Assembly: GCF_030418295.1 (NCBI RefSeq)
Contig: NZ_JAUHQA010000001.1
Location: forward strand, 1,116,001-1,180,000
Reading direction: 5' to 3'
DNA length: 64,000 nt
From: Demequina muriae
Lineage (GTDB): Bacteria > Actinomycetota > Actinomycetes > Actinomycetales > Demequinaceae
Shown here: positions 1 to 64,000 of the stretch, piece after piece
Numbering within the stretch: position 1 is the stretch's first letter
Layout: each line of letters starts with the position of its first letter
Program-made: the position numbers and the translations under genes
The notes under the pieces: model-generated
The model's database searches: none
Seen by the model: only the letters and a program-made list of their open reading frames with translations
What the model was told of the DNA's origin: nothing

Positions 1-17
1 TTGGGGTGACACCCCAA
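1..17. terminator. Short hairpin upstream of tRNA-Phe
   Basis: TTGGGGT and ACCCCAA pair perfectly around a GAC loop (7-bp stem), ending one base before the tRNA. It could terminate or process a transcript entering from outside the window. No T-tract is visible and the stem may continue past the window edge. Confidence 0.45.
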
Positions 18-90
18 GGCTCTGTAGCTCAGTTGGTAGAGCGTTCGACTGAAAATCGAAAGGTCACCGGATCGACGCCGGTCGGAGCCA
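18..90 (+). tRNA. tRNA-Phe (GAA)
   Basis: A 73-nt cloverleaf. The acceptor stem GGCTCTG pairs with CGGAGCC (one U-G pair), with discriminator A at 90. The D-arm region reads GCTCAGTTGGTAGAGC. The anticodon loop CTGAAAA carries anticodon GAA at 51-53, and the T arm follows. The 3' CCA is not encoded. A strong hairpin lies 6 nt downstream, so this looks like a single-tRNA transcript or the last tRNA of one. Confidence 0.97.
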
Positions 91-96
91 CTTCCC

Positions 97-126
97 GAAA
101 GCCCTCGCCTCGCGGCGGGGGCTTTC
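97..126. terminator. Terminator hairpin after tRNA-Phe
   Basis: GAAAGCCCTCGCC pairs with GGCGGGGGCTTTC over 13 bp (one T-G pair) around a TCGC tetraloop. The stem is long and stable, as expected for intrinsic termination in high-GC Actinobacteria, where the T-tract is often missing. Confidence 0.85.
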
Positions 127-230
127 TGCATGCCTGGGCCTCTGCGGCGGAAGGTCTGGGGCTGCTCGTGCGTTTGCGCTGGTGTGCCGATAGGCGGTGT
201 ACTAGGTGTCAAGCAATCAAAGGAGCACTC

Positions 231-605
231 ATGGCTGACTCGAAGCTCGGGAAAATGGTCATCAACGCGATCCTCGGCGCTGTCGCCGGCAAGTGGATCG
301 CGACCATCAAGACCGAGGTTGAGGTCACCAAGGTCGAGATCAAGTACAAGAGCCGCCAGCTCGGCATCGGTGCGGCATTCCTCGCGATCGCCGGCGCCCT
401 CGGCTTCTTCATGCTGCTGGTCCTCATCGCGGCGGCCGTCCTCGCGTTCGCGCTCATCCTCGAGCCCTGGGCCGCAGCGCTCGTGGTCGCCGGCATCCTG
501 CTCGTGATCATCGTGATCTTCGGAGCGGCGGGTGCGAGCAAGATCAAGAAGAACAAGGACCTCATGCCCACCGCCTCGATCGAGCGGATCAAGAAGCAGC
601 TGTAG
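231..605 (+). CDS. Holin-X/phage-holin-family small membrane protein
   Basis: 124 aa. The ATG at 231 follows an AAGGAGC ribosome site (219-225). An N-terminal amphipathic, Lys-rich stretch (about residues 1-45) is followed by two long hydrophobic segments (about 47-77 and 80-104) and a basic tail. This layout matches the actinobacterial Holin-X / putative phage holin superfamily III (PF07332-like). Despite the name, these chromosomal proteins are not tied to phage lysis. No phage genes are nearby. It faces the EamA gene convergently with a 33-nt gap. The function is unknown beyond being an inner-membrane protein. Confidence 0.75.
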   Translation: MADSKLGKMVINAILGAVAGKWIATIKTEVEVTKVEIKYKSRQLGIGAAFLAIAGALGFFMLLVLIAAAVLAFALILEPWAAALVVAGILLVIIVIFGAAGASKIKKNKDLMPTASIERIKKQL

Positions 606-638
606 GCACTCCTCCGCTCCGGACCCCGCCGTCTCGCG

Positions 639-1580
639 TCAGACTGCGGAGCCCGTGAGTTCCTGGACGACCTCGGGACGCGGGCGCGGCCTGCGCTGAG
701 CGAGCCACACGCCCGCCATCACCACGGCGGCGCCCACAGGCTCGTACCAGTGCAGCTGCTCACCGAGCACGAGGATGCCCAGCGCTGTCGCGATGACCGG
801 CACCGCGTAGGTGACCGACGCTGCGGTGGTGGCTCCCGCGGCCTTGACGATCTTCCAGAACCACACGTAGGCGAACGACGTTCCCGTGACGCCCAGCGCG
901 ATGAGCGACCACATGGCCGCGGAGCTGAGCTCGAACGCGGCCGGGCCCGGCGCCGGAGTGGCGAGCGCCACCGGGGCGATGATCAGCATCGAGAGCGTGA
1001 TCTGCACGGCCGACAGACCCACCGGCGAGGCCTGGATGCGGTTCAGGAGCACGCGCGACAGCGTGGATCCGATGCCGTAGCAGGCCGTGGCGCCCAGCAT
1101 GAAGGCCGCGCCCAGTGCCGGGAAGTCCTCCACGCGCCATGCGCCCAGCAGCACAGCGATGCCGAGCGCGCCGATGACGAGACCCACCAGCTGCGCACGA
1201 TTCACGCGCTCGGTCGGGATCAGCAACGCGACGAAGAGCGCGGTCCACAGCGGCGTGGTGGCGTTGAGCAGGCTCGCGAGGATGGACGTGACGTGCTGCT
1301 GGGCCAGCGGGATCAGGATGAACGGCAGCCCGGACATGAAGACGCCGACGGCCAGCAGCGCGCCCGTCATGCGCCAGGTGAGCCTGGGCACCGCGCGCAT
1401 CGACACTGCGAGCACGATCAGGACTGCCGCGCCGCAGACGAGCCGGCCCAGCGCCACCTGAATCGGAGTGAACTCGTCGAGCGCCACCTCGATGAACAGG
1501 AAGCTCGATCCCCAGGCGGCAGAGACGCCGAGGAAGTACGGCAGCCAGGCCTTCAGAGGAACGTCAGAGGCGTGGCTCAC
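639..1580 (-). CDS. EamA/DMT-family transporter
   Basis: 313 aa, about ten hydrophobic segments in two five-helix EamA halves, the usual drug/metabolite exporter length. The substrate cannot be read from sequence. The start is GTG at 1580, inside the stop of the upstream ogt gene (GTGA overlap), so the two are translationally coupled. The reading frame stays open upstream, but that sequence is ogt in another frame. A motif of the form Trp-Gly-Ser-Ser-Phe in helix 1 and Gly-Glu-Gln-Leu near the C-terminus (helices 9-10) fit the family. The pairing with a DNA-alkylation repair gene may be coincidental. Confidence 0.88.
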   Translation of the reverse strand: MSHASDVPLKAWLPYFLGVSAAWGSSFLFIEVALDEFTPIQVALGRLVCGAAVLIVLAVSMRAVPRLTWRMTGALLAVGVFMSGLPFILIPLAQQHVTSILASLLNATTPLWTALFVALLIPTERVNRAQLVGLVIGALGIAVLLGAWRVEDFPALGAAFMLGATACYGIGSTLSRVLLNRIQASPVGLSAVQITLSMLIIAPVALATPAPGPAAFELSSAAMWSLIALGVTGTSFAYVWFWKIVKAAGATTAASVTYAVPVIATALGILVLGEQLHWYEPVGAAVVMAGVWLAQRRPRPRPEVVQELTGSAV

Positions 1581-2128
1581 CGGGCCACCGTCACCGAGGC
1601 ATCGGGCGAGTGCGACGCGACCCGGAAGCCCTCGTGCTCGAGCATGGCCGCCTTGACCGACGTGCCGCCGAAACCGTAGCTGCCCAGGCGCCCGCCGGAC
1701 TGGATCACCCGGTGGCATGGCACGAACGGCGCGATGCCGTTGCGCGCACAGGCCGTGCCCACCGCACGCATCGCGCGCGGCCGCCCCGCCATCTGCGCCA
1801 GCTCCTGGTAGGAGACGACCTCGCCCCCAGGGACCGAGCGCAGCGCCGCCCACACCTCCTGGAAGAAGGGGCCACCCGGTTGGTCGACGGCGACGGTGGT
1901 GACGGCGTCCGCGTCCCCGTCCAGCCACGCGTCCACCGCGTGCTCGACGTGAGGCATCTCCCCCGCTTCCCACCCGCGGGCGGCGAGCACGCTGGGCAGC
2001 CCCGCCGCGACGTCGCGCAGCGGCCGGAAACCCGCCGCGCGCACCACCGAGTCCTCCGGGCTCACCAGGACATGGAGATCGCCGAAGGGCGTGTCGAAGC
2101 CAGCGGTGACGAGGGGGTGGACGGTCAT
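1577..2128 (-). CDS. ogt: Methylated-DNA--[protein]-cysteine S-methyltransferase
   Basis: 183 aa. It removes O6-alkyl groups from guanine in a suicide reaction, transferring them to its own cysteine. The active-site motif PCHRV is at residues 137-141 (Cys138), followed by a SYGFGG stretch and the usual C-terminal region. The helix-turn-helix DNA-binding part (SYQELAQMAGRPRAMRAVG) precedes it. No leader is evident: TAGCCT lies 6 nt before the ATG, suggesting a leaderless mRNA. It is the first gene of a two-gene unit with the EamA transporter. Confidence 0.95.
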   Translation of the reverse strand: MTVHPLVTAGFDTPFGDLHVLVSPEDSVVRAAGFRPLRDVAAGLPSVLAARGWEAGEMPHVEHAVDAWLDGDADAVTTVAVDQPGGPFFQEVWAALRSVPGGEVVSYQELAQMAGRPRAMRAVGTACARNGIAPFVPCHRVIQSGGRLGSYGFGGTSVKAAMLEHEGFRVASHSPDASVTVAR

Positions 2129-2200
2129 GGCGACAGGCTACGCCCGGACGCGTGGGCCAGTGCCAGCGCGAGTGGCACCGCCCACGCCCGGAGACGATAA

Positions 2201-2230
2201 ACGGCCCCCGCCCCGAAGGGCGAGGGCCGT
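2201..2230. terminator. Hairpin between bldC and ogt
   Basis: ACGGCCCCCGCCC and GGGCGAGGGCCGT form a stem around CGAA, with one unpaired position. It lies 15 nt beyond the bldC stop and upstream of ogt, both on the minus strand, so it ends bldC transcription before the ogt promoter at 2129-2140. Confidence 0.8.
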
Positions 2231-2244
2231 GTCGATCTCGATCG

Positions 2245-2454
2245 CTACGGGCGGCGCTGCTCCTGTGCGTCTGCGAGGAGGGCGTGAACCTCCGCCTCGC
2301 GGAAGCGGCGGTGCCCGCCCAAAGTGCGAATGGAGGAGAGCTTGCCGACCTTCGCCCATCGCGTCACGGTCTTCGGGTCCACCCGAAAGATCGCGGCGAC
2401 TTCGCTCGGTGTGAGCAACTTCTCCGGCTCCTGGACAGTGTCAGCCATCATCAC
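2245..2454 (-). CDS. bldC: BldC-family MerR-like DNA-binding protein
   Basis: 69 aa as drawn. ATGs at 2454, 2451 and 2448 are all possible starts. The core (LLTPSEVAAIFRVDPKTV, then RWAKVGKLSSIRTLGGHRRFRE) is nearly identical to the winged helix-turn-helix of BldC, the small developmental regulator of Streptomyces that binds direct repeats as a head-to-tail array. It lacks the dimerisation coiled coil of true MerR proteins. Location next to DUF3073 and purM-purF follows the order in Streptomyces. The organism need not sporulate, since BldC is widespread in Actinobacteria. Confidence 0.93.
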   Translation of the reverse strand: MMMADTVQEPEKLLTPSEVAAIFRVDPKTVTRWAKVGKLSSIRTLGGHRRFREAEVHALLADAQEQRRP

Positions 2455-2677
2455 TATCTTCCCTCAGTTCGGAAATTGGACCATCACGGGTCCTACGTGA
2501 CCCATGAGACATGCGTCACTCCCAATTATGACGACGTTTGCGCGACTTTTCCTGTTCGCTCCAGTCTGGGGAGACTCGCACCCATGTGCGTGAGCGTTGT
2601 AAAGTACGTGTCAGAACTCAAGCGGCAGGGCCCGCGATTCACGTGCGCCCGCGAAGACTCGCAGAAGGGACGGCGAC

Positions 2678-2872
2678 ATGGGGCGCGGCCGTCAGAAGGC
2701 TAAGGACGCGAAGATCGCGCGTCAACTCAAGTACTCGAACCACGGTCTGGACCTGCGCGACCTCGAACGCGAGCTGATCTCCGGATCGCCTGAGCCCGCA
2801 CCGCCGACGGCGCCGGAGCCCGACGAGGCCGAGGACCCCTACGACCAATGGGCGGACGACGACGAGCGCTGA
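2678..2872 (+). CDS. DUF3073 family protein
   Basis: 64 aa. A basic N-terminus beginning MGRGRQKAKDAKIARQLKY is followed by an acidic, Pro-rich tail ending DDDER. This is the DUF3073 signature found next to purM and bldC in most Actinobacteria. A GAAGGGA ribosome site lies 7 nt before the ATG. It is divergent from bldC. The function is unknown; the charge layout suggests RNA or ribosome contact, which is inference only. Confidence 0.92.
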   Translation: MGRGRQKAKDAKIARQLKYSNHGLDLRDLERELISGSPEPAPPTAPEPDEAEDPYDQWADDDER

Positions 2873-3070
2873 ACCGCGCCCTGGAACGTCCGTAGCGTCG
2901 CGCTCGTAGGCGCCGCGCGTCCGCATCGGCCGCCGTCCGGGCCTGAGCATCGCGCTCTGTCCGCGCGCCCCGCCGGACGCACCCGCTGACCGCTCTGCGC
3001 CTCGTGCCCTCCTCGCATTGTCCGCGCGCAGCCGTCGTCTCGGCTCTGTGTCCCGCCGCCGTCCATGACG

Positions 3071-3085
3071 CTCGGACCATCCGAG
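3071..3085. repeat. Palindrome CTCGGA-CCA-TCCGAG
   Basis: Perfect 6-bp arms around a 3-base spacer. It shares both arms with the elements at 3125 and 45131. Confidence 0.6.
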
Positions 3086-3124
3086 CCCGCAGGCGGCAGT
3101 TGAGCACAGCTCGCGCGGCGCCTG

Positions 3125-3147
3125 CTCGGATGATCCGAGTCTGATGC
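3125..3147. repeat. Dispersed palindromic repeat, copy 1
   Basis: CTCGGATGATCCGAG followed by TCTGATGC. The copy at 45131-45153 differs at only two of 23 positions. Arms are 6 bp with a 3-bp centre. Its position 5' of a gene could mean an operator or a small mobile repeat. Confidence 0.65.
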
Positions 3148-3216
3148 TCACGGCAGCCGAAAACCCAGGCTGTGGACAACGCTCACCCGCGTTCCGCCTG
3201 CGCCACAGTAGCGACC

Positions 3217-4119
3217 ATGGATCCGGTCGCGGCATGCGCGCAACGGGGAGGCGTTGCCACGTACGCGGAACTCAGCTCGTCAGGGGTGGCCCGCCGCGCG
3301 CTTGCGGCCGCCGTCGCGAGCGGCGACGTCTTCCGTATCGCGACGGGGGTCTACGCACTCCCCACCGCATCGCGGCTCGCACGCGCGGAGGCCGTCCATC
3401 GTGGCACCCGCACCTGCATCACCGCGCTCGCCGCGCACGGCCTGCCTCATCGCACCGTCGACTCGCGGCTCCACCTGGCGATACCCGCGTCGAGCAACCA
3501 TGGTCGATCGTCGCGTGATCTGCGACTGCACTGGTACGCGGGCCCGATCGCGGACGCAGGCACCATCCTTGGCGCCATCGATGTGGCGTCCCTGTGCCTT
3601 GCGGACGTCGACCAGCTCGCCGCCATCGACGCCGCACTCAACCGCGGGCTCATCGCCCCGCGCGACCTCGACCACCTCACGGTGACACCGTCGTCCCGTG
3701 CCGCCTGGCTCCGATGCCACTGCGACGACGAGTGCCAGTCGCCGCCCGAGACGTTCGTGCGCGTGGCCATGCGAGAAGTCGGACTGCCGGTCCGCACCCA
3801 GGTCCAGGTGTCCGGCGTCGGTCGCGTGGACTTCCTGGTGGACGATGCGGTGATCATCGAGGTCGATGGCAAGACCTACCACATGAACGAGCGCGCGTTC
3901 TGGGAGGACCGACGGCGCGACCGCGTGGCGCAGGTCGGGGGGCTGATGGTGCTGAGGTTCACCCGTGAGGACGTCGAACGCGACCTCGGCGGCGTGATCG
4001 CACTGGTCACGCGGGCCGTCACCATGGCGCGGAGGCGGCGCGGACTGGCACCGCTGGCGACGCGGGAGGGTCCGCAGTGGACCCCATGGGTGCGGGATCG
4101 CCGCGGGAGGCTCCAGTAA
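3217..4119 (+). CDS. AbiEi-like winged helix + DUF559/Vsr-like nuclease-fold protein
   Basis: 300 aa from the ATG at 3217; an in-frame ATG at 3172 is also possible. Residues about 1-60 resemble the N-terminal winged helix of AbiEi-type antitoxins (GGVATYAELSSSGVARRAL, then GVYALP). Residues about 170-275 read like a DUF559/very-short-patch-repair PD-(D/E)XK fold: an E in SPPETFVR, then RVDFLVDD, IIEVDGKTYH, RRRDR and LRFTREDV. The candidate catalytic set D...E-V-D-x-K is present. This two-domain form is common as a lone gene in Actinobacteria. No AbiEii toxin partner is adjacent, so a toxin-antitoxin role is not supported. Defence or DNA repair is possible. Confidence 0.75.
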   Translation: MDPVAACAQRGGVATYAELSSSGVARRALAAAVASGDVFRIATGVYALPTASRLARAEAVHRGTRTCITALAAHGLPHRTVDSRLHLAIPASSNHGRSSRDLRLHWYAGPIADAGTILGAIDVASLCLADVDQLAAIDAALNRGLIAPRDLDHLTVTPSSRAAWLRCHCDDECQSPPETFVRVAMREVGLPVRTQVQVSGVGRVDFLVDDAVIIEVDGKTYHMNERAFWEDRRRDRVAQVGGLMVLRFTREDVERDLGGVIALVTRAVTMARRRRGLAPLATREGPQWTPWVRDRRGRLQ

Positions 4120-4252
4120 CGCCGTACAAGCGACTCGGACCAACCGGGTGGTGCGCGGAACGCCGCGCCATGCGGCCGATGCGCGGGCTCAGTTCATCCG
4201 CGTCTCGTGCACGCACCTGGGCGACGGGTGCGCGTCAATCGTGCAGAGGGGG

Positions 4253-5374
4253 TCAGGCGCGGTAGGCGCCGCTGAGGAGCACCGCACCACCGTCGACGCC
4301 CTTGGCGCCGCGCACGGTGTCGGGGCCCGTCACACGGCCGTCGTCAGCGACGATCTCGCCCAGGGTCCACGCGGGCACGCCCGCGGCGGCCGATGCGGCG
4401 AGCAGGGCGTCTGCCTCGTCAGGGGCGACGATCGCCACCATGCCGACGCCCATGTTGAGCGTGGACTCGAGATCGTTCCACGGCACCGCCCCGGCGGACT
4501 GCACCAGAGAGAACACCGCGGGCAGATCCCAGGCGTCGCGGGCGACCGTCGCGGCCATGCCCCGCGGGATCACGCGCGCGACGTTGGCAGCGAGGCCGCC
4601 GCCGGTCACGTGCGAGAAGGCGCGCAGCCCCGGGGTGGAAGCCGCAAGATCCACGCACAGCTGCGCGTAGATGCGGGTCGGCTCGAGGAGCTCCTCGCCC
4701 ACCGTGCGGCCCAGGTCCGCCATGTGGTCGTCGAGCGACCAACCCGCGTGCGACGCGACGCGCCGCACCAGGGAATAGCCGTTCGAGTGCAGCCCGGAGG
4801 ATGCCATCGCGACCACCGCGTCGCCCTCGCGCACGCGCTCGGCGCCCAGCAGCGCATCGGCCTCGACGACGCCGATGGCCGCTCCCGCCACGTCATAGTC
4901 CTCGGGGTCCATGACGCCGGGGTGCTCGGCGGTCTCGCCGCCCACCAGCGCCGTGCCGGCCATCTCGCAGCCGAGCGCGATGCCGCGCACGATGTCCGCG
5001 ATGCGCTCGGGCACGACCTTGCCGCACGCGATGTAGTCGGTCATGACGAGCGGCTTCGCGCCGCACACCACGATGTCGTCGACGACCATGGCGACGAGGT
5101 CCTGGCCAATGGTGTCGTGCACGTCCATCTGGCGCGCGATGACGATCTTGGTGCCCACCCCGTCGGTCGACGACGCGAGCAGCGGCCGGCGGTAGTCCTT
5201 GAGCGCCGAGGCGTCGAACAGGCCGGCGAAGCCGCCCACGCCGCCCAGCACCTCGGGTCCGTGGGTGCGGGCCACCGCCTCCTTCATGAGCTCGACGGCC
5301 TTGTCGCCGGCCTCGGTGTCGACGCCGGACTCCGCGTACGTGAGAGGGGCCGATGCGGGCGCTAAGTGGGTCAC
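4253..5374 (-). CDS. purM: Phosphoribosylformylglycinamidine cyclo-ligase (AIR synthetase)
   Basis: 373 aa. It catalyses ATP-dependent ring closure of FGAM to AIR, step 5 of purine synthesis, in the cytosol. Visible family motifs: STDGVGTK (ATP/substrate loop), GGETAEHPG and HVTGGGLAANV. The start is GTG at 5374, overlapping the purF stop (GTGA). It is the last gene of the unit gene 6846 - purF - purM and converges on the AbiEi-like gene with a 133-nt gap. Length is typical. Confidence 0.97.
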   Translation of the reverse strand: MTHLAPASAPLTYAESGVDTEAGDKAVELMKEAVARTHGPEVLGGVGGFAGLFDASALKDYRRPLLASSTDGVGTKIVIARQMDVHDTIGQDLVAMVVDDIVVCGAKPLVMTDYIACGKVVPERIADIVRGIALGCEMAGTALVGGETAEHPGVMDPEDYDVAGAAIGVVEADALLGAERVREGDAVVAMASSGLHSNGYSLVRRVASHAGWSLDDHMADLGRTVGEELLEPTRIYAQLCVDLAASTPGLRAFSHVTGGGLAANVARVIPRGMAATVARDAWDLPAVFSLVQSAGAVPWNDLESTLNMGVGMVAIVAPDEADALLAASAAAGVPAWTLGEIVADDGRVTGPDTVRGAKGVDGGAVLLSGAYRA

Positions 5375-6846
5375 GGAGCAACCTCCACGGGCTGGGTGGC
5401 GAGCAGGTGGCGGGCGTCGACGGGTGGCTCGATGGGGTATTCGCCCGTGAAGCAGGCGGTGCACAGCCGGTCGCGGGGCTGCTCGGTGGCCTCGATCATC
5501 GACTCGGTGGAGATGTAGCCCAGGGAGTCCGCACCGAGCTGGTCACGGATCTCCTCGACGCTGCGGCCCACCGCGGCGAGCTCCTCCCGCGTGGCGAAGT
5601 CGATGCCGTAGAAGCACGGCCAGGTCACCGGCGGCGAGGAGATCCGCACGTGCACCTCGGCGGCGCCGGCCTCACGCAGCATCTGCACGATGGCGCTCTG
5701 AGTGTTGCCGCGCACGATCGAGTCATCGACCACCACGAGACGTTTGCCCGCGATCTGCTCGCGCAGCGGGTTGAGCTTAAGACGGATCCCCAGCTTCCGC
5801 AGCGTCTGCGACGGCTGGATGAAGGTGCGGCCCACGTAGGCGTTCTTGGTGAGGCCCTGCCCGAACGGGATGCCGGACTCCTGCGCGTAGCCCACGGCGG
5901 CGGGGGTGCCCGACTCGGGCGTCGGCATCACCATGTCCGCCTCGACGGGGTGCTCGCGGGCGAGGCGGCGGCCCATCTCGACCCGAGCGGCATGCACCGA
6001 CCGCCCGGCGATCGATGTGTCGGGGCGCGCCAGGTACACGTACTCGAAGACGCAGCCCTTGGGTCGCGCCTCGGCGAAGCGCTGCGAGTGCACGCCGTCG
6101 CCGTCGATCGTCAGGAACTCTCCTGGCTCGACCTCGCGCTCCCAGGTCGCGCCCACGATGTCGAGGGCCGCCGTCTCGGAGGCCACGACGTAGCCGCCCG
6201 AGGGGAGCTTTCCCAGCACGAGCGGGCGGACGCCCTGAGGGTCGCGCGCGGCGTAGAGCGTGGTCTCGTCCATGAACACGAGCGAGAACGCGCCGGCGAG
6301 GTGCGGCATCAGCTCGAGCGCGGCCTCCGCGAGCGTGTCATAGCGGTCCCAGCCGAGCAGCGCCGTGACGATCGAGGTGTCGGTGAACCCCTCCGCGCGG
6401 ATCGCGTCGTGGCGGTCGCTGCCGAGCCGCTCCTCGACCAGCTCGAGCAGCTGGGGCGTGTTCGTCAGGTTGCCGTTGTGCCCCAGCGCGACGGTGCCGG
6501 CGCGCGTGGGCCCGAGAGTGGGCTGGGCGTTCGCCCATACCGAGGCGCCGGTCGTCGAGTAGCGCGCGTGGCCGATGGCGAGGTGCCCCTGGAGTGCCTC
6601 GAGCGCACGCTCGTCGAACACCTGCGACACCAGCCCCATGTCCTTGTAGACCAGGATCTTGTCGCCCATGGACGTCGCGATCCCCGCAGACTCCTGACCG
6701 CGGTGCTGCAGCGCGTAGAGGCCGAAGTACGTGAGCTTCGCCACTTCCTCCTCGGGCGCGTAGATCCCGAACACACCGCATGCATCCTGCGGGCCCTTCT
6801 CGCCGGGGAGCAGGTCGTGGTTCAGCCGTCCGTCTCCACGGGGCAT
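5371..6846 (-). CDS. purF: Amidophosphoribosyltransferase
   Basis: 491 aa. It commits PRPP to purine synthesis using glutamine. The N-terminal nucleophile is Cys23 after a 22-residue propeptide (GPQDA-C-GVFG), so the enzyme is self-processed. The PRPP loop is VVVDDSIVRG. Four likely [4Fe-4S] ligands of the Bacillus-type enzyme are visible: Cys in KGCVFEY, in WPCFYGI and two in LCTACF. The start overlaps the upstream stop by one base (TGATG). Co-transcription with purM is assured by the overlap. Confidence 0.97.
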   Translation of the reverse strand: MPRGDGRLNHDLLPGEKGPQDACGVFGIYAPEEEVAKLTYFGLYALQHRGQESAGIATSMGDKILVYKDMGLVSQVFDERALEALQGHLAIGHARYSTTGASVWANAQPTLGPTRAGTVALGHNGNLTNTPQLLELVEERLGSDRHDAIRAEGFTDTSIVTALLGWDRYDTLAEAALELMPHLAGAFSLVFMDETTLYAARDPQGVRPLVLGKLPSGGYVVASETAALDIVGATWEREVEPGEFLTIDGDGVHSQRFAEARPKGCVFEYVYLARPDTSIAGRSVHAARVEMGRRLAREHPVEADMVMPTPESGTPAAVGYAQESGIPFGQGLTKNAYVGRTFIQPSQTLRKLGIRLKLNPLREQIAGKRLVVVDDSIVRGNTQSAIVQMLREAGAAEVHVRISSPPVTWPCFYGIDFATREELAAVGRSVEEIRDQLGADSLGYISTESMIEATEQPRDRLCTACFTGEYPIEPPVDARHLLATQPVEVAP

Positions 6847-7262
6847 CAGCGGCGCTCCTCATCCGGGGTCGAGGGGGTGGCGGGCTCTCCGGCGGCCGAT
6901 GCGGGGGCGGAGTCCGCAGCTGCGTCGCCTGGGGCGGGCGGCGGCCAGGCCGATGCCGGCGCCGTCTTGAGGTACCGGGGGGTGCCACGGTCGAGGCCGA
7001 TCGCGATCAGACCCGTCACCATGCCCCCGATGAGCGCGAAGCCGAGGCCCACCAGGATCGCGACCATGCCGCGGCCCACGCCGGTGGAGTTGGGAAGGAG
7101 CAGACCGCACAGCGCACCGGCGACGAAGCCTGCGGTCACACCCGTGCCGACCACGCGGCCGAACCGAGGTGCGCGGCGCAGGCGAGCGGGCATCGAGATT
7201 CGCCTCAGCTCGTCCTCCGAGGGCGTGTCCTCGGGCTCCGGGGGGCGGGGGGCGTCGCTCAC
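6846..7262 (-). CDS. Small membrane protein upstream of purF
   Basis: 138 aa from the GTG at 7262. The N-terminus is acidic and Pro-rich, two hydrophobic segments (about residues 35-58 and 64-88) follow, then a Pro/Ala-rich tail. No family was recognised. TACACT lies exactly 6 nt before the GTG, so transcription probably starts at the start codon (leaderless) and this gene carries the promoter of the purF-purM unit. It overlaps purF by one base, implying coupled translation. A role in purine synthesis is not shown. Confidence 0.75.
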   Translation of the reverse strand: MSDAPRPPEPEDTPSEDELRRISMPARLRRAPRFGRVVGTGVTAGFVAGALCGLLLPNSTGVGRGMVAILVGLGFALIGGMVTGLIAIGLDRGTPRYLKTAPASAWPPPAPGDAAADSAPASAAGEPATPSTPDEERR

Positions 7263-7310
7263 GCCCCAAGTGTAGGCCGTGGCCGCCACGGACGGGTCAC
7301 GGCGCGAGAA

Positions 7311-7336
7311 GGGGGCCGATGCGCGCATCGGCCCCC
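7311..7336. terminator. Palindromic terminator made of two inverted GGCCGATGC words
   Basis: A 26-bp perfect palindrome: two head-to-head copies of GGCCGATGC extended by GGG/CCC. It lies 20 nt beyond the stop of the sugar permease gene and upstream of gene 6846-7262. It serves as a terminator and contains the window's over-represented word twice. Confidence 0.8.
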
Positions 7337-7355
7337 TCGTCGCGCCCGTGGGCGA

Positions 7356-8303
7356 TCAGCCCTTCGTGGACCCCGCCAGCAGGCCACGCACGAAGTAGCG
7401 CTGCAGCGAGAAGAACACGATGAGCGGGATGATCATCGAGATGAACGCCGCCGGCGGCACGAGGTACGCGTACTGGCCGTAGTCGCCCGCGAGGTTCGAG
7501 ATCGGGTAGGTCAGCGGGTACGTCCTGTTGCTTCCGAACACCGCGGAGACGAGCAGGTCGTTCCACACCCACAGGAACTGGAAGATCGCGATGGAGGCGA
7601 TCGCCGGCAGTGACAGCGGGATGATGATGCGGAAGAACACCTGCGTGTGACTCGCGCCATCGACACGCGCGGCCTCGAGGACCTCGCGTGGGATATGGGC
7701 CACGAAGTTATGCAGGAGGAACACGCACAGCGGCAGCGCGAAGATCGTGTGCGCGATCCACACGCCCCCGAACTCTCCCGCCAGACCCAGGTTCTCCGGT
7801 CCGAGGATGCGCAGCAGCGGGATGAGCGCGAGCTGCAGCGGCACCACCTGGAGCGCGAAGATGAGCACGAACAGGAAGTTCGACCCACGGAATGGGATCC
7901 ACGCGAACGCGTACGCCGCCATCAATGCCAGGACGACCGGGAACACCACCGACGGGACCGTGACCACGATCGAGTTCATGACGTTCGCCAGCAGTGGCGG
8001 TGCGGTCGAGTTGTCGCCGAACGAGTCGAACAGCACGTAGCCGAAGTTCTCGAACGTGAGCGCGCCGTCGGCCATCACGGTCCACCACGCATCGGTGCGG
8101 TAGCGATCGCCCGGCACCAGCGCATTCATGAACAGCGCGATGGTGGGGATGGTCCACACCATGGCGATGATGATCGCCGCGGCAGTGGCCCACGGAGAGG
8201 TCAGATTCTCCTTGGCCTTCTTCGACCGAGACGTCGCCTTGCCCGCCCGGTCCTTGTCCTCCTTCAGCGGTTGCTGCACGGGAGGCTGCATGGAGGTGCT
8301 CAT
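7356..8303 (-). CDS. Sugar ABC transporter permease, MalG/AglG type
   Basis: 315 aa, six hydrophobic segments. The inner-membrane EAA loop reads EVLEAARVDGASHTQVFF followed by PLSLP, which docks the ATPase. The Lys-rich N-terminal tail is cytosolic. It is the third gene of the unit SBP - permease - permease and overlaps its upstream partner by one base (TGATG). No ATP-binding gene is in the unit, so a shared MsiK/MalK-type ATPase elsewhere must serve it (known for many actinobacterial CUT1 systems). The substrate is probably an oligosaccharide, perhaps an alpha-glucoside. Confidence 0.92.
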   Translation of the reverse strand: MSTSMQPPVQQPLKEDKDRAGKATSRSKKAKENLTSPWATAAAIIIAMVWTIPTIALFMNALVPGDRYRTDAWWTVMADGALTFENFGYVLFDSFGDNSTAPPLLANVMNSIVVTVPSVVFPVVLALMAAYAFAWIPFRGSNFLFVLIFALQVVPLQLALIPLLRILGPENLGLAGEFGGVWIAHTIFALPLCVFLLHNFVAHIPREVLEAARVDGASHTQVFFRIIIPLSLPAIASIAIFQFLWVWNDLLVSAVFGSNRTYPLTYPISNLAGDYGQYAYLVPPAAFISMIIPLIVFFSLQRYFVRGLLAGSTKG

Positions 8304-9376
8304 CAGCGGGTCTCCTTCACCTTGTTGAGGGAGCGGACGTTGTAGATCACGATCGGCACCACGAACACGAACAGGATCACCGCGAGCGCCGCACCGAGAG
8401 ACTCACGTCCCTCGACGAAGCTCAGCACGTACATGCGGTTGGCGACGATGTCGGTGGAGTTGCGCCCCTGCGTCACCGTCCGAACGATGTCGTAGACCTT
8501 GAGCGCCATGATCGTGATGGTCGTGAGCACCACCACGAGGGTGCTGCGGATCGACGGAATGGTGATGGAGAGGAACCGCTGCCAGGCATTGGCGCCGTCG
8601 AGCGACGCCGCCTCGTTGATCTCGGCAGGAACGCCCTTGATCGCGGCCGAGAGGATCACCATGGCGAAACCGGTCTGGATCCACACCAGAATGATGATGA
8701 GCCAGAAGGTGTTCAGCGGGTTGTCGGCCAGGAAGTTGTACGGGTCGAGCCCCACGAGCGCCCGGAGGGCGTTGAGGAGTCCTGTCTGCTCTCCGACCTG
8801 CTGGTAGTCGTACATGATGTTGCCCCAGATGACCGAGGCGCCCACCAGCGAGATGGCCATCGGCATGAACACCAGCGACTTCAGGACCTTCTCGCCCTTG
8901 GCCTTGTCGATGAAGACCGCGTAGGCGAGACCGAAGCCGGTGGACAGCAGCGGCACCAGGATCATCCACACGAAGGTGTTGAGGATCGTGCGCAGCGTGC
9001 CCGGGTCCGAGAAGGCGAAGCGGTAGTTGTCGAGCCCGACGAACTGCATCGTCGTGGTGTAGATCCCGGTGTCGGGATCCGGCGCATCCGTCACCGTGTT
9101 GAAGGACAGCCACGTGGTGTCGATGGCGGGCCAGATCAGTCCGATGCCCAGCAGGAGCAGCACCGGAGAGATCAAGACGATGAGCGTGATCTTCTCGCGG
9201 AACCTGCCCTTGATGAGGTCTGCGCCGTACATGACGAGAACGACGATGATCAGGAAGACCACGATCGCCACCGCGCCGAACAGGACGTTGGAGCCTTGTG
9301 TCGCCCAGAAATCCCCATCCAGCCCGGCCGTGGGGAGAACGCGTGGCCCGGACAGGAGCACCTCAGTCGACGTCAT
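8303..9376 (-). CDS. Sugar ABC transporter permease, MalF/AglF type
   Basis: 357 aa. An extra N-terminal membrane segment (about 30-52) and a charged loop precede the six-helix core, as in AglF-like proteins. The EAA loop reads EINEAASLDGANAWQRF followed by IPSIRS. It lies between the binding-protein gene and the second permease. The gap from the binding-protein gene holds a strong hairpin (9412-9440), so permease mRNA is probably less abundant than binding-protein mRNA. Confidence 0.92.
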   Translation of the reverse strand: MTSTEVLLSGPRVLPTAGLDGDFWATQGSNVLFGAVAIVVFLIIVVLVMYGADLIKGRFREKITLIVLISPVLLLLGIGLIWPAIDTTWLSFNTVTDAPDPDTGIYTTTMQFVGLDNYRFAFSDPGTLRTILNTFVWMILVPLLSTGFGLAYAVFIDKAKGEKVLKSLVFMPMAISLVGASVIWGNIMYDYQQVGEQTGLLNALRALVGLDPYNFLADNPLNTFWLIIILVWIQTGFAMVILSAAIKGVPAEINEAASLDGANAWQRFLSITIPSIRSTLVVVLTTITIMALKVYDIVRTVTQGRNSTDIVANRMYVLSFVEGRESLGAALAVILFVFVVPIVIYNVRSLNKVKETR

Positions 9377-9411
9377 CGTCGACTCCTTTCAAGTCGTGGG
9401 GCGGGGGTCGG

Positions 9412-9440
9412 CTGGGCCCCGCGCAGTGCGCGGGGCCCAG
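9412..9440. terminator. Intra-operon stem-loop after the binding-protein gene
   Basis: CTGGGCCCCGCGC pairs perfectly with GCGCGGGGCCCAG around an AGT loop (13 bp). It lies between the solute-binding gene and its permease genes. Such stems typically cause partial termination or protect the upstream mRNA, giving excess binding protein. Confidence 0.8.
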
Positions 9441-9463
9441 CCGTCCTGCTCACCTATGCCGAA

Positions 9464-10846
9464 TCACGGCCAGGCGTTCTCGATGTCCGACAGAACCGTG
9501 TCGAGCGGCGTGCCCGAGACGAAGTCGTTGATGCTCGTCCAGAAGGCCGAGGATCCGACCTCTGCGGGCATCAGGTCCGATGCGTCGAAGCGGAAGATCG
9601 TGTCCTCACCCTGGAGGATCTCGATCGACGCCTGTCCGATCGGGCTCGATGCATTGGCGGGGTCCAGACCCGTGTTGGCCGAGATCACGCCACCGATGGA
9701 GACGCGCTCGTTCGCCCAGGTGTCAGACGAAAGGAACGCCTGAAGTGCCTGAGTGGGCTCCTCCTCGTTGAACGCGGCGACGAACTCGCCACCGCCGGTC
9801 ACCGCAGCGGGGTCATCCGCGTTGATGTTCGGCGTCAGGAATGCCCAGATGTCGCCGTCCTCGGCCACCGTGGTGCCCTCGGGCCACTGAGCCTCGTAGA
9901 ACGAGGCCTGGTGGTGCAGCGAGCAGGTGCCGTTGAGGATCTCGAGACCCGCCTCCTGGAACGCGGTGTCGACGATCGAGCCCGGGTCTCCGAGTCCACC
10001 GTTCACGTAGTCCGGGTTGAGCGCGATGTCGCCGAAGGCCTCGAACGACTCGGTGATCTCAGGCGACGTGAAGTCCAGGTCGCCTGCGACCCACTGGTCG
10101 TAGGCCTCGGGTCCGTGCTGACGCAGGACGAGGTCCTCGATCCAGTCCGTGCCCGGCCAGCCGGTCGCGGTGCCGGACTCGAAGCCGATGCACCAGGGCT
10201 TGTAGGTGTCGTCTTCTCCACCGTCAGCAGCCATGGTCTCGGTCAGGGTCATGAGCTCATCCCACGTCGTGGGGACCTCGTAGCCGGCCTCCGCGAACTC
10301 CGTGGGCGAGTACCAGACCCAGCCCTTGACGGACGCCATCATGGGCGCCGCGTAGAACGTGGTGCCGACGGTGCCGTAGTTCTTCCAGTCCTCGGACCAG
10401 AACTCATCGACATTCGCGACGACGGCCTCGGGAGCCGCGACGACAGCGCCGGTGCCCACCACGCGCTGCAGCAGTCCGGGCTGGGGGACGATCGCCAGGT
10501 CGGGAGCGTTGCCGCCCTCGACGCGAATGTTGATCTCGGTCTCGAACTCGTCAGAACCGTTGTAGGTCACGGTCATGCCGGTGCAGTCCTGGAACGGGAC
10601 GATCGACTCCTGCAGCTGCTCCGCCTCGACGCCGGAGATGGTGCCGTAGAGCTCGACCTCCGCGCCCTCGTGGGTGCCGTAGTCCGCGTAGTCCTCGCAG
10701 CCGGCGACGACCTCGCCGCCGGTGTCGGTGCCGCCCGTGGCGGTGCCGTCGGTACTGGGCTCGTCATCGCCGTCGGACGAACAGCCCGCCAGCACAAGAC
10801 CGGCGGCCGCGATGGCCGCGATCGGTCCGATGATCCTTCTTCTCAT
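9464..10846 (-). CDS. Sugar ABC transporter solute-binding lipoprotein, AglE-like
   Basis: 460 aa. The lipobox LAGC with Cys22 marks it as a lipoprotein on the outer face of the membrane. A mature Asp/Glu/Thr-rich linker leads into a large family-1 extracellular binding fold rich in Trp (WPGTDWIED, WVAGDLDF, WANERVS). It resembles alpha-glucoside binding proteins of the AglE group. The start is ATG at 10846, 8 nt after GAGGAG; the in-frame GTG at 10855 abuts the ribosome site and is less likely. A promoter with a LacI-type operator lies upstream (10947-10994). Confidence 0.9.
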   Translation of the reverse strand: MRRRIIGPIAAIAAAGLVLAGCSSDGDDEPSTDGTATGGTDTGGEVVAGCEDYADYGTHEGAEVELYGTISGVEAEQLQESIVPFQDCTGMTVTYNGSDEFETEINIRVEGGNAPDLAIVPQPGLLQRVVGTGAVVAAPEAVVANVDEFWSEDWKNYGTVGTTFYAAPMMASVKGWVWYSPTEFAEAGYEVPTTWDELMTLTETMAADGGEDDTYKPWCIGFESGTATGWPGTDWIEDLVLRQHGPEAYDQWVAGDLDFTSPEITESFEAFGDIALNPDYVNGGLGDPGSIVDTAFQEAGLEILNGTCSLHHQASFYEAQWPEGTTVAEDGDIWAFLTPNINADDPAAVTGGGEFVAAFNEEEPTQALQAFLSSDTWANERVSIGGVISANTGLDPANASSPIGQASIEILQGEDTIFRFDASDLMPAEVGSSAFWTSINDFVSGTPLDTVLSDIENAWP

Positions 10847-10946
10847 GCGCAACACTCCTCCTCGTTGAGTACAGCTCCGCCACAGCCCTGGAAAGGCCCG
10901 CCGAAGCCAACCGCTGAATCGTGTTCGCGTGATGCGCGAACATCGA

Positions 10947-10960
10947 CGTAAGCGCTTGCG
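10947..10960. promoter_or_regulatory. LacI-family operator upstream of the AglE-like gene
   Basis: CGTAAGCGCTTGCG contains the palindrome AAGCGCTT, the core of LacI/GalR operators. It sits 5 nt downstream of the -10 box of the predicted promoter, a repression position. Its flanks (GT/GC) differ from the TCGAAGCGCTTCGA sites at 25254-26460, which suggests a different LacI paralogue. Confidence 0.7.
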
Positions 10961-10965
10961 GTCTC

Positions 10966-10994
10966 ACACTATGCAGGGATGTCGCTCCCGGCAA
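10966..10994 (-). promoter_or_regulatory. Promoter of the AglEFG-like operon
   Basis: On the minus strand, TTGCCG (-35, 10994-10989), a 17-bp spacer and TAGTGT (-10, 10971-10966). The LacI-type operator follows directly, and the gene start is about 120 nt downstream. Confidence 0.7.
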
Positions 10995-11048
10995 GCGCAT
11001 CGCAGAAGGTCACCGAATCGTGACATTCCTCATCGTTTCGATACGGCC

Positions 11049-11480
11049 TCAGAGCACATCGATGGGGAGATGCGCGGACAGGTCCGAGCGCTCCCCTGAC
11101 GCGTCGACCTCGCCGGCCGCGACCGCATCGGCCCATGAGACGCGACCGGTGACGAGGCCGAGCCACACGTCCGGGCTCACCTCCACCACGGCCGGCGGGG
11201 TGCCGCGCCGGTGGGCCGGCCCCTCGATGCACTGCGTCGCACCGAAGGGGGGCACGCGCACCTCGAGGGCCTGACCGGGGGCGCGAGAGGCGAGCTCCTC
11301 GAGCGTGAACCTCACGGCCGTCGCGAGGGTCGCACGTTCGATGCCGGACGTCGCGTCCTGAGCGAGCGCCAGGCCGCCGGGATGCAGCTCCGCCTCACGC
11401 TGGCCCGAACTCCACATGTGGAGGGCCGCGCGGCCCTCGTCCGGGTCGATCCGTCGACGGGGGGTCTTGGGAGTAGCCAT
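11049..11480 (-). CDS. Sterol-carrier (SCP2-like) family protein
   Basis: 143 aa. It resembles the 'sterol carrier family protein' that sits between purF and purL in many Actinobacteria. A basic N-terminus (PRRRIDPDEGRAAL) is followed by an SCP2-like core ending VWLGLVTGRVSWADAVAAGEVDASGERSDL, with the typical Trp-Leu-x-Leu-x-Thr-Gly and Gly-x-Val-x-Ala-Ser-Gly pattern of SCP2 domains. The ligand is unknown. Its position supports the view that the sugar ABC genes interrupted a purF-SCP2-purL order. Confidence 0.75.
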   Translation of the reverse strand: MATPKTPRRRIDPDEGRAALHMWSSGQREAELHPGGLALAQDATSGIERATLATAVRFTLEELASRAPGQALEVRVPPFGATQCIEGPAHRRGTPPAVVEVSPDVWLGLVTGRVSWADAVAAGEVDASGERSDLSAHLPIDVL

Positions 11481-11533
11481 GACTCTAGGTTCGCACGACT
11501 GCCGCGCAAGAGGACGGCCGATGCGCGGCGCGA

Positions 11534-12412
11534 CTACTCGAACAGCGCTCGGTACTCCTCCAGGTCGAGCAGGACGAGGTCCGTCGCCGTCTCCGGATCG
11601 AGCCTGTGCTCGACTTCGAACACCCCTGCCCCAGCGTCATGCTCGAGCATGAGGAAGTCGAGGGCGCCTGACATGGAGTCTTCGACGGCGAGGACGAGTC
11701 CGTCCGCGGCGAGGCCACCTGCCACCGATTCTGGATAGCGGAGCCTGAGCGTGACGCTCTCCGTCGCCCCCATGGCGGTGACGACGGGACCGAGTCGCGC
11801 GGGGGTCTCCGCCCAGCGACCGTCGTCTGAGAGGAAGACGTTCAGCCCCTCGAGCACCTCATCCGAGCCATCGGCCAGGACGGTCACCTCGGCGTCGGCC
11901 CCGTCGTGCACGACCACCGCGCCGTCGATCATGAGCGGCCCGGGCGAATCGACGTCCAGCGGGTCGGTGCCCGCGGCCACCTCCTCGCCATCGTCGATCC
12001 CGTCACCATCGGTATCCCCGGTGAGCGGGTCCGTCCCGAGCGTCAGCTCCTCCATCAGGGCGAGGCCGTCCGAGTCGAGATCGACCTCCGTGTCGGGGAC
12101 CCCGTCGTAGGTGGCGGGAAGCAGCGGGTCGGTGAGGCTCTGGATGAGCTCGAAGAGGTCGTCGAGACCGTCCCCATCCGTGTCGGCGCTCTGGGGGTCG
12201 GTGCCCACCTCGGCCTCTTTGACGTCCGGGAGACCATCGCCGTCGGAGTCCCTCCACTCGTCCGCCGGGGCGTCTGCGCCCGTGGTCCGGGCACCGGAAG
12301 CGGGGCTGGGCTCCGCGCTCGCGACGGCAGGCGGAGGAACGTCGGCACCGGACGCCGCACACCCGGTCAGCACGAGTGTCAGCGCGAATACGACGACCGC
12401 TCGCGATCGCAT
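11534..12412 (-). CDS. Lipoprotein with thrombospondin-type-3-like calcium repeats
   Basis: 292 aa. The signal peptide ends in lipobox LTGC (Cys18). Residues about 52-155 hold four Ca-binding repeats of the form D-x-D-x-D-G-L-x-D (DSDGDGLPD, DTDGDGLDD, DLDSDGLAL, DTDGDGIDD), each followed by E..G-T-D-P. The C-terminal 130 residues are a beta-rich domain with no recognised family. It is surface exposed and probably rigid when Ca is bound. It lies between the SCP2 and purL genes on the same strand. Confidence 0.85.
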   Translation of the reverse strand: MRSRAVVVFALTLVLTGCAASGADVPPPAVASAEPSPASGARTTGADAPADEWRDSDGDGLPDVKEAEVGTDPQSADTDGDGLDDLFELIQSLTDPLLPATYDGVPDTEVDLDSDGLALMEELTLGTDPLTGDTDGDGIDDGEEVAAGTDPLDVDSPGPLMIDGAVVVHDGADAEVTVLADGSDEVLEGLNVFLSDDGRWAETPARLGPVVTAMGATESVTLRLRYPESVAGGLAADGLVLAVEDSMSGALDFLMLEHDAGAGVFEVEHRLDPETATDLVLLDLEEYRALFE

Positions 12413-12514
12413 GGTCCCCCGCCCCGCGCATCGGCCATGGTGCCGCTGCGCTGGCGAGACGCTAGCGCCGGGTGCGCGCTCGCGTCAACGGGCCGGTGGC
12501 AGAGCCGACATCGT

Positions 12515-14839
12515 TCACGCGAAGCGCGCGCGCAGGGGCGCCTCCCACACGCGGCGCAGCTCCGCGAGCGGCAGCGAGAATTGGTCCTGCACGTCCAGCG
12601 AGGCGTCGGCGCCGTCGTCGGTCACGCCGAGTCGGATCGCGGGCACGCCGCGAGCCTCGAGCATGGCCACCAGCCGCGCCTCCTCCTCGCGCGGCAGCGC
12701 CACGAGCACGCGGCCCTGGCTCTCGGAGAACAGTGCCTCGGCGGGCGTGACGCCGTCGCGCTCGACGATCTCGTCCAGAACGATGCGCGCGCCCACGTCG
12801 TAGCGCAGCGCGCCCTGAGCGACGGCCGCGGCGAGGCCGCCGTCCCCCACCTCGCGAGCGGCGTCGATGAGCCCGTCGCGGGATGCGGACACCATCACCT
12901 CGGCCAGCACCTTCTCGGCCTCGATGTCGATGGCGGGCGGCAGCCCGCCCAGGTGGCCGTGCGCCTCCGCGAAGCGCGAACCGTCGAGTTCGGCCGCCGT
13001 GGTGCCCAGCAGGTAGAGCAGCTGGCCTCCCTTGCGCCAGCCGCTGGGCGTCGCCCGATCCACGGTGTCGAAGATGCCGAGCATCCCCACGATTGCGGTG
13101 GGGTTGATCGAGCTGTCGATGCGCCCGGGCTCTCCGGTGCCGTTGTAGAGGCTCACGTTGCCGCCGGTCACGGGCACGCCCAGCTCGGCGCACACATCGG
13201 CCAGCCCGCGAATGGCCTCGACGAACTGCCACATGGCGTCCGGGTCTTCCGGCGAGCCGAAGTTGAGACCGTCGGTGATGGCCGTGGGCGTCGCCCCGGC
13301 GATCGCGACCGCGCGGTACGCGGCGACGACGGACTGGCGGGCACCCTCGTACGGGTCGAGCTTGGTGAAGCGGTCGTTCGACCGGGTCGCGATCGCGACG
13401 CCGCGTCCCGTCTCCTCGTCCACGCGCACCACGCCCACGGTGTCGGGGCGAGCGAGCGCGGTGTTGCCCTGGACGTAGCGGTCGTACTGGTCGGTGATCC
13501 AGCTGCGGTCCGCGAGGTTGGGCGAGCTCATCAGCGCGAGCACGGCGGCCCGCAAGTCGTCCCCAGACGAAGGCAGGGCGAGCGCATCGGCCGCGTGGTC
13601 CGCCTGCAGGGCGTCCATCCAGGCCGGCCGCGCGTAGGGCCGGTCATAGGTAGGCCCCTCGTGGGCGACGGTGCGCGGATCGACGTCGACGATCCGCTGA
13701 CCGTGGTGGTCGATGGTGAGGCGGCCCGAGTCATTGACCTCGCCCACCACGGAGGACTCGATGTCCCACTTGGCGGCGATCTCCATGAACTGTTCGAGCT
13801 TGTCCGGTGTGACGACCGCCATCATGCGTTCCTGCGACTCGGACATGAGGATCTCGCCCGCGTTCAGCGACGGGTCGCGCAGCAGCACGTCGTCGAGCCA
13901 CACGTGCATGCCGCCCGAGCCGTTGGAGGCGAGCTCGGACGTGGCGCACGAGATGCCCGCGGCGCCCAGGTCCTGGATGCCCTGGACTACGTCCGCACGG
14001 AACAGCTCGAGGCAGCACTCGATCAGCACCTTCTCCATGAACGGGTCGCCCACCTGGACGCTGGGCCGCTTGGCGGGCACGCCATCCTCGAAGGTCTCGG
14101 ACGCCAAGATGCTGGCGCCGCCGATGCCGTCGCCGCCCGTGCGAGCGCCGAACAGCACCACCTTGTTGCCCACGCCCTCGGCGGAGGCCAAGTGGATGTC
14201 CTCGTGCTTCATGACGCCCACGCACAACGCGTTGACCAACGGGTTGCCCTGGAAGCCGGAATCGAACAGCGAGCCGCCGCCGATGTTGGGCAGGCCCAGG
14301 GAGTTGCCATAGGAGCCCACGCCGCTCACGACGCCGTGCAGCACGCGGGCGGTGTCGGGGTGGTCGATGGCGCCGAACCGCAGCTCGTCCATCGCGGCCA
14401 CGGGGCGCGCGCCCATCGCGAGGATGTCGCGCACGATGCCGCCCACGCCGGTCGCGGCGCCCTGGTGGGGCTCGACGTACGAGGGGTGATTGTGCGACTC
14501 GACCTTGAACGTCACGGCCCAGCCATCGCCGATGTCCACCACGCCGGCGTTCTCGCCCATGCCGACCATCAGGCGTTCCTTCATCGCCTCGGTGGTCTTC
14601 TCGCCGAACTGCTTGAGGTGGATCTTCGAGGACTTGTAGCTGCAGTGCTCCGACCACATCACGGAGTACATCGCGAGCTCGGCGGCGGTGGGGCGGCGGC
14701 CCAGCAGAGAGACGATGTCCGCGTACTCGTCGGGCTTGAGGCCCAGCGCCGCGTACGGCATCTCCTGGTCAGGAGCGGCGGCGGCGGCGTCGACGGTGTC
14801 GAGGGCGTGATCGGGCTGGCGGACGGGGGCGTCGGTCAT
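12515..14839 (-). CDS. purL: Phosphoribosylformylglycinamidine synthase subunit PurL
   Basis: 774 aa, the short form that needs separate PurS and PurQ (both at 59.3-60.3 kb). It converts FGAR to FGAM with ATP and ammonia from PurQ. Visible motifs: [12 protein letters not shown] near the N-terminus, [12 protein letters not shown] (catalytic His), GGIVRDI and GNVSLYN. The start is ATG at 14839, preceded by an AAGGGA ribosome site; earlier in-frame starts lack one. purL is about 44.5 kb from purQ, which is unusual. Confidence 0.97.
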
Positions 14840-14953
14840 GAGATCCCTTGGTGCTGAGATGAGCGCTGCTGAGAGGCGGCCGGGGCGTATGCCCACAGAC
14901 TACCGGCGGGTCGCACGGTGCAGGGCGGGCGCGACGGCCGATGCGGGGGCAGG

Positions 14954-15394
14954 TCAGTCGAGCAGCTCGGCCACGGCGGCGCGCGCGTCGCGCAGCAGCT
15001 CCTCATGGTCGCGGTCGGGAGCGTCGACATGAAGGTGGTCGGCGCCCTCCCACTCGACGTTCCGGACGCCAGCGGTGGTGCCGACGGTGTCCCGGAGCTC
15101 GTCGTAGCCCTGCGGCCCCAGCAGCGACTCCGCCAGGTGAGACACCCACAGCACGTGCGTGAAGCCGTCGCGCCGTGACGTGCCGATGTCCAGCAGCACC
15201 GCGGCTGGCCCGGTGGTGGGACGGGCCTCGCTGGCCAGCGCCGCTCCGGGCCGGCGCCCGGGCAGGTCCCGAGGCGTGGACTCGACGTCCGGCGTGAACG
15301 CGTCGGCGTCGTGACCCAACTCGTCGGCGAGGTGCTCGAGCGCGTCACTGTCGTGAGAGTCGCGGTCCTGAGCATCATTGCGGGACGTGGCCAT
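14954..15394 (-). CDS. Hypothetical acidic protein
   Basis: 146 aa from the ATG at 15394, which has a GAAGGA ribosome site 6 nt upstream. The first 60 residues are Asp/His/Ser-rich and look disordered. The C-terminal part (VLLDIGTSRRDGFTHVLWVS to the end) looks like a small alpha/beta domain. No signal peptide or membrane segment. No family was recognised. It is upstream of purL on the same strand with a 114-nt gap, and is divergent from the histidine kinase gene. Confidence 0.6.
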   Translation of the reverse strand: MATSRNDAQDRDSHDSDALEHLADELGHDADAFTPDVESTPRDLPGRRPGAALASEARPTTGPAAVLLDIGTSRRDGFTHVLWVSHLAESLLGPQGYDELRDTVGTTAGVRNVEWEGADHLHVDAPDRDHEELLRDARAAVAELLD

Positions 15395-15513
15395 GTCATT
15401 TCCTTCGGCAGGTAGGGACATCTCCATGACACCTCAGTGTGCCTCGGATGGGAAGTCCACGTGTCGAATCAGACAGTCGGTGCGGAGGCTGGCCGCGGCC
15501 TAGGGTGAGCGCT

Positions 15514-16335
15514 ATGGACTGGCCCCTGCTCGCCATCGTGCTCGGCGTCGGCGCGGTCTGCCTCGCCGCCCTTGCCGCGATACTGGGGAGTCGCCTGCGC
15601 GGAGCCCGCGCGCGCATCGGCGCTCTCGAGGCGGAGCTGAGCCGGGACACGGAGGCCGAGCGCGCTCTTGCGGCGGCCGACGAGCGCGCCCGCATCGCCC
15701 GCGAGATGCACGACGTCGTGGCCCACACGCTCTCGGTGGTGGTCGCCCAGGCCGACGGGGGCCGATTCGCCGGCGCCCAGGACCCCGCCCTCGCTCAGCG
15801 CGCACTCGAGACCATCGCAGACGTGGGGCGATCAGCGCTGGCGGAGATGCGCGCGATGCTCGGCCTGCTCCGCGACACCGACTCGGAGGTCGCACTCGGA
15901 CCGCAGCCCAGCCTCGGGGACATCCCCACGCTGGTCGCCTCGGCCCGGGAGGACGGCCTCGACGTGAGCTACGTGACCACGGGCACTCCCCGGCCCCTCC
16001 CGATCGGCGCCGGGCTGGCGATGTACCGCATCGTCCAGGAGGCGCTCACGAACGTGCGCAAGCACGCCGGTCCATCCCCGAGCGTCTACGTCCAGCTCAC
16101 GTGGGAGGCCGATGCGGCCGTCGTCGCGGTCGGCGACGACGGTCGGGGCGCAGCGGCAAGACGCGACGGCAGCGGCCTGGGAATTGCCGGCATGCGCGAA
16201 CGCGTGGGCGTCTTCGGAGGCTCGCTGACGGCGGGGCCGCGCGCGGGGGGAGGGTTCCTGGTGCGGGCGCGACTGCCGCTCGCACCGCGGCGTGCGCCGA
16301 GCTCACCATCCGTCGAGACCACCTCCGACTCCTGA
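15514..16335 (+). CDS. Sensor histidine kinase (NarL/LiaS-type, HisKA_3)
   Basis: 273 aa. A single N-terminal membrane segment (residues about 4-25) and no extracellular sensor domain; a short coiled coil (about 28-60) leads to the H-box with His66 (REMHDVVAH). The HATPase domain has EALTNVRKHAG (N box), GDDGRG and GLGIAGMRERV. The small membrane part suggests it senses through the membrane or through a partner, as in kinases paired with antibiotic-efflux ABC transporters. TAGGGT lies 7 nt before the ATG (leaderless). Its response regulator is two genes downstream. Confidence 0.92.
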   Translation: MDWPLLAIVLGVGAVCLAALAAILGSRLRGARARIGALEAELSRDTEAERALAAADERARIAREMHDVVAHTLSVVVAQADGGRFAGAQDPALAQRALETIADVGRSALAEMRAMLGLLRDTDSEVALGPQPSLGDIPTLVASAREDGLDVSYVTTGTPRPLPIGAGLAMYRIVQEALTNVRKHAGPSPSVYVQLTWEADAAVVAVGDDGRGAAARRDGSGLGIAGMRERVGVFGGSLTAGPRAGGGFLVRARLPLAPRRAPSSPSVETTSDS

Positions 16336-16369
16336 CCGGTGACCGCATCGGCCGGGCATACTGGCCGCT

Positions 16370-16888
16370 ATGACCAGTCCTGGTGTGAAGGCAACTGACG
16401 AGCGTGAGATCCTCACCTGGCAAGGCTTCGGCGATGCGTCGCGGGAGATCGCGCAGATGGTCGTGGACTCCGGCTACGAGCCCGAGGTCGTGGTGGCCGT
16501 CGCACGCGGCGGGCTGCCCATCGGGGGCGCGCTGGCCTACGCGCTCGGCACCAAGGGCGTGGGAACGCTCAACGTCGAGTTCTACACCGGCATCGACGAG
16601 CGGCTGCCCGCGCCGGTGCTGCTGCCGCCGCTGCTCGACACCGATGCGATGGCGGGGCTCAAGGTACTGATCGCAGACGACGTCGCCGACACGGGCGAGA
16701 CCCTGGCCCTCGTCAAGGCCCTCATGGAGCAGCACGCGGGCGAGGTGCGAACCGCGGTCCTCTACGCGAAGTCGCGGTCGATCATCGATCCGGACTACGT
16801 GTGGAAGCGCACGGATCAGTGGATCACCTTCCCGTGGTCGGCGCTGCCGCCGGTGACACCGGGCGCGGCTCACCCGGAGCTCGGATGA
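16370..16888 (+). CDS. Phosphoribosyltransferase-fold protein between kinase and regulator genes
   Basis: 172 aa. A type I PRTase fold: VVVAVARGGLPIGGALA at residues about 40-56 and the PRPP loop VLIADDVADTGETLALV at about 100-116. It resembles xanthine/hypoxanthine-type PRTases (Gpt/Hpt2-like), whose substrate would be a purine base. The acidic pair Asp-Asp and Thr-Gly-Glu-Thr needed for PRPP binding are intact. CATACT ends 7 nt before the ATG, so it may have its own leaderless promoter. Its stop overlaps the response-regulator start (ATGA), so regulator synthesis is coupled to it. Confidence 0.85.
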   Translation: MTSPGVKATDEREILTWQGFGDASREIAQMVVDSGYEPEVVVAVARGGLPIGGALAYALGTKGVGTLNVEFYTGIDERLPAPVLLPPLLDTDAMAGLKVLIADDVADTGETLALVKALMEQHAGEVRTAVLYAKSRSIIDPDYVWKRTDQWITFPWSALPPVTPGAAHPELG

Positions 16889-17544
16889 CCATTCGCGTCG
16901 CGCTGGTCGACGATCAGCAGCTCATCCGCGCGGGCTTCCGCATGGTCGTCGATTCGCAGCCCGACCTCGAGGTGGTGGCGCAGGCGGGCGACGGCGAGAC
17001 CGCCGTGGCCACGCTCACCTCCCTCGACCCGCCCGCCGACGTGGTGCTCATGGACATCCGCATGCCCGGCATGGACGGCATCGAGGCGTGCCGGGCCATC
17101 GCCGATGCGCTGTGCACTCGCGTGATCATCCTCACCACCTTCGACGTCGACGAGTACGTGGTCGCCGCGATCAAGGCCGGTGCGAGCGGGTTCCTCCTCA
17201 AGGACGCGCCACCGGAGGACCTGCTGGCCGCGATCCGCACCGTCCACGCCGGTGACGCGGTCATCGCTCCCTCGTCCACCCGCAGGCTGCTGGCCACCAT
17301 CGCATCGGCCGTCCCGACGCCCGGCGACGCTGCGGCGCTGCCAGAGCTGACGGACCGCGAGCGCGAGGTGCTGGTGCTGATGGCGCGCGGTCGCTCCAAC
17401 GGTGAGATCTGCGCGGAGCTGTTCCTCGCCGAGCCCACGGTGAAGACGCACGTGGGGCGGGTGCTGGCGAAGCTCGGCGCGCGCGACCGTGTCCAGGCCG
17501 TCGTGATGGCATACGAGGCAGGGCTGGTGCACCCTCACTCCTGA
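16885..17544 (+). CDS. Response regulator, NarL/LuxR family
   Basis: 219 aa. A receiver domain with acidic pocket Asp9-Asp10, phospho-acceptor Asp57 (VLMDIRMPG), Thr in ILTTFD and Lys in FLLKDAP. The C-terminal LuxR helix-turn-helix (residues about 150-210) contains LTDREREVLVLMARGRSN and EPTVKTHVGRVLAKL. It is the expected partner of the HisKA_3 kinase at 15514. It likely controls the ABC operon that begins 84 nt downstream, the usual arrangement for such pairs. Confidence 0.94.
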   Translation: MTIRVALVDDQQLIRAGFRMVVDSQPDLEVVAQAGDGETAVATLTSLDPPADVVLMDIRMPGMDGIEACRAIADALCTRVIILTTFDVDEYVVAAIKAGASGFLLKDAPPEDLLAAIRTVHAGDAVIAPSSTRRLLATIASAVPTPGDAAALPELTDREREVLVLMARGRSNGEICAELFLAEPTVKTHVGRVLAKLGARDRVQAVVMAYEAGLVHPHS

Positions 17545-17628
17545 CCCCACGGGTCATACCCAGGTATCGCCCACATCGACACCAGGGACCGATGTGCCAG
17601 GGGCGCCGGTGGCCGTAGCGTTCCGGGT

Positions 17629-18402
17629 ATGACCTTGAACCAGGCTGGAAGGCCAGCCGCGGCCTCGGCCCCCGTGACGCTGACGGCGCGCGGGCTCACC
17701 AAGACGTACGGCACCGGCGACGCCGCCGTGACGGCCGTCGATCACGTCGACCTCGACATCGCCGGGGGCGCACTCACCGCCGTGATGGGACCCTCCGGCT
17801 CGGGCAAGACCACGCTGGTGCACCTGCTCGCGGGGCTTGACCGGCCCGATTCGGGCGAGGTGTGGGTGGGCGACGACGAGCTCACCGGGCTCTCCGACAA
17901 GAAGCTGGCCCGCGTGCGGGGCCGAGTGGTCGGGTTCGTGTTCCAAGGCTTCAACCTCATCCAGACCATGAGCGGGCGCGACAACATCGCGCTGCCGCTG
18001 AGACTGAACGGCCTGCCCCACGACGAATCGTGGATGGCGACGCTGGTGGAGATGCTCGGCATCGACCGCGAGCTCGACCGCAGGCCGTACGAGATGTCGG
18101 GTGGTCAGCAGCAGCGGGTAGCCATCGCCCGCGCGCTGATCACCCGGCCACGCGTGGTGCTCGCCGACGAGCCCACCGGCAACCTGGACACGCACGCGAG
18201 CGCCGAGATCCTCTCGCACCTGCGGGCGTCCTGCCGCGAGCTCGGGCAGTCGGTCGTGATGGTCACTCACGACCCCGCCGCCGCGTCCTATGCGAGCCAG
18301 GTGCTGCTGTTCGCCGACGGTCGCGTGGAAGGCCACATCACGGACCCCACCCCCGAATCGGTCATGGCCGGTCTCGATGCACTGGCAGGAGTAGAGCGAT
18401 GA
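17629..18402 (+). CDS. ABC transporter ATP-binding protein, MacB/LolD-like
   Basis: 257 aa. Walker A GPSGSGKTT (residues 54-62), Q-loop GFVFQGFNL, signature MSGGQQQRVAIARAL, Walker B VVLADEPTGNLD, H-switch VTHD. This is the subfamily that drives FtsX-type permeases in peptide or antibiotic export and resistance. TAGCGT lies 7 nt before the ATG (leaderless). It overlaps the first of three permease genes (ATGA). One ATPase for three permeases is unusual. Confidence 0.95.
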   Translation: MTLNQAGRPAAASAPVTLTARGLTKTYGTGDAAVTAVDHVDLDIAGGALTAVMGPSGSGKTTLVHLLAGLDRPDSGEVWVGDDELTGLSDKKLARVRGRVVGFVFQGFNLIQTMSGRDNIALPLRLNGLPHDESWMATLVEMLGIDRELDRRPYEMSGGQQQRVAIARALITRPRVVLADEPTGNLDTHASAEILSHLRASCRELGQSVVMVTHDPAAASYASQVLLFADGRVEGHITDPTPESVMAGLDALAGVER

Positions 18403-20405
18403 GATGGGTTCCGGTGTGGATCGTGGGGGCGGCCGCCGCTCTCGCCGCCTGGGCGAGCGGACCGCTGTTCTATGACTACGGCGATCACGCCGATCCGGGA
18501 CTGGGCATCGACGTCAGGCTCGCGTGGGTCATGGTGCTGTTCTACGCGCCGTTCCTCATCGCCGTCGTCGGCGGCACGGTGCTCGCGTTCAGGTCGCTGT
18601 GGCTATCAACCCGGCGGGCCGAGCTCGCCGCCCACCTCGCGCTCGGACGGCCTCGCCGGTCGCTCGTGCTCGAGCACGTCCGCGCTGGCTTGCGGGACGG
18701 GTTCCTTGCGGGCGTCGGCGGCGTGGTGCTCGGCGGAGCGCTGCGCCAGATCATGACGGGGTTCGTCGGAGTCGAGTTCGTGTCCAACACTCTCTGGGAT
18801 TTTACCGCCTTCGCGGTGCTCGCGATGGTGTGTTTTGTCTTCGCGTACTGGATCGCGGCGCTGTGGGCCACGCGCGGCTCGGTGCGTGAGATCGCTTCAG
18901 GACAGGCCGCCGATGCGCCCGCCGAGGTGGGCGCTCGCCACTCCGGCCGACGGGTACGACAGTTCTTGGTGATCTCGTCCCTCGCCCTTGGTACGGCCGC
19001 AGTGGCCCTGGTGATCTGGGCTCCCGACGTGCTCGCGGCGAGCGACTCCGATGGCGAAGTCGCGGTCCTGATCGCCCTCCTCGCCGGGATGGTCATGGCT
19101 GTCGGGTTCGGCCTCGCCTTTCCTGGGTTGCTGGTGTACGCAGGCGCGAAGGTGACGGTCCGCGCGACTCAAGCTCTTGGCCGAGCTCTCGCGACCCCGT
19201 CCGCTCCGGGCTCGGCCCGCTCGCTGGCCTCCGACGCCCTCGCGCGCCGGACCCCCATGCGTACTGGTGCGGCGGCGACTGTGATCGCGGTCATGGGCGT
19301 TGCGGTGAGCGTGTCCGCCATGTACTTCGGACTCGAGGAGCGCAACAACACCGCCGCCGACCTTCGACCGCGCACCACAGTGAGCACGGTAGAAATCGTC
19401 GAGACGGAGCCACCGCAGTCCGCCACGTCCGGGTGGGCCGAGCCGCTGCCCGCTCAGCTGCTCGCCGACCTGCACGCCGACCCGGCGCTGATCGTGATCG
19501 AGGCTGCGGTGCTGACCACAGAGGTTCGCGAGCACGAGTCCTGGGCGGACGATGGGCTGCCGTTCATGGATGCCTCGCGGGACCTGCTGATCGCCGTCGA
19601 TCCCGCAGCGCTGGATGCCGTGGTGCAGGACGCAGGGAAGGCGCTGTACCTCACCGACGGGACGGTGTGGCACAGCGGTGCGCTGGGCTCCATCCCGTCC
19701 TATGGGCCAGGTGGGCTGCACATCGAGGTGAACGGCGTGCGGGGGGACGCCGAAGCAGTCAATGGCCCCTCCCCCTGGACCGGTATCTCGCGCCCGTGGG
19801 CCGAGAGCCTGTGGGGCACCGCTCCAACGTCCGCCGCGATGCTGTACCCCGCTGGCGGCGTGCCCGTCGATGAGGTGCTCCGGGCCCACGATCTGGACGG
19901 ACTCCATGTCTCCAGCGCAGACGCATCCTTCGAGTGGGACAGCACCGCGAGCGCCGGCCTCGTCGCCGCAGTCACGGCTCCGTTCCTGGCGGTCGCCGTC
20001 GCCATCGTCGTCGCACTCGCCTGGTCAGGGCAGCGCCTGCGCGCTCGCGATCAGGCAACGCTGCTGGCGCTCGGCGCCACCCCCTCCGCACTGCGCAGGG
20101 CAGCGGCTCTCGAGTCGTTCCTGGTCACTTCGGTCGCGGGCGCCGTCGGCTGCCTCGGCGGAGTTCTCCTCGGGCCGCTCCTAGCTGCGGTCGCGTTCTC
20201 CTCGCCCATCGGGGCGGCCGGTCCTGGCCTCGTGCTGTGGAACATGGGCCACACGCTCACGATCATGCCGTGGGGCGTGCTCCTCGGGCTGGTGCTCGGC
20301 GCGGCACTGATCGCTGCCGCTGGTGCGGCCCTCATTCGCGTGCGGCTCGATCGCCTCAGCCCCGCCCAACAACTCACCGAAGCTCAGAAGGCAGGAACGT
20401 CATGA
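18399..20405 (+). CDS. FtsX-type ABC permease 1
   Basis: 668 aa with about eight to ten hydrophobic segments and a large outside domain (about residues 340-525). The FtsX-like motifs L-A-L-G-x-P-R-R...E-H (N-terminal half) and L-A-L-G-A-T-P-S-A-L-R-R (C-terminal half) mark two repeated membrane units. The start ATG overlaps the ATPase stop. Closest to permease 2 at 20446 (same LALG/ALGAT units), so the two probably arose by duplication. Confidence 0.88.
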   Translation: MRWVPVWIVGAAAALAAWASGPLFYDYGDHADPGLGIDVRLAWVMVLFYAPFLIAVVGGTVLAFRSLWLSTRRAELAAHLALGRPRRSLVLEHVRAGLRDGFLAGVGGVVLGGALRQIMTGFVGVEFVSNTLWDFTAFAVLAMVCFVFAYWIAALWATRGSVREIASGQAADAPAEVGARHSGRRVRQFLVISSLALGTAAVALVIWAPDVLAASDSDGEVAVLIALLAGMVMAVGFGLAFPGLLVYAGAKVTVRATQALGRALATPSAPGSARSLASDALARRTPMRTGAAATVIAVMGVAVSVSAMYFGLEERNNTAADLRPRTTVSTVEIVETEPPQSATSGWAEPLPAQLLADLHADPALIVIEAAVLTTEVREHESWADDGLPFMDASRDLLIAVDPAALDAVVQDAGKALYLTDGTVWHSGALGSIPSYGPGGLHIEVNGVRGDAEAVNGPSPWTGISRPWAESLWGTAPTSAAMLYPAGGVPVDEVLRAHDLDGLHVSSADASFEWDSTASAGLVAAVTAPFLAVAVAIVVALAWSGQRLRARDQATLLALGATPSALRRAAALESFLVTSVAGAVGCLGGVLLGPLLAAVAFSSPIGAAGPGLVLWNMGHTLTIMPWGVLLGLVLGAALIAAAGAALIRVRLDRLSPAQQLTEAQKAGTS

Positions 20406-20449
20406 TCGCCACTCGCATGCTGGGGACCGCGACGGGAGCAGCCCGATGA
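20402..20449 (+). CDS. 15-codon micro-ORF linking permease genes 1 and 2
   Basis: ATG at 20402 overlaps the permease 1 stop (ATGA), and its own TGA overlaps the permease 2 ATG (ATGA). The peptide is MIATRMLGTATGAAR. Either it is a translated link that carries ribosomes from one gene to the next, or it is the surviving 5' end of a lost gene, since FtsX permease genes often begin Met-Ile. There is no independent proof that the peptide is made. Confidence 0.4.
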   Translation: MIATRMLGTATGAAR

Positions 20450-22335
20450 GGGCGGTCGCCGCGGCCCTCTCGGGGGCCTATGCGCTCCTCATCATGACAG
20501 TCCTGCTGCCGTGGGATCAGGTGGAGTGCGCCACCGCCGCGTGCGTGCCGAGCGACGCCGATGCACCGCTGTTCACCCTTGGCTTCACCACGATCGCCCT
20601 GGTGATCCCCACGCTCGTCCTCATGATCATCCTGCGCGCGGTGCTGGGACTGCGCGCCACTCGTGACCCGGAGGCGGGGGCGGTGCTGGCGGCACTCGGG
20701 CAGACGCGCGGCACCGCAGTCAGGACCGCCGCGCTTCAGGGTCTCCGCGACGGGTTCATCGCCGCCGGGATCGCATACGTGCTCGCAGGAGCGGTGCACG
20801 TCGCCATGGTCGCCAGCGTGGGATTGAACCCCCTCACGGCAGGGGCAGGCCTATGGCTCGAGCGCGCCGTGCTCGCCGCGGTCGCGGTCGTCGCCCTGGT
20901 CCTGTCCCACATGCTCACGGCCGCCCAGCGGCCGCGGACGCCCGTGGACGCCCTCACTGCGGACATGCAGGACGATCCCGCGCCGCGACCGTCCCTCAAG
21001 GTGCGCGCCATGCTGAGCGGGGGCGTGCTTGCAGCCTCGGGCGGCGTCATCGCCGGGCTTGCGATGTTCATGCGGGACATTCCCCGGTGGGAAGGCGGGT
21101 TTGTCGCGATGAACGCCGCCGGGATCGCGATGATCACGGGCTGGGCCGGAGCGCTCGCCCTCGGCCTGTGGGCCGCGGTGCCGTGGCTGCGCCTGCGGCG
21201 TGGCGCGGCGATTGCGCTGGCGGCCGCCGCCGTAGGCCGTGACAGTCGCGTCGGCGCGGTGCTCGACAGCTACGCCGGCGACCGATCCCGCGCATCTGCG
21301 CGCATCGTGACCGTGCTCGCGGGGCTGGGCTTCCTCTTCGCCGCCCTGCCGTCAGCGGAGACCGGCGTCCCCCTCGAGGGCCGCCAGACGGCAGCCATCG
21401 TGCTCGACGGAGACGTCGACGCCTCCGCCCTCGAGGAGTCCTACCGTGCCATCCCGGGCGTCGAGAGCGTGATCGTCGCCGACGCTGCGACCCTGCCGGA
21501 CGCGACTTTCCACAGCTTCGTCTTCGCGGTCTCTCCCGACAGCCTGCGTGGTCATCACGACGCGCTGGCAGACGCGCTGGAGCGACACCCGCGGCACGTC
21601 GCCGCGTCGCTGACCAACGGTGAGGTGCCCACCGAGCTGCTGGGCAATCCCCGCTTCGAGGTCGACGGAGTCCTGCCGATCTCCGAGTGCTGCGACGCCT
21701 TCGTCAACGCCGACCACATCGACCTCGGCTCGCCGGGATCGGGATTCCTCATCTACGCCACCCCCGGCGCAGACCTCGAAGCCATGAACGAGGCGATCGA
21801 CCGGGTCGCCTCGGACGCTCCAGGCGTGACGAGCATCGGCACGTCCTACCTGGGATGGGAGTCCTCGACGTCGCCGTGGTCGGTCGTGGTCGACATCGCC
21901 GTCGCGGGGCTCGTGCTCGTGCTGCCCTTGACGCTGCTCGCGGTGCGCGCGGTGAAGCGACGTCGGCAGGACGATGCGACGCTTGCGGCACTGGGAGCGA
22001 CGGCTCGGACCATGCGCACCGCCACTGCTCTCGAGACGGCAGCGGTGAGCGCCTATGCCCTCGCCGGCGGCATGGTGGTGGGAGCGGTCACCCGCGTGCT
22101 CATGACGGAGCTCCAACAGGGCCGGCTCTCGCTTCAGTCGGTGGCCGTGGACTCGCCCCTGACGGCCGGTCTGGACGCCGTGGGCTGGGCCGCGATGGGC
22201 ACAGTGGGGCTCACGGGAGTGGCGATCATGACGATCACGGCGTTCATCACGGCGTGGGCGACGGCCCGACCGGGAGGTCGCGGGCGCACACCTGTAGACC
22301 AGCTCCGCACGAAGGCGACGGAAGGCGTGCGATGA
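20446..22335 (+). CDS. FtsX-type ABC permease 2
   Basis: 629 aa. Repeated membrane units with AALGQTRGTAVRTAALQGLRDGF (N-terminal half) and LAALGATARTMRTATALE (C-terminal half); an extracytoplasmic domain lies at about 320-480, with a Cys pair in SECCDAF. It overlaps permease 3 by four bases. It has no ATPase domain, so it must use the ATPase at 17629. Substrate unknown; with permeases 1 and 3 it probably forms alternative or hetero-oligomeric exporters. Confidence 0.86.
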   Translation: MRAVAAALSGAYALLIMTVLLPWDQVECATAACVPSDADAPLFTLGFTTIALVIPTLVLMIILRAVLGLRATRDPEAGAVLAALGQTRGTAVRTAALQGLRDGFIAAGIAYVLAGAVHVAMVASVGLNPLTAGAGLWLERAVLAAVAVVALVLSHMLTAAQRPRTPVDALTADMQDDPAPRPSLKVRAMLSGGVLAASGGVIAGLAMFMRDIPRWEGGFVAMNAAGIAMITGWAGALALGLWAAVPWLRLRRGAAIALAAAAVGRDSRVGAVLDSYAGDRSRASARIVTVLAGLGFLFAALPSAETGVPLEGRQTAAIVLDGDVDASALEESYRAIPGVESVIVADAATLPDATFHSFVFAVSPDSLRGHHDALADALERHPRHVAASLTNGEVPTELLGNPRFEVDGVLPISECCDAFVNADHIDLGSPGSGFLIYATPGADLEAMNEAIDRVASDAPGVTSIGTSYLGWESSTSPWSVVVDIAVAGLVLVLPLTLLAVRAVKRRRQDDATLAALGATARTMRTATALETAAVSAYALAGGMVVGAVTRVLMTELQQGRLSLQSVAVDSPLTAGLDAVGWAAMGTVGLTGVAIMTITAFITAWATARPGGRGRTPVDQLRTKATEGVR

Positions 22336-24428
22336 TCCTGCGACTGGCGCGAGAGCAGCTGCGATCGGGACGGCGCTACACCGCGTGGAGCGGGCTGCTG
22401 CTGACCATGGCCCTCGCTCTCGCGAGCGCGGCGTTCGTGGGCGCGTCGACCCAGCTCACGACGAACACCCTGGCGAGCCACGAGTACCTGCCGCGGCTCG
22501 ACCACGTGGCGTGGGTGTCATGGTGGACCGACGGCCTGCCGGAGGACGACCCTGAGCTGCTGCCGTACGCCGGGGACCCGACTGTGCTGGAGCCCGGGCA
22601 GGCCGTGGCGATGGTCGATGAGGCGCGCGCGGCCGGCGACGACGCGCTGGTGCAGCAGTACACGGGACTGTGGGCAGCACCCGTCGACGCTGGCGCCGGC
22701 GCGCAGACGCTTGAGGTGGTCTCCCGCTACCCCGACGTGCGGTGGGAGGACGTGCTCATCGAGGGGAGCGCGCCTCGAGGCGGAGAGATTTCGGTCGCGG
22801 CAGACGTCGCGGAGGGCCTCGGGGTCGGCGTGGGCGACGAACTGCGTCTCGCCGCGCCCATGGACCGCGACGACACGATCGCCGACGCGGTGACGGTCAC
22901 CGGCCTCACTCGGCCCTCCTCCTACGGTCCGCTCATGTCGCCGGCGCCCACCGGGTACGTGACGTGGGACGACGGACTCGACTACGCACACGCCATCGAG
23001 GGGTGGAGGGACGTCGCCGCGGCCACTGGCGAGCCCACGCAGCGCCTGGATGCCACCGTGACATGGACGCAGGGTGCAGCCGCATTCGCGGGACTCGAGC
23101 CCGTCGGCATCTACGACCTCTCCTGGACAGATCTGTCCCTCGGGTTCGAGGGCTGGCCCGTGACGGCGATCTCCGCGGCGGGCCTCGTCGCCGTGGCGAT
23201 GATCGGTGCGACCTTCGCGATGGCCCGGTCGCAGGCTCAGCGGCGCATCCAATGGGTCGCGACCGCCCGTGTGCTCGGCGCCAAGCGCTCGGCCCTCGTG
23301 TCCGCGAGCGCGGTCGAGGCGCTGGTGATCGCCGTCGTCGCGACTGCCACAGGGATCGCACTCGGCTACCTCGCCGTCAGCGGACTCGTCGCGTTCGAAC
23401 GCTGGCGCACGCCCGGCGTCCTGCTCCCTCCCGCGCCTACGCTCGCACCCGTGGGGCTCGCACTCCTGATCGGATTGGGCCTGGTGCTCGCCACGATCAC
23501 GGCGGTCGCGCCGGCTTTCTGGGCCACCCGGGTGGTGCCCTCGGCGGCGCTCAAGCCCGTGACCCCCTTCAGCGAGGCGCAGCTCTCTCGCGACGTGTCG
23601 GGACGGTGGCTCATCGGCCTGACGACGCTCGCCGTGGTGGGCATCGTCGTCGCGGCCGCCCTGGGGTGGTTCACGTCCCCGGCCGTCGGCGAACAGCTGA
23701 CGGCCTTCAGCGTGGCGAGCCTGGTGGTGCTCGGGATCGCCGTCACGGTGGAGCTCGCGCGGCTGGGCATTCGACGCGCTGGAGCGCTGGTCGCACGGGT
23801 GCCGCAGCCATGGGCCGTGGCCGTCGAGTCGGGCCTCACCGCACGCTGGCGGTCGTCGGGCGCTGCCGCCGCCATCGTGGGACTCACGGCCGCGGGCATC
23901 GTGAGCGTCATCGCGCTCGGCGTGTACAACGCCGCGTTCGGAGCAGTCGACTCACCGGGGGCGGGAGTCTACGGATCCCTGTGGGATCTGGCCATGATGC
24001 GTGCGGTGCCGAGCTGGCGCCTCGTGGCGGTCGCCTGCGGGGCCTTCGCACTGGCCGCGGTCGTCGCAGCTGCCATCATCTCGACGGCGCGCCACGCCAC
24101 GGCCGCGGATGACGCGGTCCAGGGCGCGCTCGGTCTGTCTCCACGGGATGCGCGGCGGGCGGCGGGCATTGAGGTGGGCATGCCCATCGCGGTCGGCGCA
24201 CTGGCGGGGACGACGGTGGGATGGGCCGGTGGGGCCCTGTTCGCGCTCACGGCCCCCGCACTCGCCAGCGGCATCCAGGCGTGGGGGGTCGGCGCCGCCG
24301 CCACCGTCATCACAGTCGCCGCCACCTGCGGGATCGCGACACTCGTCGCGGCAGTCGCATCGGCCCTTGCAGCGGTGACCACGAGAATCGGGCCTCCCGT
24401 GCGAGAACTCGCGCGCGCTACGCGCTGA
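22332..24428 (+). CDS. FtsX-type ABC permease 3
   Basis: 698 aa. One N-terminal membrane segment, then an outside domain (about 45-265), then two FtsX-like units, with ARVLGAKRSALVSASAVEAL in the first and GALGLSPRDARRAAGIEVG in the second. The layout (long N-terminal outside domain, then helices in blocks) resembles MacB-like proteins more than permeases 1 and 2 do. The start overlaps permease 2 (ATGA). It is the last gene of the operon, with no clear terminator before the rhodanese gene. Confidence 0.86.
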   Translation: MILRLAREQLRSGRRYTAWSGLLLTMALALASAAFVGASTQLTTNTLASHEYLPRLDHVAWVSWWTDGLPEDDPELLPYAGDPTVLEPGQAVAMVDEARAAGDDALVQQYTGLWAAPVDAGAGAQTLEVVSRYPDVRWEDVLIEGSAPRGGEISVAADVAEGLGVGVGDELRLAAPMDRDDTIADAVTVTGLTRPSSYGPLMSPAPTGYVTWDDGLDYAHAIEGWRDVAAATGEPTQRLDATVTWTQGAAAFAGLEPVGIYDLSWTDLSLGFEGWPVTAISAAGLVAVAMIGATFAMARSQAQRRIQWVATARVLGAKRSALVSASAVEALVIAVVATATGIALGYLAVSGLVAFERWRTPGVLLPPAPTLAPVGLALLIGLGLVLATITAVAPAFWATRVVPSAALKPVTPFSEAQLSRDVSGRWLIGLTTLAVVGIVVAAALGWFTSPAVGEQLTAFSVASLVVLGIAVTVELARLGIRRAGALVARVPQPWAVAVESGLTARWRSSGAAAAIVGLTAAGIVSVIALGVYNAAFGAVDSPGAGVYGSLWDLAMMRAVPSWRLVAVACGAFALAAVVAAAIISTARHATAADDAVQGALGLSPRDARRAAGIEVGMPIAVGALAGTTVGWAGGALFALTAPALASGIQAWGVGAAATVITVAATCGIATLVAAVASALAAVTTRIGPPVRELARATR

Positions 24429-24552
24429 GCGGGGCACTCGGAGGAGTCGAGCGCACCTCCCCTAGACTGACGCGCATCGGCCCCCAAGCGCGGGGCGCCG
24501 CCCCCGCACCCGCATCGGCCGCCCCGCCGGTGCCGCCCCGGAAGGACCGCTC

Positions 24553-24975
24553 GTGAGCAACTACGCCGGAGACATCACCCCCCAGGAGGCCTGGGAGATG
24601 CTGACCTCGAACCCCGATGCGCGCCTCGTCGACGTGCGGACCGAGGCCGAGTGGCGGTTCGTGGGCGTGCCCGACACGTCATCGACCGACCACGAGACCC
24701 TGTTCATCGAGTGGGTGAGCTACCCCGACGGCCAGCGGAACTTCCGCTTCGTGGAGCAGCTCAAGGACGGCGGGTTCGAGCCCGGGTCCGAGGCGCCCGT
24801 GATCTTCCTGTGCCGCTCGGGACAGCGTTCGATCGGCGCGGCAGTGGCGGCGACCGATGCGGGCATCGGCCCGTCCTACAACGTCCTCGAAGGCTTCGAG
24901 GGCGCGGTCGACGGCGACGGCCACCGTGGCTGGCAGGGCTGGCGCGCGGCCGGGCTGCCCTGGCGTCAGGGCTGA
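24553..24975 (+). CDS. Rhodanese-like sulfurtransferase
   Basis: 140 aa, a single rhodanese domain. The active-site loop has Cys87 (FLCRSGQRS) and the N-terminal CH2A-like stretch DARLVDVRTEAEW. It may deliver sulfane sulfur. In many Actinobacteria a rhodanese gene of this kind precedes metZ directly; here metZ is 7.6 kb further on (32592), with the xyloside locus in between. GTG start with GAAGGA 6 nt upstream. The leader (24467-24552) contains two copies of the word GCATCGGC. Confidence 0.93.
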   Translation: MSNYAGDITPQEAWEMLTSNPDARLVDVRTEAEWRFVGVPDTSSTDHETLFIEWVSYPDGQRNFRFVEQLKDGGFEPGSEAPVIFLCRSGQRSIGAAVAATDAGIGPSYNVLEGFEGAVDGDGHRGWQGWRAAGLPWRQG

Positions 24976-25206
24976 TCCCCCCGTACCGCGTTCACCGCAC
25001 ACCAGCCGTCGATCCTCGTGCGCGACCGACGGGCAGGCTCATCCATGCCGCGCGCGGCCGCTCGTGCGGGGCCTCAGGCAAGTCCGCACAAGTCAGCCTG
25101 TCCGTCGGTCACGACCCGCCATCCTGGTGGTGGGAGCGGGCGCGGCGGTGCGAGCGGGCGCGCACGCGGGCCAGTCCGGCCAGATGTCACGATTTGGTCA
25201 CACGGC

Positions 25207-25235
25207 TTGCATTGTTGGGATCCGCAACTTAGTGT
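25207..25235 (+). promoter_or_regulatory. Promoter of the LacI-type regulator gene
   Basis: TTGCAT (-35), a 17-bp spacer, TAGTGT (-10), in the most AT-rich stretch nearby. The start of transcription would be about 25242, with the operator 12 nt further on, so the protein probably represses its own gene. The -10 is the same as in the AglE-like promoter. Confidence 0.7.
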
Positions 25236-25253
25236 CGTCCGCAACGAGGTGAT

Positions 25254-25267
25254 TCGAAGCGCTTCGA
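25254..25267. promoter_or_regulatory. LacI-family operator O1 (own gene)
   Basis: A perfect 14-bp palindrome, TCGAAGCGCTTCGA, matching the sites before the binding-protein gene. Confidence 0.85.
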
Positions 25268-25301
25268 CGAAGCAGTTGAGCAGACGACGATGGAGTCAAC
25301 G

Positions 25302-26342
25302 ATGGCGACGATCGAGGATGTGGCCCGCGAGGCGGGCGTCAGCATCTCGACTGTCTCGTACGCCCTGAGCGGCAAGAGGGCCATCAGCGCCACCACCCGC
25401 CAGCGCGTCCAGGACGCCGCCACCAAGTTGAACTACCTCCCCCACGCCTCGGCGCGCATGCTGGCAGCCAACCGCTCTCACATCTTCGCGGTGACGGCGC
25501 CGCTTCACCCCGACACCGACCACAGCGCACACATGACGTTCGCGATGGAGGTCACCAAGGCCGCTCGCGAACGTGACTACGACACGCTGCTGCTGGTGCA
25601 CAAGGACGCACTCGAGGGCATGAAGCGCTCGGCCGCGACCAGCCTCGCCGACGGCATCATCGTGCTCGACGTGGACGCCCACGACGAACGCGCCACTCTC
25701 GCGCGCCAGCTCTCCTGCCCCGCGGTGTTCATCGGCATCCCCGAGGACACCTCCGGCCTGGTGTGCGTCGACCTCGACTTCGAGGCGGCAGCAGCCATGG
25801 CGATCGACCGACTGCTGGACGCCGGCCGCAGGAGCATCGGCCTCATCTCCCACCCCGAAGAGACGCTGGTGCGGGAATCCAACTTCCCCCTGCGCTTCCG
25901 CCACGGCTTCGAGCAGCACGCCGCCGAGCGCGGCATCGACATCGCCGTCGCGAACCCGACCCACCACCGCGCCCACGAGGCCATCGCTGAGCTCCTGGAG
26001 CGCAAGCCCGACCTCGACGCGATCGTGCTCAACACCAACATCGACGTCGCGGGCTCGGTCACGGCAGCGCTCGCGGGCCTGGGCCGATCGGTGCCCGGCG
26101 ACGTCTCCGTGGTGGCCGCAGGCGTCACCTTCTCGACTCTTCGCTTCCCCGTGCCGTTCGACACCATCCCCCTCGATGCGCACGCCTCCTGCTCCGCGGC
26201 GGTCGATATGCTCGCCCGCATCGTGGAGAACGGTGAATCCCCACCGGAGACCACCCTCATCCCGCCCACCTACATCGAGCTCGGCTCGGTCGCGCGCACC
26301 AGCGCGACCCCTGTCGCGCCCGTCACCGCCCCGGCCACATGA
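25302..26342 (+). CDS. LacI-family repressor of the alpha-xyloside locus
   Basis: 346 aa from the ATG at 25302, with GGAG 6 nt upstream; an ATG at 25290 adds four residues. The N-terminal helix-turn-helix is classic (ATIEDVAREAGVSISTVSYALSGKRAIS), then the hinge LNYLPHASARMLA, then a periplasmic-binding-protein-like sensor domain. Three matching operators flank it. The inducer is probably the sugar carried by the adjacent ABC system or a product of the GH31 enzyme. Confidence 0.94.
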   Translation: MATIEDVAREAGVSISTVSYALSGKRAISATTRQRVQDAATKLNYLPHASARMLAANRSHIFAVTAPLHPDTDHSAHMTFAMEVTKAARERDYDTLLLVHKDALEGMKRSAATSLADGIIVLDVDAHDERATLARQLSCPAVFIGIPEDTSGLVCVDLDFEAAAAMAIDRLLDAGRRSIGLISHPEETLVRESNFPLRFRHGFEQHAAERGIDIAVANPTHHRAHEAIAELLERKPDLDAIVLNTNIDVAGSVTAALAGLGRSVPGDVSVVAAGVTFSTLRFPVPFDTIPLDAHASCSAAVDMLARIVENGESPPETTLIPPTYIELGSVARTSATPVAPVTAPAT

Positions 26343-26378
26343 CACCCCCCACCCCGCGCGCTTGACGGCTGCGCCTCG

Positions 26379-26392
26379 TCGAAGCGCTTCGA
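26379..26392. promoter_or_regulatory. LacI-family operator O2
   Basis: A perfect TCGAAGCGCTTCGA palindrome, 68 bp (centre to centre) upstream of O3 and 147 nt before the binding-protein start. A spacing of 68 bp (about 6.5 turns) does not put both sites on one face of the helix unless the DNA is twisted. Confidence 0.85.
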
Positions 26393-26446
26393 CAATCACG
26401 CGGGACCCGCACCACCACAACTGAATACGCACCACGACGTTCACTG

Positions 26447-26460
26447 TCGAAGCGCTTCGC
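26447..26460. promoter_or_regulatory. LacI-family operator O3
   Basis: TCGAAGCGCTTCGC: 12 of the 14 palindromic positions, with the core CGAAGCGCTTCG intact. It lies 79 nt before the binding-protein start. The promoter itself was not resolved. Confidence 0.82.
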
Positions 26461-26538
26461 CAACCCGGGAAGCACGGCAGCCGACCACCCCGCGACGGGC
26501 CACCCCGGTCCCGAGCACCTACAAGGAGGTAGACAAAA

Positions 26539-27864
26539 ATGAGGAACCGATCACGGACCCTCGCGGCGCTGGCCACTGCCGGCGCCCTGACCCTCACGCT
26601 CACCGCGTGCTCATCCGATGACGACGGCGGCTCCGCCGAGACTCCCGCCGACGGCGACTGGTCGGGCGAGACGCTGACCGTCATGCACTTCGAAGGCCAG
26701 GACTCGGCGATGGGCATCGCCTGGGACCGCGCCATCGAGATCTTCGAGGAGGAGACCGGCGCCACCGTCGACCTCCAGCTCACCGCATTCGAGGACCTGC
26801 GCACCTCCGCCGAGCAGCTGTTCGACTCGGGTGATGCCCCCGACGTCGCCGAGTACAACAAGGGCAACGCGACCGCCGGCCAGCTGGCGGCGATCGGCGT
26901 GCTCGAGAACCTCGACGCCGCGTACGAGGAGTACGGCTGGGGCGACATGCTCGCCGACTCCGTCGCGACGACGGCGCAGTACAACGAGGACGGGATCATG
27001 GGCTCGGGCAGCTACTACGGCGTCCCGAACTACGGCGAGTTCACGTTCCTCTACTACAACGAGGACATGTTCACCGAGCACGGCGTCGAGGTCCCCACGA
27101 GCATCGAGGAGGTCGAGGCTGCGGCCCAGACCTTCGCCGATGCGGGCGTCACGCCCTTCGCGGAGTCCGTCCAGGAATACCCGCTGGGGCAGCTCTGGTA
27201 CCAGCTCGCGCTGAGCCAGGCCGACCGTGACTTCGTCAACGCGTACCAGCTCTACACCGAGCCGGTCGACTGGCAGGGTGCGGAGATCAGCTACGCGACG
27301 GAGACCATCGCGGAGTGGGTCGACAACGGCTTCATCTCCTCCGAGGTCACCGGCATGACGGCCGAGGACGCGGGACTCGAGTTCATCAACGGCGAGGTCC
27401 CGATGTTCTACTCGGGCTCCTGGTGGTACGGACGCTTCCTGACCGAGGTCTCTGACTTCGAGATGGGGATCACGAACTGGCCCTCCACCGAGCTCACCCC
27501 GGGCTCGGGCGGCAACATGTGGGTCGTCCCGGTCGAGTCGGAGCAGCCCGAGCTCGCTCGCGTGTTCATCGACATCACGATGCGTCCCGAGATCCAGGCG
27601 CTGCTGGGCGACTCCGGCGGCCTGCCCGTCGCAGCCGACCCTGCTGACATCACCGACGAGGACGCCCAGGCGCTCATCGAGCTGTTCAACGAGGTCAACG
27701 AGCGCGACGGCCTGTCGTTCTACCCCGACTGGCCCACCCCCAACTTCTACGGCGACCTCAACGGTGTGCTGCAGGGGCTGGTGAACGGCGACTTCACGGC
27801 TGAGGAAGCTCAGGCCGAACTCGAGTCCTACTACGAGGACCACGTCGCGGACATCCGCGACTAG
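26539..27864 (+). CDS. Sugar ABC transporter solute-binding lipoprotein (alpha-xyloside locus)
   Basis: 441 aa. Lipobox LTAC with Cys24, acidic linker, then an extracellular family-1 binding fold (VMHFEGQDSAMG, SYYGVPNYGEFTFLYYNEDMF, MFYSGSWWYGRF). AAGGAGG lies 8 nt before the ATG. It is first in the unit SBP - permease - permease - alpha-xylosidase, so the substrate is probably a xyloglucan-derived alpha-xyloside such as isoprimeverose or a longer oligosaccharide. Control is by the LacI protein through O2 and O3. Confidence 0.92.
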   Translation: MRNRSRTLAALATAGALTLTLTACSSDDDGGSAETPADGDWSGETLTVMHFEGQDSAMGIAWDRAIEIFEEETGATVDLQLTAFEDLRTSAEQLFDSGDAPDVAEYNKGNATAGQLAAIGVLENLDAAYEEYGWGDMLADSVATTAQYNEDGIMGSGSYYGVPNYGEFTFLYYNEDMFTEHGVEVPTSIEEVEAAAQTFADAGVTPFAESVQEYPLGQLWYQLALSQADRDFVNAYQLYTEPVDWQGAEISYATETIAEWVDNGFISSEVTGMTAEDAGLEFINGEVPMFYSGSWWYGRFLTEVSDFEMGITNWPSTELTPGSGGNMWVVPVESEQPELARVFIDITMRPEIQALLGDSGGLPVAADPADITDEDAQALIELFNEVNERDGLSFYPDWPTPNFYGDLNGVLQGLVNGDFTAEEAQAELESYYEDHVADIRD

Positions 27865-27879
27865 CCCCTTCCACTCACA

Positions 27880-27913
27880 GGCGCGGGCCGGGCCTCACCG
27901 CCCGGGCCGCGCC
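27880..27913. terminator. Intra-operon stem-loop after the binding-protein gene
   Basis: GGCGCGGGCCGGGC pairs with GCCCGGGCCGCGCC over 14 positions with one mismatch, around CTCACC. It is in the same operon position as the hairpin at 9412-9440. Confidence 0.75.
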
Positions 27914-27927
27914 GGAGAAGGACAATC

Positions 27928-28893
27928 ATGACCTCGACGATGACGCCCAAGCGGCGCAAGCGCATCCACGAACCCGCGCGCATTCCCGAGCGCGGCGGCC
28001 GCAAGCTGGGCTACTGGCTCTACTTCCTGCCCGGCGCCCTCCTGGTGTCGGTCATCATCTTCTACCCGATCGTCCGCAACCTGCGCCTGAGCTTCTTCCA
28101 CTGGCGCGGTGGACGCGCCGAGGAGGAGTTCGCGGGCCTGGACAACTGGGCCGCGCTCTTCCAGGACCAGGAGTACCTGCAGTCGTTCCAGAACATCATT
28201 CTTGTGATCTTCGCGATGGTGATCATCCCGACCTTGCTGGGTCTCGTGATCGCCGCGCTGCTGTTCGACGTCATCGGCCGCCGGTTCGGGGGCAAGCTGT
28301 CGAGCTTCCTGCGCGCCACCTACTACCTTCCCCAGATCCTCCCGATCGCGGTCGCTGGCGTGCTGTTCGGATGGCTCCTGAAGCCCAACTCCGACGGCGT
28401 CGTGAACCAGTTCCTGACCTTCATCACGGGCTCCGAGGTGACCGTGAACTGGCTCGGAGGGTCCTACCCCACCGCCATGGGTGCGGTCATGGTGCTCATG
28501 ATCTGGATCCAGATCGGCTATCCCGTGGTGATCTTCATGGCTGCGCTGCAGCGGGTGGACCCCGAGCTGTACGAGGCCGCCGAGCTCGACGGCGCGAACT
28601 GGTACGAGCGGTTCCGCGCCATCACGCTCGCGCAGATCAAGCCCGAGGTCTTCGTCGTGTCCCTCACCACCACGATCGCGGCCATGAAGGTGTTCGCTCC
28701 CGTGTTCATCCTCACCCAGGGCGGGCCCAACAAGTCCACCTACGTGCCGTCCTTCTACGCGTACAACGAGTTCGTCAACGGCACGGACAAGGGCTACGCG
28801 GCCGCGATCGCCTCGTCGATCACGATCCTCGTCGCGATCGTCGCCATCATCTTCATTCGCGTGCAGAACCGCTCCGAGCGAAAGGACGCGTGA
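27928..28893 (+). CDS. Sugar ABC transporter permease, MalF type
   Basis: 321 aa, six hydrophobic segments after a basic N-terminal tail. EAA loop ELYEAAELDGANWYERFRAI. It is the first permease of the xyloside system, with a GAGAAGGA ribosome site. No ATPase is in the operon, as in the 7.3-10.9 kb system. Confidence 0.94.
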   Translation: MTSTMTPKRRKRIHEPARIPERGGRKLGYWLYFLPGALLVSVIIFYPIVRNLRLSFFHWRGGRAEEEFAGLDNWAALFQDQEYLQSFQNIILVIFAMVIIPTLLGLVIAALLFDVIGRRFGGKLSSFLRATYYLPQILPIAVAGVLFGWLLKPNSDGVVNQFLTFITGSEVTVNWLGGSYPTAMGAVMVLMIWIQIGYPVVIFMAALQRVDPELYEAAELDGANWYERFRAITLAQIKPEVFVVSLTTTIAAMKVFAPVFILTQGGPNKSTYVPSFYAYNEFVNGTDKGYAAAIASSITILVAIVAIIFIRVQNRSERKDA

Positions 28894-28896
28894 CCC

Positions 28897-29826
28897 ATGA
28901 CCACCACGCCTGTCCAGAACGACACGACCCGCGCATCGGCCGGAAGCGGTGAACCCCCGAGCGACGACCAGCTCGTCAAGGCCCGCGGCCGCCGCGGCGG
29001 CCGTCCCCGCACCGCAGCGGAGTGGATCCTCATGCTGCTCGGCGTCCTCGGCGCCGCCATCGTGGTCTTCCCGATCCTGCTGCTGCTCATCAACGCCTTC
29101 AAGTCGCCGTCGGACTACTCGACGTCGAGCCCGCTGGACCTCCCGCGAAGCTTCGACCTCACCGGCATCCAGACGTTCTGGGAGCAGAACAACTTCCCGC
29201 GTGCGCTGTGGAACTCGATCTTCATCTCGACGATGGTCGCGTTCCTCGCGGTCATCCTGTCGGTGCTGAACTCGTTCGCGATCGGCATCGGCCGGGTGCG
29301 CGGTCGCACGTGGATCGTGCTGCTGTTCCTGATGGCCAACCTGATTCCTCAGGAGATGCTGTTCGACCCACTGTTCACGCTGTACGACGACCTGGGGCTG
29401 CTGTCCAACTCGTGGTCCGTGATCATCACGTTCGTGGTGATCCAGTCCGCGTTCGGCACGTACCTGCTGTCGAGCCTGCTGGGCACCTTCCCCAAGGAGA
29501 TCCTCGAGGCGGCCGCCGTCGACGGAGCGAGTCGGTGGCGCATCCTGCGATCGATCATCGTGCCCATCGTCCGGCCCACGCTCTCCGTCCTGATGGTGTT
29601 CTTCTTCATCTGGACGTGGAACGAGTTCCTGCTGCCACTGGCCTTCCTCAACACGTCCGACTCGCTGACCGTCCCGCTCGTGCTCGAACAGCTGAGCGGC
29701 GAGCGTCAGACCGACACCACCACGCTGATCGCCGGAACGCTGATCAGCATCATCCCGACCATCATCTTCTTCCTCATCTTCCAGCGCACGCTGACCCGAG
29801 GAATCACGGCAGGAGCAGTGAAGTAA
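28897..29826 (+). CDS. Sugar ABC transporter permease, MalG type
   Basis: 309 aa, six hydrophobic segments. EAA loop EILEAAAVDGASRWRILRSI, then PIVRPTLS. The N-terminal tail is long and polar (about 40 residues) and contains the window word GCATCGGC in frame as Ala-Ser-Ala (28933). Its stop overlaps the GH31 start by one base (TAATG), so enzyme and transporter are made together. Confidence 0.94.
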   Translation: MTTTPVQNDTTRASAGSGEPPSDDQLVKARGRRGGRPRTAAEWILMLLGVLGAAIVVFPILLLLINAFKSPSDYSTSSPLDLPRSFDLTGIQTFWEQNNFPRALWNSIFISTMVAFLAVILSVLNSFAIGIGRVRGRTWIVLLFLMANLIPQEMLFDPLFTLYDDLGLLSNSWSVIITFVVIQSAFGTYLLSSLLGTFPKEILEAAAVDGASRWRILRSIIVPIVRPTLSVLMVFFFIWTWNEFLLPLAFLNTSDSLTVPLVLEQLSGERQTDTTTLIAGTLISIIPTIIFFLIFQRTLTRGITAGAVK

Positions 29827-32096
29827 TGAAGTTCACCGACGGTTTCTGGCATCTGCGTCCAGGTGTCACGGCCAACTACGCGCAAGAGGCGTACGACATC
29901 GCCCCCACCACCACGCCCGACGGCGACGGGATCGTCGTCCACGCCCCCTCGCAGCGGATCGTGTCCCGCGGCAACGTGCTCAACCGGGCGCTGCTGACGG
30001 TCACGCTGTCCTCGCCCCTCGAGGGCGTGGTCCGGGTGCGGATCGAGCACCATCAGGGCGCGCATCGGTCGCCGGGCTTCGCCCTCGCGACCGAGCCCGG
30101 CGCCGCCACCGTCATGACGGACGATGCGGGGGCCAGCCTGGTCACCGGCGGACTCACCGCGCGCATCGGCGCTGGGGCTCCCTGGGACCTGTCCTTCTCG
30201 CGGGACGGCCGCCGGCTCACCGGTTCCGGGCATAAGTCGGTGGGCCACATGGCCCTCGCGGCCGATGCGCCCGTGGGCGCGGAGCCCGCCGGCATCTCCG
30301 GCTACTCGGAGACCGGGCTCGCCCCCTCGCGAACCTACGTGCACGAGCAGCTCGACCTTGGCGTCGGCGAGCTGATCTACGGGCTCGGCGAACGCTTCGG
30401 AGCGTTCGTCAAGAACGGCCAAGCAATAGACATCTGGAACGCCGACGGCGGCACCAGCTCCGAACTCTCGTACAAGAACGTGCCGTTCTACCTGTCCTCG
30501 CGCGGCTACGGCGTGCTGGTGAACCAGCCCGAGCATGTGTCGTTCGAGGTGGGCTCCGAGGCCGTGGAGCGCGTCCAGTTCTCCACCGCGGGCGAGGCGC
30601 TGGAGTACCTGGTGTTCGACGGCCCCACGCCGCGGGACGTCATCGACCGCTATACGAAGCTGACCGGCCGCCCGCCGGTGGTGCCCGCGTGGTCGTACGG
30701 CCTGTGGCTGTCGACGTCCTTCACCACGGACTACGACGAGGAGACCGTCAACTCGTTCGTGGACGGCATGCGCGACCGCGACATCCCCCTCAGCGTCTTC
30801 CACTTCGACTGCTTCTGGATGCGCGAGTTCAACTGGACCGACCTCGAGTGGGACGCGCGCACCTTCCCCGACCCGGAGGGCATGCTCACGCGTCTGCACG
30901 ACGACAAGGACCTGCGCGTCTGCGTGTGGATCAACCCGTACATCGGCCAGCGCGGCCGCATGTTCGCGGAAGGCGTCGAGAACGGCTACCTCGTCAAGCG
31001 CGCCGACGGCACGGTGTGGCAGTGGGACATGTGGCAGGCCGGCATGGGACTGGTGGACTTCACCAACCCCGACGCCCGCGCGTGGTTCAAGGACCGCCTG
31101 CGCGAGATCATCCGGCAGGGCGTCGACGCGCTCAAGACCGACTTCGGCGAACGCATCCCCACCGACGTGGTGTGGCACGACGGGTCCTCCCCCGAGACCA
31201 TGCACAACCTCTACACGCAGCTGTACAACGAGGCCGTGTGGGAGGTGCTCCTCGAGGAGCGGGGCGAGGGCGAGGCGGTGCTGTTCTCGCGCTCCGCGAC
31301 GGCAGGCGGGCAGACCATGCCCGTCCACTGGGGCGGCGACAACTCGTCGACCTACGTGTCGATGGCGGAGACGCTGCGCGGCGGGCTGTCGCTTGCCTCG
31401 TCCGGCTTCGGCTACTGGAGCCACGACATCGGCGGCTTCGAGGGCACTCCCGACCCGGCCGTGTTCAAGCGGTGGCTCGCGTTCGGCCTGCTGTCGTCGC
31501 ACTCGCGCCTGCACGGCTCGACCTCGTACCGGGTGCCGTGGGCCTTCGACGACGAGGCGGTCCAGGTCACCAAGGCGTTCGCCGAGCTCAAGAACACGCT
31601 GATGCCCTACCTCTACACCGCGGGCGCCGATGCGGCGGCCAGCGGAGTCTCGGTGGCGCGCCCCATGTTCTTCGAGTTCCCGGACGACCCCGCCGTGGGC
31701 TACCTGGATCGCCAGTACATGCTCGGGAACGACCTGCTGATCGCGCCCGTGATGTCAGCGGACGGCGTGGTGGACTTCTACCTGCCCGCGGGCACGTGGA
31801 CGTCGCTGCTGACCGGCGAGAGGGTCGACGGAGGCCGTTGGGTGCGCGAGACGCACGGCTTCGACTCCCTGCCCGTGTACGTGCGGCCCGGCGCGGTCAT
31901 CCCCCGGGGCGCCCGCTCCGACCGTCCCGACTACGACTTCCTCGACGGACTCGTCCTGGACGTCTACCCCGAGGATCACGAGATCGACGCCTCCGTCGAT
32001 GTCGTCACGGCCGAGGGCCGCCGGGTCACGTATCGTGTGACCGGATCGGGCGACTCCGCCACGGCGCCCGATGCGATCGTGCGCGTGCACCGCTGA
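29826..32096 (+). CDS. yicI: Alpha-xylosidase, GH31 (YicI-like)
   Basis: 756 aa, near the usual 770 of the YicI group. It cleaves alpha-xylosidic bonds at the non-reducing end of xyloglucan fragments by retention. The nucleophile is Asp439 in LKTDFGERIP and the acid/base Asp505 in HWGGDNSS; the 66-residue spacing equals that in E. coli YicI (D416/D482). KTDFGE is the alpha-xylosidase form of the GH31 signature. There is no signal peptide, so it acts on imported substrate. The yicI symbol is by similarity only. Confidence 0.93.
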   Translation: MKFTDGFWHLRPGVTANYAQEAYDIAPTTTPDGDGIVVHAPSQRIVSRGNVLNRALLTVTLSSPLEGVVRVRIEHHQGAHRSPGFALATEPGAATVMTDDAGASLVTGGLTARIGAGAPWDLSFSRDGRRLTGSGHKSVGHMALAADAPVGAEPAGISGYSETGLAPSRTYVHEQLDLGVGELIYGLGERFGAFVKNGQAIDIWNADGGTSSELSYKNVPFYLSSRGYGVLVNQPEHVSFEVGSEAVERVQFSTAGEALEYLVFDGPTPRDVIDRYTKLTGRPPVVPAWSYGLWLSTSFTTDYDEETVNSFVDGMRDRDIPLSVFHFDCFWMREFNWTDLEWDARTFPDPEGMLTRLHDDKDLRVCVWINPYIGQRGRMFAEGVENGYLVKRADGTVWQWDMWQAGMGLVDFTNPDARAWFKDRLREIIRQGVDALKTDFGERIPTDVVWHDGSSPETMHNLYTQLYNEAVWEVLLEERGEGEAVLFSRSATAGGQTMPVHWGGDNSSTYVSMAETLRGGLSLASSGFGYWSHDIGGFEGTPDPAVFKRWLAFGLLSSHSRLHGSTSYRVPWAFDDEAVQVTKAFAELKNTLMPYLYTAGADAAASGVSVARPMFFEFPDDPAVGYLDRQYMLGNDLLIAPVMSADGVVDFYLPAGTWTSLLTGERVDGGRWVRETHGFDSLPVYVRPGAVIPRGARSDRPDYDFLDGLVLDVYPEDHEIDASVDVVTAEGRRVTYRVTGSGDSATAPDAIVRVHR

Positions 32097-32105
32097 CGCG
32101 CGCTC

Positions 32106-32153
32106 GGCGCGGCTCCCGTTGAGCAACCCCCCTGCAGCTCCGGGAGCCGCGCC
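32106..32153. terminator. Stem-loop after the alpha-xylosidase gene
   Basis: GGCGCGGCTCCCG pairs with CGGGAGCCGCGCC (13 bp) across a 22-nt loop. It begins 10 nt after the stop. The long loop makes it weaker than the others, but it would end the xyloside operon. Confidence 0.65.
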
Positions 32154-32207
32154 ACTTCGTCTCACGAGGCCCGCGCCTCGGCCATCGTCGGTCATCTCTG
32201 TGGGGCT

Positions 32208-32480
32208 TCACCACCAGAGCTTGGTGATGGTGACCTCTCCGGTGTCCTGGGCCGGCCACGTGCAGGAGAACCCCGGCGGGGCCCACGACCACCCGAACTC
32301 GACGGAGGCGCCGAGCGCTCCGGGAGGCGCGGCGGACTCCTGGCTGCAGGCCAGGTCCATCTGGCGCCACCCGAGCGCGGCGTAGAGCAGGGAGGCGGTG
32401 GCGATCAGCGTCGCGGTGACCAGCACGACCGCCACGCGCACGAGCCAGCGCGTACGGCTGGCAACGACATCCGGGGGCAT
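32208..32480 (-). CDS. Small hypothetical membrane-anchored protein
   Basis: 90 aa from the ATG at 32480. One hydrophobic segment (about 13-36, RVAVVLVTATLIATASLLYAAL). The C-terminal part is probably outside the membrane and has two Cys (LACSQ, FSCTWP) that may form a disulfide. No family was recognised and no clear ribosome site was seen. It is divergent from metZ. Confidence 0.5.
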   Translation of the reverse strand: MPPDVVASRTRWLVRVAVVLVTATLIATASLLYAALGWRQMDLACSQESAAPPGALGASVEFGWSWAPPGFSCTWPAQDTGEVTITKLWW

Positions 32481-32591
32481 TCGGACACTGTGCCGCACCC
32501 GCGCGGGCGGCACAAATCGGACGTCGACGCATCGGCCCGGACCCGCGCCCGGCCTCCGCTCTGGGCACCGCCGCGCCGCTACCCTGAACCC

Positions 32592-33815
32592 ATGAATGCA
32601 CAGGAACTCCCTCGCGACCTTCGCCCGGACACGCTCGCCCTGCACACGGGCATCCACCGCTCCGAGGCGAACGAGATGTCCGAGGGCCTCTACCTGACGC
32701 AGGGCTACGCGTACGACTCCGCGGAGCAGGCGCGCGACGCATTCGCCGGCGACATCGACATCTACATGTACTCGCGCTACGGCAACCCCACCGTGACGGC
32801 GTTCCAGGAACGGCTCGCCGCGATCGAGGGCGCTGAGTCCTGCTTCGCCACCTCGACCGGCATGAGCGCGGTCTTCGTGTCGCTGGCATCGATCCTCGGT
32901 CAGGGCGACCGCCTGGTGGCGTCGCGGGCACTGTTCGGCTCGACGCTCCAGGTCTTCGCGAACTTCTTCGAGAAGTGGGGGATCGTCATCGACTACGTCG
33001 ACGCTCACGACAACGAGGACTGGGAGCGCGTGCTCGCCACCCCCGCGAAGGCCGTCTACATCGAGTCGCCCACCAACCCCATGCAGGACGTCGTCGACAT
33101 CCCGTTCGTGGCGGCGCTCACCAAGCAGGCCGGCGCGCTGTTCATCGTCGACAACGTGTTCGCCACGGCGCTGGGACAGAAGCCGCTCGAGCTCGGGGCC
33201 GATGCGGTGGTCTACTCCGCGACCAAGCACATCGACGGCCAGGGCCGGGTGCTGGGCGGCGCGATCCTGGGCTCGGCCGACTACGTGGACGGACCCGTCA
33301 AGACCATGGTGCGTCAGATGGGCGCCACGATCTCGCCGTTCAACGCGTGGGTGCTCGTGAAGGCGCTCGAGACGCTGTCGGTGCGCGTCGAGCGGCAGGC
33401 CGCGAGCGCGATCGAGCTGGCGCGGTGGCTCGAGGCCCACCCCAAGGTGTCCGTGGCCCGCTACCCGCTGCTGCCCTCTCACCCGCAGTACGAGCGAGCC
33501 GCGAAGCAGATGACCATCGGCGGCACGCTCGTGACGCTCGACCTCGCGGTGGGCGACGGTGTCGACGTGGCGGGACCCGAGTCGCAGGCCGCGGCATTCC
33601 GGTTCATGAACGCCCTGCGGCTGTTCACCATCTCCAACAACCTCGGCGACGCGAAGTCGATCTCGACGCACCCCGCCACGACCACCCACAACAAGATGAC
33701 CCCCGAGGCCCGTGCGTCCGTGGGCATCTCGGAGACCACCGTGCGGCTGTCGATCGGCCTCGAGGACGTCGAGGACCTGCGCGCGGACCTGGACCAGGCG
33801 CTCGCGCAGGTCTAG
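32592..33815 (+). CDS. metZ: O-succinylhomoserine sulfhydrylase (Cys/Met metabolism PLP enzyme)
   Basis: 407 aa. It makes homocysteine from an activated homoserine and sulfide. The PLP lysine is Lys212 in YSATKHIDG, with the phosphate/ring-contact motif YSRYGNPT near residue 60. The N-terminal RPDTLALHTG and length match MetZ. TACCCT lies 6 nt before the ATG (leaderless). The related rhodanese gene is at 24553. Cystathionine gamma-synthase-like activity cannot be excluded. Confidence 0.92.
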   Translation: MNAQELPRDLRPDTLALHTGIHRSEANEMSEGLYLTQGYAYDSAEQARDAFAGDIDIYMYSRYGNPTVTAFQERLAAIEGAESCFATSTGMSAVFVSLASILGQGDRLVASRALFGSTLQVFANFFEKWGIVIDYVDAHDNEDWERVLATPAKAVYIESPTNPMQDVVDIPFVAALTKQAGALFIVDNVFATALGQKPLELGADAVVYSATKHIDGQGRVLGGAILGSADYVDGPVKTMVRQMGATISPFNAWVLVKALETLSVRVERQAASAIELARWLEAHPKVSVARYPLLPSHPQYERAAKQMTIGGTLVTLDLAVGDGVDVAGPESQAAAFRFMNALRLFTISNNLGDAKSISTHPATTTHNKMTPEARASVGISETTVRLSIGLEDVEDLRADLDQALAQV

Positions 33816-33831
33816 GCACGTTCACGACGCC

Positions 33832-34569
33832 ATGAGCACCGGAGAGCCGCCCGCGGCCGATGCGGGGGCGAGCGGCGACGACGGTCGCCGGGGGCGGCGC
33901 GAGCGGGCTCTCGGCGCCAGGGACGGCGCGTCCACCTGGCAGCCAGTGGCGCCGACGACGGAGACCCTCGAGGTGCTGCGCCAGCGGCTGCCCCTGTCCA
34001 TCAGGCTGATCGGCCGCAGCTCAGTGCCCGGCGCACTGCTGGTGCTCGCCATCGCCGCCGTGTTCATCGGCATCGTGCCGCTCGCGGCCAAGCTTCAGCT
34101 CAACGCCTCCCAGGCCACGGGTGAGGTGATCCCGGTGGGCAATGCCTTCGAGCTCACGGTGGCGAACGACTGGAGCGTCGAGTCCCAGGACGGGCGGGCC
34201 ACGGTGCTGGCCAGCGGCAGCTCGCGGCTCGTGATCGTCCCGGCCTACCGGGACTCGCGTTCCGTGACACAGGTGGTCGCGGCGGAGATCTCCACCGTCG
34301 ACGCGGACGGCACCGGGTCGTGGGTCGTGGGCGAGCCCACCACGTTCGAGACCGACCGTGGCGACCAGGGCGCGACGGTGTCCGCAAGCAGCGAGACCAA
34401 CGCCACCCAGGTGTGGGCGGTGTCGCACGAGGGCCTCACGACGGTCGCGGTGCTGTCGACCACGATCGAGAGCTGGACCTCCGCGCAGCCCCTGGTGCAG
34501 GACATGGTCGACTCGATCGAGTTCGCCGACGGCCAGGGCGGCGACGGCGATGCAGGGGCCACGCCGTGA
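33832..34569 (+). CDS. Hypothetical single-pass membrane protein upstream of PrsW
   Basis: 245 aa. A polar cytosolic N-terminus (about 65 residues), one membrane segment (about 66-87) and an outside domain of about 150 residues rich in Val/Thr/Ser (NAFELTVANDWSV, SRLVIVPAYRD). The fold looks beta-rich. It overlaps the protease gene (GTGA), suggesting it could be a partner or substrate of the protease. The word GGCCGATGC lies in its N-terminus as Ala-Asp-Ala. Confidence 0.7.
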   Translation: MSTGEPPAADAGASGDDGRRGRRERALGARDGASTWQPVAPTTETLEVLRQRLPLSIRLIGRSSVPGALLVLAIAAVFIGIVPLAAKLQLNASQATGEVIPVGNAFELTVANDWSVESQDGRATVLASGSSRLVIVPAYRDSRSVTQVVAAEISTVDADGTGSWVVGEPTTFETDRGDQGATVSASSETNATQVWAVSHEGLTTVAVLSTTIESWTSAQPLVQDMVDSIEFADGQGGDGDAGATP

Positions 34570-35738
34570 ACGCGCGCGAGCCACAGCCACTCACGGTCAC
34601 GCTCTCGGCGCTGCCCCGCATGTCGCCGCGCACCGCGTCGTTCATCGACGTCCGGTCGTGGGTGTTCTGGGCGGGTGCCGCCCTCACGGTCTTCGGCATC
34701 TGGCGCTGGACGCCGCTGGTGATCTCCGGGCTGAGCGGAAGCCCGACCACCGGGGTGCTCTCGGCCATCCTGTGGCTGTTGTACGGCCTCGTGTTCCTCG
34801 TCCTGCTGTACCGGCTTGAGCTGTTCGAGCGTCGCTCCCCTGCGACAGTGTTCGGCGCGCTCCTCTGGGGCGCCCTCGCTGGCCCTGGCATGGGCGTCAT
34901 CGCGGCGCCGGCGATGCACGACCTCGTCGCCGCTGCCATCGGAAGCGACAACCCGTGGGTGCCGTCGTTCGCGGCGCCCTTGGTGGAGGAGCCCCTCAAG
35001 CTGCTCGGCGTGCTCGCCCTCGCGCTGATTCCGGGGGCACGCGTCCGCTCCGCTGCCGACGGCCTGTTCTACGGCGCGGTCGTGGGACTGGGCTTCCAGG
35101 TGTCGGAGGGGTTCCTCTACACGGCCACGTTCGGCGCCGAGTCCGGCACGAACACGGTGACGGCGATGTTCCTGCTCCGCGGCATCATCGGCGGGCTGTG
35201 GAGCCATGCGACGTTCGCCGCCGTCGCGGGCGCGGGGCTGGGGTACTTCTTCAACGCCACCGCAGACCTGAAGCGACGCACTGGGGTCCTGTGCGGCACC
35301 GTCGCGCTGTCGATCGCGCTCCATGGGTTCTTCGACGCCCCCGTGCTGGGGACCAATCCGTTCGTGAACTCGGTCGTGAAGGGGCTGCCCGTCTTCCTGC
35401 TGTTCCTCGCCGTGCTGCGGTGGGCCCACCTGCGCGAGCGACGCACCTTCGCTGGGCTCGCGGCGCACGTGGTGCCGGACGACCTCGTCTCCCCTGGGGA
35501 CTTCTCCACGCTCGCGACGCGTCGGGCCCGTCGCCGCGCGCGGCGGTGGGCGCGACGGCGCGGGGGATACATCACCGCCCGCGCGCTCAAGCGACTGCAG
35601 GGCGCGCAGCTCAGCCTGCTCACGGCTGTCCACGAAGACGGCTGGGGATCGCCCCGCACGGTGGAGCTGTCACGGGATGTGCGGATCCTCGCGGCCACGC
35701 TGGACCGGCGTCAGGCCGAGGCCGACTCTCGACGCTAG
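34566..35738 (+). CDS. PrsW-family intramembrane metalloprotease
   Basis: 390 aa, about nine membrane segments between residues 30 and 290, then a basic cytosolic tail with several Arg clusters. The PrsW signatures are present: VEEPLK (paired Glu), LGFQVSEGFLY and ALHGFFDAP. These supply the metal ligands. PrsW of Bacillus cleaves an anti-sigma factor; no sigma/anti-sigma pair is next to this one, so the adjacent membrane protein (33832) is a candidate substrate by inference. Start GTG at 34566. Confidence 0.88.
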   Translation: MNAREPQPLTVTLSALPRMSPRTASFIDVRSWVFWAGAALTVFGIWRWTPLVISGLSGSPTTGVLSAILWLLYGLVFLVLLYRLELFERRSPATVFGALLWGALAGPGMGVIAAPAMHDLVAAAIGSDNPWVPSFAAPLVEEPLKLLGVLALALIPGARVRSAADGLFYGAVVGLGFQVSEGFLYTATFGAESGTNTVTAMFLLRGIIGGLWSHATFAAVAGAGLGYFFNATADLKRRTGVLCGTVALSIALHGFFDAPVLGTNPFVNSVVKGLPVFLLFLAVLRWAHLRERRTFAGLAAHVVPDDLVSPGDFSTLATRRARRRARRWARRRGGYITARALKRLQGAQLSLLTAVHEDGWGSPRTVELSRDVRILAATLDRRQAEADSRR

Positions 35739-35838
35739 GCCGATCGGGCTGCGACGCACGCCTGCCCGGCGCGCCCGCATCGGCCGCATGCCTTCCTGCG
35801 AAGCGTCCGCGGAGCGGGCGACGTCGCCCGGACGTGAC

Positions 35839-35872
35839 ACGGGCCCCGCGACCGAGTGGTCGCGGGGCCCGT
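35839..35872. terminator. Bidirectional terminator
   Basis: ACGGGCCCCGCGACC and GGTCGCGGGGCCCGT pair perfectly over 15 bp around GAGT. It lies between the convergent prsW-like and chvE-like genes. Confidence 0.92.
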
Positions 35873-35889
35873 GCGTGCTGCAGTGAGAC

Positions 35890-37011
35890 TCAGCCCTCGG
35901 TCAGCGGACCAAGAGTCGCGTCGTCCGCGTAGACCTCAGCAGCGTTCTCCTGCGTGACGATCTGCGGGTCGAGCAGGAACGCGGGCACGACCTTCACGCC
36001 GTTGTCGTACTGCTCGGTGTCGTTGACGGGGATCTCGCCACAAGCGGCGAGCTCCTCGATGGAGGCGATGGTCTGAGCCACCAGCTGACGCGTGTCCTTG
36101 TAGATGGTGGAGTACTGCTCACCAGCCACGATGGACGTCACCGACTCGACCTCGGAGTCCTGTCCGGTGATGACGGGGGTGTCCTTGCCGGCCTGGTCCA
36201 CCGACGTGAGCGCCGCGCGGGCGAGCGTGTCGTTGGGAGACAGGATGCCGTGCAGTTCGGTGTCGCCCGAGTACGAGCCGGACATGATGGTGTCCATGCG
36301 GCTCTGAGCGTTCTGTGCCTGCCAGCCGGCCGTCGCGGCCTGCTCGAAGGTGGTCTGTCCCGAGACGACCGTCAGCGTGCCGTCGTCGATCTTGGGCTGA
36401 AGGATGCTCATGGCGCCCTCGAAGAACGGAGTCGAGTTGGCGTCGTCGGACGAGCCCGCGATGAGCTCGATGTTGTACGGACCCTCGCCCTTGCGCTCGG
36501 CCAGGCCCTGCAGGAGCGCCTCGCCCTGGAGCTCGCCCACGCGGAAGTTGTCGAACGCGATGTAGGCGTCGACGGCGTCCGTGTTGAGGACCAGGCGGTC
36601 GTAGGCGATGACCGGTGCGCCGGCCTCGTGTGCGGCCTCGAGCTGGGATCCCAGCTGCGAGCCGTCGATGGCGCCGACAACGATGACCTGAGCATCCTGC
36701 TCGAGCATGGCCGAGATCTGGTTCTGCTGCTCCGTCACTCCGGAGTTGCCGAACTGGACGATGGGCTCGAAGCCCGCCTCGGTGAGACCGTCGTTGAACA
36801 GCTGCTCCGCGAGCACCCAGTTCTCCGACGTCTTCTGGGGAAGGGCGACGCCAATGGCGGCGCCTTCCTCGATGCAGACCTCGCTGCCGGCCGCGCCTGC
36901 GGTCGAGCTCGTCGTGGGCTCGGTGTCGTCGCCCCGGTCGGATGAACAGCCGGCGAGCGCGATGGCGCTCACCGCTGCGAACGCCGCAGCGCCTCTCATG
37001 CTGATCTTCAT
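35890..37011 (-). CDS. chvE: Multiple-monosaccharide ABC transporter substrate-binding lipoprotein, ChvE-like
   Basis: 373 aa. Lipobox LAGC with Cys22. It is a two-lobe periplasmic-binding-like fold of the ChvE/MmsE type (IGVALPQKTSENWV, VIVVGAIDGSQL, APVIAYDRLVLNTDAVDAYIAF, HGILSPNDTLARAAL). Known members bind arabinose, galactose and other monosaccharides. Here it is the last gene after the ATPase and permease, overlapping the latter (ATGA); the binding-protein gene usually comes first. Confidence 0.92.
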   Translation of the reverse strand: MKISMRGAAAFAAVSAIALAGCSSDRGDDTEPTTSSTAGAAGSEVCIEEGAAIGVALPQKTSENWVLAEQLFNDGLTEAGFEPIVQFGNSGVTEQQNQISAMLEQDAQVIVVGAIDGSQLGSQLEAAHEAGAPVIAYDRLVLNTDAVDAYIAFDNFRVGELQGEALLQGLAERKGEGPYNIELIAGSSDDANSTPFFEGAMSILQPKIDDGTLTVVSGQTTFEQAATAGWQAQNAQSRMDTIMSGSYSGDTELHGILSPNDTLARAALTSVDQAGKDTPVITGQDSEVESVTSIVAGEQYSTIYKDTRQLVAQTIASIEELAACGEIPVNDTEQYDNGVKVVPAFLLDPQIVTQENAAEVYADDATLGPLTEG

Positions 37012-38381
37012 GGTTCCTGCCTTTCGTTGTTCGCATTCCTCGTTGGACGCGAAGTCTCGGTGGCGACCGGGGCGCTCGATACTGCGGTCCCCTGGTCTGC
37101 CTGGGTGTCGAGGGTGCCCGCTTGTGCGGAGCCCCCCGCGGGTGCGTTCTCACCGGCAGCGTCGTCGTCTCGGAACGACGGACGGCGGCGCAGCAGCAAG
37201 CCGATGATGGACGGCTTGCCCTGCTTCTTGTTGTAGACGTCGAAGGCGACCGCGGCGAGCAGCACGAGGCCCTTGATGATCTGCGTCTCGTCGGAGCCGG
37301 CGCCCATGAGCTGCAGCCCGTTGTTGAGCGTCGCCATCACGAGACCACCGATAATCGAGCCGGTCACCGTGCCGATGCCGCCGGTGACCGCAGCTCCACC
37401 AATGAAGACGGCGGCGATCGCGTCGAGCTCCCACAGCGTGCCGTCGAACGGGCCCGAGGCCCTGGCGCGGCCGATGAACATCATGCCCGCGAACGCCGCC
37501 AGCACGGACATGTTCGCCATGACGAAGAAGTACGTGCGCTTGGTCGAGACTCCAGAGAGCGCGGCGGCGGCGCGGTTGCCACCGACGGCGTAGACGTGAC
37601 GACCGAACTTCGTGCGCTGCGTGATGACGTGGTAGATGATCACCAGGATCACGAGCACGACGCCGGGGACCGGGAACGAGGTTCCCTCGCGGCCGGTGCC
37701 GAACAGGTAGGTCGCGTACGAGATGAGCGCGATCAGCAGGCCCGCACGGATCGCGGCGATCGGCAGCGGGTCGGGCTCGAAGCCCACCCGGGCGGCCCGC
37801 ACGCGCTTGCGCCATTCGCGCCACACCACGAACGCACCGGCGATGATGCCGAGCAGCAGCGTCGAGTTGTTGAAGCCGGTGTTCGGCCCCCATTCCCACA
37901 GGTACCCGCCGCCCAGGAACTGGAGCTCCTCGGGCACAGGGATCGAGTTGGAGTCGCCGATGTACTGGTTGAGACCGCGGAAGATCATCATGCCCGCGAG
38001 CGTCGTGATGAAGCCGGGGATGCCCACATAGGCCACCCAGTAGCCCTGCCACATGCCGATCGCAGCGCCGACGGCGAGTCCGAGGAGTATCCCCGCCCAC
38101 CAGGGAATCCCCCAGTCTCGGAGCGCGAGCGCCACGATGATGCCCGTCACGGCGGCCACGGAGCCGACTGACAGGTCGATGTGACCCACCACGATGACCA
38201 TCACCATGCCGATGGCAAGGACGAGCACGTACGAGTTGCCATTGATGAGGTTCATCATGTTGCTCGGCGTGAGGACCTTGCCGCCGGTGAGGACCTGGAA
38301 CAGCATGATGAGGATGACGAGCGCGCCCAGCATCGAGAATTGCCGCGGGTCACCCCCGAACAGGCTCCTGATTGACTTCAT
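37008..38381 (-). CDS. gguB: Multiple-monosaccharide ABC transporter permease, GguB-like
   Basis: 457 aa, about ten hydrophobic segments. The branched BPD_transp_2 signatures are GRHVYAVGGNRAAAALSGVSTKR and the Gly-rich block VTGGIGTVTGSIIGG. A central basic segment (REWRKRVRAARVGFEPDP) is a GguB/MmsB feature. The C-terminal about 50 residues are Ala/Thr/Gln-rich and disordered-looking, longer than usual. The chvE ribosome site (AGGCAGGA) lies inside its 3' end. Confidence 0.92.
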   Translation of the reverse strand: MKSIRSLFGGDPRQFSMLGALVILIMLFQVLTGGKVLTPSNMMNLINGNSYVLVLAIGMVMVIVVGHIDLSVGSVAAVTGIIVALALRDWGIPWWAGILLGLAVGAAIGMWQGYWVAYVGIPGFITTLAGMMIFRGLNQYIGDSNSIPVPEELQFLGGGYLWEWGPNTGFNNSTLLLGIIAGAFVVWREWRKRVRAARVGFEPDPLPIAAIRAGLLIALISYATYLFGTGREGTSFPVPGVVLVILVIIYHVITQRTKFGRHVYAVGGNRAAAALSGVSTKRTYFFVMANMSVLAAFAGMMFIGRARASGPFDGTLWELDAIAAVFIGGAAVTGGIGTVTGSIIGGLVMATLNNGLQLMGAGSDETQIIKGLVLLAAVAFDVYNKKQGKPSIIGLLLRRRPSFRDDDAAGENAPAGGSAQAGTLDTQADQGTAVSSAPVATETSRPTRNANNERQEP

Positions 38382-38424
38382 CGTCTCTGCTTCTTTCTGT
38401 CGTGGATCCGAGTCGCCGCAGCCG

Positions 38425-39969
<1,545 letters not shown>

Positions 39970-40273
39970 GCTTACCCCCATTGGTCCGTGTTCGTCGTTC
40001 ACCGACAGCCGTGTCGGCGCTATGCACGCTACGACCGCGCCGTGCTTGGCGTCAACTTCCGAACGCAACAGTTACCTGTTCGTGACCTGGATCGAACGCT
40101 ACAGACGGGCGTCGAGGTGCCGCTCACGGTCTCGCTACGCACGAAATCACAGCAGGCGCCCGCCAACCCGCCCCTCGGACCGCTCAAACTCAACGCCTCT
40201 TTGGTAGTTTCTTTACTTCATGTTTCGAACTCAAATCCAAAGGATCAAGACGGCGCTTCGCTAAGATCGGCCA
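39970..40273. other. Divergent regulatory region between gguA and the ROK gene
   Basis: 304 bases. The part 40190-40265 is clearly AT-richer than the rest of the window. On the minus strand TTGAGT (40233-40228), 17 bp, then GAAACT (40210-40205) is a possible gguA promoter. On the plus strand TAAGAT at 40262-40267 serves the ROK gene. A CTTTGG...CCAAAG inverted pair surrounds the area and may hold the ROK operator. Confidence 0.55.
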
Positions 40274-41449
40274 ATGACGTCGACTCAGGGATCCACGGGT
40301 TCCCAGTCGTCCCTGCGCGAAGCCAACAGCGTTCGCATCCTCGACGCGGTGCGGCAGTTCGGCTCCATCACGCAGGTCGAGCTCTCGCACGCGACCGGGC
40401 TGTCGCCCGCGACGGTCTCCACGATCGTCAAGCACCTCTTGGCGTCCGGCACCGTCGAGACGCGACACACCATTCGCAGCGGGCGGCGCGCGCAGCTCGT
40501 GACGTTGGCGCACCGAGCGGGGCTGCTCATCGGCCTCCATGTGGGCGAGCGCTCCCTCCGAGTCGCCATCTCCGACAGCGCCTTCGAGTTCCTCGATCAG
40601 CGCGAGATGCCGCTCCCCGTCGACCACCGCCACGACACCACCCTCGACCGCGCGGCCATGCTGATCAGCGAGCTCGTCGACGGGCTCGGCTCCGCGCTCT
40701 CCGAGACCCTCGCTCTCGCGATCGCCGTTCCGGCGCCCGTCAATCCGGCGACGGGCGCGGTCGCCATCCCGGGCATCCTCCCGGGGTGGGAGGGCGTCCC
40801 CATCGGCGAGGTGCTGGGTCGGCGGCTCGGTCGCCCGGTCGCCGTCGACAACGATGCCAACCTCGGCGCGTTGGGTGAGATGCGGTTCGGGGCCGGTCGC
40901 GGCACGGGTTCTCTGCTGTACGTCCGCGCGAGCTACGGCGTCGGCAGCGGCATCGTCCTGTCCGGCGAGCTTTACCACGGGGTGCTCGGCATCGCCGGCG
41001 AGATCGGCCACACGCTGGTGGATCCCCACGGCCACATCTGCCGATGCGGCAGCCGCGGGTGTCTGAACACGGTGTGCGGGGCGCAGGCACTCGTGGACTC
41101 GCTGCGCCATTCGCGCGGCACCGTCACCCTCACGGATGTCCTCGACCTCGCGGAGGCGGGCGATCCTGGCTGCCAGCAGGTGGTGATCGACGCCGGTGGA
41201 GCGATCGGAGCGGTCGTGGCCAACACTGCGGTGTCGCTGAGTCCCGAGGTCATCATCGTCGGCGGAGAGCTGTCGCGCGCCGGGTCGCTGTTCCTCGAAC
41301 CGATACGCGAGTCCGTGCGACGCCGCATCCCGCTGGCCCAATCGCAGAAGCTCGAGGTCCGCGCCGCGGAACTGGGCCAGCGCGCGGAGCTGTACGGGGC
41401 CCTCGCGCTCGCGGCAGACCTCGCACATATCGAGAGCGTGGCATCATGA
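40274..41449 (+). CDS. ROK-family transcriptional regulator
   Basis: 391 aa. An N-terminal winged helix (about residues 20-75, SITQVELSHATGLSPATVST) is followed by an actin-like ROK domain. It has the zinc-binding signature GHICRCGSRGCLNT and the DxGxx-like sugar-binding region around VPAPVNP and EIGHTLVDPHG. It is probably a repressor of the divergent gguAB-chvE operon that responds to a monosaccharide. TAAGAT lies 6 nt before the ATG (leaderless). It overlaps the orphan ATPase gene (ATGA). Confidence 0.92.
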   Translation: MTSTQGSTGSQSSLREANSVRILDAVRQFGSITQVELSHATGLSPATVSTIVKHLLASGTVETRHTIRSGRRAQLVTLAHRAGLLIGLHVGERSLRVAISDSAFEFLDQREMPLPVDHRHDTTLDRAAMLISELVDGLGSALSETLALAIAVPAPVNPATGAVAIPGILPGWEGVPIGEVLGRRLGRPVAVDNDANLGALGEMRFGAGRGTGSLLYVRASYGVGSGIVLSGELYHGVLGIAGEIGHTLVDPHGHICRCGSRGCLNTVCGAQALVDSLRHSRGTVTLTDVLDLAEAGDPGCQQVVIDAGGAIGAVVANTAVSLSPEVIIVGGELSRAGSLFLEPIRESVRRRIPLAQSQKLEVRAAELGQRAELYGALALAADLAHIESVAS

Positions 41450-42255
41450 CCACGGACCACAGCGCTCGTGACCGATCGGAGGCAGGCATGACGTCCGCGC
41501 CACTGCTCCGAGTGCGTCACGTGTCGAAGAACTTCGGCGCCGTCCAGGCACTCGTCGACGTCGACCTCGACGTGCACGCGCATGAGGTCGTCGCGATCGT
41601 TGGCGACAATGCCGCTGGCAAGTCCACCCTTGCCCGCGTCATCTCCGGCTCGTATCAGCCCGACGGGGGCACCGTCGAGGTCGCAGGCGAGAACGTGCTG
41701 CCGCTGTCCACCAAGAGCGCGAGGAGTCACGGCATCGCGACGGTCTTCCAGGACCTTGCACTCGCCGACAACCTGGACGTCACCGCGAACATCTTCCTCG
41801 GCCAGGAGCTGCCGTCCACGCGACGGTTCGACCACGGCCTGCTCGACGAGCAGCGCATGGAGTCACTCGCCCGCGACTACCTGCGCCAGCTGAACTCGCG
41901 CATCGCGTCGCCGCGCACGCCCCTCTCGCAGCTCTCCGCCGGTCAACGCCAGTGTGTGGCGATCGCCCGCACCCTGGTGGGCGAACCGCAGATCATCGTG
42001 CTCGACGAGCCCACCTCGTCGCTCTCCGTCACCCAGACCGCGGAAGTGCTGAACCACATCTCCCGGCTGCGCTCCATGGGCTTGGGCGTCGTGCTCATCA
42101 GCCATTCGCTCGCCGACGTGCGCTCGGTCGCGGACCGTATCGAGGTGCTGCGGCATGGCCGCAACAACGGTTCGTTCAGCGCGACCGAGACCGGCTACGA
42201 GGACATCATCGCGGCCATCACGGGCGCGCCGTCCGCTCACCGCATCCCGCGCTGA
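41446..42255 (+). CDS. Sugar ABC transporter ATP-binding protein, single-domain FrcA/XylG-like (orphan)
   Basis: 269 aa. Walker A GDNAAGKST, Q-loop FQDLAL, signature LSAGQRQCVAIARTL, Walker B IIVLDEPTSSLS, H-switch ISHS. It is a one-domain member of the family of FrcA, not the fused RbsA type. No permease or binding-protein gene is next to it. It is coupled to the ROK gene by ATGA overlap. It may replace or supplement GguA on GguB, or be a remnant of a lost fructose-type system. Confidence 0.88.
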   Translation: MTTDHSARDRSEAGMTSAPLLRVRHVSKNFGAVQALVDVDLDVHAHEVVAIVGDNAAGKSTLARVISGSYQPDGGTVEVAGENVLPLSTKSARSHGIATVFQDLALADNLDVTANIFLGQELPSTRRFDHGLLDEQRMESLARDYLRQLNSRIASPRTPLSQLSAGQRQCVAIARTLVGEPQIIVLDEPTSSLSVTQTAEVLNHISRLRSMGLGVVLISHSLADVRSVADRIEVLRHGRNNGSFSATETGYEDIIAAITGAPSAHRIPR

Positions 42256-42282
42256 CGTCGGGGGCGGCGAGCGGACAGCGGT

Positions 42283-44732
<2,450 letters not shown>

Positions 44733-44736
<4 letters not shown>

Positions 44737-44957
44737 GACGACGCCACCGTGTAACCGACGCTCTCCACTGCCTCGTCGAGTGCGAACTCCAGGTCGCCGG
44801 CGGGCACCGAGCCATCCGGGCGCACCGACACGATTCCAGTCGCGTGGTCCACCTCGGCACCCGCGACGCCGTCCGTGTTCTCCAACGCGCCGCGCACCTT
44901 GCCTGCGCAGCCGTTGCAGGTCATCCCGGTGACGGTGAACTCGATGATGTCGCTCAT
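44733..44957 (-). CDS. copZ: Copper chaperone, heavy-metal-associated domain
   Basis: 74 aa, a single HMA fold with GMTCNGC. It hands Cu(I) to CopA in the cytosol. GAGGAG precedes the ATG. It is the first gene of the copZ-copA unit, which is read from the MerR-type promoter at 45003-45033. Confidence 0.95.
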
Positions 44958-45002
44958 GGCGGTCTCCTCTCGAGGGGCCCTTCGTGGCCCCGACTGAGAC
45001 CA

Positions 45003-45033
45003 CGGTAAACCTTCCAGTGGGGTGGAAGGTCAA
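45003..45033 (-). promoter_or_regulatory. MerR/CueR-type promoter-operator of copZ-copA
   Basis: ACCTTCCA (45009-45016) and TGGAAGGT (45023-45030) are perfect 8-bp arms with a 6-bp spacer. On the minus strand they lie between TTGACC (-35) and TTACCG/TTTACC (-10), spaced 18-19 bp. A stretched spacer with a dyad inside is the hallmark of promoters activated by MerR-family metal sensors. The likely regulator is the gene at 48482-48880. Confidence 0.88.
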
Positions 45034-45130
45034 GCCCTCCCGTGATGCGTGCCGCGACACCCCGGTGAACACGGGACTCGGAGCATCTCAGTGGCCCGCG
45101 GCCCGCTGAGCATCCGACGGCCCCGGCGGA

Positions 45131-45153
45131 CTCGGATGGTCCGAGTCTGGTGC
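45131..45153. repeat. Dispersed palindromic repeat, copy 2
   Basis: CTCGGATGGTCCGAG followed by TCTGGTGC; it matches the element at 3125-3147 except at two positions. It lies beyond the pntB stop and upstream of the copZ promoter. Confidence 0.65.
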
Positions 45154-45193
45154 ACGCTGGGTCGCGTGCCGGGCGGCCGATGCGCGGGTGGGG

Positions 45194-46609
45194 CTACGCG
45201 TCGACCGGGTCCGCTACGGGCAAGGCCGCAAGGATCGCCTCGACCTGGGTCTTCGCATCGCCGAACAGCATCGACGCGTTGTCCCGGTAGAACAGCGGGT
45301 TCTGGACCCCGGCGTACCCGGTCGCCATCGAGCGCTTGAAGACCACGACCTGACGGGACTTCCACACCTCGAGCACCGGCATGCCGGCGATGGGCGAGGA
45401 CGGGTCCTCGAGTGCGGCGGGGTTCACCGTGTCATTGGCGCCGATCACCAGCACCACGTCGGTGTCCGCGAAGTCGCCGTTGATCTCGTCGAGCTCGAGC
45501 ACGATGTCGTAGGGAACGCGGGCCTCGGCGAGCAGCACGTTCATGTGGCCCGGCAGGCGCCCGGCGACGGGGTGCACCGCGAAGCGCACCTCGGTGCCGC
45601 CCGCGCGCAGCCGCCGCACCAGCTCGGCCACGGGGTACTGCGCCTTGGCGACGGCCATGCCGTACCCGGGGGCGATCACCACGGACTTCGCGGTCGCGAG
45701 CAGGGCGGCGGTCTCGCCGACCGTCATCTCGGTGTGAGTGAGGTTCGGGTCGACCTCCGCGGAAGCGGACGGCGCCGCGTCGCCCCCACCGAACCCGCCC
45801 AGAATGACCGCGATGAACGTGCGGTTCATGGCCTTGCACATGATGTAGCTGAGGATCGCACCGGAGGAGCCCACGAGCGCTCCCACGACGATCAGCAGCG
45901 TGTTGCCGAGCATGAAGCCGGCGGCAGCAGCCGCCCAGCCCGAGTACGAGTTGAGCATCGACACCACGACAGGCATGTCGCCGCCGCCGATGGCCGCGAC
46001 CAGGTGAGCGCCGATCGCGAGCGCAATCAGCGTCATGATCGCCAGCGGCCACACCGACGGCGCGGCGATGAACCATCCCATGAGGGCGGCGCTCACGAGC
46101 AGGCCCGCCAGGTTGAGGGCGTGCCGACCGGTCAGGGTCAGCGGAGCGGAGGACATCCGTGCGGAGAGCTTGAGGTACGCGACGATCGACCCGGTGAACG
46201 TGATCGCGCCGATGAACACGCCGAGGAACACCTCGACCTGGTGCATCGCGTCGTGCGGCTCTGTCAGGTACGAGTTGAAGCCGATGAGCACGGCGGCGGC
46301 GCCCACGAAGGAGTGCAGGATCGCGATGAGCTCGGGCATCTGGGTCATCTCGACCGAGCGCGCGCGCCACGTCCCCACGAGCGCGCCGATCAGCAGCACC
46401 GCGACGATCAGCACCGCAGTGACGCCCACGGGCCGCTCGGACCGCTCGAGAGCGAGGGCGATGGTCGCAAGGATCGCGATGGCCATGCCGACCATTCCCA
46501 TGAGGTTGCCGCGACGCGCGGTGGTCTGCTTGGACAGGCCCGCGAGAGACAGGATGAACAGCACGGCCGCGACCACATAGGCGACCTGAGCGATGGACAG
46601 CACAGTCAT
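45194..46609 (-). CDS. pntB: NAD(P) transhydrogenase subunit beta
   Basis: 471 aa. It couples hydride transfer between NADH and NADP to proton flow. About nine membrane segments in the N-terminal half (dII), then the NADP-binding dIII with the Gly-rich [14 protein letters not shown] and [10 protein letters not shown]. Length equals the E. coli type (about 460). It follows pntA with a 4-nt gap. It supplies NADPH. Confidence 0.96.
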
Positions 46610-46613
46610 GGGC

Positions 46614-48176
46614 TTACGCCCCCTTCTGGAACATGCCGAGCATGCGGTAGGTCACGAGGAATCCGCCGAACACGTTGATCGAGGCCACCGCGGCCGCCAC
46701 GAAGGCCAGCACCGTGACGACCGTGTTCGAGGACCCGAGCTGGAGCAGCGCGCCCACGAGGATGATTCCGGAGATCGCGTTGGTCTGGCTCATCAGCGGC
46801 GTGTGGAGCGAGTGACTCACGTTCGAGATCACGTAGTAGCCGATCACCACCGACAGCACGAACACGGTGAACATCGCGAGGAACGCCGCCGACGAGAACG
46901 CCAAGGCGATCGCCAGCGCTCCCGCGCCGATCCCCATGAGCCACGTGCGACGCGTCGTGGAGCTGGCGGGCGTGCGTGCGGCCGATGCAGGGGCGGGCTC
47001 CGCGGGAACGGCTCCGGCATTCTCGACAGCCGGCGCAGCGGCGGGCCTCGCCGACACCTGGATGGGGGGCGGCGGCCACAGCACGTCGCCGTCGTGGGCG
47101 ACGGTCATGCCACGCAGGACCACGTCGTCGAGGTCCAGCACGGGCGAGCCGTCCTTGGCGGGCGTGAGCAGCGCGAGCAGGTTGACGATGTTGGTGCCCA
47201 GCAGTTGGGACGAGTGCTGTGGCATCCGGCCTGGCAGATCGGTCCAGCCCACGATCGTGACACCGCCCTCGGTGACAACCCTGTCGCCGGGGACGGTGAG
47301 CTCGCAGTTGCCGCCGCCGGACGCGGCGAGGTCGACGATGACGGAACCCGCCCGCATGCCCGCGACCGCATCGGCCGTGATGGTGGTTGGCGCCTGGCCG
47401 CGCACCAGCGCGGTCGTGATGATCACGTCGGCTCCCGCGGCCTCGGCGGCGTAGAGCTCCTGGGTGAGGCGTTCTTGGGCTTCGGTGAGCTCGCTCGCGT
47501 AGCCGTCGGAGGAGACCTCCTGCTGCGCGGCGGGCAGCGACACGAACGTCGCGCCCATCGACTCGATCTGCTCGGCGGCCTCGGGGCGCACGTCGAAGGC
47601 CCGCACCTGGGCGCCGAGCGACACGGCGGCGCCGATCGCTGCCAGTCCCGCAACTCCGCCGCCGATCACGAACACCGTCGCGGGCGGGGTCTTGCCTGCC
47701 GCGGTGACCTGGCCGGCGAACATGCCGCCGTAGGCCTCGGCGGCCTCGATGACGGCGCGGTAGCCGGCCACATTGGACATGCTGGACAGCACGTCGAGGG
47801 ACTGAGCACGCGAGATCCGCGGGACGGCGTCGAGCGAGAGCGCCGTGATGCCGTGCGCCGCATAGGTGGGCAGACGGTCGGCCTGCGAGTGCGGCGCGAG
47901 GGAGGCGACCAGGATCGCGCCCTTCTTCATGAGCGCCAGCTCGTCCTCGCCGGGGGCGTTCACCGCGGTGACGACGTCGCCTGACCAGGCGTCGGCACGA
48001 TCGCAGATGCGTGCGCCAGCGGCGACATAGGCCTCATCGGGGAGGTTCGCGGCGGCACCTGCACCGGACTGGACGGCGACGTCGTAGCCCAGACGGACCA
48101 GCGCTGCGACGGTACGAGGGGTCGCGGCGACCAGGCGTTCGCCCGCGCGGGGCTCCATGGGGACTGTGATGAGCAT
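46614..48176 (-). CDS. pntA: NAD(P) transhydrogenase subunit alpha (fused dI + membrane part)
   Basis: 520 aa. The NAD-binding dI domain (residues about 1-375, with [15 protein letters not shown]) is followed by an Ala/Pro-rich linker and four membrane segments. This is the unsplit E. coli form; many Actinobacteria have separate PntAA and PntAB. The linker holds one copy of the GGCCGATGC word. GGAGGG lies 12 nt before the ATG. Confidence 0.95.
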
Positions 48177-48481
48177 GCTCGGGCGCGCCCTCCGTCTCGA
48201 ATCGGGGAAATGGCGGCCGTGCCGCGCAGGGTGCGCACCGCCGCCATCCGCTCTCAGACTAGGGCCACTGGCGGGCGCGGACGCCGGGACCCTTGTCCCG
48301 GCCAGACGTGCCGACGCGTCCCCACCGCGCCCGGCCGCGCACCGTCATGACCGACGGACAGGACGAAACTTTCCCCCGCATCCGACATTCACGCTCGAGC
48401 CGCGCCCCCGTGGCACAGTTCAGCCTGTTCGTCGGTCGCGCCAGACGGACGATGCGCGGGCAAGTCGATGCACTGCGGCTG
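48177..48481. other. Intergenic region between pntA and the MerR gene
   Basis: 305 bases without a supported gene. It contains the hairpin 48284-48301 and, on the minus strand, TAGTCT (48261-48256), a possible -10 of pntA without a convincing -35. Confidence 0.5.
48284..48301. terminator. Hairpin downstream of the MerR-type gene
   Basis: CCGGGAC and GTCCCGG pair perfectly (7 bp) around CCTT. Its location beyond the MerR gene and before pntA suggests it ends the regulator transcript. Confidence 0.55.
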
Positions 48482-48880
48482 TCAGTGCGCGCCCACCACC
48501 TGGCAGCGGTTGGCGTCGGTGCAGGCGGCGGGGTCCAGCACGTCGGCGCGCTGCGAGAGCGAGACGAGCTCGGCGCGCGCGGCCTGGAGCGAGGCGATCT
48601 GCGCGTCGATGTCCGCGAGGTGCCGGTTCAGCAGCGCGCGGGTGTGCTCGCACGTGCCGTGGCCCTCGGCCTTCATGTCGAGGATGGTGCGCGACTCCTT
48701 CAGGGTCAGGCCCGCGGCCTGCGCATCGCGCACGAACTGCAGACGCTCGACCGCATCGTCGTCGTAGTCGCGGTAGCCGGAGCCCGTGCGCCCCGGGTCG
48801 GGCAGCAGCCCCACGGACTCGTAATAGCGGACCGTCTTGGCGGTCACGCCAGTCTGCTGGGCCAGTTCGCCGATGCGCAT
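48482..48880 (-). CDS. MerR-family heavy-metal-responsive regulator
   Basis: 132 aa from the ATG at 48880, preceded by GAGGAG at 4-5 nt. N-terminal winged helix (MRIGELAQQTGVTAKTVRYYE), a long dimer helix, and Cys at 77, 120 and 126. The C120-x5-C126 loop is the metal-binding position of CueR/ZntR. Cys77 matches the residue that is Cys in divalent-metal sensors and Ser in CueR, so the metal is uncertain. Both this gene's upstream region (TGGAAGGT at 48926-48933) and the copZ promoter contain the same arm. It is probably the activator of copZ-copA, although pntBA lies between. Confidence 0.9.
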   Translation of the reverse strand: MRIGELAQQTGVTAKTVRYYESVGLLPDPGRTGSGYRDYDDDAVERLQFVRDAQAAGLTLKESRTILDMKAEGHGTCEHTRALLNRHLADIDAQIASLQAARAELVSLSQRADVLDPAACTDANRCQVVGAH

Positions 48881-49140
48881 GGTCACTCCTCGTGGTTGGC
48901 TCCTCTTCACAACGTTACAGCGCGCTGGAAGGTTCCATCGTGGGCGGTGCTTCTGCACTGACAATCGGAGCCGTCATCAGTCGCGAACCTGCGGACGCGG
49001 CTTCTCGACTGACGATGCGCCGCTGGATGCGTGCTGCTCCTCCCGCGATTCCGCGGGTGATTGACGGCCGCAGCACCCAGGGGCCAGGAGCGACGCCCCT
49101 GGCCCTCGCATCGGCCGGGCGCACGCCATAGCCTGGCCGG

Positions 49141-49845
49141 ATGCGCACTGAACCCCGCCGCCTCGGCCTGCTCGGAGGAATCACCTGGCACAGCTCGCTC
49201 GAGTTCGAGCGACTGCTGAATGAGGGCGTCAATGGGCGCCTGGGTGGGTCGAGCGCAGCGGACCTGCTGGTGCGCTCCTACAACTTCCAGCAGATCGCCG
49301 ATGCCCAGGCCGCGGGCGACTGGGACGGCTTGGGGGCGCGGTTCGCTGCCGATGCGGCGGCTCTCGAAGGCGCCGGAGCCGAGGCGATCCTGATCTGCGC
49401 CAACACCATGCACAAGGTCGCCCCCGCGGTCGCGAGCGCGATCGACGTGCCACTGATCCACATGCTCGACGCGACGGCCGATGCGATCGAGGCCGCCGGT
49501 CTCGACACCGTGGCGCTGCTCGGCACCGGGTACACCATGCGCGACCCGTTCTACCGCGACCACATGGCCGCGCGCGGCATCACCACGGTGGTACCCGAGG
49601 AGCCGGCGCTCGGCGAGTTGCACGAGCTCATCTACGGATCGCTGGCGCGAGGGATCGTGCCCGATGGCGCGAGCGAGTGGGTCACGGGCGTCTACGAGCA
49701 GCTGCGCGAGCGTGGCGCTCAGGGCGTGATCTCCGGGTGCACCGAGATCCCCATGGTGCTGACTCAGGACGACGTGGACGAGCCCTACTTCGACTCGATG
49801 GGGCTGCACGTCGAGGCAGCGCTGGAGTTCGCGCTGCGCGACTGA
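49141..49845 (+). CDS. Aspartate/glutamate racemase-family protein
   Basis: 234 aa. The two catalytic Cys regions of the Asp/Glu racemase fold are present: ILICANTMHK (N-terminal) and VISGCTEIPMV (C-terminal), with the start motif LGLLGGITWHSS. Members interconvert D- and L-amino acids for wall or storage use; the exact substrate is unknown. TAGCCT lies 6 nt before the ATG (leaderless). It is divergent from the MerR gene and convergent to the next with a 3-nt gap. Confidence 0.9.
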   Translation: MRTEPRRLGLLGGITWHSSLEFERLLNEGVNGRLGGSSAADLLVRSYNFQQIADAQAAGDWDGLGARFAADAAALEGAGAEAILICANTMHKVAPAVASAIDVPLIHMLDATADAIEAAGLDTVALLGTGYTMRDPFYRDHMAARGITTVVPEEPALGELHELIYGSLARGIVPDGASEWVTGVYEQLRERGAQGVISGCTEIPMVLTQDDVDEPYFDSMGLHVEAALEFALRD

Positions 49846-49848
49846 GCG

Positions 49849-50841
49849 CTACCAGCCGATGCGGTCGACGACCTCCGCGGCGACCTCGAGCCGGTTGCGG
49901 TCGCCTGAGTTGTCGATCACCGCGTCATCCAGGTCCAGCTCCTCGAGCACGTCGTCCAACTCCACGGTCCGCGCCGTCGCCCAGTCGCGCCAGTACCCCT
50001 CGGGCTCGCGCGCGGCGACCCGCTCCAGGCGGATGTCCTGAGGCGCGACGACCCGGACGATCGTGACCTCGGCCGCCCCCGCATCGGCGCTCGCGAAGGC
50101 GCGCTCATAACGGCCGCGATCCAAGGCATCCTCCACCACCCGCGGGATCACCATGAGCCCGTAGCCGCGAGCGCGGAACACTCCCGCGACCGCCGAGAGC
50201 GAGTCGAAGAGCAGCTCCTGCTGGTAGCGGTCGGACTCGGGGGCCGGCACCGCCTGGCAGAGCGCGTCGGCGTCAATGAAGCCGCAGTGCGCCCCCTGCT
50301 CGCCGAGCAGGTCCTGCACCGCCGAGGAGACCGTGGTCTTGCCCGCGCCCACGGTGCCATTGATCACCAGCACCCGGGTGGGCAGGGGCTTGGCGTAGCA
50401 GCGGGACTCGGGCTCGTGGCTGTACTCGCCGTACGGAGCCATGGGGATCCAGCCCGCCGATTCGTACAGCGCGATGGCCTCGGGCTGGCCGGTGCCGGTC
50501 TCCAGGATCAGTCGGGTGGCGCCTGCCTTCCGCGCGGCGGCCTCGGCCGCGCCGAGCATGACCCGCGAGTGACCGTGGCCGCGATGACCGGGCTCGACCC
50601 ACAGGCGCTTGAGCTCGACATCGCCCGGCGCGGTCTCGGCGTACGGCGACCAGCGGGCCACGATGGAGGCGACCGGCGCGCCGTCGTCGCGATAGCCCAC
50701 CCACGACCCCACGAGCGTCGGGAACTCAGTCTCGAGCTCCAGGTCGGGCTCGTCGTAGCGCTCGGCGAGGTCGCGCTCCTGGGCCTTCCAGAGCCGATGC
50801 GCGTCGGCATCATCGGCGGGCACGCTGCGGACGGTGATCAT
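49849..50841 (-). CDS. Fusion: GNAT acetyltransferase + P-loop nucleotide kinase-like domain
   Basis: 330 aa. Residues about 1-150 are a GNAT fold: LKRLWVEPGHRGHGHSRVML (acetyl-CoA loop) and ALYESAGW. Residues about 155-330 are a P-loop domain with INGTVGAGKTTVSS (Walker A), then DADAL and RLERVAARE. The kinase part resembles small AAA/shikimate-kinase-like proteins. Both halves look intact. The substrate of neither is known. TAGACT lies 6 nt before the ATG (leaderless). Confidence 0.85.
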   Translation of the reverse strand: MITVRSVPADDADAHRLWKAQERDLAERYDEPDLELETEFPTLVGSWVGYRDDGAPVASIVARWSPYAETAPGDVELKRLWVEPGHRGHGHSRVMLGAAEAAARKAGATRLILETGTGQPEAIALYESAGWIPMAPYGEYSHEPESRCYAKPLPTRVLVINGTVGAGKTTVSSAVQDLLGEQGAHCGFIDADALCQAVPAPESDRYQQELLFDSLSAVAGVFRARGYGLMVIPRVVEDALDRGRYERAFASADAGAAEVTIVRVVAPQDIRLERVAAREPEGYWRDWATARTVELDDVLEELDLDDAVIDNSGDRNRLEVAAEVVDRIGW

Positions 50842-50872
50842 GACACGAGTCTAGGGAGCGAGCGGCCCCTGC

Positions 50873-52366
50873 CTAGAGACCCTGGCCCGCGTCCCACAGC
50901 CGTTCGGTGTCACCCGAGAGCATCGCGTCCAGATGCGCGGCCTGCGCATCCGTCAGGGCAGCCACGTAATCGATCACCCCACGGCCCACCGCACGGCGCC
51001 GCAGCTCCGTCTCGTCGATGTCCGGCAGCAGCTGGGGCTCGGTGCGCGCGACCGTCAGGTAGTCCTGGGTGGAGAGATCAACGAGGTCGAGCAGCCGCCG
51101 GGGCGCTCGGCGTGCGTCGTACGGGTCGTCGAGCCACCGGGTGAACCCGTCGACCAGGCGCTCGAGAACGCTCGCCTGCCCCCGCTGATACACGGCGAGG
51201 TCCGGACGGTCGAGGATGAACCGTTCGTGCAGGAACTTCAGCACCGCGACCTCATGCCACGCGATGCGGTTGAGCGACACGTGGCCCGAGCGATGATCGG
51301 GCTCCTGGTGGACCTCCACGGAGGACTGCAGGTGACGGATCCACTCGTCCGTGAAGCGCGCCAGCGCCCTGTCCGCACTGAGGGACCCGTCGAACGGCAC
51401 GGTGAGCAGGCCCTCGACCACCTCATCGGTGACCCTGGCGACCGCCCCGTCGAACGCGTCGACGTCCGCGATCCACGGGTCGCGCGCCTCGAGCCGGCGC
51501 CACAGCATCTCCAGGGAGTGCCCCGGTGCGCGGCTCACGCTGCGCAGCGCGTAGTCATCGAGTGCGCGCAGCTCGGCGCGTTTGCGCCTCCACTCCCGAA
51601 ACTCACCCGCGATGGTCGCCTGGTTGAGCAGACCAGCGCGATAGAAGTCGTCGAGGTCGTGCAGGGAGTACGCAATGTCGTCCGCGATGTCCATGACCGA
51701 GCACTCGAGCGTCTGCTGCCCGGGCGCGATGGCGGGGTAGGCGCTCAAGGCCTCGCGCGCATCGGCCGCATCCACGACGTACATGGAGAACTTGTCGCTC
51801 GCCGCTCCGCGTCGCGTGCCGCCGTGGCCCCGGCGCCACGGGTACTTCTGCACGGCGGCCCGCACTGCGGAGGTGAGGTTGAGGCCCACTCCGGAGACGT
51901 CGTGCTCGTCGAGTCGCGTCAGGATGCGGTACGTCTGCGCATTGCCCTCGAAGCCCTCACGCAGCCGGAACCGATCGCGCGCCAGACGGTCGAGGGCCCG
52001 CTCGCCCAGGTGGCCGAAGGGAGGGTGGCCCACATCGTGAGCGCTGGCCGCGGCCTGCACGACGACGGGGTCGCAGCCGCCGAGCTCCTGGACCAGCCGT
52101 CCCGTGGGTCCAGTGTCACGGTGGAGATTCATGGCGATGGCCCGCGCCACCGCTCCCACCTTCACGGAGTGGATGAGCCGGTTGTGGACGGCCAGGCCGG
52201 CGCCGGTCTGGGAGATCACCTGCGTCACCGCGGACAGCCGCGAGAAGTAGGGCGAGAAGCGGATGCGCTCCAGGTCCACTCGGAAGTCCGGGTGGCGCTC
52301 GGCCAGCTGGAACTCATCGAGCACCTCGGGTGCGCGGCGGGCGGTGCGGGGATCGACCTCACTCAT
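50873..52366 (-). CDS. dgt: Deoxyguanosinetriphosphate triphosphohydrolase-like protein (HD domain)
   Basis: 497 aa. It hydrolyses dNTPs to nucleoside and triphosphate. The HD metal motif is AASAHDVGHPPFGHLGE, with the second Asp in MDIADDIAYSLHDLDD. The N-terminal FSRLSAVTQV and HNRLIHSVKVGAVA are typical. CAGGAT lies 6 nt before the ATG at 52366 (leaderless, slightly off-consensus). Length is slightly above the usual 420-450. Confidence 0.94.
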   Translation of the reverse strand: MSEVDPRTARRAPEVLDEFQLAERHPDFRVDLERIRFSPYFSRLSAVTQVISQTGAGLAVHNRLIHSVKVGAVARAIAMNLHRDTGPTGRLVQELGGCDPVVVQAAASAHDVGHPPFGHLGERALDRLARDRFRLREGFEGNAQTYRILTRLDEHDVSGVGLNLTSAVRAAVQKYPWRRGHGGTRRGAASDKFSMYVVDAADAREALSAYPAIAPGQQTLECSVMDIADDIAYSLHDLDDFYRAGLLNQATIAGEFREWRRKRAELRALDDYALRSVSRAPGHSLEMLWRRLEARDPWIADVDAFDGAVARVTDEVVEGLLTVPFDGSLSADRALARFTDEWIRHLQSSVEVHQEPDHRSGHVSLNRIAWHEVAVLKFLHERFILDRPDLAVYQRGQASVLERLVDGFTRWLDDPYDARRAPRRLLDLVDLSTQDYLTVARTEPQLLPDIDETELRRRAVGRGVIDYVAALTDAQAAHLDAMLSGDTERLWDAGQGL

Positions 52367-52483
52367 GCGTCCATCCTGGTGCATGCGCGTGCTGGTCGAT
52401 ACGGCGGCTTTCGCGACATCAGGGTGTATGTCAGCATGGAAGAGCCGGTGGCACCGACGCTATGCGCTGAAGGAGGCACTCCC

Positions 52484-52924
52484 GTGCTCACGCAGCAGGA
52501 GAACGAACGCGCCCCTGCCACCCGGAGATCCGCGCTCACGACGGCGCTCACCAGTCCCCTTCCCCGTCCACACAAGATCGCGATGTACGTGGCGCTCTTT
52601 CCGCTGGTGGCCGGCATGGCCTGGGTGGCGCTGCACGCCGCATACGCCTCCGAGTGGCCCGTGGAGATCATCTACACGGTCGTCGTCCTGTCGCTCCTGA
52701 GCCTCTCGCTGGCATTCGCGGGCAAGCGATGGGCCCGGGTCGGCGTTGCCGTGTCTCAGACGATCATCACGGTCAACCTGATGACGATGTTCCTGGTGTT
52801 CATGGCGGCGGCCGATCCGCCGGCGTGGGTGCCACTCGGGACGTACGGCGGCCTGATCGGCATCGCCGTGGCGGCCGTCGCTGGCAAGGTCACCACCTAC
52901 AGGAGGGCGAGCCAAGATGAGTGA
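52484..52924 (+). CDS. Membrane protein of the tandem family, copy A
   Basis: 146 aa from the GTG at 52484, 7 nt after AGGAGG. A polar N-terminus (about 35 residues), then four hydrophobic segments. The stretch ADPPAWVPLGTYGG lies between segments 3 and 4. The same pattern recurs in the next gene and, in part, in the third. It overlaps copy B by 8 nt. No family was recognised. Confidence 0.7.
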   Translation: MLTQQENERAPATRRSALTTALTSPLPRPHKIAMYVALFPLVAGMAWVALHAAYASEWPVEIIYTVVVLSLLSLSLAFAGKRWARVGVAVSQTIITVNLMTMFLVFMAAADPPAWVPLGTYGGLIGIAVAAVAGKVTTYRRASQDE

Positions 52925-53342
52925 GACTGCGACACGGACGTCCGCGGCGCGCACTGCGATCGATCGCCCCATCGCGCGCCGGTTCAGGATCGCGAACTAT
53001 GCCGCGCTCGTCCCCCTCATCGCGGCGACCATCTGGATCGTCGTGTACGCCGCCGATGCCACCGACTGGCCCTCGGGAGCCCTCTACACCGTGGGAGTCC
53101 TGATGCTTGTCAGCATCACGCTGTCCTTCGCGGACGAGGGATGGGCGAAAGCGGGAGCGGCCGCGTCCCAATTCCTCGTGTCCGTCATCGTGACGCTGGG
53201 GCTGCTCGTGCTGATGACGGCGGCGGACCCGCCGGTCTGGGTCCCGCTGGCGATGTACAGCGCCCTGGCGGTCATCTGCGGCGCGACGCTCGTCGGCAGG
53301 GTGGAGAACTACCGTGCGGCACGATGGGGTGACGACTCGTGA
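52917..53342 (+). CDS. Membrane protein of the tandem family, copy B
   Basis: 141 aa, four hydrophobic segments. It aligns with copy A along its length: NYAALVPLIAATIW / MYVALFPLVAGMAW, TDWPSGALYTV / SEWPVEIIYTV, AADPPVWVPLAMY / AADPPAWVPLGTY, VGRVENYR / AGKVTTYR. Its stop overlaps the start of copy C (GTGA). Confidence 0.72.
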   Translation: MSETATRTSAARTAIDRPIARRFRIANYAALVPLIAATIWIVVYAADATDWPSGALYTVGVLMLVSITLSFADEGWAKAGAAASQFLVSVIVTLGLLVLMTAADPPVWVPLAMYSALAVICGATLVGRVENYRAARWGDDS

Positions 53343-53617
53343 CGGATCGCGAGCTGCGCCGACAGGCGATCAGGACCTGGCTGACCGCCCGTCCTCCGCG
53401 CTGGGTGCTGATCGCGACGACGCCCTTCGGTGTCGTGCTGATTGCCTGCATCGTGTGGGCGGCACTCACGCTGGAGAACCCACCGGCGTGGATACCGTCG
53501 GTCGCGGTGCCGCTCACCATCATCGTGTGGCTGCTGCTGATCGCCGGGTGGACAGACACGTACCGCCGCATCGTGCGCGACCTCAGGCACAACCAAGGCC
53601 GCGTCGGGAACACCTAG
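53339..53617 (+). CDS. Membrane protein of the tandem family, copy C (short)
   Basis: 92 aa, two hydrophobic segments. It matches only the C-terminal half of A and B: ENPPAWIPSVAVPLTI and IAGWTDTYR. The N-terminal half (RELRRQAIRTWLTARPPRW) is unrelated, so it is a truncated or reshaped paralogue. GTG start inside the copy B stop. Confidence 0.68.
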   Translation: MTDRELRRQAIRTWLTARPPRWVLIATTPFGVVLIACIVWAALTLENPPAWIPSVAVPLTIIVWLLLIAGWTDTYRRIVRDLRHNQGRVGNT

Positions 53618-53621
53618 CCCC

Positions 53622-53650
53622 CGCATCGGCCGCCAGGAATGGCCGATGCG
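53622..53650. terminator. Hairpin made of two inverted GGCCGATGCG words
   Basis: CGCATCGGCC (53622-53631) and GGCCGATGCG (53641-53650) are perfect inverted copies around a 9-nt loop, 5 nt after the copy C stop. It ends the tandem-gene unit. Confidence 0.75.
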
Positions 53651-53702
53651 TCCGTGGCGTTCGTCTCGGTGAATACTTGAGGCTTCAACTACGGAGGGCA
53701 AC

Positions 53703-54791
53703 ATGCTCAACATCGGATTCCTGAGCTTCGGGTGGTGGTCTGGCGCTCCCGGCTCACGCGTGCGCACCGCGAGCGAACTCATGCACGACACGATCCGGCT
53801 GGCCGAGGCCGCGGAGGACGCGGCGTTGGACGGCGCGTGGATCCGCATCCACCACTACGAGCAGAACACCTCGTCGCCGTTCCCGCTGCTCGCCGCCATG
53901 GGCGCGCGCACCTCGCGCGTCGAACTCGGCACGGGCGTGATCAACATGCGGTACGAGAACCCGCTGTACATGGCAGAGGCCGCCGGCACCGCGGACCTCA
54001 TCGCGGGCGGCAGGCTTCAGCTCGGGGTCTCGCGGGGATCACCCGAGCCCGCGGCCGATGGTCCGGGCACCTTCGGCTATCCCCTTCCGGTGGGCAAGCG
54101 TCCGGTGGAGGACGCGGCGGAGCGCATCGCGAAGTTCCGCGACGCGATCTCGGGCACGGGGATCGCCGAACCCGGAGCGAACGCCCACGTGCGACCGGGA
54201 ACCAAGTTGGCGATCACCCCGCAGTCCCCGGGGCTGACCAAACGCATCTGGTACGGCGCCGGCGGCGAGGAGTCGGCACGCACGGTGGGCGAACTGGGGA
54301 TGAACCTGATGTCGTCGACCCTGGTGGAAGGCGGCACCGGCGAGCCGCTGGGAGTCATCCAGTCGCGGCAGATCGACGCGTTCCGCTCGGCATGGGCCGA
54401 TGCCCGCCACGAGGGGGTGCCGCGAGTGTCCGTCTCGCGCTCGATCCAGCCGATCGTCGACGACGAGACGGCCCTGTACTTCGGCCCCACCCTCGAGCGC
54501 GACCGCATGGGTGCCAACCGCGACCAGGTGGGCTCGATCGACACCTTCATCGCGACGTTCGGCAAGACCTACGTGGGCGACCTGGACAAGCTCGAGCGTG
54601 AGCTGCGGGACGACGAGGCCGTGATGAGCTCCGACACCCTGCTCGTGACGATCCCCAACCAGCTGGGCGCGGATTTCAACCACCGCACGTTCTTTGCGCT
54701 CAAGGAGCTGCGGGACCGGCTCGCTCCGCACCACACGGGGCCGCACCGCTCTGATTCAAGCAGCGGACTGCGGGGGTTCGAGCGGCACTAG
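53703..54791 (+). CDS. LLM-class flavin-dependent oxidoreductase
   Basis: 362 aa. A luciferase-like TIM barrel: MLNIGFLSFGWW at the start, ELMHDTIRLAEAAEDAALDGAWIR, RVELGTGVINMRYENPLYMAEAAGTADLIAGGRLQLGVSRG split over residues 75-115. It uses FMN or F420; which one cannot be read here. GGAGGG lies 4 nt before the ATG. No linked pathway is obvious. Confidence 0.9.
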   Translation: MLNIGFLSFGWWSGAPGSRVRTASELMHDTIRLAEAAEDAALDGAWIRIHHYEQNTSSPFPLLAAMGARTSRVELGTGVINMRYENPLYMAEAAGTADLIAGGRLQLGVSRGSPEPAADGPGTFGYPLPVGKRPVEDAAERIAKFRDAISGTGIAEPGANAHVRPGTKLAITPQSPGLTKRIWYGAGGEESARTVGELGMNLMSSTLVEGGTGEPLGVIQSRQIDAFRSAWADARHEGVPRVSVSRSIQPIVDDETALYFGPTLERDRMGANRDQVGSIDTFIATFGKTYVGDLDKLERELRDDEAVMSSDTLLVTIPNQLGADFNHRTFFALKELRDRLAPHHTGPHRSDSSSGLRGFERH

Positions 54792-54835
54792 GCGCGATGA
54801 CCCTATGCGTGTCGCGGCCATGCAATCCTCGGGGT

Positions 54836-55354
54836 GTGACCACGCGCCTCCTGCTCATCAGCGACACCCACGTTCCGAAGAAGGCCCGTGCCCTGCAGCC
54901 GCAGGTGTGGAGCCTCATCGACCGGGCCGACATCGTGCTGCACGCGGGCGACTGGGTCGATGAGGCGCTGCTCGACGAGATCGAGAGCCGGGCAACTCGC
55001 CTCGTGGGCGTCGCAGGCAACAACGATGGGCCCGCGCTGTGGCAGCGGCTGGGCGAGGTCGCACGCGTGGAGATCGAGGGCGTGCGGTTCGCCATGATTC
55101 ATGAGACCGGGGATGCCGCGCGACGCGAGCGACGCTGCGATGCGCAGTTCGGGCCCACAAGCGCCGAGCCGGCCGACGTTCTCGTCTTCGGCCACTCGCA
55201 CATTCCTTGGGATTCGACGACACCCGGCGGACTGCGCCTGCTCAATCCCGGCTCGCCCACCGACCGTCGCCGACAGCCCGTGGGAACCGTCATGACGGCA
55301 CTGCTCGACGATGGGATTCTGCGCGACGTGACCCTCGTGCCGACGCCGCGCTGA
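54836..55354 (+). CDS. YfcE/MJ0936-type metallophosphoesterase
   Basis: 172 aa. Metal-binding motifs LLLISDTH, LHAGDW, GVAGNNDG, IHETGD and FGHSH are in the order of calcineurin-like phosphodiesterases. GTG start; AATCCT lies 6 nt upstream (leaderless, off-consensus). An in-frame ATG at 54797 has no better support. Confidence 0.9.
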   Translation: MTTRLLLISDTHVPKKARALQPQVWSLIDRADIVLHAGDWVDEALLDEIESRATRLVGVAGNNDGPALWQRLGEVARVEIEGVRFAMIHETGDAARRERRCDAQFGPTSAEPADVLVFGHSHIPWDSTTPGGLRLLNPGSPTDRRRQPVGTVMTALLDDGILRDVTLVPTPR

Positions 55355-55479
55355 CGACGCAGGCCGGTCCTCAGGAACGGCTTGAGCTACAGCCGCGCGG
55401 AAGCAGTAGTCGAAAGCGAACGCACACGACCGGCAAGTCCGGCTCGTATCCGCGACGATGCGGTCGCCTACGCCCTCGA

Positions 55480-55510
55480 CGCCGGGCCGCCCACCATGGG
55501 CGACCCGGCG
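55480..55510. terminator. Bidirectional hairpin
   Basis: CGCCGGGCCGCCCA pairs with TGGGCGACCCGGCG (14 positions, one mismatch) around CCA. It lies between the convergent phosphoesterase and surface-protein genes. Confidence 0.7.
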
Positions 55511-55538
55511 TTCTCCGTCAGAGGTTCGAGCGCGACCG

Positions 55539-58403
55539 TCAGCCCTGGTCTGCTCCCGCGACCTCACGACGACGTCCCACCAGCACGAGGCCGAGGCCCA
55601 GCACCAGCAGCAGCGCTGCCCCGCCGACCGGACGCAGATCCGCTCCGGTGCTCGACAGCTCGTCGTCGTCTGCGACCGGAGCCTCGACGATGGTGATGCC
55701 CGTGTTGACCGACACGCTGTCGCCTGCGGCCGAGAGCCCATTCACCTGGATCGTGTGCGCACCGAGATCAACGCCCTCAGGCAGCGCGAACATCGCGCTG
55801 AAGGACCCATCCTCGTTCGCGGTCACCTCCCCCAACAGGAAGGGCTCGGACAGCAGCCACACGTCGACGGTCGAGCCGGGAGCGAAGCCCGATCCGCTCA
55901 CGAGCACTGCGCCGTCGCGGTGGACCTCGTCGATGCCGTCGTTCGTGTCGACCCTGACGGGGTCGCCTGCGGCGTCATAGGCGGCGAAGAACACGGTCAC
56001 GCCACCGCCCCTCACGCTCCAGCCGTCGCTCTCGACAACAGTGGTCGTGGAGACGGGCTGGCCATTGACCACGACATCCCCGGCGCCATCGGTGCTGGGA
56101 ACGGCCACGGGGCCGCGCACGGGAGTGACCGTCGCGATCGCCGCGGGATCGCCCGGTCCCGATGCGTTGATTGCGCGCACCGTCGCCTCGTAATCGGTGC
56201 CGTTGGTGAGGCCGTAGACGGTGAACTCCTCGTCGGGGCCCACCGGGGTGGTAGTCCACGTGGCGCCGCCGTCGAGCGAGTACTCGTAGCCCGTGATCTC
56301 GGAGCCGCCATCGACGACGGGCGCCGCGAACGCGAGGGTCACGCTGCGGCTGCCAGGCTCGGCGACCGTGATGGCCGGTGCGTCCGGCGCGGTGAAGGGT
56401 GTCGCCACGTATTCGTTCGACGGCGTCGATGCCCCGGCCTCGTTGATCGCACGGACCTGGACCGTGTACTCGGTGCCGTTGTCGAGCCCCTCGATCACGA
56501 TGGTGCCGTCGTCCTCGGTGGCCGTGTGCCAGGTGGCGCCCCCGTCGAGGGTGTACTCGTAGCCCGTGATCGCCGCACCGCCGTCGCTGGCGGGGTCGGT
56601 GACGTCGAGCGTCAGGGTGCCGTCACCCGGAGTGGCACCGACGATGGTCGGGGCGCCCGCCAGGGCGGCGTCGACAGTGACGACGAAGGTCTCGACGTCG
56701 TTGCCATAGGTGTTGGTCGCCGTGACCGACAGGTCATGGTCGCCCACCGTGGTGGGCGTGCCGTGCAGGCGACCGTCCTCCTCGAGCGTCAGACCCGGCG
56801 GCAGTTCGTCGGCGTCCCAACCCGGCATCGGGGAACCCGTCGCCGTGAGGTCGATGTCGACAGGCACGCCCCACGTGAACGGGCCGACGGTCGTCGTGGT
56901 GATCGCGGGCACCTGACCCGCAGTTCCCGAGAACGTCGAGCCAGCGGAGCCATGCATGTTGGACGCGGTGATCCGGAACGACCACGGACCAGTCTCGGTC
57001 GGCGTGCCAGTGATCGCACCGGTGTCCTCATCCAACGACAGCCCCGCAGGGAGCGCACCGCCCGTGACCTCGAACCTCGGCGACGGGTACCCGGTCGACG
57101 TCACCTGGTCGCTGTAGGGCTCGCCCACCAGCACCTGGCCGAGCGGACCCACGGGCGTGCCCGGGGCAGTCCCCGGCGTCACCGTGGTGGTGGCCGCCTG
57201 AGAGTCACCGAAGTCATTCGTGGCGACCACGCTCACGCTGTAGGCAGTGCCGGAGGTCAGACCGGTGACGGTGCAGCTGGTGTCGGTCCCGGAGCAGTCT
57301 GTGACGTCGCCGCCTGCAGGAGTGACGGTGACCGTGTACTCGGTGATCGCCGAGCCGCCGTCGTTGGCAGGCGCGTCCCACGAGACGGTCGCTTCGCCCA
57401 CACCCGCCGTCGCCGAAAGGTTGGTGACTGACCCGGGGGTGCCAAGGAGCGCGACGGACGAGCTCGCTTCGGCGAGGCCGTCGTATGCCACGTCCGTGCC
57501 CACCGCGAGTGTGCCGTACTCGACGACATAGCCGCTGATCGCGTCGCTGTAGTCGGGGAGGTCGTTCCACAGGCCCGAGAAGCTCCCCCAGTTGGTGACG
57601 ATTCGCGGCTCGTTGCCACCTGCGTTGTTGGGCTCGCCGCCAGACCAGTTCGAGTAGAGCCCTGCATTGTCGAGGAAGTAGCAGCTGCCCTCGGTGAAGT
57701 AGCAGCGAGTGAAGTGCTGACCCGCGAGGGGCCCATCGACCCACTCCCACACGCGAGAGTAGCTGTCATGGTTGAGGATCCCCTGGCCACCCAGCCACAC
57801 GTTCTGTGCGCCGTCGATCCTGCTCGTGATGAGGTTGTTGACCTCGGCGTTCGGCACCGTGGCGAGATACCCCGTCTGGCCAAGATACGAACGGCCCTGC
57901 GCGGCCGCGCGGGCCTGCGTCCATGTGATGGCGCCCGACGGCACGTACTCGTAGAAATGCTCGTTCGACGGGCTGTAGACCACACCGCCCTCGGGACGCG
58001 CGATGATGCCGATCTCCGCATCGGTGCCCTTGGCGGACGCGGGCGTCGTCAGGGTCACTGTCTCGAGCGCCGCATTCACCGCAGTGGTCGTACCCGAGAA
58101 TGCGACTTCCGAGCCAGTCGACGCGTAGCCGTAGTCGAGGCTGGCGCCGGTCCCGCTGAGCGCGACGCTCACGGCACCGACATCGGTCGACACCAGGACG
58201 GAGACGGCCTCCCCCGATGTGCTGGCAGACACGGTCAGTCCCGCCAGCGGCGTGGCCTCACCTGCGACGGCCGATGCCGTGGTGGTCGAGGTCGCAGCCG
58301 TGACGTCCGCGGACGCTGGCGCGGCCACGAGGACGCCGGCGACGACGGCGATAAGGGCGGCTGCAGAGGTGCGGGCAGACAGCGGTGAACGTCGTGACGA
58401 CAA
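55539..58403 (-). CDS. Cell-wall-anchored surface protein with C-type-lectin-like and Fn3 domains
   Basis: 954 aa from a TTG at 58403 (GGGGAG 5 nt upstream). Signal peptide to about residue 32 (APASA). Residues about 140-290 are a C-type-lectin-like domain: FYEYVPSGAITWTQARAAA, LATVPNAEVNN, then GGEPNN and GLWND, which match the Ca/mannose-type EPN and WND motifs. Fn3 or Ig-like domains follow, of the forms GSAITEYTVTV, GAAITGYEYTLDGG and GSEITGYEYSLDGG (last two nearly the same), and a final beta domain. The C-terminus has LSSTG, a hydrophobic helix and GRRRE, a sortase-type anchor of the LPXTG class, off-consensus. It probably binds glycans or is an adhesin. Confidence 0.87.
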   Translation of the reverse strand: MSSRRSPLSARTSAAALIAVVAGVLVAAPASADVTAATSTTTASAVAGEATPLAGLTVSASTSGEAVSVLVSTDVGAVSVALSGTGASLDYGYASTGSEVAFSGTTTAVNAALETVTLTTPASAKGTDAEIGIIARPEGGVVYSPSNEHFYEYVPSGAITWTQARAAAQGRSYLGQTGYLATVPNAEVNNLITSRIDGAQNVWLGGQGILNHDSYSRVWEWVDGPLAGQHFTRCYFTEGSCYFLDNAGLYSNWSGGEPNNAGGNEPRIVTNWGSFSGLWNDLPDYSDAISGYVVEYGTLAVGTDVAYDGLAEASSSVALLGTPGSVTNLSATAGVGEATVSWDAPANDGGSAITEYTVTVTPAGGDVTDCSGTDTSCTVTGLTSGTAYSVSVVATNDFGDSQAATTTVTPGTAPGTPVGPLGQVLVGEPYSDQVTSTGYPSPRFEVTGGALPAGLSLDEDTGAITGTPTETGPWSFRITASNMHGSAGSTFSGTAGQVPAITTTTVGPFTWGVPVDIDLTATGSPMPGWDADELPPGLTLEEDGRLHGTPTTVGDHDLSVTATNTYGNDVETFVVTVDAALAGAPTIVGATPGDGTLTLDVTDPASDGGAAITGYEYTLDGGATWHTATEDDGTIVIEGLDNGTEYTVQVRAINEAGASTPSNEYVATPFTAPDAPAITVAEPGSRSVTLAFAAPVVDGGSEITGYEYSLDGGATWTTTPVGPDEEFTVYGLTNGTDYEATVRAINASGPGDPAAIATVTPVRGPVAVPSTDGAGDVVVNGQPVSTTTVVESDGWSVRGGGVTVFFAAYDAAGDPVRVDTNDGIDEVHRDGAVLVSGSGFAPGSTVDVWLLSEPFLLGEVTANEDGSFSAMFALPEGVDLGAHTIQVNGLSAAGDSVSVNTGITIVEAPVADDDELSSTGADLRPVGGAALLLVLGLGLVLVGRRREVAGADQG

Positions 58404-58635
58404 GGGAGCTCCCGGGGAGATGTGAAGTGGGGCACAGACGACGATTCACGCACGTGCGTGCGTAGTGATTGCAGGTGCTGCCGTCTCGCCTCGCTGATCC
58501 TTCCACAAAGTGAGAAGAATCACATAGCAGTGATGACGCAATTCTCGGCGGGTCTCACAGAAATGGACTGATTTGTCCGCTTTTTTCTTGCGCAGGTCAG
58601 AGATGGGGGCGACAGCGCGTCGACGAGAGGCGGTT

Positions 58636-59316
58636 TCAGGTCAGCGGAACCGTGCCAAGCGACGGCCCGGACAGGATCCGGGGCCGCTTGGGGTCGGCGT
58701 TGTCGACCACCACGAGCGCCTTCTGGCGGGGCGCGACCTCGCGGCGATAGATCAGTTGGCCGTCGAAGTAGCGGCGCTGCACCGGGTCGTCCGGGTCCTC
58801 TTCAAGCCCGTCGCGGGTGACCATGCGGGTGAACCGCACCGAGTACGGCGCCTCCACCCACACCACCGCGTTCCACCACTCAGCGAGGCCGGGGTGCTGC
58901 ATGAACAGCCCGTCGGCGAGCAGCGTCACCTGGTCGCCCACCCCGACCGAGCGGGTGTCGGGCAGCAGCTCGTCAGACTCCAGGTCGTGGTGCCGCAGAG
59001 TGACCACGCGGTCGCCGCCAGGGCCGAGCGGCTTCAACACCTTCTCGATGAACGCCTCATGGTCGAACGAGTCCTCCCAGAAGCCACGCGGGCTCGTGCG
59101 TCCCTGGCGGTACCGGTGGTCGCGCGGGTGGTGGAAGTCGTCCATGCTCACTTCGACCACGTCGCGGCCGCGGCAGCGGAGCTCGGCGCCGAGCTCTTTG
59201 CGCAGCGTGGTCTTGCCAGAGGCATCAGGGCCGTCGATCGCGATCAGCACGGGCGCGCCCTCGGGCCGAGGGAGCGAATCGGCGACGGTGCCGATGACCT
59301 TCTGGCGGCGATCCAT
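58636..59316 (-). CDS. Uridine-kinase-like P-loop protein
   Basis: 226 aa. Walker A IDGPDASGKTTL (residues about 26-37), acceptor region VSMDDFHHPRDHRYRQGRTSPRGFWEDSF typical of uridine kinase/phosphoribulokinase relatives, and LADGLFMQHPGLAEWW. The substrate is unknown. It starts 2 nt after the purQ stop, so it is the third gene of a purS-purQ-kinase unit. Whether it serves nucleotide metabolism is inference. Confidence 0.86.
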   Translation of the reverse strand: MDRRQKVIGTVADSLPRPEGAPVLIAIDGPDASGKTTLRKELGAELRCRGRDVVEVSMDDFHHPRDHRYRQGRTSPRGFWEDSFDHEAFIEKVLKPLGPGGDRVVTLRHHDLESDELLPDTRSVGVGDQVTLLADGLFMQHPGLAEWWNAVVWVEAPYSVRFTRMVTRDGLEEDPDDPVQRRYFDGQLIYRREVAPRQKALVVVDNADPKRPRILSGPSLGTVPLT

Positions 59317-59318
59317 GG

Positions 59319-60020
59319 CTACCCGGTGGCGACCAGTTCCCGAATCGCGGAGGTGAAGAACGCGAGCCCGTCAGTGCCGCGCCTGCCGTTCAGGCGCGAG
59401 TCCGGGCCGAACCCGGGCTCCACGGCATGCTCGGGGTGAGGCATGAGGCCCACGACGTTGCCGCGTCCATTGGTGATGCCGGCGATGTCGCGCCGGGATC
59501 CGTTGGGGTTCCAGCCCACGTACCGGAACGTCACCAGCCCCTCGCCTTCGAGCTCGTCGAGAGTGTGCTCGTCGGCGACGTACTGGCCGTCCTGGTTCTT
59601 GAGCGGAATGGTGATCTCTTGACCCGCCGCGTAGTCGCTGGTCCACGCGGTCGAGGCATTCTCGACGCGCAGCACCTGGTCGCGACAGACGAAGTGCAGG
59701 TGCTCGTTCTTGATCATGGAGCCAGGCAGCAGGTGCACTTCGGTGAGGACCTGGAAGCCGTTGCAGATGCCGAGCACCGGCATGCCGCCGCGGGCCGCGT
59801 CGACCACGCGTTCCATGATGGGTGAGAAGCGCGAGATGGCGCCGGCTCGCAGGTAGTCCCCGTAGCTGAAGCCACCGGGCAGCACCACGGCGTCGACTCC
59901 CTGAAGGTCCGCGTCCGTGTGGAAGAGGTTGACGGCCTCGCCGTCGGCGAGTCGCACAGCGCGCGCGGCGTCGCGGTCATCGAGCGAACCGGGGAAGGTG
60001 ACGACGCCGATGCGGGCCAT
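59319..60020 (-). CDS. purQ: Phosphoribosylformylglycinamidine synthase subunit PurQ (glutaminase)
   Basis: 233 aa, class I glutamine amidotransferase. It supplies ammonia to PurL. The nucleophile is Cys86 in LGICNGFQ; the acid-base pair lies in LMPHPEHA near residue 204. Overlaps purS by one base (TGATG). The purL gene lies at 12.5-14.8 kb. Confidence 0.97.
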
Positions 60021-60268
60021 CAGTCGACGACCTCCACGGCCACCACGTCTTCGATGACGGGGTTGCTCAGCATCGTCGTCGCGGCTTCGCGGGCTTGAGC
60101 CATCACCTCGTCGGTGACCTCGCCGTCGACCTGGAGCTCGAACCGCTTGCCCTGGCGCACCGAGGCGAAGCCTTCGAATCCGAGGCGCGGCAGCGCGGCC
60201 CCGACGGCCTTGCCCTGGGGGTCGAGAATCTCGGGCTTGGGCATCACGTGAACGACGATCGTGGGCAT
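60020..60268 (-). CDS. purS: Phosphoribosylformylglycinamidine synthase subunit PurS
   Basis: 82 aa, the small bridging subunit of the three-part FGAM synthase. [21 protein letters not shown] and the [12 protein letters not shown] strand are typical. TAGGAT lies 6 nt before the ATG, the clearest leaderless promoter in the window; this promoter drives purS-purQ-kinase. Confidence 0.97.
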
Positions 60269-60289
60269 AGAGGCATCCTATCCGGCGAC

Positions 60290-60320
60290 GGTGCGCGCCC
60301 ACACATGGCAGGCGCGCACC
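60290..60320. terminator. Hairpin between the septum-formation-domain gene and purS
   Basis: GGTGCGCGCC and GGCGCGCACC pair perfectly (10 bp) around an 11-nt loop. It separates the upstream lipoprotein transcript from the purS promoter. Confidence 0.8.
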
Positions 60321-60342
60321 GGGAGCACCGTTGACGGGTGAA

Positions 60343-60792
60343 CTACGCCGCCGCGCCCTCGAGCGAGCCCGTGATCTCCTCGCCGGTGCCGCCGACCACC
60401 AGGCAGGCGATCTGGCGGTCGCCGAGGTCCCACGAGGCAGACGTGGGCGACATCGCCGAGATGTAGTACTGCGACTCCTCGTAGGTCAGGCCGATGAAGC
60501 CTTCGAACTCCTGATAGCAGACCTCGTCCGCCTGAGTCACGATGTCTGAGGAGAACTCCTCGTCGGCCACGTTCTCGGTGTGGTAGACCTCGCCGAAGTG
60601 CGGCTCGGCACAGTCGACCACGGGCAGTTCGCCGACCTCCTGGTCACCCTCGTCCGCCACGGCAGGATCGGAGATGCACTCGCCGACGGAGACCTGAAGC
60701 TCCTCCACGGTGGCGCCTCCCAGGAGAGAGCAGCCGGACAGGGACGAGACGGCGAGCGCCGCGATGGCGATGGGCGCGAATGAGACGCGCAT
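60343..60792 (-). CDS. Lipoprotein with septum-formation (PF13845-like) domain
   Basis: 149 aa. Lipobox LSGC with Cys21. The mature part has the pattern [14 protein letters not shown]...[15 protein letters not shown]...ACLV, the Cys/His/Glu layout of the actinobacterial 'septum formation' domain. Likely disulfide-bonded on the outer membrane face. A cell-division role is suggested by the family name only. Confidence 0.82.
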
Positions 60793-60850
60793 GAGAATCC
60801 CCCTTCAAAACGTTTCGATGAGCGGCGCCATGCTAGCAGTACCAGGCGTA

Positions 60851-61330
60851 TCAGCACGCCCACCAGTACTCGAGCTCGCTCACTGTGAGCCACGTCTCGA
60901 GGTCCCCGCTCCTGGACGTCCAATGGGCGAAGCCGCCCTCGTAGAGGCTCAGCGTGCCGATGTCGTCGCCCGGCCCCGGCTCCACCACCGCCGGGACCAC
61001 CACCGCCGGGACTGCCTCGGCCGGAACGACGGCCGATGCGCGGGAGAAGCCGAGCGACGCGGTCGCCAACGCGCGGGGATCATTGGGAAAGTCGTCGAGG
61101 TTGGACGGGGTGAAGGGGTGCCACTGGTCACCCTCATACGTGAGCACCTCGTTGCCGCATGCGGGGTAGTACTCGACGTCCACCACGGTCTCGATCCACT
61201 CGCCCGGCACCCCGAGGTCGAGTTCGCTGTCCCACTCCACGGGTCCCGGGGTGCCACCGCCGCTCGCGCACCCACCCAGCACCAGTGCTGCCGTGACGGA
61301 CAGGCTCGTCCACGCGCGCATCGTCCTCAT
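60851..61330 (-). CDS. Hypothetical lipoprotein
   Basis: 159 aa. Lipobox LGGC with Cys21. The mature part contains repeats of Val-Val-Pro-Ala (VVPAEAVPAVVVPAVVEPG) in the middle and ends in a free Cys (EYWWAC). Two Cys (PACGN and the C-terminal one) may pair. No family was recognised. The GGCCGATGCG word falls in the coding sequence. Confidence 0.65.
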   Translation of the reverse strand: MRTMRAWTSLSVTAALVLGGCASGGGTPGPVEWDSELDLGVPGEWIETVVDVEYYPACGNEVLTYEGDQWHPFTPSNLDDFPNDPRALATASLGFSRASAVVPAEAVPAVVVPAVVEPGPGDDIGTLSLYEGGFAHWTSRSGDLETWLTVSELEYWWAC

Positions 61331-61430
61331 GCCATCACGACGCCTGGCAGCACGAAACCGTTGGGGCGCCGACTACGCTGGCAGGCGCGCGTCTGCCACC
61401 GGGCCGCGTCGACAACAGAAGGGGGCTGCC

Positions 61431-62147
61431 GTGCTGGAGTTCGCGCTCGACGCTCCCGACCTCCTCGACTCGGCCCTCGAGACCCTGCGCACCGTGTTCG
61501 AGTACATCGGCACGGTGGCCTTCGCCATTTCGGGCGCCGTGGCTGCTGGCCGCAAGCGCATGGACCTGGTGGGCGCCGTGGTGCTCGCGTGCATGGTCGC
61601 CGTCGGCGGCGGAACGCTTCGCGACATCCTGCTCGACGTGCCCGTGTTCTGGATGGAGAGCCCCAGCTTCCTGCTCGTCGGCGCCGCGACGGGACTCGCG
61701 GTCGCCCTGCTGGCGCGGTGGCACCCACCCGACCGCCTGGGCAGGTACCGGATCGTGCAGATCTCCGACGCCGCCGGCCTCGCGGTCTTCGTGGTCGTGG
61801 GCACCGGGGTCGCGATCGACGCGGGCGCGGGCACCGTGACGGCCGCCGTCATGGGCATCATCACTGGCGTCGGCGGCGGCATCATTCGCGACATGCTGGC
61901 GAACGACGTTCCCGACGTGCTGCGCAACGGCCAGTTCTACGCAACGGCGGCGCTGGCCGGCGCGAGCGTCTACGCGCTGCTCATCGAGGCCGGCGTCACG
62001 CGGCTGGTGGTGATCTGGGTGCCCATCGTCGTCGTCCTGGCCGTGCGGTTGGCCTCGCTCAAGTTCGGCTGGGGCGTGCCCACCATCGGCGGAAAGCCGG
62101 TGGACCTCACTGCTCACGACGACGAGGCCGGAGACGGCCAGCGCTAG
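61431..62147 (+). CDS. TRIC-family (YadS-like) cation channel
   Basis: 238 aa, seven hydrophobic segments in two three-helix repeats plus one. The repeat signatures GGGTLRDILLD and GGGIIRDMLAND are characteristic of TRIC/UPF0126 proteins (potassium channels in tested members). GTG start with AGAAGGGGG upstream. It is the only plus-strand gene in the purS-purD stretch. Confidence 0.92.
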   Translation: MLEFALDAPDLLDSALETLRTVFEYIGTVAFAISGAVAAGRKRMDLVGAVVLACMVAVGGGTLRDILLDVPVFWMESPSFLLVGAATGLAVALLARWHPPDRLGRYRIVQISDAAGLAVFVVVGTGVAIDAGAGTVTAAVMGIITGVGGGIIRDMLANDVPDVLRNGQFYATAALAGASVYALLIEAGVTRLVVIWVPIVVVLAVRLASLKFGWGVPTIGGKPVDLTAHDDEAGDGQR

Positions 62148-62160
62148 CGCACGCGGCGCC

Positions 62161-63057
62161 CTACGACTTGGCCAGGCGGTCGTACGCCTCCAGGTAGCGC
62201 TGGCGAGTGCGCTCGACGACGTCGTCTGGCAGCGCGGGCGGCGGGGCGTCGCCTCCTTTGTCCCATCCGGACTCGGGCGACGTGAGCCAGTCGCGCACGA
62301 ACTGCTTGTCGAAGCTCGGCTGCGAGCGACCCGGCTCCCAGGTGTCCGCGGGCCAGAAGCGACTCGAATCGGGAGTCAGCACCTCGTCCCCCAGCACGAT
62401 CGTGCCGTCCGCGTCGCGGCCGAACTCCACCTTGGTGTCCGCGAGGATGATGCCCTTCGCGGCCGCGACCTCGTGCGCGCGGGTGTAGATCGCAAGAGTC
62501 AGGTCACGGAGCGTCTCCGCGTCAGCGCGGCCGACGCTCTCGACCACCGCCTCGAAGCTCACGTTCTCGTCGTGCTCGCCGACGTCGGCCTTGGTCGCCG
62601 GCGTGAAGATGGGTTCGGGCAGGCGCGATCCGTCGACGAGCCCCTCGGGAAGCGCGATGCCGCAGACGGTGCCGGTCTCGCGGTACTCCGCGAGTCCGGA
62701 ACCGGTGAGGTACCCGCGCGCCACGCACTCCACGGGGAACATGTCGAGCCGCCGGCACACCATCGCGCGACCGGCCACCTCGTCGGGCACGGGAGCCTCG
62801 ATGGTGTGGTCCGGAACGATGTCGCCCATCTGGTCGAACCACCACAGGCTGAGCGCCGTCAGCACACCACCTTTGCCGGGAATCTCGGTGGGGAGCACCC
62901 AGTCGTACGCGCTGATGCGGTCGCTCGCCACCACCAGCACCACATCGCCGCGCGGGTGCGGCTCGACCGGCTCGTAGAGGTCGCGCACCTTGCCCGAGTA
63001 GACGTGACGCCAAGCCGGGAGGTCCAGCGCCGTCGGCGGGACGACGTGGCCGGGCAT
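62161..63057 (-). CDS. purC: Phosphoribosylaminoimidazole-succinocarboxamide synthase
   Basis: 298 aa. It joins CAIR and aspartate using ATP. Motifs: [31 protein letters not shown] and DTKVEFG. The 298-aa form is usual for Actinobacteria. Start ATG overlaps the purD stop (TGATG). Confidence 0.97.
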
Positions 63058-64000
63058 CAGGCGCCGGCCGCTTCGCCGACCGAGGCCGCGAGCGCGATAT
63101 CCGTGCGGTGATGCGAGCCCGGCAGGCCGATGCGGTCGAGAGCGTCGTAGGCCGTCGCCCTGGCATCGGCGAGGGTCGCGCCCGTTCCCACGACGGACAG
63201 CACGCGGCCGCCCGAGGCGACCAGCGCACCGTTCTCGTCCCACGACGTTCCCGCGTGAAGCACGTGAGCACCGTCGACGGAGTCCGCAGACTCCGTGCCC
63301 GTGATCGGGTCGCCACTGCGTGCCTGCTCGGGGTAGCCGTGCGCGGCAAGCACCACGGTCACCGCTGCGTCGTCGCGCCACTCGAGCGGCGGGAGCTCCG
63401 CGAGGCGGCCCTCGGCCGCGGCCAGGAGGACGCCGCTCAGCGGGGTGACGAGCCGGGCGAGCACCGATTGCGTCTCGGGGTCACCGAACCGGGCGTTGAA
63501 CTCGACCACGCGCATGCCGGCCGAGGTCATCGCGAGGCCGCAGTAGAGCACGCCCTGGAAGGGGGTGCCTCGGCGGGCCATCTCGTCGACGGTGGGCTGT
63601 GCGACCGTGCGCACCACCTCGTCGACGAGACCAGGCGGAGCCCATGGCAGCGGCGAGTACGCGCCCATGCCGCCGGTGTTGAGACCTTCGTCGCCGTTGT
63701 AGGCGCGCTTGAAGTCCTGGGCGGGCTGCAGCGGCATCACGGTGGAGCCGTCGCACAGGCAGAAGAGCGACACCTCGGGGCCGTCGAGGAAGTCCTCGAC
63801 CACGATCACGCCGCCCGCATCGAGGATCGCTGCGCCGTGCTCGGTGGCGGCGGTCAGATCCTCAGTGACCACCACACCCTTGCCTGCGGCGAGTCCATCG
63901 TCCTTGACCACGTACGGAGCGCCGAAGTCTCCGAGCGCGGCGGCGAGCTCGGCGCGAGTGCGGCACACGCGGGGCTCCGCGGTGGGGACGTGCGCGGCGG
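63057..64000 (-). CDS. purD: Phosphoribosylamine--glycine ligase, N-terminus cut by the window edge
   Basis: At least 313 aa in frame to the edge; about 110 N-terminal residues are missing. ATP-grasp features: [24 protein letters not shown] and [11 protein letters not shown]. It makes GAR from phosphoribosylamine and glycine. The first in-window Met-like codon is not the true start, since the frame continues as Val-Pro-Thr-Ala-Glu-Pro-Arg. Coupled to purC. Confidence 0.95.

Follow-up and report, generated by a model that had tools for sequence, protein, structure and literature searches.

The gene at 58403..55539 on the minus strand of the window, the whole 64,000-nucleotide stretch of Demequina muriae DNA that we analysed, encodes a 954-aa protein that is probably a fibrillar, cell-wall-anchored lectin adhesin of the EPN type. 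We prefer this predicted glycan-binding function because the protein combines a C-type lectin-like domain (CTLD) fold, an EPN/WND site, an Fn3/Ig-like stalk and a sortase-type C-terminus. In the proposed mechanism, the signal peptide would export the protein, and a class E sortase would probably cut at LSSTG and link the product to peptidoglycan. With its stalk of Fn3 and Ig-like domains, the protein would present one long-loop C-type lectin domain at a distance from the wall. A single Ca2+ would most likely be bound by E257, N259, E265, N280 and D281, and through this ion the domain would grip mannose-, glucose- or fucose-type sugars by their equatorial vicinal hydroxyls. These sugars would sit on another cell or on a polysaccharide, and the outcome would be adhesion. 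Judged by architecture only, the protein has the adhesive-type domain, the stalk domains and the surface anchor that define a fibrillar adhesin.

Inspection of the open reading frames of the window places the start codon, TTG, at 58403, with GGGAG directly upstream. The third-position GC content in the frame of the lectin gene is 0.85, which is typical of coding DNA here, with the pattern mirrored in the antisense frame. A promoter scan returned nothing above chance. The initial annotation had given the reading frame (55539-58403) with exact coordinates, to which the minus strand is now added, and the GGEPNN, GLWND, LSSTG, hydrophobic helix and RRRE elements that it had named all occur in the translation. 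The mannose-type residues that it had proposed are present as EPN at 257-259 and WND at 279-281, joined by E265; its sortase-type end is found as LSSTG at 916-920 followed by the helix and the basic RRRE tail; and its Fn3/Ig-like spacers correspond to three fn3 and two He_PIG domains, all above the Pfam cut-offs. The features of the gene and its product are as follows.

55539..58403, minus strand: complete gene, from the TTG start to the stop codon, 954 aa
58305..58403, minus strand: signal peptide, residues 1-33, by inspection (basic start, hydrophobic core, ASA-D)
57990..58304, minus strand: N-terminal small beta domain, residues 34-138, kept beside the CTLD in actinobacterial relatives; pLDDT 85.5
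57507..57986, minus strand: C-type lectin-like domain, residues 140-299, by phmmer, family profile, AlphaFold2 model, Foldseek and VIA-align
57786..57797, minus strand: WLGG (203-206), counterpart of the WIGL core motif; W203 in 104/105 and G205 in 104/105 aligned domains
57681..57704, minus strand: C234-C241, sole cysteine pair of the CTLD, in the long loop, by alignment
57627..57635, minus strand: EPN (257-259), predicted calcium-site-II/sugar triad, by alignment
57609..57611, minus strand: E265, further predicted site-II ligand; E in 102/105 aligned domains
57561..57569, minus strand: WND (279-281), by alignment
57195..57428, minus strand: fn3 domain 1 (326-403), by Pfam
56928..57149, minus strand: He_PIG Ig-like domain 1 (419-492), 5.1e-12
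56673..56903, minus strand: He_PIG Ig-like domain 2 (501-577), 4.5e-8
56409..56627, minus strand: fn3 domain 2 (593-665), 5e-8
56130..56375, minus strand: fn3 domain 3 (677-758), 7e-10
55659..56126, minus strand: C-terminal Ig-like stretch (760-915), tentative, from a sub-cut-off Invasin_D3 match (0.0063)
55644..55658, minus strand: LSSTG sorting-type motif (916-920), from the translation
55575..55631, minus strand: hydrophobic helix (925-943), from the translation
55542..55574, minus strand: basic tail RRREVAGADQG (944-954), from the translation

By sequence alone, the assignment of the tip domain to the CTLDs is marginal, and it becomes clear once relatives are added. In a phmmer search with the window domain alone, CD23 (1.4e-4) and mannose-binding protein (2.6e-4) were matched, mainly through the EPN-WND half, and the Pfam model Lectin_C (PF00059) did not match the window protein even at E<=1. 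A 55-row family profile reached aggrecan at 2.7e-15 and CD23 at 1.2e-14. Prokaryotic proteins matched by PF00059 have the same five ligands as the window domain, and 45 of the 55 alignment members match that model at E<=0.01; however, the window member is too divergent for it and is not among the 45. A PF00059 search of the D. muriae genome gave 0 matches, which is uninformative because its control matched in 0/14 genomes. Residues 34-320 were modelled with AlphaFold2 at a mean pLDDT of 93.1 and a pTM of 0.85, and the best Foldseek matches of the model are CTLDs of the mannose receptor (2.6e-7). Aligned with VIA-align, the model superposes on codakine (2vuv) with a Z of 17.5 and an rmsd of 1.5 over 121 residues at 30% identity, and the Z values for CD23, langerin and SP-D are 16.8, 16.3 and 16.2. 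Calcium-dependent type II antifreeze proteins are also among the top fold matches, with Z up to 16.7. As modelled, the N-terminal tip domain is a clear CTLD. The structure prediction that had been suggested as a check thus returned the C-type lectin fold claimed at the outset, with Z up to 17.5 to solved CTLDs, and not the absence of such a fold that would have spoken against it.

The alignment places all five site-II residues (E257, N259, E265, N280 and D281) in the window domain, which carries a predicted calcium site II of the mannose (EPN) type. EPN-type lectins of animals include codakine, langerin, SP-D, mannose-binding protein and Mincle. With the animal EPN-type CRDs, the window domain shares the fold (Z 16-17.5), a WIGL-like core motif, EPN and WND; in contrast to them, the protein is bacterial, lacks the canonical disulfides, is predicted to be wall-anchored on a stalk, and has a GP pair (G224, P225) specific to its own family. 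The canonical C-type disulfide cysteines are absent, and the CTLD contains only C234 and C241, both in the long loop; cysteine occurs at these two columns in 12/105 and 15/105 aligned domains, duplicates included. Because the two conserved disulfides of metazoan-type CTLDs are missing, the window domain is not classed as a metazoan-type CRD. Removal of identical domains reduced the 105 aligned domains to 98, and the GP pair, which follows the WxW strand, is invariant in 98/98. The full E-P-N-E-N-D set occurs in 86/98 distinct domains, the window domain included, and Q-P-D-E-N-D in 5/98. The two peptide patterns that found most of the loci lie outside the ligand residues, whereas the tblastn confirmation and the ranking of loci favour EPN-like relatives. 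The main source of the 98 domains is the 80 top-ranking stretches out of 262 confirmed ones; because similarity to EPN seeds set the ranking, EPN is over-represented among the 98. As described in the part of the Mincle study consulted, the sugar site of Mincle consists of EPN (E168, N170), E176 and WND (N192, D193) (PMC7618208); the spacing of 8 between E168 and E176 equals that between E257 and E265.

A wider alignment was made by adding loci from further genome searches, and its 268 rows were reduced to 153 distinct domains (L004-L246) by dropping identical rows and those covering <75% of the model. Three of the 153 (RPD, EPT and QPG) fall outside the two-by-two table. The triad ends of the other 150 prokaryotic domains are EPN in 132, QPD in 14, EPD in 3 and QPN in 1, and the EPN:QPD ratio in this table is not a census because 5/15 rows of a second profile were QPD. 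When the tree is built with the triad columns removed, the triad states need 15 changes; for EPN versus QPD, the best tree requires 11 changes, five of which are forced by well-supported branches. In five pairs on supported branches, both triad positions move together (mean 4.8/5, sign test p 0.0625), and an earlier run with 98 rows had four pairs with a mean concordance of 4.0 (p 0.125). Fisher's p for the coupling of EPN and QPD is 5.6e-16, a statistic that ignores relatedness. Coupled switching of both triad ends, as it appears in these alignments, is suggestive only. Because EPN and QPD are the mannose- and galactose-type triads of animals, such switching is expected if the site reads sugars. 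The pattern speaks for the prokaryotic family and not for the window protein in particular.

These results lead us to a broader and more tentative proposal, which could quite possibly be correct: true calcium-dependent C-type lectins may form a large, disulfide-poor branch in bacteria and some archaea, one that has repeatedly switched specificity between EPN (mannose) and QPD (galactose), with both triad positions moving together as in animals, and of which the Demequina protein would be a wall-anchored EPN member. If true, a lectin family usually regarded as animal would have a functional arm in prokaryotes. The long-loop calcium-type CTLD occurs in records of Bacteroidota, Actinomycetota, Myxococcota, Bacillota, Pseudomonadota, Chloroflexota and archaea, as well as in the phylum group of Limnoglobus, and the carriers are, according to record titles, largely environmental organisms. 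In the portion of a snake-venom review available to us, parasitic bacteria seem to have acquired CTLDs by transfer (PMC6468738); the phylum spread and the mostly environmental carriers run against that view as stated there. A literature search, with subscription journals mostly outside its scope, returned no titles or abstract openings describing a bacterial family of EPN/QPD-type CTLDs. Several genomes of two phyla contain many CTLD matches each (9, 12 and 10 stretches in G850, G882 and G969; 9 and 10 in G704 and G775), and these numbers suggest local expansions.

The sortase classes of the genome had also been named as a point to check. Three sortases exceed Pfam's cut-off, one of class E (NF033747, 244 bits, cut-off 160) and two of class F or F-like; of these last, one scores 175.3 bits against a cut-off of 166 and the F-like one scores 131.4 bits, below the NCBIfam cut-off of 166. 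Class E sortases use LAXTG according to the text seen of PMC5148588, from which the LSSTG of the window protein departs; LAATG followed by a helix and basic residues ends the relatives L010, L014, L015 and L016 (the ORF of L014 runs to its contig end), and LPITG is present at the terminus of L029. In the actinobacterial ORFs L013, L037 and L062, which end inside their loci, no sorting-type end was found. The TIGR01167 search of the genome, whose control matched all 14 genomes at E<=1, served only for choosing candidate loci, and at 3/8 LPXTG_anchor-selected loci (L111-L118) we found LAETG, LSETG and LSSTG ends with a helix and basic residues. Given the LAATG ends of relatives and the L[SA]xTG ends at three other loci of the genome, the LSSTG motif of the window protein is probably read by the class E sortase. 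Each of the two class F or F-like sortase genes is directly preceded by a gene whose product looks secreted, has a C-terminal helix and a basic tail and lacks an LAxTG motif (334-1167 and 1252-1929 in L002; 2-1183 and 1276-1944 in L003), and these proteins are perhaps dedicated substrates.

On one side, the lectin gene is flanked by a luciferase-like gene (53703-54791) and a metallophosphatase gene (54797-55354), and on the other by a kinase-like gene (58636-59316) followed by purQ and purS, both named by eye. In a genome of the same genus (G033, locus L155), a lectin gene of this kind also lies by purQ-purS with the kinase between, and in another genus of the family (G046, L154) such a gene adjoins purQ-purS and is flanked at its other end by the luciferase-like gene. 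The constant neighbours of the lectin gene are purine genes. The five congeners examined that lack the lectin (L149-L153) all have other genes in this interval, and one such congener, G014, has a purQ that is 98% and a kinase that is 96% identical to those of the window. The lectin therefore belongs to the accessory genes and occupies a site that varies among Demequina genomes. This interval, 55355-58635 in the window, carries the lectin in three genomes and other genes in five (4933-8156 in L149, 4579-8117 in L150, 5904-7871 in L151, 5284-7440 in L152 and 4731-7954 in L153); named by eye, the replacement genes are ABC transporter, PadR-like regulator, ASCH-like and reductase-like genes. The lectin is found in 2/44 Demequina genomes, in 4/99 relatives searched (window included, one being a partial 31% match) and in 15/396 genomes sampled across the phylum, again counting the window. 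The domain of L010 is identical to that of L005 in G046, and the domain of L012 to that of L006 in G033. A phage origin was rejected because there was no lectin match in 50,697 phage records and 0/38 pattern-matched stretches of viral contigs encode a relative. Only three plasmid records had matches, at 29-37% identity.

In place of sugar, a CTLD whose calcium site is intact can bind ice or protein, and the window domain might keep its calcium and, like the CTLDs of CD23 and type II antifreeze proteins, recognise a ligand such as ice, a mineral or a protein. Sugar binding does not follow from the calcium-site residues alone, and both CD23 (Z 16.8) and the calcium-dependent antifreeze proteins (16.7) stand among the top fold matches. 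However, the prokaryotic triads switch between exactly EPN and QPD, at both ends together, and a purely structural calcium site would have no evident need for such switching; a ligand other than sugar appears to us fairly unlikely. That the protein is instead the hypervariable display protein of a diversity-generating retroelement (DGR) is hardly credible. The broad CLec fold is common to DGR variable proteins according to the text at hand from PMC6328139, but the examples named there (Mtd, TvpA and TaqVP) belong to the formylglycine-generating-enzyme subtype, whereas the window domain matches canonical long-loop lectins. Furthermore, the PF00078 reverse transcriptase model had 0 matches in the genome, with a control that matched in 3/14 genomes, and this absence largely refutes a DGR origin.

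Other readings concern the attachment and the role of the sugar-binding adhesin that we favour. If LSSTG did not function as a sorting signal, the protein would be retained in the membrane or shed and not linked by sortase; the published class E motif, given as LAXTG in the portion of PMC5148588 cited above, and the lack of a match between the protein and the LPXTG_anchor model are consistent with this. Yet L[SA]xTG followed by a helix and basic residues ends three other loci of the genome, one of them with the identical LSSTG, and relatives carry LAATG, so that we regard a non-functional signal as unlikely. The initial annotation had connected the protein with xyloglucan genes, and the protein might accordingly capture polysaccharide for a plant xyloglucan utilisation locus. 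The window does contain, at 25290-32096, genes for LacI, a solute-binding protein, two permeases and an alpha-xylosidase (PRK10658, 1140 bits), which likely form one operon and are the only such genes seen. However, this cluster lies 23.4 kb from the lectin, the gap is filled with unrelated genes, and the lectin's constant neighbours are the purine genes named above. The alpha-xylosidase is near-universal in the genus, being found at E<=1e-100 in 37/44 congeners against 2/44 for the lectin, and its presence therefore says nothing about the lectin. Neither linkage nor co-occurrence supports the proposed connection, which was rejected on these grounds, and a role in xyloglucan capture is very unlikely.

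The fold of the putative adhesin's tip is already known, many prokaryotic members are already covered by Pfam, and the window protein is an ordinary accessory surface protein. In the available portions of two papers on Gram-positive fibrillar adhesins, these proteins have an N-terminal adhesive domain, stalk domains and a C-terminal sortase anchor (PMC8286594, PMC9210967), and the window protein has the same layout. Those same portions name a single C-type lectin relative among the adhesive domains, Intimin_C (PMC8286594, PMC9210967). The CTLDs of intimin and invasin resemble the window CTLD in belonging to bacterial adhesins and in their broad fold; in contrast, their long loop is replaced by a helix or missing, as far as the text seen of PMC6468738 describes it, and intimin is without the usual long loop, whereas the predicted tip of the window protein is a long-loop calcium-type CTLD. 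Because the loop is replaced or missing, intimin and invasin lack an EPN-type site in that account. If the site works, the window domain would be a C-type lectin that has almost no cysteines and is easy to express, and a natural EPN/QPD series for probing sugar specificity would be available in the prokaryotic family.

The beta domain of 105 residues before the CTLD is found in actinobacterial relatives and in one Paceibacterota record. A Foldseek search with this domain alone gave no match at E<=0.001, and the best was to part of human B4GALNT1 (3.3e-3), a result that neither assigns a known fold to the domain nor rules one out. In the AlphaFold2 model, a further strand after the CTLD, at residues 311-319, may pack back on the beta domain, and the CTLD may therefore be an insertion within it.
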